From a virus: a stretch of DNA of 28,973 bases. Location of the stretch: the IMG/VR virus record IMGVR_UViG_3300013126_000175, positions 1 to 28,973 of that record; one strand, written 5' to 3'. A program made the position numbers and the translations under genes. This document shows, in pieces, positions 1 through 28,973 of the stretch. Below the pieces are notes generated by a model. The model was not told the origin of the DNA. It saw only the letters and a program-made list of their open reading frames with translations, and did no database searches. How positions within the stretch are numbered: the stretch's first letter is position 1; every line of letters starts with the position of its first letter.

Positions 1-242
1 CTTGCATTCCCACTCTTATCCAACCATTGACTTACATTGTTGCCACTAAATGTGATGGAGTTGGTATCATTAGCATCTAACCATAGCGAGGTGGATATTT
101 GTGCAGGTGTCCATAAATTTCTACTATCGAATTGCCCATTTATCCTCTCTAAATAATGCTTTCTCCCATCATAAGAACCGGCCTGAGTTCTTCTTTGGTC
201 AGTACCAATATATCCGCTATTTAATCCGTTACCGCTACTCAT
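1..242 (-). CDS. Adhesin/LamG-like structural protein, N-terminal fragment (truncated by window edge)
   Basis: An open frame of 80 codons starts with ATG at 242-240 and runs off the left edge of the window. It begins MSSGNGLNSGYIGTDQRR and later reads TPAQISTSLWLDANDT, then a WLDKSGNA stretch at the truncation. The pattern W-LDA-D-T...V-QWLDKSGN is typical of concanavalin A/LamG-like domains in marine phage tail or fibre proteins (family knowledge from memory). It follows the fibre gene ending at 239, with which its start overlaps by 4 bases, and a TTTATTTATAGC leader precedes the ATG. Placement beside LamG and fibre genes suggests a receptor-binding or virion-surface role. The C-terminal part, and so the real size and function, lies outside the window. 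Confidence 0.75.
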   Translation of the reverse strand, partial: MSSGNGLNSGYIGTDQRRTQAGSYDGRKHYLERINGQFDSRNLWTPAQISTSLWLDANDTNSITFSGNNVSQWLDKSGNA

Positions 243-1123
243 GCTATAAATAAATTAAAGAATTGTAAATCATTTATTACTTGATCTGAAATGTTAGATG
301 CAAAAGAAGCAGTTGTAGAATTATTAGCCCAACTAGCAGTTCCAATAAAAGATCCACTAAAAGATCCTGTGTTATAAGAAGAAGTAAATTGATTAAAAGA
401 AGCAGTAGTAACTAATGAAGAAGTATCCACTGTTCCACCTCCTCCATTTAAAGCAAAAGAAGCAGTTAAAGCAAAAGAACTACTTAAAACAGTCATTGAA
501 CTAGTTTGAGCATTAGTTACAAAACTAGAAGTTTGACTATTTTGAACAAAACTAGATGTTTGACTATTTTGAACAAAGGAACTAGTTTGAGAGTTTTGAA
601 CAAAACTAGAAGTTTGAGAGTTTTGAACAAAGGAACTAGTTTGAGCATTGGTCACAAAGGAACTAGTTTGAGAACTTAGCACATAAGGTGCTAACATTGA
701 ACTAGTAACAGATGTTAGAACATAGTTAGGGGCTAATGATGCTGTTAAAGCATTGTTTGCCCAACTAGCAGTACCTATTAATTGACCAATAAAAGATCCA
801 CTAAAAGATCCAGTATTATATGAAGATGTAAATTGATTTATACTTGAAGTAAACGCGTTAAAACTTGAAGTAGTTACTAAACTGCTAGTATCTATAACCC
901 CACCTGATCCTGTGTCAACTGTAATACTAAATTGGGAAGTATTTCCTTTGGTGAAGGTAATTATATTTCCTACAACTGAGGCTGTGGTTAGAAGTGAGGC
1001 TGTATTAGCACTAGGTAAAATGACTAATGAACCTGTACCATCATAAAAATTAGTTCCATCAGTTTGGACTATTCTTTGATAAGTATTTTCAATATTTTGG
1101 CCTGTTAAATCAGGTAATGCCAT
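239..1123 (-). CDS. Repeat-rich tail fibre-like protein
   Basis: This 294-aa protein is dominated by Ser/Thr, Ala and Asn. Its N-terminus (MALPDLTGQNIENTYQRIVQ...YDGTGS) resembles the opening seen in many marine phage fibre or baseplate-attached proteins. Residues 152-205 are six tandem nine-residue units of the form QTSSFVxNx. A second, longer module with the core NTGSFSGSFIG...TASWANN occurs twice, near residues 103-124 and again near 255-275, the second copy lacking the QLIG insertion. Such beta-rich short repeats are usual in trimeric fibres. No catalytic motif is visible. The gene sits two bases after the 1125-1706 gene and overlaps the next adhesin-like gene by 4 bases, so all are probably co-transcribed. 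Likely role: tail or head fibre subunit, inferred from composition and neighbours. Confidence 0.7.
   Translation of the reverse strand: MALPDLTGQNIENTYQRIVQTDGTNFYDGTGSLVILPSANTASLLTTASVVGNIITFTKGNTSQFSITVDTGSGGVIDTSSLVTTSSFNAFTSSINQFTSSYNTGSFSGSFIGQLIGTASWANNALTASLAPNYVLTSVTSSMLAPYVLSSQTSSFVTNAQTSSFVQNSQTSSFVQNSQTSSFVQNSQTSSFVQNSQTSSFVTNAQTSSMTVLSSSFALTASFALNGGGGTVDTSSLVTTASFNQFTSSYNTGSFSGSFIGTASWANNSTTASFASNISDQVINDLQFFNLFIA
509..670 (-). repeat. Six tandem 27-bp coding repeats in fibre gene
   Basis: Six in-frame 27-bp units encode QTSSFVTNA, four copies of QTSSFVQNS, then QTSSFVTNA again. Degenerate half-units flank the array. The DNA copies differ at synonymous sites (for example ctagaagt versus ctagttt), so it is not a perfect array. 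Confidence 0.9.
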
Positions 1124-1124
1124 A

Positions 1125-1706
1125 TTAGCTTATTTTTGACAACCCTTTTAAAACTCCTTCAATAATCAAACCTATTTGGTTAGGATTTATATTATTCTTT
1201 TTAAGATAAGCTTCAATCAAGTTGTTTAGTTTAACCTTGTTATTAGAAATATTATTTAAATATATATTTTCTTTTTTAAGGAGGCCAATGATTTTTAAAA
1301 TATGTTTATTTTCTTGTATAGACTTGGGTTGAATATAAGGAACCTCATCTATAGTAACTTTAGGTTTAGATTCTGTTATAATAGTAGCTGAGGTTTCTTG
1401 AGATTTAACTTCTACAGTCACTTTTCTAGAAGTTTCAACTGTAAATTTAGATTCCCATGGAGTAAAATAAGTTTCTTCAGCTATAACTTCTAATTTTACA
1501 TTACCTTGAGTATTTTCATCTAAAAGACCTTTTAATTTTTTAATAGGAATTCTACACTTCCCATCAGAAGAAATTTCACCTTTAAAAACTAAAGATAAAT
1601 TTTCAGACTCAATTAATAAACGAGCTTGACTATTTTTAATTGAAGCACCTTCTAATTGAATCTTACATTCAAATACTTCAGTCTTATCAGTAAAAAGTTT
1701 ATACAT
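1125..1706 (-). CDS. Conserved phage structural-type protein, function unknown
   Basis: A 193-aa protein beginning MYKLFTDKTEVFECKI. Residues 1 to about 95 look like an all-beta domain with alternating hydrophobic residues and the conserved-looking stretch LEVIAEETYFTPWESKF. A Thr/Val/Lys-rich linker follows, then a helical C-terminal segment (about 130-193) rich in Asn, Ile and Leu. I recall similar N-terminal domains in other T4-like marine phage genomes, without a function. Its ATG overlaps the stop of the 1706-2023 gene (TAATG), which suggests translational coupling inside the structural operon. The setting beside fibre and LamG genes suggests a virion surface or decoration role, but this is inference. 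Confidence 0.65.
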   Translation of the reverse strand: MYKLFTDKTEVFECKIQLEGASIKNSQARLLIESENLSLVFKGEISSDGKCRIPIKKLKGLLDENTQGNVKLEVIAEETYFTPWESKFTVETSRKVTVEVKSQETSATIITESKPKVTIDEVPYIQPKSIQENKHILKIIGLLKKENIYLNNISNNKVKLNNLIEAYLKKNNINPNQIGLIIEGVLKGLSKIS

Positions 1707-2023
1707 TATAAATCAACTTTAAGGTCAATACCTAACACTTCTTTAGCTACTAGAGCTATGTCTGTTATACGTATTTGTCTATCCACAACTTCTTTGGTTT
1801 CTTTGTATTCTACACCCTCTACCTTACAAAGTAATTTAATAAATTTTTTCTTTTTTTCTTTATCCTTAAAGATAGTTGGTGAAGATTTACCTCCTAAAAG
1901 ATCAGTGATTATTTCTACAATTAAGGCACAGTCATCCCAAGTAAAAGGAGTAATACTTTGGTTAGGGAATGGATTAGATTCCCAAGCAAAATTAGCAGTA
2001 TTCCATTGAAAAGGAGTCCTCAA
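1706..2023 (-). CDS. Small protein of unknown function in the fibre cluster (TTG start)
   Basis: A 105-aa frame whose only reasonable starts are TTG at 2023 or an upstream ATT; no in-frame ATG fits the N-terminus. The first 30 residues are rich in aromatic residues, Asn and Pro (FQWNTANFAW...PFTWDD), followed by a helical, lysine-rich part. The AGTATTTAT box at 2041-2049 lies 17 bases before the TTG, the same spacing as for the portal gene and the 9536-10390 gene, which supports this start. It overlaps the next gene by TAATG. I do not recognise the family; a small virion component is plausible from its neighbours only. Confidence 0.6.
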   Translation of the reverse strand: MRTPFQWNTANFAWESNPFPNQSITPFTWDDCALIVEIITDLLGGKSSPTIFKDKEKKKKFIKLLCKVEGVEYKETKEVVDRQIRITDIALVAKEVLGIDLKVDL

Positions 2024-2040
2024 TTTGATTAAAATTTATT

Positions 2041-2049
2041 ATAAATACT
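2041..2049 (-). promoter_or_regulatory. Recurrent AATATTTAT-type box (variant AGTATTTAT)
   Basis: On the coding strand AGTATTTAT ends 17 bases before the TTG start at 2023. It differs from the consensus at one position and also covers the final codons of the preceding LamG gene. Confidence 0.4.
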
Positions 2050-2744
2050 TACAAACCAAAACGGGGTTTTAAAGCTTCATAGTTTTGAAGAACTTCACTA
2101 GATGATAAAGCTCTATTATAATAGCTTAAAGAATATAAAATTTGGTTAGCATATGTATTAGGTCTAAGATCACCATTAGGTTCTAAAAAAACACCATTTA
2201 CCCATCTATTATTATCAGGTTGAGTTCTAGTTGAAGAAATAGTTTGAGTTTCTATCCAAACTCCATTTATATACAATTGAGCAGTAGTGTTATCAATAAC
2301 AAAATTTAAAAAATAAATATTATTAATATTTAAGTAACTAATACTATTAGTAAGATCATAATCTGCTACAGTACCTATAGTTACTTGAGCTATTTTATCT
2401 TGTTTAATGTTTAGCCAAAACCCAGGTCCATTAAGTCCTCCTCTTGTTGTGATTAAACGAACACCATTAGTAAATGATATAGGTTTAAATATGAATTGCC
2501 AAGTAAAAGATGAAAGAACAGTTGTTGGTACCTGACCTAATTCAACATAATCATTAGTTCCATCAAATTCAAAACCTCCGCTATTTCCACTATTAAAAGT
2601 GGGACCAACTAAAGTAGCATTATAATTATTTTGAGTTAAGTCATACCAAGTTGTACCACTTCCTGGGTAGGATTTATGATTAGCCGCGTCAGCTGAGAAT
2701 ATTAAACTGTCTGATACAACTCTGGGTAAAAATATAAGTGACAT
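2049..2744 (-). CDS. LamG/concanavalin A-like domain protein
   Basis: A 231-aa protein that is nearly one LamG-type (concanavalin A-like) jelly-roll domain. Diagnostic pieces are SLIFSADAANHKSYPGSG near residues 13-30, TTWYDLTQNN, GGFEFDGTNDYVELG and SYYNRALSSSEVLQNYEAL at the C-terminus. This pattern (KSYPGSGTTWxDL...FDGTNDYV...YNRALSxxEVxQNY) is well known in phage tail, fibre or capsid-decoration proteins and usually implies carbohydrate or receptor binding. There is no signal peptide. It follows the larger LamG gene by three bases. Adhesion of the virion to the host surface or to polysaccharide is the likely role. Confidence 0.85.
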   Translation of the reverse strand: MSLIFLPRVVSDSLIFSADAANHKSYPGSGTTWYDLTQNNYNATLVGPTFNSGNSGGFEFDGTNDYVELGQVPTTVLSSFTWQFIFKPISFTNGVRLITTRGGLNGPGFWLNIKQDKIAQVTIGTVADYDLTNSISYLNINNIYFLNFVIDNTTAQLYINGVWIETQTISSTRTQPDNNRWVNGVFLEPNGDLRPNTYANQILYSLSYYNRALSSSEVLQNYEALKPRFGL

Positions 2745-2747
2745 TTT

Positions 2748-3641
2748 TTATAAATTATATTTTCTTCGTTGGATATTAAAGTTATGTTTAACTTCCTCAG
2801 CTGTTAAACCCTTGTTGTAAACAAATAACGAATCTTGATAACCCTGGAATCCTGAATATCTCCATCCCCAAGTCCTCCATCTTCCGTGAAAAGGAAAGAG
2901 AGGATCAGTAGAGGAAGTAGAAGACATATTAAAATAACCAGGGTTAGATCTAGTAGCAAAAGTTAAAAGATTTCCATTCAAATATAAACTACCTGTGCCA
3001 TTTCCTCCCCAATTCCCATTCCATGTGTATGTAATTTGAGCCCAACTTCCAGTCACCATAGAACCAACATTTCTTAAAAGAATTCGATTAGGAGCTACTG
3101 AAGAACTATAACTCATATAGGCAGCTGGTCTTCCACTAAGAAGGCCCATTAAAAATCCTACATTACCCCCAGGGTCAGTATCATTACCTGTATCAGTTCC
3201 ATTCCCAAACATAAAGGTTATATTAACACTATCAACAGAAGTACTAATAATAGTTTCAATTGTGAATCCTTTTGAACTAGTCATCACAGCGTCAAAAAAA
3301 GGTCTAGAAATACCATCATCAGCTATAACATAACTTCCTGTGAGAGATCTATTTTCTAAAAGTGGTGCTACAGTTGTTTGTGATCCATTTGAAAATAGAT
3401 GTTTATATCCTCTAGAATCTAATTCTAATGAAGCTGTAATATTAGATCCTTCAGCAGCACCTGACGGGATTATGCCACCCATCATATTAATAAATTTAAC
3501 ATAATTTGGGAAAGCTGAAGGGATAGAGCCTACAGGATATGGGAAGGATCTAGTATTACCACAATCATAGGCAAATACTAATCCATCCATAATCCTAACA
3601 TTAGTACTTACGGAAGAACCTGTAATATTAATTGAAGACAT
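2748..3641 (-). CDS. LamG-like structural protein
   Basis: A 297-aa protein starting MSSINITGSSVSTNVRIMDGLVFAYDCGNTRSFP; the GLVFAYDCGNTRSFP stretch is the typical opening strand of phage LamG domains. The C-terminus DSLFVYNKGLTAEEVKHNFN matches the closing YNxGLTxEEVxxNF motif of the same fold. The middle is Gly/Ser/Asn-rich (residues about 150-230), with GSLYLNGNLL resembling the central strands. It has no visible enzymatic site. It starts three bases after the PhoH stop and is followed by a second, shorter LamG gene, so the two may be diverged paralogues with different ligands. Virion-surface binding is inferred. Confidence 0.8.
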   Translation of the reverse strand: MSSINITGSSVSTNVRIMDGLVFAYDCGNTRSFPYPVGSIPSAFPNYVKFINMMGGIIPSGAAEGSNITASLELDSRGYKHLFSNGSQTTVAPLLENRSLTGSYVIADDGISRPFFDAVMTSSKGFTIETIISTSVDSVNITFMFGNGTDTGNDTDPGGNVGFLMGLLSGRPAAYMSYSSSVAPNRILLRNVGSMVTGSWAQITYTWNGNWGGNGTGSLYLNGNLLTFATRSNPGYFNMSSTSSTDPLFPFHGRWRTWGWRYSGFQGYQDSLFVYNKGLTAEEVKHNFNIQRRKYNL

Positions 3642-3644
3642 ATT

Positions 3645-4349
3645 TTAATGCTGGTTGGTCAAATTTTCTGCGTAATAATTTCTTAAATCTTCAACAATTT
3701 CATTTCTATGATTAGAAGTTAATGTTAAAGCTTCAAGATGTTTTATTTTTTTAGAGGCAGTATACAAAAATTTAAACCCAGAATCACCTTTCTTTTTTAA
3801 GTCTATTTGATAAGTGTCACCACAAATAATCATTTTAGAACGTAAACCTAAACGGGTTACAATCATCTCCATTTGTTCATGGGTGACATTTTGTGCTTCA
3901 TCTACAATAACACATGAATCAACAAATGTTCTACCTCTCATAAAGGAAACAGGTACAATTTCTATTTTACCATCTGCTATAAGTTTTTCAACTTTTTCTT
4001 TATCAAATAGTATAAATAAATTTTGGTATATGGGTTGAACCCATGGGTCCATTTTTTCACGTAGATCTCCCGGTAAAAATCCAATTTCTTCTTTGGACAC
4101 CGTAGGTCGTGTGATTATTATTTTTTCATAAATTTTACGTAATAATCCGTCAAGAGCAACTTGACAAGCTAACAATGTCTTACCAGAACCTGCTTGACCA
4201 GCTAATAATGTTATGGTGTTATCTAATATTTTTTGTTTAGCTTCTTTTTGTTCTTCGTTTAAATTAACTCTAAATTTAATCGGATTTTTAACTACCTTTT
4301 TTTCTCTAAAAATTTCCTCAGCCTCGGGAGTGTTATTAAAATGAGTCAT
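3645..4349 (-). CDS. phoH: PhoH-like P-loop ATPase
   Basis: A 234-aa PhoH-family protein. Walker A is GQAGSGKT at residues 51-58 and Walker B is VIVDEAQN at 147-154, with the family's RPTVSKEEIGFLPGDLREKM segment at about 81-100 and MRGRTF near 138. PhoH proteins are RNA helicase/ATPase-like and very common in marine phages, where their role is uncertain (possibly RNA metabolism). Length fits the phage form that lacks extra domains. The gene lies just downstream of the capsid terminator and carries its own AATATTTAT box at 4370-4378, so it probably begins a new transcription unit that continues into the LamG and fibre genes. Identity is secure; physiological role is not. Confidence 0.95.
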   Translation of the reverse strand: MTHFNNTPEAEEIFREKKVVKNPIKFRVNLNEEQKEAKQKILDNTITLLAGQAGSGKTLLACQVALDGLLRKIYEKIIITRPTVSKEEIGFLPGDLREKMDPWVQPIYQNLFILFDKEKVEKLIADGKIEIVPVSFMRGRTFVDSCVIVDEAQNVTHEQMEMIVTRLGLRSKMIICGDTYQIDLKKKGDSGFKFLYTASKKIKHLEALTLTSNHRNEIVEDLRNYYAENLTNQH

Positions 4350-4369
4350 AGAACATAAATTTTTTGTTT

Positions 4370-4378
4370 ATAAATATT
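4370..4378 (-). promoter_or_regulatory. AATATTTAT box upstream of phoH
   Basis: Exact AATATTTAT on the coding strand, 20 bases before the phoH ATG. It lies immediately after the gp23 terminator, which is where a new promoter would be needed. Confidence 0.55.
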
Positions 4379-4380
4379 AG

Positions 4381-4410
4381 AAAAAAAGACCCGAAGCTAA
4401 GCTTCGGGTC
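4381..4410 (-). terminator. Intrinsic terminator after major capsid gene
   Basis: A perfect 10-bp stem (GACCCGAAGC with GCTTCGGGTC, 4388-4410) and a 3-base loop is followed on the minus strand by seven T (4387-4381). It sits 30 bases after the gp23 stop codon. It is GC-rich in an AT-rich region, a textbook rho-independent terminator. Confidence 0.93.
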
Positions 4411-4439
4411 CTTTCTAATTAATTTATTAACTTAATCGA

Positions 4440-6092
4440 TTAGAGGGTGTTCAAACCGTTTAAGTAAACCTTACCGTAGTATTCAGGTCTTAACATTTTC
4501 TTAGCGTATCTTGTTAAGAGACCTTTTCTTGGTGTAAAGGTTTCTGGATCATAAACAAGCGGAGTCATGATCAAAGGAATGTATGGTGAGAAGGTAGCAC
4601 CAGTTTCAAGGAACTGTGAACCTCTGTAGCCCATTAAGATTACATTCTCAGTCATGTATGGGTTCTTGTAAACCTCATATCTGTTGTTTAATTGGCCAAT
4701 TTTCTGAACACCAAACGCATACTTCATTTTAGCTGAATCACCATCTGTGTTAGCTGCGAATCCTGGGATTGATTCAAGGATTGTAGCTGCAGTTGGAGAC
4801 AATACTAAGAAGTTAGCGCCACCTCTTAAGGTCAACTGGTGAATCTTGTTACTAACTTTTTGTAGTTTAGTACCAAGAGTTTGGAACCATTGGCCTTGTG
4901 TATTGAAGAATCCACTAGATAAAGCAGCAGGGACTGAAGTAGCTGTAGCAACTGTGTTGTTAACTGCTGACCAGTACTCAACTGTTAGAGCGTTTTCAAT
5001 CAACATACCTAGGATTTCGAGGTCGATTTCCATAGAGATGTATTCACTCATGATGCTTGTCAACTCAGCTTCAGCATCAATGCTATGGTAAGCATTCAAG
5101 TCTTGAGCAAATTCAGGTGTCCAAACAGCTTTTAGCTTTCTGGTTTTAGCAACAATCGCTTCAGACTTCATCTTAACGTTGATTTCTGGGATTGAAATAC
5201 CAGTATCTGAAGTAGCATTAGGGAATGCTGAAGAAGCACCATCCTCAAAATCACCTCTAACATTATCAGCGGGTTGTTTTACATAGTTAACAACGTTTGT
5301 ATTAACATTACCAACACCGGCACTTGAAGAGATGAAGATGTAAACATTACTAGCATCAGCATAGTTGTAAGCTGGGAGTTGTTCAACAACATTAGCAGTT
5401 GAACCGCTGTAAGTAGTAACTGTGTATCCTCTAACACCTTCTAAGTCGGGGTTTGTTAAAAGAGATTGGGGGATTTTGACCTTAACAACAGCACCTGCAG
5501 CTATAGAAGCTGATAGAGCTGAGTCATATCCAACTTCTGACCAAACTGCATCAGAACCAGTAGCTCCTACAGAAGCTGAGAAGATATTGGTTGAGTATGT
5601 CCATCTACCAGCGCCATAAAGACCATCAGTTGGTGAGTTGGTTTGGTCTGTTCTACCATACATAGAACCCGCTCCAAATACATCACCACCAACTGTGAAT
5701 TTACCATCACCTTTTGTAGTTCCATATTGGAAGTCAAGGAAGAAGACTAGACCAGAAGGAAGGTTCATTGGTTGAACACTGACAAAGTCTTTTGCAGCGA
5801 TTTGACCAAATACCTTTCTTACAAGTGGAAGAGCAATACCTGCCCACTGTTCACCAGTACCAGCTGTGAAAGTAGCACCAGCAGCACCAGCACCACCACC
5901 AGTTTGGGAAGTTTCAACAACAAGTTGTTTAGCTTGGTTTTCAAGGATGAGAGCCATGTTATTTCTTTCGGTCTCAGATCCTAAACCTTCTAACAAACCT
6001 GTTTTTTCCCATTTTGAAGCTAATCTAGCAGCGTCGCTTTGAACGACTCTCCAGTTATTAGCACTTTCTAAAAGAGAGTTTAAGTTTGACAT
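4440..6092 (-). CDS. 23: Major capsid protein (gp23-like)
   Basis: A 550-aa protein with the T4-like gp23 N-terminus: SKWEKTGLLEGL near residues 27-38, NNMALILENQAKQLV near 44-58, then a Gly/Ala-rich stretch and the conserved RKVFGQIAAKDFVSVQPMN near 92-110. The C-terminus contains TPLVYDPETFTPRKGLLTRY, another gp23 hallmark. In T4 the N-terminal about 65 residues are removed by the gp21 protease; here ...QLVVE followed by TSQTGGG (near residue 60) is the most likely cut. It follows the scaffold gene by 33 bases with an A-rich leader (AATTAAAAAAACAAA) and no Shine-Dalgarno. It ends at a strong terminator. Codon choice here is less AT-biased than in neighbours, fitting high expression. Confidence 0.97.
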   Translation of the reverse strand: MSNLNSLLESANNWRVVQSDAARLASKWEKTGLLEGLGSETERNNMALILENQAKQLVVETSQTGGGAGAAGATFTAGTGEQWAGIALPLVRKVFGQIAAKDFVSVQPMNLPSGLVFFLDFQYGTTKGDGKFTVGGDVFGAGSMYGRTDQTNSPTDGLYGAGRWTYSTNIFSASVGATGSDAVWSEVGYDSALSASIAAGAVVKVKIPQSLLTNPDLEGVRGYTVTTYSGSTANVVEQLPAYNYADASNVYIFISSSAGVGNVNTNVVNYVKQPADNVRGDFEDGASSAFPNATSDTGISIPEINVKMKSEAIVAKTRKLKAVWTPEFAQDLNAYHSIDAEAELTSIMSEYISMEIDLEILGMLIENALTVEYWSAVNNTVATATSVPAALSSGFFNTQGQWFQTLGTKLQKVSNKIHQLTLRGGANFLVLSPTAATILESIPGFAANTDGDSAKMKYAFGVQKIGQLNNRYEVYKNPYMTENVILMGYRGSQFLETGATFSPYIPLIMTPLVYDPETFTPRKGLLTRYAKKMLRPEYYGKVYLNGLNTL

Positions 6093-6125
6093 TTTGTTTT
6101 TTTAATTGTTTTTAAAAGTTATACA

Positions 6126-7391
6126 TTATAAAATTCCAGCCAATTTTTGGAACCTTTTAATCATTTGATCAGATTCAACAATTGGTTGTTTTGGGGCTAC
6201 ACCTGCAGGTTTTGAAGCCATACCTAATGATTCTTTAATTGAAGATTTTGTAGTAGTTTTAGATACTAATCCTTCATTTAGAGTTTCATAAATGATTTTG
6301 GTTTCTTTTACAGAAGTAGCTCTATCAAAAGCAGACAAAACCTTTACTTTTTGACTTTCGGTCAAATTTTTATTTCTAAAGATCTTATTGACATAAAGAA
6401 GTTTAGAGTTAAGAAGATTAACTTCACTAAGTTCTTGTTGAAGAATTTTGATAGTTTTAAGAGCTTCTTGAAGTTGAGGATTTTCCTCAGAAAGTTTACG
6501 AGTAGCTAAAAGGCCTGATGGATCTTTTGAGATGGTTGCTGGGGCAGGTTCATTACGAATTGCCATAGAAAGAGCATTTTTATAAGGTGTCATATCAGTT
6601 CCACTGAGGGGTTTTCCATTGTTATATTTATCTGCTAGTTCTGCTGCCAGTTCTCTATACACATCAATATATTCAATTTCATTTTTCTCAATATCATCCT
6701 TATATGTTGGGTTTCTCTTTAAAAAGTCTTCAACAAATTCTTTAGCTTTTTGTCCACCTCCTTTGAAAATACCCTTAACAACATCCTTTATACCTTCTTC
6801 AATTTCTTCTTCAGCATCCATTTCCATTTCTTCACCACCTTCTTCTTCTTCACCTTCTTCATCTTCTTCTTCATCAGAAAATTCAACAGGATCACCTCCA
6901 GCTTCTAATTCACCAGATTCAATCATGTCTTCAATAACATCTTCAATAAGAGCTTTTAGCTCATCTTCATCCATCTCGTCAAGGTTGATTTCTTCTTCTA
7001 AGAAGCCAGTGTTAGGGTCCATATCGGCATTAATATTACCGTGTGGGGCGTCCATTTCCTCTTCCATAGTTTCGTCATCTCCCTCTTCGAGTTCTAATTC
7101 AGCTAAGATTTCTTCGAGGTCAAATTCCTCTTCAAGCTCTTCAACTTCATTAGTGCCTTCCATATCATAGCCTTCCTCCATTTCATCTTTATCCATTCTT
7201 ACTTTATCAGCTTCAGCTAAATCATCCTCATCTTCCTCTTCTTCTTCAGCTAAAATCTGGGCAGCAAGCATAGATTTAATTTGTGGGGTAAAAGCTTCTT
7301 CAAGAGCAGCTTTAGCATTAGCCAAAGCAGTCTCTTTAACAGCCTTCGCATCAGCGATAGCTTCTTTCAGCAAATCTCTGTTTGTTGACAT
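6126..7391 (-). CDS. 22: Prohead core scaffolding protein (gp22-like)
   Basis: A 421-aa, extremely acidic protein placed between the prohead protease and major capsid genes, as gp22 is in T4. The N-terminal helix (LLKEAIADAKAVKETALANAKAALEEA, broken at residues 6-32) is Ala/Lys-rich; residues about 50-200 are dominated by runs of Glu and Asp; the C-terminus (about 305-421) is helical with repeated SLG/LxE elements. Many L-x-E sequences (for example LNE followed by G near 370) would be cut by the prohead protease, as in T4 where gp22 is degraded to peptides. An AGGA motif five bases before ATG is one of the few Shine-Dalgarno-like sites here. The identity rests on position, composition and length rather than a motif. 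Confidence 0.85.
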   Translation of the reverse strand: MSTNRDLLKEAIADAKAVKETALANAKAALEEAFTPQIKSMLAAQILAEEEEEDEDDLAEADKVRMDKDEMEEGYDMEGTNEVEELEEEFDLEEILAELELEEGDDETMEEEMDAPHGNINADMDPNTGFLEEEINLDEMDEDELKALIEDVIEDMIESGELEAGGDPVEFSDEEEDEEGEEEEGGEEMEMDAEEEIEEGIKDVVKGIFKGGGQKAKEFVEDFLKRNPTYKDDIEKNEIEYIDVYRELAAELADKYNNGKPLSGTDMTPYKNALSMAIRNEPAPATISKDPSGLLATRKLSEENPQLQEALKTIKILQQELSEVNLLNSKLLYVNKIFRNKNLTESQKVKVLSAFDRATSVKETKIIYETLNEGLVSKTTTKSSIKESLGMASKPAGVAPKQPIVESDQMIKRFQKLAGIL

Positions 7392-7415
7392 TTTGTTCCT
7401 AAAATTTTTTGTGTT

Positions 7416-7446
7416 AAGAAAATACGCTTATTAAAAGAGAAGCGTA
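7416..7446 (-). terminator. Terminator-like hairpin in gp21-gp22 gap (second of two)
   Basis: A 7-bp stem, TACGCTT with AAGCGTA (7423-7446), has a 10-base loop and is followed on the minus strand by TTTTCTT. It lies about 25 bases before the scaffold ATG, so it could equally be an mRNA-stabilising or processing hairpin of the gp22-gp23 message. Confidence 0.5.
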
Positions 7447-7458
7447 ATAGTAGTTAAT

Positions 7459-7491
7459 AAAAAAAATGCTACATAAGTAGGTTGGTAGCAT
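7459..7491 (-). terminator. Intrinsic terminator-like hairpin after prohead protease (first of two)
   Basis: A perfect 7-bp stem (ATGCTAC with GTAGCAT, 7466-7491) and 12-base loop is followed on the minus strand by eight T (7466-7459, overlapping the stem end). It lies about 45 bases after the gp21 stop. Confidence 0.65.
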
Positions 7492-7535
7492 ATTATGTTA
7501 ATACATATAACAGAAAGAATCAAAACATGATTCTC

Positions 7536-8141
7536 TTAAAAATTTATTGGGCAATGGCCATTATTACAGAGTATTTCTGTAATTATTTCGTTTATTTTAG
7601 TATAATCTGTAGTGACAGGAACTAAACCTTCATTGATAGGGTGAACATAGGCACCCGGTGTAGAGGGAGTTGAGACAAAATCCCAACATAAAAGTTCAAA
7701 GTCATCTTGAACTTCTTGAGTTTCTCCTATGGGTTTTAAACTACCCATACCACGTGAAGAAACTCCAACAGTAATACCATTTTTAAATAACTGAGTTAAT
7801 ATATTACCTGATGGGGTAGGTAGGATTTCAATCTTACCTATAACATCATTACCATCCCACCATATATTTTTTATATTATGAGAGACGTTTTTTAAGTTTA
7901 TTATTTGGGAATCTGGGTGGTCTAATTCGCCTAGTGCTCTGTTTTCTCTAATGGGTCCGTCCTTATATCTTTCAACTTCTCTTTCTAAGATTTCTCTTGG
8001 ATATCTTCTCCCATTGCCATTTTTTGTTTCAGCAGTTTGGAGTCTTCCTTCAACCATAAGATTTCCTCCTACAACTTTAGCTTCACTAAGTTGTTGAGGG
8101 GAAAGATGAAAAAGTTGAGTGTCTATAAGGACTTGTTTCAT
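7536..8141 (-). CDS. 21: Prohead core protease (gp21-like, peptidase family U9/S80)
   Basis: A 201-aa protease of the T4 gp21 type, which matures the prohead by cutting after (L/I)-x-E. Visible motifs are RRYPREIL near 45-52, ALGELDHPD at 69-77 with probable catalytic His75, and GVSSRGMGS at 126-134 with probable catalytic Ser128/129; TPSTPGAYV near 158-166 also fits the family. Two self-cleavage-type sites occur, QLSE before AKVV near residue 20 and PINE before GLVP near 171, matching the known self-processing of gp21. Its ATG overlaps the preceding stop (TAATG). It lies directly upstream of scaffold and capsid, exactly as in T4. This enzyme is the proposed processor of the leader-bearing proteins elsewhere in the window. 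Confidence 0.93.
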   Translation of the reverse strand: MKQVLIDTQLFHLSPQQLSEAKVVGGNLMVEGRLQTAETKNGNGRRYPREILEREVERYKDGPIRENRALGELDHPDSQIINLKNVSHNIKNIWWDGNDVIGKIEILPTPSGNILTQLFKNGITVGVSSRGMGSLKPIGETQEVQDDFELLCWDFVSTPSTPGAYVHPINEGLVPVTTDYTKINEIITEILCNNGHCPINF

Positions 8142-9325
8142 TAATAATCGTAATCAGATTCGTCAATAGTATCGTCCATTTCTTCTACAGTACCTTTGAG
8201 TCTATCATATTTTTTCTCAAGTTGTACTTTAGCTCTTTCAAGAATTTTTACTTCTTTCTTAATTTCAGATTGTCTTTTTTTATCAACAAATTCTTTGATT
8301 TCATCTTTTTCAAAGAGGGTCATTGTTTCATAGCATTTTTTAATTTTACCTTCTAAAAAATTAATTTTAGCTTCTAAGGCTGCTACTTCACCAATTTTAT
8401 CTGCTTCTTTGAGATCTTCATGAACTCCTTCTTTTAATAAATCTACAAGTTTCATTTTATTTTCTTTTACTCCTATTTTATTTAATACCATCTTACCAAT
8501 TTCAGATCTATCAGCTTTATCTAATACTCCTGCTTTTTCAGGATGTTGTTTAAGATAATTTTTAACAGCGCTATAGAGGTTATCAATGAATTGAGCAGAA
8601 TTACCAATTGGTAAGTTGGTATCCATAATCTGATTGTATATATCCTGTACTACATCTTTAACACTATCCTGTGCTACCTCTTTAATATAAATTTCATTAT
8701 CTCGATCTTCATTGAGGTATTTTCTGAATATATTTAGTTCTTTCATTTTATTTTCTTTTAAGTCTCCATAGCCAGATGATTTATATTTTCCTTTTAATTC
8801 TTTTGGTTCACCTAAACCAGGTGCTTCTTTAGTATATCCTAATCCTTTAACACCAAAAGCAGCATTTTCTAAATAATATAAAGAATTTTTAGCTAAATTT
8901 TTTCTTACTTTTTCAGTAGCTTCATCTAAAGATAATTCAGAATCTTGTTCAAGTTCAAATCTAATACCATTTAATACCTGGTCAAAAATTTGATTGTCAA
9001 GATTTTTCTTATCATAAATGTCATAGATTTTAGATAAATCTTCTTCTACCTCTTTTGATGTTTTCTTTTCTTCAGCTTTAACTTCTTTAACTTCTTCACT
9101 TAAGAATTTGTCAAAAGTAGAAAAAGGATTTAATCCTGAAGATGGGATTAAAGGAAATATGTTTTCCGCTATAATATTTTTATTTTTAAGCAAAGTAGAA
9201 GTTTGATCAAACCCTGCTCCATTAGGAATAACACCAGGGAAGAGACGTTTAGCCTCTTTAACAAATACATCTTTATGGCCTTTACCCTCTTTAATTAAGT
9301 TATATTGGGTTTGAAGTGTCTTCAT
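8141..9325 (-). CDS. Probable prohead core/inner head protein, unassigned
   Basis: A 394-aa, charged, largely helical protein between the portal and prohead protease genes, where T4 has the small core proteins gp67 and gp68. Residues about 8-60 form a module (LIKEGKGHKDVF...RLFPGVIPNGAGF...LKNKNIIAEN) that I recall as a stand-alone unit in other T4-like phages. Two similar segments, KENKMKELNIFRKYLNE near 190-206 and KENKMKLVDLLKEG near 287-300, look like internal copies of the N-terminal leader motif used by other genes here. Residues about 310-380 are a likely coiled coil and the tail DESDYDY is acidic. Many LxE sites suggest processing by the protease. An AATATTTAT box lies 4 bases before the ATG. 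Core assembly or packaging scaffold is inferred. Confidence 0.6.
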   Translation of the reverse strand: MKTLQTQYNLIKEGKGHKDVFVKEAKRLFPGVIPNGAGFDQTSTLLKNKNIIAENIFPLIPSSGLNPFSTFDKFLSEEVKEVKAEEKKTSKEVEEDLSKIYDIYDKKNLDNQIFDQVLNGIRFELEQDSELSLDEATEKVRKNLAKNSLYYLENAAFGVKGLGYTKEAPGLGEPKELKGKYKSSGYGDLKENKMKELNIFRKYLNEDRDNEIYIKEVAQDSVKDVVQDIYNQIMDTNLPIGNSAQFIDNLYSAVKNYLKQHPEKAGVLDKADRSEIGKMVLNKIGVKENKMKLVDLLKEGVHEDLKEADKIGEVAALEAKINFLEGKIKKCYETMTLFEKDEIKEFVDKKRQSEIKKEVKILERAKVQLEKKYDRLKGTVEEMDDTIDESDYDY

Positions 9326-9329
9326 AATT

Positions 9330-9338
9330 ATAAATATT
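9330..9338 (-). promoter_or_regulatory. AATATTTAT box
   Basis: Exact match on the coding strand, ending 4 bases before the ATG at 9325 and overlapping the stop codon of the 77-aa gene. Confidence 0.55.
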
Positions 9339-9570
9339 AATAGTCATAAGTAGATCCCCAAAGATCTTTATAATCATATACTTTAGAATTTTTAGCTTGT
9401 TTTTTTCTATTTACTGGTTTAAAACCTAGCTTAGAATATTCAGTATCTTTAAATGATAATGGTTTTCTAGTAATAAAATACTTAGAAAGATACCCACTAG
9501 CTCCTCCAGTAGAGGATATTTCTTCTAAATGTTGCTTAATGAATTCTTTTAAGTTCCTCTGTGAGTTCAT
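9337..9570 (-). CDS. Small head-region protein of unknown function
   Basis: A 77-aa basic protein. Its first 17 residues, MNSQRNLKEFIKQHLEE, are an amphipathic helix ending in LEE, like the leaders on many other proteins in this window; the rest is polar, with a Gly/Ser-rich GGASGYLSKYF segment and an aromatic end (DLWGSTYDY). Its start overlaps the end of the 9536-10390 gene by 35 bases. Position between portal and prohead protease matches the T4 gp67/gp68 core proteins, but I see no sequence basis for naming it so. A small prohead core component cut by the protease is plausible. Confidence 0.55.
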   Translation of the reverse strand: MNSQRNLKEFIKQHLEEISSTGGASGYLSKYFITRKPLSFKDTEYSKLGFKPVNRKKQAKNSKVYDYKDLWGSTYDY

Positions 9571-10390
9571 AATATTGTAATAAATTTACTAAATCATCAT
9601 TCTTAACCTTAGCTGATTTATCAACTTCATGAATTAGTGATAATATTTCATTAAGTTTGATCTTAATAGCGGGATTTTTGATAGATGGGAGAGAATTTTT
9701 GATAGAGGTTTTAATCTCAGTAATTTTTGTATTATAAAATTCTCTTAATTTAGGAGTATTATCAATAGAATTAATAAATTCTTTTAAAATTTCTTTTTGA
9801 GAATCATTTAAATTAGCATATTTACCATTAAACTTTTCTAACATTACCTTATAGGTAAGTACTCTTAAGTCTTTATCGTATTTTTTAAACTCCTCTAATA
9901 AATTTTCTTTTACCTTAGCTTTATTAATAGGGGTTTGGGTCAAACTCTCTAATATAGTTAATTTATTATCTATTATTTGGTTAGTTTCTGAGAGTTTATC
10001 AGAATTATAGATTTCTAAGAGGGTATAAAGTGCGGCGTATTCTTTATAATTAGGAACTTTGTAATTAAAAAATTCTTCTAGATTATAATGATTTCTTATT
10101 TCTTTAACTATGTTATATTTTTCTCTTTTTAATTTAGATCTATTTAATTTTTGAGAAGCTTCTAATACAGTGTTAATCACTATATTAGCTTTAGCTTCAC
10201 TTACATTTTTATGCTTAAAAAGAGTTTCATACAATTTATATTCTTTTCCTAATTCAGTCTTAGCAAAAGATTTTTTAAGAATATCAAGAGAAGGAGATGA
10301 ATCTCCAGACAAAGTATCAGCTGTGATTTGTCTAACTAACAATTCAAACAGGATGCCTGTGTTTTTTATTTTAGAGTGTTTGATCCCCAT
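9536..10390 (-). CDS. Helical protein between portal and prohead core genes, unknown
   Basis: A 284-aa, predominantly alpha-helical and lysine-rich protein (MGIKHSKIKNTGILFELLVRQ...). It has no P-loop, metal site or membrane segment that I can see. I recall proteins with the N-terminal pattern KxxNTGxLFELLVRQ next to gp20 in T4-like marine phages, consistent with a head-assembly role, but no function is known to me. The gene starts just after the portal stop with an AATATTTAT box 17 bases before ATG and overlaps the 77-aa gene. An in-frame-looking ATG at 10398 runs straight into a stop, so 10390 is the start. Confidence 0.65.
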   Translation of the reverse strand: MGIKHSKIKNTGILFELLVRQITADTLSGDSSPSLDILKKSFAKTELGKEYKLYETLFKHKNVSEAKANIVINTVLEASQKLNRSKLKREKYNIVKEIRNHYNLEEFFNYKVPNYKEYAALYTLLEIYNSDKLSETNQIIDNKLTILESLTQTPINKAKVKENLLEEFKKYDKDLRVLTYKVMLEKFNGKYANLNDSQKEILKEFINSIDNTPKLREFYNTKITEIKTSIKNSLPSIKNPAIKIKLNEILSLIHEVDKSAKVKNDDLVNLLQYYELTEELKRIH

Positions 10391-10407
10391 TAATTCATAG
10401 GTTTTTT

Positions 10408-10416
10408 ATAAATATT
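10408..10416 (-). promoter_or_regulatory. AATATTTAT box
   Basis: Exact match on the coding strand, 17 bases before the ATG at 10390, in the gap after the portal gene. Confidence 0.55.
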
Positions 10417-10425
10417 ATAGAAATA

Positions 10426-12342
10426 TTATTCTTTGATTTGATTTTCATCAAGTAGTGATTCTTTCAGCTTATCATTTTCAAATACCAACTGTTTTTTATT
10501 AACTGGTATATTTCTCAAAGAATTTTTATTTTTATGATATATAGCTTTCGCTTCTAAAGCTAATGGAGATCCACCTTTATATGTTGGTCTTATTGAGTCT
10601 GATTCGTTATTATCCTGGTCTTTCATTCTAAGAACACCTAACCTATCCTTACCAAAGGCATCTTGTTGGGTACCTATTCTTGAAACTTTTTCTTTTGGTC
10701 TACCCAAGTCAGCTTTTTCATTATATCCTGCTGGTACCTCGTTATTTGTGTAGTATCTACCTTGACCATATAATGATGCCAAGTCATGGGGAGTACCGTA
10801 AGATTTACCAGATTCTAACGGGTCATTACCTTCATTCTCAATCTGGTTTAATCTAAACTTACGTTTAACATCTTCTCTAATTAAATCTCTATATTCAACA
10901 TATTCATCTTCACTGAAATGGAATATATGGTCATAAACCCAATCGGTAGGAAGAAGTTTATTGTCTATAATTTGATTAGCTAATTCAACTTTTTCTTTTA
11001 ATAGGGCTACTCTTTCTTGATCATAGATAATTGATGGAGTAGTTAATCCTAATTCAAAATTTGTTAATGATTCTCCATCATATCCTTGAGTATATAAATG
11101 AACTATAGCTATTTTGTATAATTCAGATAACATAATTCTTTGGATTCTATCTATAGTACGAGCAAATCTAATATCTTGAGCTGCTAATGTAGCTTTACCT
11201 TCAGTTGTTTCATCATAACCCATAAAAGCTTTAGGTATTTTAAGAGCGGCAAATAATTTATCTCTTAAATAAACAACATCAGTAATACCATCATACTGTA
11301 ATCCTTGTAAAGTATCTATTTTAGTATTAGAGTCACCTCCTCTTACAGGTATAAAGAAATCTTCAAGCATGTTTTGCATGTTGAATTTTAAATTATAATC
11401 TCCAGTTTGTTGGTCAACATATGGAGTGCGTTTCATTTTAGAGATGGTTTTTTGCATAAATCCATCTACCTCAGCAGGATTAATATTACCTATGTTAATA
11501 TAGAATATACGTTTTTCAGGCGCTCTAACTATTCTATGAACTAACATGGCATCTTCCATAAGTGTATATTGTTTAAACAGCTTACGAGCAGGTTCTATAT
11601 AACTTCTACCATAAGGTAAGAAACTTACATCTGATATTAGTCTAAAATGGGCCATTTCATAATTATCAAAAATAATCATGTTTGGGCCTGCTGATGTTGA
11701 ACTATTGGGTGATACTAAACCCCCATAATATCCCCCAAATGTGCCTCCTCCACTTAAACCGTCTGGGTCAAATTTAAATTGAACTTTATCTCTATTATTT
11801 TTGTCAAATCCTTCTTCTCTAATGATGTTATAAGTTGTATAGGGAATAACATTATAGACACCAAATTTCTCAGCTATTTCTAATTTAAGGAAAAAGTCAC
11901 CATATTTACACATTTGGCGAGTCCACATCCACATATTAAATTCTATGTTTAGAATATCATAGAATAAGTTATATAAAATTCTTTGAACTTTTTCATCACT
12001 ACTTTTAATAGTGAGTACTTCACCCATTTCATTTTTAAGACTACATTCATCTGCTAATATATCTAAGGCTGAAGCTATAATAGCATCAGTATCCATAGCC
12101 TCATAATCTGAGTATAATTGAACTCTAAGGGTTTGGTAATTTAACCCTGGGTTATAGATAGGGGAAGCATTAGTAGTATGAAGACGAGTATATCTATCAT
12201 ATAATGAGTTAGTATTAACTTGACCCGCTACTTGGGTTTGGTTAAAATCAAGAACTTTTAAAGTATCTCCACCAGTATTACGAATGATAACATCAGTAGA
12301 AAATAATCTTTTTAGTCTTGTAAATACGCTTGTATCAGCCAT
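10426..12342 (-). CDS. 20: Portal vertex protein (gp20-like)
   Basis: A 638-aa T4-type portal protein, the dodecameric ring at the packaging vertex through which DNA enters and leaves the head. Recognisable segments are YRTLRV-like NYQTLRVQLYSDYEAMDTD near 68-86, WMWTRQMCKYGDFFLKLEI near 138-156, the RAPEKRIFYINIGNI stretch near 269-283, and VYLRDKLFAALKIPKAFMGYDE near 360-381, all strongly characteristic of gp20. Length exceeds T4 gp20 (524 aa) because of a longer C-terminal tail, rich in charged and polar residues. It directly follows the terminase gene; the AATATTTAT box lies 17 bases before ATG and overlaps the terminase stop codon. Confidence 0.96.
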   Translation of the reverse strand: MADTSVFTRLKRLFSTDVIIRNTGGDTLKVLDFNQTQVAGQVNTNSLYDRYTRLHTTNASPIYNPGLNYQTLRVQLYSDYEAMDTDAIIASALDILADECSLKNEMGEVLTIKSSDEKVQRILYNLFYDILNIEFNMWMWTRQMCKYGDFFLKLEIAEKFGVYNVIPYTTYNIIREEGFDKNNRDKVQFKFDPDGLSGGGTFGGYYGGLVSPNSSTSAGPNMIIFDNYEMAHFRLISDVSFLPYGRSYIEPARKLFKQYTLMEDAMLVHRIVRAPEKRIFYINIGNINPAEVDGFMQKTISKMKRTPYVDQQTGDYNLKFNMQNMLEDFFIPVRGGDSNTKIDTLQGLQYDGITDVVYLRDKLFAALKIPKAFMGYDETTEGKATLAAQDIRFARTIDRIQRIMLSELYKIAIVHLYTQGYDGESLTNFELGLTTPSIIYDQERVALLKEKVELANQIIDNKLLPTDWVYDHIFHFSEDEYVEYRDLIREDVKRKFRLNQIENEGNDPLESGKSYGTPHDLASLYGQGRYYTNNEVPAGYNEKADLGRPKEKVSRIGTQQDAFGKDRLGVLRMKDQDNNESDSIRPTYKGGSPLALEAKAIYHKNKNSLRNIPVNKKQLVFENDKLKESLLDENQIKE

Positions 12343-12359
12343 TGTATATTAATATATGA

Positions 12360-12368
12360 ATAAATATT
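12360..12368 (-). promoter_or_regulatory. AATATTTAT box upstream of portal gene
   Basis: Exact match on the coding strand, 17 bases before the portal ATG; it overlaps the terminase stop codon. Confidence 0.55.
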
Positions 12369-13939
12369 TAAAGAAGCCACCTAAAATCCTCATTTCCTCC
12401 TACTCCATTAGGCATTGAATAAGGATTATCTTGTCCTGATGAGAAATATGCTCCTTGGTATGGGGTTTGGGTTTTAGATATAGCTCCTAACGCGGCTTTA
12501 GCCATATCTAAACCATGTTGTCTAAACTTAAGAGCGGTATCTCTAACATACAAACCAATTCCAAAACTCATTATTAAGTCATCATTATAACCAGATTGAG
12601 CTTCTGCTCTACCATTTTTCCAAATAAAAGTTCTCATTTCTTGGAGGAGACGTTTAGATTGGACAGTTACACTTTTATCAGAGATATATTCTTGGAATTT
12701 ACCAATAACCATAGGTCGAGTTCTCATAGACATAGTAAAACCTGGGGTTTGGGATTGGTTATTCTCATAATTTCTCATATAAGTTTCAGCTGTTACTTCT
12801 TGGGTTTTAGGAGAATAATATAAATTTCTATATTCCCGTTCCATAACAACTTGAATTGTGGACCAACCTATGTTAGCATTTTCTACAACTAACAAAGCAT
12901 TATTATATTCAGTAGCTATACCTACTAAAAGATGACCAAATTCTTTAGTGCCAATCTGCCCCCTATATTCTCCAACTTGTATATTTGATTCAATATCAAA
13001 AATATGAAAAGCGGAATAATCTTTACCATCACCTCTAGCCACATCAGCAGTGATCATATAAGATCTTGAATAATCAACTGGCTCCCAAATCCATAAATTT
13101 TTATCTACACCTCTTTTTTCAACAGGATCTTTAACAGTGGTTTGTTCAATAAATTCTAAATATTCAGGATAGAAAACAATATCACCTGAAGTGTTAAAAT
13201 CACAATCACATTCTTGGGCTGCTAATCTTGGATTACCTAATAGTTCATCTTGTTTATCTCTCCAAGATTGATCACGTTCAGGGTGAACATACCAAGGTAA
13301 TCTTATAGGTAAAAATTCATTTTCATTAGCTTCAGCTCGAGTCCATGTTCTATGAAACCAGTTTCCAGTACCATAAGGAGTAGATAAAGCAATACATCCA
13401 CCACCTGTAGCCAGGGTTTGTTGAGCTGAAGCCCAAATTTCGTCAATTTGTTCAATAAAAGCAGCCTCATCTATTAGTAGGAGGGATACTGCTTCAGATC
13501 TACCAGCATCACTTGAAGCTGCTACTGCTTTAATTTGTGACCCATTTTCTAATCTTAGTGATAATCTGTTATTTTCAATAGAATCTACTTTAAGCCAACT
13601 AGGTAAATTATCATACATAAATCGTACCTTAGTAACCATATTCTTGGCTGTATCTTGTTTAGTAGCGATACAAAGTACGTTTTTATCTTTATGGAAGATC
13701 ATTAACCAAAGAGAATATCCCGCTGTTAAAGTTGATATACCTAACTGGCGGGATTTGTTAATAATTGTATAATTATTATCTCTAACTAAATGTAAAACTT
13801 TTTCTTGAAAGGGATATAAATGAAAATTAACTCTACCTCTTTGGGGGTGTTGAATCATACAATATTTTTTCATAAAATGTGCTGGATCTTTGGCACATTT
13901 TAGGTATTCTTCTCGTATGATTTGTTTTAAGTCACTCAT
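12368..13939 (-). CDS. 17: Terminase large subunit (gp17-like packaging ATPase/nuclease)
   Basis: A 523-aa terminase motor that packages DNA into the prohead and cuts the concatemer. The N-terminal ATPase has a Walker A-like SRQLGIST at residues 63-70, Walker B LLLIDEAAF at 153-161 with D157/E158, and the coupling motif ALSTPYG at 184-190. The C-terminal RNase H-like nuclease starts with ITADVARGDGKDYSA near 296-310 (D299 probable metal ligand) and continues with LVVENANIGWST. It is shorter than T4 gp17 (610 aa). The Walker A has Ile where many relatives have Lys (SRQLGIS rather than SRQLGKT), which also occurs in some T4-like phages. It lies directly between the putative spanin genes and the portal gene, with no small terminase visible. 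Confidence 0.96.
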   Translation of the reverse strand: MSDLKQIIREEYLKCAKDPAHFMKKYCMIQHPQRGRVNFHLYPFQEKVLHLVRDNNYTIINKSRQLGISTLTAGYSLWLMIFHKDKNVLCIATKQDTAKNMVTKVRFMYDNLPSWLKVDSIENNRLSLRLENGSQIKAVAASSDAGRSEAVSLLLIDEAAFIEQIDEIWASAQQTLATGGGCIALSTPYGTGNWFHRTWTRAEANENEFLPIRLPWYVHPERDQSWRDKQDELLGNPRLAAQECDCDFNTSGDIVFYPEYLEFIEQTTVKDPVEKRGVDKNLWIWEPVDYSRSYMITADVARGDGKDYSAFHIFDIESNIQVGEYRGQIGTKEFGHLLVGIATEYNNALLVVENANIGWSTIQVVMEREYRNLYYSPKTQEVTAETYMRNYENNQSQTPGFTMSMRTRPMVIGKFQEYISDKSVTVQSKRLLQEMRTFIWKNGRAEAQSGYNDDLIMSFGIGLYVRDTALKFRQHGLDMAKAALGAISKTQTPYQGAYFSSGQDNPYSMPNGVGGNEDFRWLL

Positions 13940-14365
13940 TTATTTAGGGTATATTTCTAATACAAATAAACCAACAGCAAATAATGACAAAGCCCCTATA
14001 ACTCTTCTATAAGATGTTATCTTATCTTGAGCATCTTCTAACTCAGAATTTAAAACTTTGTTTTGGGCTTCAAAACTAGCTCTAGACATGTTACAACTGT
14101 CTAAAGTAGATTGATAAGCTTTTATTTCTTCATCTCTTCTAGAGATAATAAAGTCTCTGTAGAAAATTATTTCATTAAGTTCAGTAGTATCCTGTTTAAG
14201 AGATTCTACTTCTTCTTTACATAAATCACATAAACTTAATTCAGTTACAACTTCAACTAAAACGTTTCGTGGTACACAAATTAAAGAATCTTTATTTATA
14301 TCTGTCTGTGAGAAACTTAGTAAGCTCATCATTAGACATACTGTCAATAGTAGCAACTGTTTCAT
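13940..14365 (-). CDS. Secreted/membrane coiled-coil protein, possible spanin partner
   Basis: A 141-aa protein with an N-terminal signal peptide (KQLLLLTVCLMMSLLSFSQ, likely cut after SFSQ), a long helical region about 50-110 likely to form a coiled coil, and a C-terminal hydrophobic segment (GALSLFAVGLFVLEIY near 123-138) ending in PK. Four cysteines lie in the mature part, including CDLC near 46-49. The SFSQ ending is typical of Bacteroidota signal peptides. Its start lies inside the end of the upstream gene (74-base overlap in another frame), an arrangement often found in Rz/Rz1 spanin pairs. It could bridge the periplasm during lysis; no sequence homology proves that, and it could be another envelope protein. 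Confidence 0.6.
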   Translation of the reverse strand: MKQLLLLTVCLMMSLLSFSQTDINKDSLICVPRNVLVEVVTELSLCDLCKEEVESLKQDTTELNEIIFYRDFIISRRDEEIKAYQSTLDSCNMSRASFEAQNKVLNSELEDAQDKITSYRRVIGALSLFAVGLFVLEIYPK

Positions 14366-14639
14366 TATATTTTTTTCTTAATTTGTTTAATTCTCTATTA
14401 CGAATTAAAATTGAAGTTCTAAGACTATCTGTTTTAGAATTAGCTATAGTTACTTCTTTATTTAAACTATCAGTTAATAAATGAAGAGAATTAAGTTCAT
14501 TTTGATATTTTTGATTATTTTCCTTTATTAAAGTTTCACAGTCAATGCATTTTGGTCTAGTTAGATCTATAAACATGTAACAACCTAAAACCCAAAATAA
14601 ACTGGTTAGTAAAACTGTCAATAAAATTTGATTTTTCAT
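14292..14639 (-). CDS. Membrane-anchored coiled-coil protein, possible i- or o-spanin
   Basis: A 115-aa protein with an N-terminal hydrophobic segment (residues about 4-24) followed by a charged helical region (about 35-100) of coiled-coil character. WVLGC at residues 16-20 is a weak lipobox-like sequence, so it may be either an inner-membrane anchored protein like Rz or a lipoprotein. Overlap with the next secreted gene recalls spanin gene pairs used for outer-membrane disruption in Gram-negative hosts. An AATATTTAT box lies 6 bases before ATG, immediately upstream of terminase, so this pair heads the late head block. No holin or endolysin is visible in the window, which leaves the lysis role open. 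Confidence 0.6.
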   Translation of the reverse strand: MKNQILLTVLLTSLFWVLGCYMFIDLTRPKCIDCETLIKENNQKYQNELNSLHLLTDSLNKEVTIANSKTDSLRTSILIRNRELNKLRKKYNETVATIDSMSNDELTKFLTDRYK

Positions 14640-14642
14640 ACA

Positions 14643-15170
14643 TTAATAAATATTAAAACAAACTTTTAGTACTTGTTTTACACGTTCTTCAGTTGAACCT
14701 TTAAGTACACTATGATAAGGTTTATATTTACTAAGTAATATTTTAATAGTTTTATCAATCTCTTCTCTATACTCAACATTTGTTTCTCTAACTCCATTAT
14801 CTTCAATCTCAATCCCTTCAGGAGAAATATAGAAAATATAATCATACTCTCTAATAAAACGTTTAGCATATTCTTCAAAAGCATCACCATCAATATAACT
14901 AATAGATATAGCAAGTTTAGTAAATGCTATTACATCAACTATAGTTCTATCTGTTATAAGATTCTCATTCATTAATTCAGCGCAACGTTCAGCCAAAAAT
15001 ATATTTTGACCCTTAAGTGTAGAATCAGTATTTAAAGGAATACCTAATGAATTAAGATATTTACTACGTTCAGTAGCAAAATGATAATCCTTAAATTCAG
15101 GTATATTTTTTAAAGCATTAACCAGTGTAGTTTTTCCTACACTCATTGTTCCACAAAACCCTATTTTCAT
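14643..15170 (-). CDS. AAA_28/NadR-like P-loop kinase
   Basis: A 175-aa nucleoside/nucleotide kinase-type protein. The P-loop is GTMSVGKTTL at residues 7-16; TERSKYLNSLG near 33-43 and LITDRTIVDVIAF near 71-83 match the second acidic/Arg motif of the AAA_28 family, and a lid-like stretch REYDYIFYISPEGI follows. AAA_28 includes the ribosylnicotinamide kinase domain of NadR and uncharacterised phage kinases. Length is typical for a single domain. Substrate cannot be read from sequence: thymidine, a nicotinamide nucleoside or another small molecule are all possible. It lies in the accessory block, three bases before the next gene upstream. Confidence 0.75.
   Translation of the reverse strand: MKIGFCGTMSVGKTTLVNALKNIPEFKDYHFATERSKYLNSLGIPLNTDSTLKGQNIFLAERCAELMNENLITDRTIVDVIAFTKLAISISYIDGDAFEEYAKRFIREYDYIFYISPEGIEIEDNGVRETNVEYREEIDKTIKILLSKYKPYHSVLKGSTEERVKQVLKVCFNIY
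14646..14654 (-). promoter_or_regulatory. AATATTTAT box upstream of spanin-like pair
   Basis: Exact match on the coding strand, 6 bases before the ATG at 14639; it lies inside the last codons of the upstream kinase gene. Confidence 0.5.
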
Positions 15171-15172
15171 TT

Positions 15173-15427
15173 TTAATCAAAACTTTTAATATATAAAATA
15201 AAATCTTCTATTACTTCTTTTTGAAGACGAGTACCATTTTTAACATTTTCTCTTAGTAAAGATAATGAAAAATTCTTAGATTCCAAAATTAATTTTTTAG
15301 TATCTTTAAGAATAGATTCACACACTAATGTGTATTCTGGGGTATAGATGGTTTCATCACCAAAATCTTCAATATCCTGAAGATAAGACTCAATTAAATC
15401 TGGAAGGTTTTCCTTTGATAGCTTCAT
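15173..15427 (-). CDS. Small acidic helical protein, unknown
   Basis: An 84-aa protein (MKLSKENLPDLIESYLQDIEDFGDE...) predicted to be mostly helical, with no motif I recognise. Its start lies 38 bases inside the end of the DUF6884-like gene, and the kinase gene begins three bases after its stop, so it belongs to a tightly coupled run. The presence of an uninterrupted frame with normal amino-acid composition and close packing supports it as real. Function unknown. Confidence 0.6.
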   Translation of the reverse strand: MKLSKENLPDLIESYLQDIEDFGDETIYTPEYTLVCESILKDTKKLILESKNFSLSLLRENVKNGTRLQKEVIEDFILYIKSFD

Positions 15428-15884
15428 AAAGTAAGTGGGTTAATTTTATTACAGTTTCTTTAAGTTTTTCAAGTTGTTTTTTAAGCCAAGATTTTTGTTC
15501 ACCTATTCTTTTACCTTTTAGAGGTAATTCATAATTTTTCATATGGGGAATCAAATCTTTACTATAAGTACTACCGGCTAATATTACAAAATTATCTTTA
15601 TCTAAATCATATCCCTTATTTTGTAATTGGGATATTACTGTGTCTGCCCATTCTTTTCTTGAATTAGCATCCATATCTTTTAAAGTTTTATTATAAGGAT
15701 CTATAACTTTATTTAAAGGTAATAAATGATGTTTAGCAGACAAAATAAACATAGAATTAGGTTTAAGACTTTCACCATAACTTAAACTTTTCTTAAACAG
15801 ATCAGATTGGTATAAGTCTTTAGCCTCAGCAGGTTTGCTTAATTTTTGAGCTACACAACTTAAAAGTACTACTGTACGAGCCAT
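15390..15884 (-). CDS. DUF6884-like protein
   Basis: A 164-aa protein whose opening, VVLLSCVAQKLSKPAEAKDLYQS (broken: LLSC near 7-10, KPAEAKDLY near 17-25), with ILSAKHHLLPLNKVIDPYNKTL near 47-68 and FVILAGSTY near 98-106, matches the pattern I know for DUF6884: an S-C-x-K start, F-x-LSAKHGLL, and I-x-PY-x-TL. The family is widespread in phages and mobile elements and its function is unknown; some authors note similarity in layout to YaaA-type proteins. The C-terminal helix is lysine-rich. It lies 15 bases after the 81-aa gene. Confidence 0.7.
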   Translation of the reverse strand: MARTVVLLSCVAQKLSKPAEAKDLYQSDLFKKSLSYGESLKPNSMFILSAKHHLLPLNKVIDPYNKTLKDMDANSRKEWADTVISQLQNKGYDLDKDNFVILAGSTYSKDLIPHMKNYELPLKGKRIGEQKSWLKKQLEKLKETVIKLTHLLYEAIKGKPSRFN

Positions 15885-15898
15885 ATATGTTATACATA

Positions 15899-16144
15899 TT
15901 AGCTCCTTTCCTTATACGCAGGATTCTTAAACCAAGGTAAACCTTGACGCTCCCGTTTAATTTCATTCCATTGGTCTTCAGTATACCTAATTCCGTGAAG
16001 ATAATATTCACGTTTTCTCATATTCCCTTCAGGAATGAGGGCGGGTCCATCCCAATTATGAAGTTTACCTTCCCAAGAGTAAGCAATTGTGCCATCTTCA
16101 GGCTTAATAAGCCTGCGGGGTTTGTCAAATTTTTGTTTAGTCAT
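15899..16144 (-). CDS. Small phage protein with WEGKLHNWDGPA motif
   Basis: An 81-aa protein with IAYSWEGKLHNWDGPALIP near 20-38 and YYLHGIRYTEDQW near 47-59. This W-x-GKLHNxDGPA...YYLxGxxYxxxxW layout occurs in phage and bacterial proteins carrying short MORN-like or YwqK-type repeats, usually of unknown function. The starting ATG lies one base after the FAD-oxidoreductase stop, so the two are probably co-translated. No enzyme motif is present. Confidence 0.65.
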   Translation of the reverse strand: MTKQKFDKPRRLIKPEDGTIAYSWEGKLHNWDGPALIPEGNMRKREYYLHGIRYTEDQWNEIKRERQGLPWFKNPAYKERS

Positions 16145-16145
16145 A

Positions 16146-17435
16146 TTAATTATTATTTAAAATATCTTCAGCTACATAAATTCCTTGAGCACCACTTACT
16201 GTAATGCCACGAGCACTCAAAGCATCACCAACAAAATGAACATTAGGGTAAGTAGTAAGTGATAAATTTTTATAATCCACAAGAGGTTCAGGAGAAAGGT
16301 ATTTTACTTCTGGCATATAAATTCCCCAATCACTCCCAAGAGTTGGGAATATTCTTTTCATATCTGAAATAAAATCCATAATGTATTTAGCAAAACCATC
16401 CATAGCATCATAAAAGTCAGTTAAATCATCCACTTGGGTAGCTGTTACTTTTCCTCCTTCTGAAGTGGTAGATGGTTTACGGGTTGGACTATAGTATAAC
16501 CCGGTTCCATTCTTTTGTAATTTTTTAACTACTTCTCGTGACCATTCAAATGGATCATCAATACCTTGAATTTCCATCAGAATACCAAAATTAGTCATAT
16601 TATTGTGGTAAGCTTCGTCCTTTTTAGCGTGACCATTATAACTATGATCTCCATATGTTTCTTCTACAGCTACATAAGCAGCATTATTATTAGTACAGAA
16701 TGAACGAAGTGATACACCTTCATTATCAAATTTTCTATACAATTTAAAATCATAACTGATGTCAATCAGTTTTTGAAAATGATGTTGTGGAGCCTCAAAT
16801 CTTACTCCAATTTGGACCGGTTTTGGTTCGTCAGGAAGGTTGTATTCTTTAGCTAATTCTTGGGCAAAATCAATACCAGATTTTCCTACAGCAAAGATAA
16901 GTTTATCATAATCTAAATGAGTGTTATGAGTAAGAACACAATTATTTTTAAAATCAATATCTTCTACCTTAGTATTCCATTCAAAATTTACACCTTTAGA
17001 TACTAAATAATCATACCAATTTTTACCAATTTCGTGGAGATAATCGGTACCTACGTGCCATACAGGGAATAAACGTAGACCAAAATAGGGTTTAATAAAG
17101 TCAGGTTCAGCTTCAGGATTTGAACATTGTACTTCTTCAGGTTTGGGATGGAAACGTTTAAAGTTAGTAATCACTTCATTAAACAGTTCCATTGCTTTAT
17201 CTTCACCACAATACTTAGACATATGTCCTCCAATAGCAGTATGATAAGTAAGTTTACCATCACTCCAGCCACCCGCTCCTAAGAAACCAGTCATTACTTC
17301 TTCAGGTTTCCTTTTATATGGATCATTACCCATATCAATAATAGTGATTAGTTCACCTGGGTAGCCATTGTCTACTAATTTAGTAGCGGCATTCACACCA
17401 GCTACTCCAGCTCCCACAATTACAATTTTATCCAT
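16146..17435 (-). CDS. FAD-dependent oxidoreductase (COG2509-like)
   Basis: A 429-aa flavoprotein. The N-terminal dinucleotide-binding loop is IVGAGVAGVNAA at residues 5-16; GGWSDGKLTYHTAIGG near 55-70 and the C-terminal VHFVGDALSARGITVSGAQG near 399-418 complete a two-domain FAD fold. The SDGKLT, IGVRFEAP and SFCTNN stretches resemble the COG2509 'FAD-dependent dehydrogenase' group, whose substrates are unknown. Such genes are uncommon in T4-like phages, so it may be an acquired metabolic gene. Its start ATG sits inside one copy of the direct repeat that flanks the GIY-YIG gene, meaning its upstream junction was altered by that insertion. An unusual feature is the absence of any other redox partner nearby. 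Confidence 0.85.
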   Translation of the reverse strand: MDKIVIVGAGVAGVNAATKLVDNGYPGELITIIDMGNDPYKRKPEEVMTGFLGAGGWSDGKLTYHTAIGGHMSKYCGEDKAMELFNEVITNFKRFHPKPEEVQCSNPEAEPDFIKPYFGLRLFPVWHVGTDYLHEIGKNWYDYLVSKGVNFEWNTKVEDIDFKNNCVLTHNTHLDYDKLIFAVGKSGIDFAQELAKEYNLPDEPKPVQIGVRFEAPQHHFQKLIDISYDFKLYRKFDNEGVSLRSFCTNNNAAYVAVEETYGDHSYNGHAKKDEAYHNNMTNFGILMEIQGIDDPFEWSREVVKKLQKNGTGLYYSPTRKPSTTSEGGKVTATQVDDLTDFYDAMDGFAKYIMDFISDMKRIFPTLGSDWGIYMPEVKYLSPEPLVDYKNLSLTTYPNVHFVGDALSARGITVSGAQGIYVAEDILNNN

Positions 17436-17455
17436 TTTGGTTTATTGTTTAATTT
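17431..17455. repeat. Direct repeat flanking GIY-YIG gene (copy at FAD gene start)
   Basis: This 25-bp block matches 18058-18082 with one mismatch (C/T at the seventh base); similarity continues raggedly through a T run into CCAA. The copies are exactly 627 bases apart. Confidence 0.85.
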
Positions 17456-18062
17456 TTTTCCAAATAAATCCACCACATTCTTTTTGTCTTCCTGTAAGGC
17501 ATGCGCTGATACCACCATTCCAAAGGTTTAATTCTATTTCAGCTTGTTTAATTTTTTCCCAAATATTTAATAAATTTCCATTCATATCATATTGACCTAC
17601 CTTTTTTCTGTTTTTTAAATTTTCCTTTCCTTTTTTGGATTCAGATATTTTTTGTTTATGTTCTTCAGTTTTAGGTTTTTTCATTTTTTGTTTTGATTCA
17701 TCTGAATATTTTTTTCCTAATTTGGCATTGCGCATTTTTTCAATAGTGTCTAAACTATGTTTGCCTCCTTTTTTATCTTTTAATCGGAAAAAAAGAGCAT
17801 TGTCCCAACCATTTTCATTTATAAATTCTTTTTTCCAAAAATATTCTTTTTCATCTAATTGCTCTAAATTACATTCTTCAAGTATTTCCATTTTATGATT
17901 CTCATAACCATATTTTTTTAAGGAATTTAAAAATTTAGGACCTACAGAATCACTATTTAATTGTTTATACATTTGATGTCTTCGTTCTATATCAACTGCT
18001 TGCCCTATATACGATTTTCCTTTAGGATTTGTGAATTTATATATTCCTGTTCTAATATCCAT
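17442..18062 (-). CDS. Free-standing GIY-YIG homing endonuclease
   Basis: A 206-aa homing endonuclease. GIY at residues 6-8 and YIG at 18-20 start the nuclease domain, with the Arg-containing DIERRHQMY at 24-32 and the metal-binding Glu likely in LDEKEYFW near 69-76. Then comes a NUMOD3-type segment (SDESKQKMKKPKTEEHKQKIS, broken; residues about 118-140) and a C-terminal NUMOD1/IENR1-like DNA-binding helix-turn-helix (VGQYDMNGNLLNIWEKIKQA near 154-173, then ISACLTGRQKECGGFIWKK). Such genes (T4 Seg type) cut intronless or intergenic targets and copy themselves. It overlaps the preceding gene by 58 bases and the direct repeat at both ends marks the inserted segment. Confidence 0.92.
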   Translation of the reverse strand: MDIRTGIYKFTNPKGKSYIGQAVDIERRHQMYKQLNSDSVGPKFLNSLKKYGYENHKMEILEECNLEQLDEKEYFWKKEFINENGWDNALFFRLKDKKGGKHSLDTIEKMRNAKLGKKYSDESKQKMKKPKTEEHKQKISESKKGKENLKNRKKVGQYDMNGNLLNIWEKIKQAEIELNLWNGGISACLTGRQKECGGFIWKKIKQ

Positions 18063-18520
18063 TCTGGTTTATTGTTTAATTTCTTCCAATCTAATTTTTT
18101 TATTTTGACTTTATCTTCAATATAAAATTTTCTATAGGATTCTATTACATCATCTGTTTTATATATCTCAGGCATACACATTGGAGGAGTTTTAAACCCA
18201 TTGTTAGGTATATTAGGTTTATTATCTCGAAGCCATTCAAGCACATCCTTTGTTTTATGTTTTTTACCATATCTTTTTTCAAATTCATTGCATATTTCTA
18301 ATCCATGTTCTACTAACCATAAATATTGAGGGAGGGATTCTTTGGTCCATTTGGTTGAAGGGTGATTTTTGTGGGCTCTTTTATATGGGGCCTCTCCACC
18401 TGTCTCCCAATGGGCTGTGCAACACATTTGAGCACTTTCAATTTGCATCTTACGGATGTGATCATCTGCTAATTCACGAGCGGCGATGATTGGATCTTCA
18501 TTAATATAGAAAATATTCAT
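18005..18520 (-). CDS. Conserved phage protein of unknown function, 3' end remodelled by insertion
   Basis: A 171-aa protein starting at ATG 18520 (an upstream TTG at 18538 is less likely). MNIFYINEDPIIAARELADDHIRKMQIESAQMCCTAH (read as residues 1-37) is the signature of a widespread phage family with the DxDPxxAAxxxxDxHxxKMxxEsaQmLxTAH pattern and later KNHPSTKW, YLWLVEHG, MPxxYK, and DxVESYRKFY. I know no proven function. The conserved part ends near LNNKPEW at about 150; the last 17 residues are encoded by the first codons of the GIY-YIG gene read in another frame, so the native C-terminus (predicted WIKL then stop, as preserved at the other repeat copy) was replaced. Confidence 0.75.
   Translation of the reverse strand: MNIFYINEDPIIAARELADDHIRKMQIESAQMCCTAHWETGGEAPYKRAHKNHPSTKWTKESLPQYLWLVEHGLEICNEFEKRYGKKHKTKDVLEWLRDNKPNIPNNGFKTPPMCMPEIYKTDDVIESYRKFYIEDKVKIKKLDWKKLNNKPEWILEQEYINSQILKENRI
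18058..18082. repeat. Direct repeat flanking GIY-YIG gene (copy in upstream gene end)
   Basis: Partner of 17431-17455. On the minus strand it encodes LNNKPEW of the upstream gene and contains the ATG of the homing endonuclease. Confidence 0.85.
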
Positions 18521-18571
18521 ACTTTTAAAAGTTAACAAATTTTATTTATTAAGCCAAACTTTTAGACTAAG

Positions 18572-18596
18572 GTGGCCCACCTTAAGGGTGGGCCAC
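18572..18596. other. Strong GC-rich hairpin without a T tract
   Basis: A perfect 10-bp inverted repeat GTGGCCCACC / GGTGGGCCAC with a 5-base loop sits in the 113-base gap between the cupin-like gene and the 18005-18520 gene. Neither strand has a following T run, so it is not a canonical terminator. A weaker stem (GACTG/CAGTC) lies just upstream on the minus strand, near 18615-18634. Confidence 0.8.
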
Positions 18597-18633
18597 AGCT
18601 CCAAATTTTAAATCTATGTCGACTGGCTATGAA

Positions 18634-18903
18634 TCAGTCTATATGTTTTGTTATTCTAATTTTTAAATTCCCAGTTCCTTTTATAACACGATGTATTCTA
18701 TGTCGAGGTATAAATATTAAAGAATTTAAGGAGAGAGGTAATTCATCATCAAATTGAAATAACCAATCAGTTTCTTCTACAGCTATAATAGTTCGATCTT
18801 CATCATCCATATGCCATATTAAATCTAACTCATCTATATCTTGAGAAAATTCTCGTATAAATGTATTTTCTTCTAAAACTTGTTCTTGGTAGAGTTTAAC
18901 CAT
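18634..18903 (-). CDS. Cupin-like conserved phage protein
   Basis: An 89-aa protein with LIWHMDDEDRTIIAVEE near 28-44, DWLFQFDDELPLSL near 46-59 and IPRHRIHRVIKGTGNLKIRI near 66-85. The pattern (W-H-x-D-x-x-DR near the start, LP near the middle, HR-x-IKG near the end) suggests a small cupin-type beta barrel with His/Glu residues placed for metal binding, and I recall relatives in marine T4-like phages. No signal peptide. An AATATTTAT sequence occurs inside this gene at 18709-18718 but encodes protein there. It ends at the region holding the strong hairpin. Confidence 0.65.
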   Translation of the reverse strand: MVKLYQEQVLEENTFIREFSQDIDELDLIWHMDDEDRTIIAVEETDWLFQFDDELPLSLNSLIFIPRHRIHRVIKGTGNLKIRITKHID

Positions 18904-18963
18904 TTTTTTTGATTCACGTTAGATATATTTGTCTGTAATTTCTATGTCTGTGTATGGTTTCAA

Positions 18964-19422
18964 TTATAATTTACCTTTAATTAATAATACTTTTGGATTA
19001 ATACCTAATTGAAATGCTATGTCCATTCTTGTATTACCTGAGAATATTCGTCTGTCTTTGTTTTCATCTTCAATCACTATAGGATAATCCATAGGTTGAT
19101 TTTTTTTAAAACCATCATATATAGCTTTTAAAGTTTTTTCATTACGAAATTTAGGGTATGATCTATATCCTTTAATTAAATCTAGTAATTCTTCGTATGA
19201 TTCAGTTCCACTTCTATAATCTATATTTTGGTCTTCAGAAGGAGTAATAGTAACAACTTTACCGTTTTTAATGGCATTTAAAAATGCTTCTTCATCTTCC
19301 CAAAATTCATTATCTTTCATTTCTTGCTCTATTTTAAACTCTTGTTTAAGTTGAGATTCAGAAGGCATCTGCCAATTGGAAAATTCAATAATTTCTTTTA
19401 ATATGTCTAAAAGTTTAATCAT
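18964..19422 (-). CDS. ParB/sulfiredoxin-like domain protein with capsid-targeting-like leader
   Basis: A 152-aa protein. Residues 1-13, MIKLLDILKEIIE, are nearly identical to the leader of the next gene upstream and end in IIE, a possible prohead-protease site. After a variable, acidic linker, residues 110-150 match a ParB-N-type fold: PMDYPIVIEDE, then RIFSGNTRMDIAFQLG with the GNTR motif at 129-132 (cf. GxxR of ParB-like nucleases/NTPases), then KVLLIKG. Such domains bind nucleotides or DNA; some phage members are nucleases or modify host machinery. It overlaps the ART-like gene by four bases (ATGA). A packaged, ejected effector is the working hypothesis. Confidence 0.65.
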   Translation of the reverse strand: MIKLLDILKEIIEFSNWQMPSESQLKQEFKIEQEMKDNEFWEDEEAFLNAIKNGKVVTITPSEDQNIDYRSGTESYEELLDLIKGYRSYPKFRNEKTLKAIYDGFKKNQPMDYPIVIEDENKDRRIFSGNTRMDIAFQLGINPKVLLIKGKL

Positions 19423-19904
19423 TTAATTTCATAAGGAATATTTTTATCTTTTAATAAAGACTCTACTTGAGCTAATTTTTCCTCATCAAGATTATCTTCA
19501 CTATCTATAGTTATAGATACATTCCTTAAATAAGGAAATATAGGAAAGTTTTTACCATTAGTAATTATTTGTTCTTCAAATTCATACTTAGATATATAAG
19601 CGGGGTCTCGGTCACTTGGTAAGGTATCTTCATCATAATAAAAAGGTCTAACTTTATAATTGTTAGAGATTTTATCTCCATCTAATTCTAAAATAGCTGT
19701 GACCTCACCACCACTATCATAGGTATCAAGAAAACTAGATGGATCTATATCTTTATTTCTAGTTGTTGATATTTGGTCTTCAGAATTAGGCTTTATAAAT
19801 CCATCATTTAATATACCATGTAAACCCCTAAGAGTAGTTAAGTGATATAAAGTACCCACTTGTTTACCCTCAATAATTTCTTTTAAAATATTTAATAATT
19901 TCAT
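19419..19904 (-). CDS. Putative ADP-ribosyltransferase-like protein with capsid-targeting-like leader
   Basis: A 161-aa protein. Leader MKLLNILKEIIE is followed by GKQVG, so a cut after IIE would leave G first. The body begins TLYHLTTLRGLHGILNDGF (residues 18-36): H21-x-T23, then a helix and an ILxxG turn, as in DarT/Tpt1-type ARTs. ISTTRN at 45-50 and EFEEQI at 108-113 could supply the STS-like strand and the catalytic Glu (E110 or E111). LELDGDKISNNYKVRPFYY near 72-90 matches a phage family I recall with this layout. T4 Alt is a packaged ADP-ribosyltransferase, making this arrangement suggestive. No NAD-binding has been shown; assignment is by motif reading only. Confidence 0.6.
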   Translation of the reverse strand: MKLLNILKEIIEGKQVGTLYHLTTLRGLHGILNDGFIKPNSEDQISTTRNKDIDPSSFLDTYDSGGEVTAILELDGDKISNNYKVRPFYYDEDTLPSDRDPAYISKYEFEEQIITNGKNFPIFPYLRNVSITIDSEDNLDEEKLAQVESLLKDKNIPYEIK

Positions 19905-19954
19905 GATTTTTATTTTTCTTTAAGTTTAAACTAATTTGAACATCATTTAGATCA

Positions 19955-20632
19955 TCACCAAAATGAATTCATGTTAGAGCCTAAACCAAGAGCTTTAGCA
20001 TATCTGGGGAGGTTACAAGACCAATATCCAGGTGTTGTTCTGTCTGTTTTTTTATCACAATTCTGGCGGTCAGCGAATGCTCTTCTAGCTTTTGGGTCTC
20101 TAAATTTAACCCTTAAATTTTGACCACCCCCTGCTGCCCCAAAAGATACTTTTTTAACTTTTTTAGTTTTAGGGTTCATAACATAAACATAAAACTTTTT
20201 AGAACCACCTCTTTTAGGTTTACCTAATGGAACATTTTTACCTTGATATTCAGCTTCATTTATGAACTCAACCATAGGCATATCTAAAGGAACTTTTTGT
20301 CCTTCATAGATTCCAAACTTACCTATATCAGTAGTTTCAATTAAATGTTTGTCAGATTCAGATAATTGAATATAACCCCAGTCATTTAATAGACGGGCTT
20401 CATTAAATAAACCTAAATATGACTTAGATCCTATTCTAAAAACGTTTTCAGAAATTTGAATTCCTTTATTTAAATGGAATTTGAGATTTTCAGAGATAGG
20501 AGATTTAGCTTCGGTTAAAGAAGTTTTATTTTTTTTATCATCACATGTATTACAACCACAAGAACAAGATTTTTTACTTGAAATATTGTGTTCTTTTAGG
20601 ATTTCTTTTAAGAGTTCTTGTATTTTGCTCAT
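19955..20632 (-). CDS. Leader-bearing protein with C-terminal YWSCNLPRYAK module
   Basis: A 225-aa protein. MSKIQELLKEILKE forms an amphipathic leader; a Cys cluster (SCSCGCNTC near 22-30) and SLTE/AK, ISE and FINE/AEYQ sites follow. The C-terminus from about 150 is a compact basic module: PKRGGSKKFYVYVMNPKTKK near 138-157, KVSFGA, LRVKFRDPKARRAFADRQNC near 173-192, then TTPGYWSCNLPRYAKALGLG near 199-218. I recall this module in many T4-like marine phages. Two conserved Cys (NC and SC) suggest a disulfide or a metal site. FINE just before the module would let the protease release it. An AATATTTAT box lies 4 bases before ATG. Confidence 0.65.
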   Translation of the reverse strand: MSKIQELLKEILKEHNISSKKSCSCGCNTCDDKKNKTSLTEAKSPISENLKFHLNKGIQISENVFRIGSKSYLGLFNEARLLNDWGYIQLSESDKHLIETTDIGKFGIYEGQKVPLDMPMVEFINEAEYQGKNVPLGKPKRGGSKKFYVYVMNPKTKKVKKVSFGAAGGGQNLRVKFRDPKARRAFADRQNCDKKTDRTTPGYWSCNLPRYAKALGLGSNMNSFW

Positions 20633-20636
20633 ATTA

Positions 20637-20645
20637 ATAAATATT
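20637..20645 (-). promoter_or_regulatory. AATATTTAT box
   Basis: Exact match on the coding strand, ending 4 bases before the ATG at 20632 and overlapping the stop codon of the preceding gene. Confidence 0.55.
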
Positions 20646-21603
20646 AATTAAATAATTTACTAAAATTCATACCTATCTCAGCCGATTTTACATATACTCC
20701 ATTATTTAGAATATTTTCATCTGGAATATCGTCTATTAATTTTTTAGTAATTTTGTAGTATTCTCCTTTTCCTGAGTCACTTACGTTTAATATAAATCCA
20801 GCTTCTTGGCCTAAATTTGGTTTTTTATTTAGTTTAGTCCATAATATTCTACGTAATAGAGTTACTGTAGCCTTTTCAGCTGTAGAATTACTATCTAAAC
20901 CTAATAAATTATATAAGGTTTCCATTTTTTTAAAAAATGGAGCGGCTATAGCTAATTGTTTTAATTCTTTATTAGTATAAATCTCAGATATAACTTTAAA
21001 TGCCTCTAATAAATTTTGAGGGTTAAAGTTAGCTGTGCTAGCTTTAATATCTTTATCTGTAAATGTAGCTAATGTACCAAACACTGTGTTTAATAACACA
21101 TTATTTTCTGTGTCACCCGCAAATTTTCCTAAAGTAATTGTTTTAGTTTCATATGCTTTTACTTCTACCCCAATCCCTCCAATGATTAAGTCAGGAGATT
21201 CTCCTGTTCTACCATCCACAGTATCTATAGGCTTTACATTATGTTGGTAAGCCCAGTAAGTAGCTATTTCACCATTACCTGATCCGGCTGTTGGAGTTTG
21301 GCCATCTGTTTTTAAGGGTTTTATGGGATATAATAAACTCCAAATTTCCTCATCTTTTCCACTTAGATTAAAATTTTTACCTACAGATAATGAAGTTTTA
21401 CATTTTGGTATTTCAGTAACTTTTAGAACTGATCTAATACGCTCATCATAAGAGTCAGTAGCTTCAATTAATATATTATCAGCTTTAATAGCTTCATTAA
21501 CTAATTGAAATAGCATTTTTTTATCCTGATCATTATTGATGTCAGGATATCCTTTAGGGAATTTGTATGAAATTTGTCTTAAAAACTTTTCTATAATATC
21601 CAT
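20644..21603 (-). CDS. Candidate PD-(D/E)XK nuclease-like protein
   Basis: A 319-aa protein. It begins [15 protein letters not shown], an amphipathic start, and has VNE/AIK and LIE/ATD sites near residues 36-48. The central part has GNGEIATYW at 109-117, then SPDLIIGGIGVEVKAYE at 136-152: the layout E112 ... P137-D138 ... E147-V-K149 fits the PD-(D/E)XK core of restriction-type nucleases. The rest is helical with no other motif. The gene follows an acidic/Pro-rich gene directly and precedes the YWSC-module gene. If the leader function is real, this would be a packaged nuclease, but the nuclease reading depends on three short motifs. Confidence 0.5.
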   Translation of the reverse strand: MDIIEKFLRQISYKFPKGYPDINNDQDKKMLFQLVNEAIKADNILIEATDSYDERIRSVLKVTEIPKCKTSLSVGKNFNLSGKDEEIWSLLYPIKPLKTDGQTPTAGSGNGEIATYWAYQHNVKPIDTVDGRTGESPDLIIGGIGVEVKAYETKTITLGKFAGDTENNVLLNTVFGTLATFTDKDIKASTANFNPQNLLEAFKVISEIYTNKELKQLAIAAPFFKKMETLYNLLGLDSNSTAEKATVTLLRRILWTKLNKKPNLGQEAGFILNVSDSGKGEYYKITKKLIDDIPDENILNNGVYVKSAEIGMNFSKLFN

Positions 21604-22118
21604 TAGGCGGCAGGACTTTCTGGTGGGGTTTCTAATTCAGGTTCTTCAGGAGTAGCTGGGGTTTCAGCAGCTGGTGTTTCTTCAGCGGCTGGGGATTCTG
21701 GTGGGGTAACTTCGGTTTTTTCTTCTGTTGCTTCAGGTTTAGTATATCTTAAAACTCTAGATAAAGCTTCAGAGGCTCTTTGTTGATCAACTAATGATTC
21801 TAAATAATATTTTTTACCTTCTACTTGAGCTGTAAAGAGACCTTTATCTCCATCAGTTCCATCATACATTAAATAAAATTTACCATCATTAACTAATACA
21901 ACTCTAAAAGTAGATGGTTTAGGGGCTACCCATTGTATGTCTTTCAAGAAGGCTTCATATTGAAAATCAAATAGATCATTTAAAATATCCTTAATAGGAG
22001 GAAATTTATCAACTATAGGAAACTTACTTGGCTCAACAGGTTTAGCAGTCTGTTGAGAATAAGCTGTTTTAGCTAATCTTTTGATTCTTGATATGAGTTC
22101 AGATTTAGTCATTGTCAA
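21603..22118 (-). CDS. Protein with acidic Pro/Ala/Glu-rich tail, unknown
   Basis: A 171-aa protein. The N-terminus ([20 protein letters not shown]) is a basic helix; the middle (about 40-125) may be a small beta domain ([18 protein letters not shown] near 85-102). The last 40 residues are low complexity with repeated PPESPAAEE and TPxAE units; PPESPAA occurs twice. It overlaps the downstream and upstream genes by 1-14 bases. I do not recognise it; a flexible virion-internal protein is possible from its neighbourhood. Confidence 0.55.
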
Positions 22119-22911
22119 AAGCTTGACCTGTTTTTAATTCACCATCAAGATAATGTTTAGCTCCAACCATATAATCTTTAGCTTTGATTATTTTAGCTTG
22201 CCACCAATGAGGAAAATCTACTTCACCTTCTAATTTACCAAGTTCAGCGACCATTTGGCCCAATTCAGTAGCATATTTAGCTATTCTGTATAGATCAGAG
22301 ACTAACATTCCTGGTTCATTATCTTGATGGCCGATATCTAAATCTTCATCTATACCCTCATCTTCTTCATCTTTAAATCTTTGTCTTAATCTATTAAAAG
22401 CTACTTGAGTAGGATCAACTTCCCTAGTATCATTACGCTCAATTTTACCTGTTTTAAAATCTTTAAACCATACTACAGCTTCACTTTTAACACCTTTTTC
22501 CTCAGCTGCTTTAATAATACTCGCTTGAAGAGCATCAGGGAGTTTAGTTTGACCACCTTTTAAGGCTGGGTCATTGTCATATTTTGGGGTTGAGGTTTCA
22601 CCTAATTCAACAGCTCCACCTTTTTTTAGGGTGTTAATAGGTGTAGTTTTATCTTTAACAGCTGCAAATTTAGGGTCTTTAGCCATATTATCTACAGCAG
22701 CAGCTCCTACATAAGTGACTTCATTAAAAATTTCTTTGACTAATTTTTTTAGTTCTTCTTTAGTCATTTTTTTCTCATCTCTTTTAGATAGAGCGGCTGC
22801 TATAGCCATTTCTCTTCTTTTAGCTTTAGACTTACCTTTAAATTGAGGAGCTTTTGATTTTTCAAAATCAGAAACTACAGCTCCAATAGGTGTTCTTTTA
22901 GTAATAGGCAT
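22105..22911 (-). CDS. Conserved phage protein with [10 protein letters not shown] module
   Basis: A 268-aa protein with three visible parts. Residues 7-42 ([33 protein letters not shown] in pieces) are a basic segment with the [26 protein letters not shown] pattern common in marine T4-like phages. Residues 48-64, [17 protein letters not shown], resemble the leader helix of other genes here but lie internally. The C-terminal 60 residues ([46 protein letters not shown]) form a helical module I also recall from such phages. No enzymatic motif. It may be a DNA- or core-associated virion protein; function unknown. Confidence 0.6.
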
Positions 22912-23297
22912 TATCTTAAGGTTTTTAAGATTTCAGTTCTTAGATATTCTTTAACCTTTTTTTTCTTTGCGTCTTTAGGTTCTTCTTCAACATCTAAGTC
23001 TTCAATTTCAGTATCTTCAATACTTACATCCTCATCACTTAAACCAGTTTCAAAGTCAGGAGTTACCTCACCCCCAGATACTTGTTTGTTTTGTTCTCTG
23101 TCTGAGAAGGTAGCTATGTTGGTTAGCTGTTTGGCTAATTCTTTATTACCTGCATTTAAGGCTTTTTCAGCTAAATCTCTTAAAGTATCAGCGATATCAT
23201 CATAGATTTGAGCATCTGCTTCGTTGATAGCAGACGTTTCATTCAATACTGAGAGGATTTCTTGTTTTAGAAGTTTTTTTGCTTCAGATTTTTTCAT
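22911..23297 (-). CDS. Acidic protein with leader helix, unknown
   Basis: A 128-aa acidic protein. Its N-terminus [20 protein letters not shown] is amphipathic and followed by [10 protein letters not shown], so two LNE/INE cut sites sit close together. Middle residues (about 26-70) form helices; the rest is an acidic stretch ([20 protein letters not shown], near 85-104) before a basic end [13 protein letters not shown]. Stop overlaps the next gene's start region. No motif; perhaps a packaged or core protein. Confidence 0.55.
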
Positions 23298-23298
23298 T

Positions 23299-23472
23299 TT
23301 ATTTAGTTTTGTCTTCTGTTATAGAGGCTTTTCTATACTCTGTAACAAGCTTCTTAAGTTCACCTAAGGCTTTTCTGGCTCTACCGTGAGCAGCTTTTGA
23401 ATTACCTTTATGTTCTAACTTAAAAGTTTCATATAGATGCTCAATTTGTTCAAAGATTTCTTGTGTGTTCAT
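23299..23472 (-). CDS. Small helical protein, unknown
   Basis: A 57-aa protein beginning MNTQEIFEQIEHLYETF, rich in Glu, Lys and Arg, probably a helical hairpin (SKAAHGRARKALGELKKLV). I chose the ATG at 23472 rather than a longer upstream frame because the AATATTTAT box lies 4 bases before this ATG, as in three other genes, and the longer frame would run back into the preceding gene with a non-ATG start. Function unknown. Confidence 0.6.
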   Translation of the reverse strand: MNTQEIFEQIEHLYETFKLEHKGNSKAAHGRARKALGELKKLVTEYRKASITEDKTK

Positions 23473-23476
23473 GACT

Positions 23477-23485
23477 ATAAATATT
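23477..23485 (-). promoter_or_regulatory. AATATTTAT box
   Basis: Exact match on the coding strand, ending 4 bases before the ATG at 23472. Confidence 0.55.
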
Positions 23486-23497
23486 AGTTTATTTTTA

Positions 23498-23884
23498 TTA
23501 TTTAGTTTTACCCCAAGTTTTACCTTTACCAGGTTTTCCACATTGGGAGGGGGTGGGTCGGCATGAAGGATATTTAGATCGTTTTTCACCTTCCTTACGA
23601 CCACAAGATTTACATTTTTTCTTTCCTTTTACTGTGCGACAAGTGTTACAATCAACCCATCCTCCTTCTTTACCTGAAGGGCCTTGGCGTTTAAACCATT
23701 TATGGAGTGACTCATCTTCATTAATACCTTTCCATATTTTGCCTTGACGGCATCTAACTACAGCACCGGATTTGTAAGCTGAAGGTTTATCAAATTTGCG
23801 GTCAGCAATACGAAGACATCTATCACGTTTTACTTTTTCTTCTAAAACTGATTTGATTATTTCTCGTAGATTTTGACGCACCAT
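23498..23884 (-). CDS. Cys-rich basic protein with DUF5872-like segment
   Basis: A 128-aa strongly basic protein. After the leader MVRQNLREIIKSVLEE it has DRCLRIADRKFDKPSAYKSG (about 21-40) and AVVRCRQGKIWKG, a KPSAYxSGAxVxCRxGKxW pattern, then DESLHKWFKRQGPSGKEGGW near 57-76 with VDCNTC, CKSCGR and the end PSCRPTPSQC. The LHKWFK...GGW..C..R..YPxC region resembles DUF5872 of phage proteins. Eight or more Cys suggest zinc binding, inferred. Both modules recur in T4-like marine phages as I recall. AATATTTAT box 4 bases before ATG. Confidence 0.65.
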   Translation of the reverse strand: MVRQNLREIIKSVLEEKVKRDRCLRIADRKFDKPSAYKSGAVVRCRQGKIWKGINEDESLHKWFKRQGPSGKEGGWVDCNTCRTVKGKKKCKSCGRKEGEKRSKYPSCRPTPSQCGKPGKGKTWGKTK

Positions 23885-23888
23885 GCTA

Positions 23889-23897
23889 ATAAATATT
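23889..23897 (-). promoter_or_regulatory. AATATTTAT box
   Basis: Exact match on the coding strand, ending 4 bases before the ATG at 23884 and overlapping the stop codon of the preceding gene. Confidence 0.55.
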
Positions 23898-24475
23898 TAT
23901 TTTTTTAGACCTTCTAAAAAGTCCAATCCTTCTTGCAGATTTTTTATAAGTTCTTCTCTATCAATACCTCCTACCCAATTTTCAACATCTCCAGCTTCAG
24001 TTACAAATCCTTTATTTGATATATTATTAATTTGATCATCCATAAAAGCTTTATATTCTTTAATAGTTTTATCTATATTTTTATTATGGAGATCATTATA
24101 ATATTCTTCTAATTTACCTTGACGTTGTAACTCAGCTTCAAAATCCACAACACAATCAAAACATTTTTGATAGGCTGGGAATACTTTTTTGTCAAGATTT
24201 TTCTTCATTAATTTATTGCAACAAGGACAAAACAAAGGCATGTGGGCCACTTGTTTAAAAGAATCAAGTTTAGTAATATTTTGTTTAAGACCATTTTTGA
24301 TAGTCCATGTTCTACCATCTTCTTCCCATACATCACCCTCCTGGTAATGTTCATGTTTTTTAGTATAGCCTACTCCTATAGTTGTTTTATTTCCATGTTT
24401 TCCTTTTACAAGATTACGAAGACGTTCAACATCTTTCCTTTGGAATTCTTTTTTTAAAACATTATCTTTTTTCAT
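23897..24475 (-). CDS. Zinc-ribbon-like conserved phage protein
   Basis: A 192-aa protein with EGDVWEEDGRTWTIKNGLKQ near 46-65 and ITKLD, then FCPCCNKLMKK near 82-92 and CFDC near 105-108, a CxxC...CxxC ribbon. The EGDxWEExGRxWTIKNGIKQNITKLD pattern is a widespread T4-like phage family of unknown function that I recall. The C-terminus is a helical acidic tail with ENLQEGLDFLEGLKK-like sites (LQE/G). Its ATG overlaps the stop of the 1067-aa gene (ATGA), so it is translationally coupled to it. Confidence 0.65.
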   Translation of the reverse strand: MKKDNVLKKEFQRKDVERLRNLVKGKHGNKTTIGVGYTKKHEHYQEGDVWEEDGRTWTIKNGLKQNITKLDSFKQVAHMPLFCPCCNKLMKKNLDKKVFPAYQKCFDCVVDFEAELQRQGKLEEYYNDLHNKNIDKTIKEYKAFMDDQINNISNKGFVTEAGDVENWVGGIDREELIKNLQEGLDFLEGLKK

Positions 24476-27400
24476 AAACCTAATTCTTTAAGTTGTTCTA
24501 TTGTATTAGCAGTAGATGTATGTAATATACCAATTCCTCCTTGACTTCTCCACTGTTCTATATTAGAAAGTCTATCATCAATAAGGATATGGTTAGGAGC
24601 GGCGTATTTTTGTTTGTCTTGAGCGTAAGCTAAAACTAACTTAGTTCCAGGGATATTATTTTTAACCCATAAACGTTTACCTAATTTAGAAGATTCATCT
24701 TTTGAAGGAGCAGACAATAATATAGGACTATATTGTTTTATATAATTCCAATATTCCAAACCATCAGACATCCAAGGCATTCCAACCCAAAAACTCACTC
24801 CTTTATCACCTATTAATTTCCAAAAAGCTTTTTTACCGTTTTTTTTTTCATACTCACTAGGTGAGATTCCATCTGATAATTTCTCAAATTGAGAGTCAAA
24901 GTCAGTAATTACTCCATCCATATCAGAATAGATTTTATACTCTAGATTGGTTTCTTCTTTAAGATTAGTTTTAAGAGAATCTTCCCATTTTCTTAGGTTC
25001 ATACTTCCTAATTCATGGGCTTCTTTTTCTATATTAGCTAATTCTTCATCTTCATAAACATTAGAAGTATTCATAGGTTTAAGTCTATCTTCTATGTTTT
25101 GCATATGGTGGACTAACTCATGTGAATAACTTCTTAATATATCTTTGGGATGTCTATTAAGAGTATATAAAGCTATGCATTTAGATTGAGGATCATAATA
25201 AGCAGTTTTTCCTAAAGGATTATTAGCATTTTCAACATCATCTTCTATAAATTTAATTTTAGGAAATGGATGTAATTTCATTCCATTAGTTACTAAAAAT
25301 GATGTAAAATCTAAAATTAAAGGTTCAAGTTCTTCTTTTAAAGGTTTATATCCTGAGCCATAAGGGGCGGCTTTATCATCTTCCTCTTCTAATCCTACTT
25401 TAGTTAGAATATCATAATATTTTGGATTTTCATCTATATGATCTAAAGCTATTTTCATAGCTACAACAGGATCTGAGGTGTGTTCTTTTTCTACCTTAGT
25501 ACCTTTTTTAAGTTGGTCTTGTAATTCTTTAGAAGTTAAATTGTGTTTTTTAAGGATAGAATCAATTTTAGGTCTTAAATCTTTCACACCTTCATTTAGT
25601 TTAACTTGAGGTAGGTTTAATTTAATCCATCTATCCCATATCTTTCTAACATTAGTTTCTTCTTCATTTGTTAATTCATCTTTTCTTTCATCAAAAAATT
25701 CATCAATAGCTTGTTGTAAAGATATTTTTTTGGTTTTAGCTCTTTTGTATAAACCTTGAATAAAAGCTGGTATTTCATAATCAAGAACTAAATATTGAGC
25801 TAGAGACATTTCACCTTGAGATTGATCTCCTACTCTGGTTCCTTTTTCAAAGTTAAGTTGAGCTATATGTTCTAACTCATGTCTTAATGTTTCTTTTACT
25901 TCAGCTATTAAGTTATTATATTCTTTTGGAAAAACTGTTGGGTTGTATTTTACAGTTATTACAGCAGTATCATAATCAGCTTCACCTTCAACAATAAAAG
26001 GAATAGGACCTAATTTTTTAGAAGGTATAAATTTAAATTCTAAAATATATTCAAGACTTTCTATATTACCTTCTGTCTCTTCTTCATACTTAACTCCAAA
26101 ATTAGCTTTAAATTGGTTTATTATATAACGAGATTGATTTGTAACTTCAGCATCATATCTACCTTCTTGTAAAGAAAGAATAGGATTAGATGTTTGGAAG
26201 TTACTTTTACGCATTATAGTTTTAGCTATAGCTTTATTTCTAATCCCTTTAAAAGGAATATTAAGATTAGTTTGTCTATCTTTAGCTACAACTTCCTCAT
26301 TATCATCTAATAAATCAATAAATTTTTCCTTTTTATCTCCTAATTTATCAAAAAAATCTTCTAATTCTTCAACCTCAATTTCTGGATTATTTCGAGGATC
26401 GTTTAGTCTATCAATAAAATGTTGGCCTGATAGATCGATATCTAAAGGGGCTAGTTTATTATCAGCAAACTGGTCTAAAAAATCAATATCATCTAAACCT
26501 ATACTAGGTTCCGGCTTAAAATAAATCTTTTCTTCAATTGGTTCAAGTTCAGAATAAGTACCTTTTTTTAGCTTACCATTAAAAATTAAAGATCCAGTTC
26601 CAAAGTCATCATAAGGAGTATTAGTTAAGTCTATACCATCATAATCTTTTAATAAACGATTTGATAGTAAATCTCCATCTCTTCTAAACATAACATCTCT
26701 TATATATTCTTTAAAGATGTCAAGTGCTTCTTTTTTATCTAGCCCAATATAGTCAGCAAATCCATCAGCCGCATCTTTAATATCATCTTTTACGGTAGAA
26801 TCTTGTAGATCTTTAGGTTTAAGTCCATGTAAATATGATGTCACAGCTTTAATATTCTCGTAAAATCCTGTGGGATCATCTGGTCTAAATAATCTATATT
26901 GTGATAGATCTATTTGAGATAAAGTAGTATATCCTAATTGATCTTGTAATCTTTTAACATCATCTAAATTACCCATAAAATAATAACCTGTACCTAAAAG
27001 ACCTACTTTAGATTTTACTATACCAATACCTTTATCTTTTAATCTTTCAGCAGGTTGTGAAGGGTTAAAAGCTCCAGCTCTATAACCTATTTGAGATTTA
27101 GCTTCTTGAATTTCAGGTATTAAATCTCTAGTTAAAATATTCCAAACTTCTTCACCAGAATTTGAGGGCATAAGTTTTAAGAAGGTATCTTTATCTTTAC
27201 TTAAAAATGCTCTTCTAGCTTTGGTACCACTAACTACTGAATCTGGGTCGGCTATGGTTTCTATTTTAATACCTATTTTGTCAAGAGTTAATTTTAGTTT
27301 TTCAATATTACCTAAATCTTCTTCATTTCTAACACCAGCTATAAAAGCTATTTTTAAGTCTGGGTTGTTTTTAGCTAGGTCTAAGGTATACTTTACAGGA

Positions 27401-27675
27401 GAAGATGCTTGTAAGATTTCAATATCTATAGGTAAACCTTCTTTATTTTGATATAATTGCCAAATTTTAATTGAAGAATCTGATGTTATTTTGTCTCTAA
27501 CACCCCCACCTACAACAATTTGATGTTTTTTGGCTGGTATTTGATATGCTCTTAAGGCGGTGCTGAGATGACCAGATGTGGGGGGTTTAAAACCACCACC
27601 ATATACAACTAAATCATATTTAGATTCAATTTCACCTAAAAAGGGTTTAATTAATTCTTGAACTAATCTATTCAC
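24472..27675 (-). CDS. 1067-aa multidomain protein: nucleotidyltransferase, ART-like, two HExxH domains, DUF5661-like, HAD
   Basis: A leader (MNRLVQELIKPFLGEIE) precedes these domains. 20-185: cytidylyltransferase/NMNAT-like, GGFKPPTSGH at 27-36 and SGTKAR at 149-154. 196-375: ART-like reading, YRAG at 198-201, GLLGTGYYF at 225-233, YDGI at 345-348. 419-490: a HFIDRLNDPRN...NIPF...TIMRK module of unknown function. 505-690: HELEH metalloprotease-like (599-603). 730-757: DUF5661-like EHTSDP...ALDHIDENPKYY. 785-900: second metalloprotease-like, HELVHH at 852-857. 910-1067: HAD, DMDGV at 918-922 and LIDDR at 1031-1035. LxE/IxE sites fall at the linkers (191, 504, 695, 907). Its ATG overlaps the kinase stop. 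Domains 1, 5 and 7 are the firmest calls; the ART reading is tentative. Confidence 0.75.
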   Translation of the reverse strand: MNRLVQELIKPFLGEIESKYDLVVYGGGFKPPTSGHLSTALRAYQIPAKKHQIVVGGGVRDKITSDSSIKIWQLYQNKEGLPIDIEILQASSPVKYTLDLAKNNPDLKIAFIAGVRNEEDLGNIEKLKLTLDKIGIKIETIADPDSVVSGTKARRAFLSKDKDTFLKLMPSNSGEEVWNILTRDLIPEIQEAKSQIGYRAGAFNPSQPAERLKDKGIGIVKSKVGLLGTGYYFMGNLDDVKRLQDQLGYTTLSQIDLSQYRLFRPDDPTGFYENIKAVTSYLHGLKPKDLQDSTVKDDIKDAADGFADYIGLDKKEALDIFKEYIRDVMFRRDGDLLSNRLLKDYDGIDLTNTPYDDFGTGSLIFNGKLKKGTYSELEPIEEKIYFKPEPSIGLDDIDFLDQFADNKLAPLDIDLSGQHFIDRLNDPRNNPEIEVEELEDFFDKLGDKKEKFIDLLDDNEEVVAKDRQTNLNIPFKGIRNKAIAKTIMRKSNFQTSNPILSLQEGRYDAEVTNQSRYIINQFKANFGVKYEEETEGNIESLEYILEFKFIPSKKLGPIPFIVEGEADYDTAVITVKYNPTVFPKEYNNLIAEVKETLRHELEHIAQLNFEKGTRVGDQSQGEMSLAQYLVLDYEIPAFIQGLYKRAKTKKISLQQAIDEFFDERKDELTNEEETNVRKIWDRWIKLNLPQVKLNEGVKDLRPKIDSILKKHNLTSKELQDQLKKGTKVEKEHTSDPVVAMKIALDHIDENPKYYDILTKVGLEEEDDKAAPYGSGYKPLKEELEPLILDFTSFLVTNGMKLHPFPKIKFIEDDVENANNPLGKTAYYDPQSKCIALYTLNRHPKDILRSYSHELVHHMQNIEDRLKPMNTSNVYEDEELANIEKEAHELGSMNLRKWEDSLKTNLKEETNLEYKIYSDMDGVITDFDSQFEKLSDGISPSEYEKKNGKKAFWKLIGDKGVSFWVGMPWMSDGLEYWNYIKQYSPILLSAPSKDESSKLGKRLWVKNNIPGTKLVLAYAQDKQKYAAPNHILIDDRLSNIEQWRSQGGIGILHTSTANTIEQLKELGL

Positions 27676-28427
27676 TGGGTTAAAAAGTTGTTTAGTTTAG
27701 ACTTAGCAGAAGATAAAGTATCAAAGTCTATTTTTTGTTTGACTAATTGTTGGACATTTTTAAATAACATATCCATTTCTTTTTCTTTTTTAACTATTTC
27801 TTCAGGTGTTTTGGGTTTACCTACTACTTTATCTTCTCCTTTAACATATCGTGCTATGTATTCTTCAGGATTAAATTCAAAACTTTCTTCTGAGTTGTTA
27901 ATAATAGCTATGTTTGGATTAAATTCAGCTGTATAAGTTGAAATGTTTTTAAATACTCCTTCCCAATTTTTTATTACAGCTGTGGGTGGTAATGATCTAT
28001 CCCGTTTAGAATTTCTATCTAATGATACCATTGGAGGAACAACAGCCATAAACATAAAAGTATCATATCCTAAACCTTCAAGTTCTTGTTTTTTCTTTAA
28101 TAAAGGACCTGAAGCCGCCCCTGGGGCGTCTATAATTATATTTTTTAGGTTAGATATTGTTTTTTCTTCTTTTTCTTTAGTAGCTGTTCTAGCTTGACTC
28201 ATAAATTTAGCCGCTTGAGCTATTTGATCAGGAGTAAATTTTTTAAAATCTGTTCCTAACCCGGAAGTTTTAAGAAGTTCTTCATAAGTATCATCAACAT
28301 TTATAGTCTCAAATCCTTGAAGATTTAATTGCTTAAGTATAGTTGTCTTTCCAGCCCCAGAAGGACCCGCTAAAAATATAGCTTTAGGGCTGGTTACAGC
28401 CTCTAAAAGAATAGACAATAATTTCAT
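27672..28427 (-). CDS. Zeta-toxin-like P-loop kinase with capsid-targeting-like leader
   Basis: A 251-aa protein. Leader MKLLSILLE is followed by AVTSPK, a close match to the T4-type (L/I)xE/A site. The kinase domain has IFLAGPSGAGKTT at 17-29 (Walker A), INVDDTYEELL near 42-52, and IIIDAPGAASG near 97-107; RDRSLPPTAVIKNWEGV near 147-163 resembles zeta-toxin/AAA_33 kinases, which phosphorylate UDP-sugars or polynucleotide ends. The C-terminal 50 residues are helical. It overlaps the 1067-aa gene by four bases. If packaged, it would be an ejected kinase; the substrate is unknown and a polynucleotide-kinase role is also possible. Confidence 0.75.
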   Translation of the reverse strand: MKLLSILLEAVTSPKAIFLAGPSGAGKTTILKQLNLQGFETINVDDTYEELLKTSGLGTDFKKFTPDQIAQAAKFMSQARTATKEKEEKTISNLKNIIIDAPGAASGPLLKKKQELEGLGYDTFMFMAVVPPMVSLDRNSKRDRSLPPTAVIKNWEGVFKNISTYTAEFNPNIAIINNSEESFEFNPEEYIARYVKGEDKVVGKPKTPEEIVKKEKEMDMLFKNVQQLVKQKIDFDTLSSAKSKLNNFLTQ

Positions 28428-28441
28428 AGCGAATATTTGTT

Positions 28442-28450
28442 ATAAATATT
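28442..28450 (-). promoter_or_regulatory. AATATTTAT box upstream of kinase-polyprotein operon
   Basis: Exact match on the coding strand, 14 bases before the ATG at 28427 and overlapping the stop codon of the PD-(D/E)XK gene. A second AATATT-type element (AAATATTCG) lies closer to the ATG. Confidence 0.5.
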
Positions 28451-28973
28451 ATAAATCTCGCTTAGCTCTGGTTTTAAATCCAGTAAATATAGGTGTGGGA
28501 TTTGGATTTTCTAGGTCAAACAAACGTTTTACAGTTTGAAAAATGTCTAAATTTTCTTCTTTTGAACGTGAAGACTCATACATTTCCCACCCTTTACCTT
28601 GCATTTTACCTTTAGCGGGGCCTCTTTTTGAAGATTTTAACCACAGTATTCCAGTTCGGTCTATCTTTTTACCAAAACATTCTTCAAAACATTGAGCGTA
28701 AACTGCTGTTTGTAAATCATAAGTAGTTTGAAGATGGTTAGATGTTTTAAAGTCTATAATCCACAATTCTCCATTTAATTCACAAACTAAGTCACAAGTG
28801 CCAGCTACTTTATATTTGTCAGAGAATAGATGGACTTCTGCTTCTATTAAAGTTGGTTTATATTCCTCCCACCAGTCAACAAATTTAATAAACATTTGCC
28901 AAACATCTGGGTTATATTTAGGATTGTCATATTCATCTAAAAAAGTTAATTCTTTACCATTGAGGTAATTTTC
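28449..28973 (-). CDS. PD-(D/E)XK nuclease, RecB/Cas4-like (5' end outside window)
   Basis: The frame is open from the window's right edge (28973) through 28449, 174 residues; it extends upstream of the internal Met at 28895, so that Met is not necessarily the start. AGTCDLVCELNGELWIIDFKTS (pieces near GTCDLV and IIDFKTS) is the PD-(D/E)XK core: an Asp, then Asp-Phe-Lys (DFK), followed by LQTAVYAQCFEE, the Q-x-x-x-Y helix of Cas4/RecB-type nucleases. Such phage enzymes recombine, repair or degrade DNA. The C-terminus is basic. The upstream part is missing from the window, so a helicase fusion or a Cas4-like Cys cluster cannot be excluded. Confidence 0.85.
   Translation of the reverse strand, partial: ENYLNGKELTFLDEYDNPKYNPDVWQMFIKFVDWWEEYKPTLIEAEVHLFSDKYKVAGTCDLVCELNGELWIIDFKTSNHLQTTYDLQTAVYAQCFEECFGKKIDRTGILWLKSSKRGPAKGKMQGKGWEMYESSRSKEENLDIFQTVKRLFDLENPNPTPIFTGFKTRAKRDL

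Follow-up and report, generated by a model that had tools for sequence, protein, structure and literature searches.

The closest described counterparts of the locus analysed here are the Seg enzymes of phage T4, among which SegA, SegF and SegG are GIY-YIG endonucleases encoded outside introns and between conserved genes (PMC2988022). The free-standing enzymes of T4 cleave at distances of hundreds to thousands of bp from the genes encoding them and are inherited with co-conversion tracts, and one-sided homing events with junctions at microhomology are also known (PMC2988022); the assumed route to resistance is that donor sequence replaces the cleavage sequence (PMC12724721). At the SegB locus of phage T6, the 3′ end of the endonuclease gene shares a short similarity with a neighbouring gene, namely with the 5′ end of tRNA-Tyr, permitting recombination around the endonuclease and amplification under selection (PMC13096335). 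In the literature, of which subscription papers were little covered, we found no free-standing phage endonuclease described as bracketed by a repeat of its junction.

The window, i.e., the whole 28,973-nt stretch of IMG/VR record IMGVR_UViG_3300013126_000175, belongs to a T4-related phage whose large terminase is 62% identical to that of the Flavobacterium phages 'immuto', its nearest named relatives. On the minus strand, a Pyr_excise-family gene (18520-18005; 171 aa; PF03013/phrog_624), hereafter the upstream gene, is followed by a GIY-YIG endonuclease gene (17442-18062; 206 aa) and by an FAD-dependent oxidoreductase gene (FAD; 17435-16146; phrog_12409) of the resident type, with 92% nucleotide and 97% amino acid identity to that of the related locus L083. 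The order of upstream gene, GIY-YIG endonuclease and FAD gene, given earlier in a sequence-only reading of the window, was borne out at these positions by the open reading frames and the Pfam and PHROG matches, and all three reading frames at the junction were intact. The enzyme gene resembles T4 segA, segF and segG in lying outside introns between conserved genes, and its start codon falls inside the upstream gene as in several T4 seg genes, whereas the overlap (18005-18062), where the upstream gene with its new 3′ end runs into the GIY...YIG coding region, amounts to 58 nt in comparison with the 1-24 nt reported for T4 (PMC2988022). The native WIKL end of the upstream gene has been exchanged for a tail, WILEQEYINSQILKENRI, that is read inside the endonuclease gene. 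Neither the gene list nor the Pfam and PHROG matches revealed a transposase or integrase gene at the junction. On the 5′ side of the Pyr_excise gene, the stretch 18516-18643 contains a strong GGTGGCCCACC/GGTGGGCCACC hairpin, and its counterparts, 72-75% identical, occur before FAD in insert-bearing phages (L087:5307-5422 and L003:3478-3583), which suggests a mobile terminator/leader module.

The endonuclease gave Pfam matches to the GIY-YIG domain (25.2 bits; cut-off 22.6) and, above the gathering scores, to NUMOD3 and I-HmuI_NUMOD-like, with NUMOD1 scoring below; NUMOD1 and the I-HmuI_NUMOD-like match make up the C-terminus, and the PHROG matches were homing-endonuclease families. Tyr8, Tyr18, Gly20 and Glu73 are invariant across eight related enzymes, the motif reads GIYKF...YIG, and Arg27/Arg28 are present in the window enzyme. 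By its domain, motif and Arg/Glu residues, the protein is, judged from its sequence, a member of the GIY-YIG nuclease superfamily. A search of solved structures returned no meaningful match for it, and the structure model, a poor one at a pTM of 0.37, was left out of the argument. The gene is a full-length open reading frame with its own stop codon, situated between two complete frames that need no splicing, and the site is empty in close relatives; domain, position and empty site together support the assignment of the enzyme to the free-standing, intronless, Seg-like homing type. Its C-terminus (...WKKIKQ-stop) differs from that of related junction enzymes (...WKYK-stop, immediately before FAD), and the extra codons fall within the repeat described below. 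Distant relatives of the enzyme (approximately 39% identical) lie directly 3′ of FAD in other phages (L125:5771-6424 and L112:2465-3142), so that, depending on the genome, such an enzyme adjoins FAD on one side or the other.

Unlike T4 Seg genes, the window enzyme gene lies between two copies of a junction repeat of 25-39 bp, which takes in its own last codons. The 25-bp direct repeat noticed in the sequence-only reading, with one mismatch and 627 bp between copies, was recovered where it had been placed (17429-17467 and 18056-18094, both on the minus strand). The left copy (18056-18094) forms the 3′ end of the upstream gene and provides the start codon of the endonuclease (ATGGATA), while the right copy (17429-17467) comprises the last codons and stop of the endonuclease together with the leader and start codon of FAD, and is the same as the empty L083 junction from TTAAACAATAAACC on; each copy therefore ends in the start codon of the gene that follows it. 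The copies share 85% identity over 39 nt, 25-bp windows with at most one mismatch span 17429-17455 (27 bp) on the same diagonal, and when one indel was allowed, 34 of 35 nt were aligned (TTGGAAGAAATTAAACAATAAACCAGAATGGATA versus TTGGAAAAAAATTAAACAATAAACCAAAATGGATA). They are not identical, the right copy having one extra A and the two differing by a G/A substitution. Thirty dinucleotide shuffles of the window produced no such repeat, and the only other repeats of this grade in the window were within 341-592, inside a repetitive gene (239-1123). Local alignment of the two insert flanks scored 53, whereas the best of 200 shuffles reached 37. The repeat starts at TTGGAAAAAA, which encodes the WKK codons of the endonuclease and of the upstream gene alike, after which the frames diverge; the junction is A-rich and of low complexity, so that the exact breakpoints are uncertain.

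Relatives were collected from IMG/VR by scans with the FAD and upstream proteins; the L-numbers denote loci found in these and in the further scans described below. In more than 40 of these loci, the upstream gene and FAD overlap directly with a single copy of the junction. The junction of L083, the closest of these loci, whose FAD protein is 97% identical to that of the window, reads TGGAAAAAATTAAACAATAAACCAAAATGGATAAAATTG, its upstream gene ending in WIKL-stop over the FAD start; the compact junction predicted in the sequence-only reading from removal of one repeat unit thus occurs naturally, and the search among relatives for an uninterrupted single-copy junction, called for in the same reading, succeeded. 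These empty junctions support the claim of an intergenic insertion of a homing endonuclease, while its description as recent holds only narrowly, by virtue of the closely related L083 having no insertion. Loss of the enzyme in L083 was rejected, since the upstream gene of this locus is a non-carrier allele. L083 also contains, at 4221-5045, an opposite-strand gene resembling class II aminoacyl-tRNA synthetases between FAD and the next gene, which is absent from the window.

The junction is an insertion hot spot: some half of the related loci have no insert there, and the others carry many different genes in insertions of 326 to approximately 3,560 nt, several of them with other GIY-YIG endonucleases adjoining FAD. 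The GIY-YIG/NUMOD enzymes of L006, L088, L091, L105, L106, L144, L150, L155 and L161 occupy this same junction and share the general domain plan of the window enzyme, but those aligned are only 28-37% identical to it and have no comparable repeat. Around the other inserts as a whole, no convincing repeat of this kind was found, and these inserts end with different leaders. Several further features of the hot spot were observed. Unrelated inserted genes in L090, L134, L150 and L155 start on the old FAD start codon (ATGG...), which lies within the upstream gene's end. L105 and L150 retain roughly the first 17-20 nt of FAD as a remnant, FAD itself having a new start. A AATATTTATAATAAA or ATATGTATAATATATAAC motif recurs in the first 30 nt or so of many inserts (L094, L097, L099, L123, L136 and L139) and is possibly a promoter element of these phages. 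The inserts of L006, L089, L099, L106, L120, L123 and L136 encode proteins that open with similar versions of an N-terminal MKKQ..(S/N)EEF(R/K)RMQKLAG segment and are otherwise different.

A second carrier was found in contig 3300032288_003169 (loci L162, L087 and L171), the enzyme of which is 85% identical to that of the window. A viral-contig search with the enzyme and with a two-member alignment returned L162/L087 as the sole close relative, and genome contigs returned none; the known carriers are accordingly the window and L087, both of them metagenome contigs. The L087 enzyme gene is inserted at the same base of the upstream gene, has its start codon in the same ATGG(A/G)TA context and is accompanied by a junction-like copy on both sides, and the counterpart of the tail WILEQEYINSQILKENRI is WVLEQEYINLQILEENHI. 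Downstream, in contrast to the window, a 60-aa gene lies between the right copy and FAD, an arrangement that L094, L097 and L101 show in the absence of the enzyme. Over the stretch that leads from its right copy to FAD, L087 is 95% identical to L094 and L101, whereas its left copy (AAATAATATACCATTATGGGTA) is different; 5 of the last 22 nt distinguish the two copies, of which the right one alone matches the empty site of the relatives. Since the right copy of the window likewise equals L083 from TTAAAC onward, the right copy is the local junction in both carriers and the left copy is of another origin.

Comparison of the flanks revealed that the upstream gene itself is a composite. Its first 178 nt (18343-18520, minus strand) are of the resident type, 95% identical to L083, while the following block (18084-18342, minus strand), which we term foreign and to which the left copy belongs, is only 72% identical to L083 and groups with L087. 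Along the locus, identity between the window and L083 is 92% before the gene; within the gene it falls from 95% (nt 0-178) to 72% (nt 178-436; Fisher p = 1e-11), and it is 92% again in FAD. An equivalent drop, from 92% over nt 0-178 to 70% over nt 178-436, was found in the upstream gene between L087 and L111 (Fisher p = 2e-9). In the tree of the 5′ part, the window joined L083 (100/95) and L087 joined L111, L101, L112 and L097 (97/95), whereas in that of the 3′ part the window joined L087 (97/98). With the recoded site removed from the 3′ part, the window and L087 still held together (91/93) and the pairing of the window with L083 was rejected (p-AU 0.028); the pairing of the window with L087 in the 5′ part (p-AU 0.097) and that with L083 in the full 3′ part (p-AU 0.080) were not firmly rejected. 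In the 3′ part, 11 rare bases are common to the two carriers, whereas none of 2506 non-carrier pairs of similar divergence has more than 5 in common.

Five of these 11 bases lie in codons 63-67 and turn S(I/V)xxYxW into SLPQYLW. The recoded segment, codons 62-68 (18317-18337, minus strand), is the predicted cleavage/recognition region; ESLPQYLW is present in the foreign blocks of both carriers, and S(I/V)xxYxW in every non-carrier examined, with SIQHYRW as the resident-type form. When 2.9 million IMG/VR viral contigs were scanned with two back-translated patterns of the carrier motif, the only upstream gene beyond the window to contain it was that of L087; L172 and L173, considered as carrier alleles lacking the enzyme, were rejected, the matches being situated in unrelated proteins. 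The foreign blocks of the two carriers are 76% identical to each other and the enzyme genes 87% at the nucleotide level, so that they do not stem from a recent transfer between these two carrier lineages. Outside the foreign block and the enzyme gene, each carrier matches its own lineage, and the sequence tracts in both are consistent with co-conversion of the flanks.

Taken together, these comparisons make it probable that a Seg-like GIY-YIG enzyme cuts the upstream gene and is spread through one-sided co-conversion, the 3′ end of its own gene containing a junction copy. The left switch (nt 131-185) coincides with the recoded codons, from which we infer a cut at this place, approximately 260-280 nt from the insertion; as with the T4 Seg enzymes, a neighbouring gene would be cut hundreds of bp or more away and co-converted, but the putative target, a Pyr_excise-family gene, is absent among the T4 targets listed in PMC2988022. 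The enzyme would cut non-carrier phages near codons 62-68, and the changed codons would protect carriers from their own enzyme. Repair from the carrier would then carry over what remains of the upstream gene together with the endonuclease gene, with one exchange close to the cut on the left and the other within the repeat on the right. The repeat itself may, in the simplest case, have arisen once, at the founding insertion, by joining at a short similarity, TTGGAAAAAA, which the C-terminal WKK codons of the enzyme have in common with the upstream gene; this would have regenerated the last 35 nt or so of the junction behind the insert. The arrangement being shared by both carriers, it is older than their separation.

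That the present insertion itself created the repeat, through a staggered break or in a reaction resembling transposition, agrees with the presence of two junction copies around one gene and a single copy in relatives, but we regard such a target-site duplication as very unlikely, because it would not yield copies of different origin. The copies in the window differ by the extra A and the G/A substitution and those of L087 at several positions, only the right copy of L087 fits the empty site of its relatives, and the upstream gene has been altered over 260 nt as well. Moreover, GIY-YIG enzymes leave 2-nt 3′ extensions (PMC2988022), as against the stagger of 25-35 bp that would be needed, and the junction has neither the identical repeats nor the transposase by which a transposon with target-site duplication is recognized. 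Between the two origins offered in the sequence-only reading, the target-length duplication was accordingly left without support, the same repeat being present in the distant L087 with copies of differing origin in both phages and some 260 nt of the upstream gene co-transferred, and the repaired junction came nearer to the account preferred here.

The repeat might also have been kept or made mainly to give the gene behind each copy, endonuclease or FAD, the same A-rich leader and ATG, with the exchange tracts being incidental. Each copy does have the start codon of the following gene at its end, other inserts (L155, L090, L134 and L150) likewise reuse the old FAD start, and free-standing endonuclease genes of T4 often overlap the upstream gene (PMC2988022); nevertheless, the other inserts at this junction manage without a repeat, so that duplication is unnecessary for this purpose, and the foreign block is left unexplained, making this explanation unlikely. 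An artefact in which an L083-like contig was joined during assembly to an enzyme-bearing strain, with one join in the repeat and another in a conserved part of the upstream gene, would account for exchange points in conserved or repeated sequence, and both carriers are indeed metagenome contigs. However, the exchange interval and the right-hand exchange recur in two separate metagenome records, each of which continues into local downstream sequence of its own, and all three reading frames are intact, so that we consider a chimera very unlikely.

Within the co-conversion account, the repeat would persist by providing a ready start site for the endonuclease, by restoring the start of the next gene and by supplying right-hand homology even where the downstream gene differs. 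Any recipient that has this junction would match it over approximately 20-25 nt, irrespective of the downstream gene, and such portable homology would explain why one cassette occurs next to differing downstream genes in the two carriers. We propose, tentatively and as the less probable part of the account, that the repeat is a working part, the junction copy in the last codons of the enzyme serving as a portable right-hand homology arm. If it does, the enzyme could home into genomes with a differing downstream gene, and precise excision or amplification by recombination between the copies would be possible. The similarity permitting recombination at the T6 SegB locus is the nearest parallel, although here the similarity brackets the enzyme gene and we saw no tandem copies.

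As free-standing homing endonucleases cut at a distance from their own position, homology on the far side is needed for the enzyme gene to be copied in. The natural variants at this locus reveal both exchange points, the likely cut region and a short far-side repeat, and hence bear on how such enzymes may reach genomes with different neighbours.
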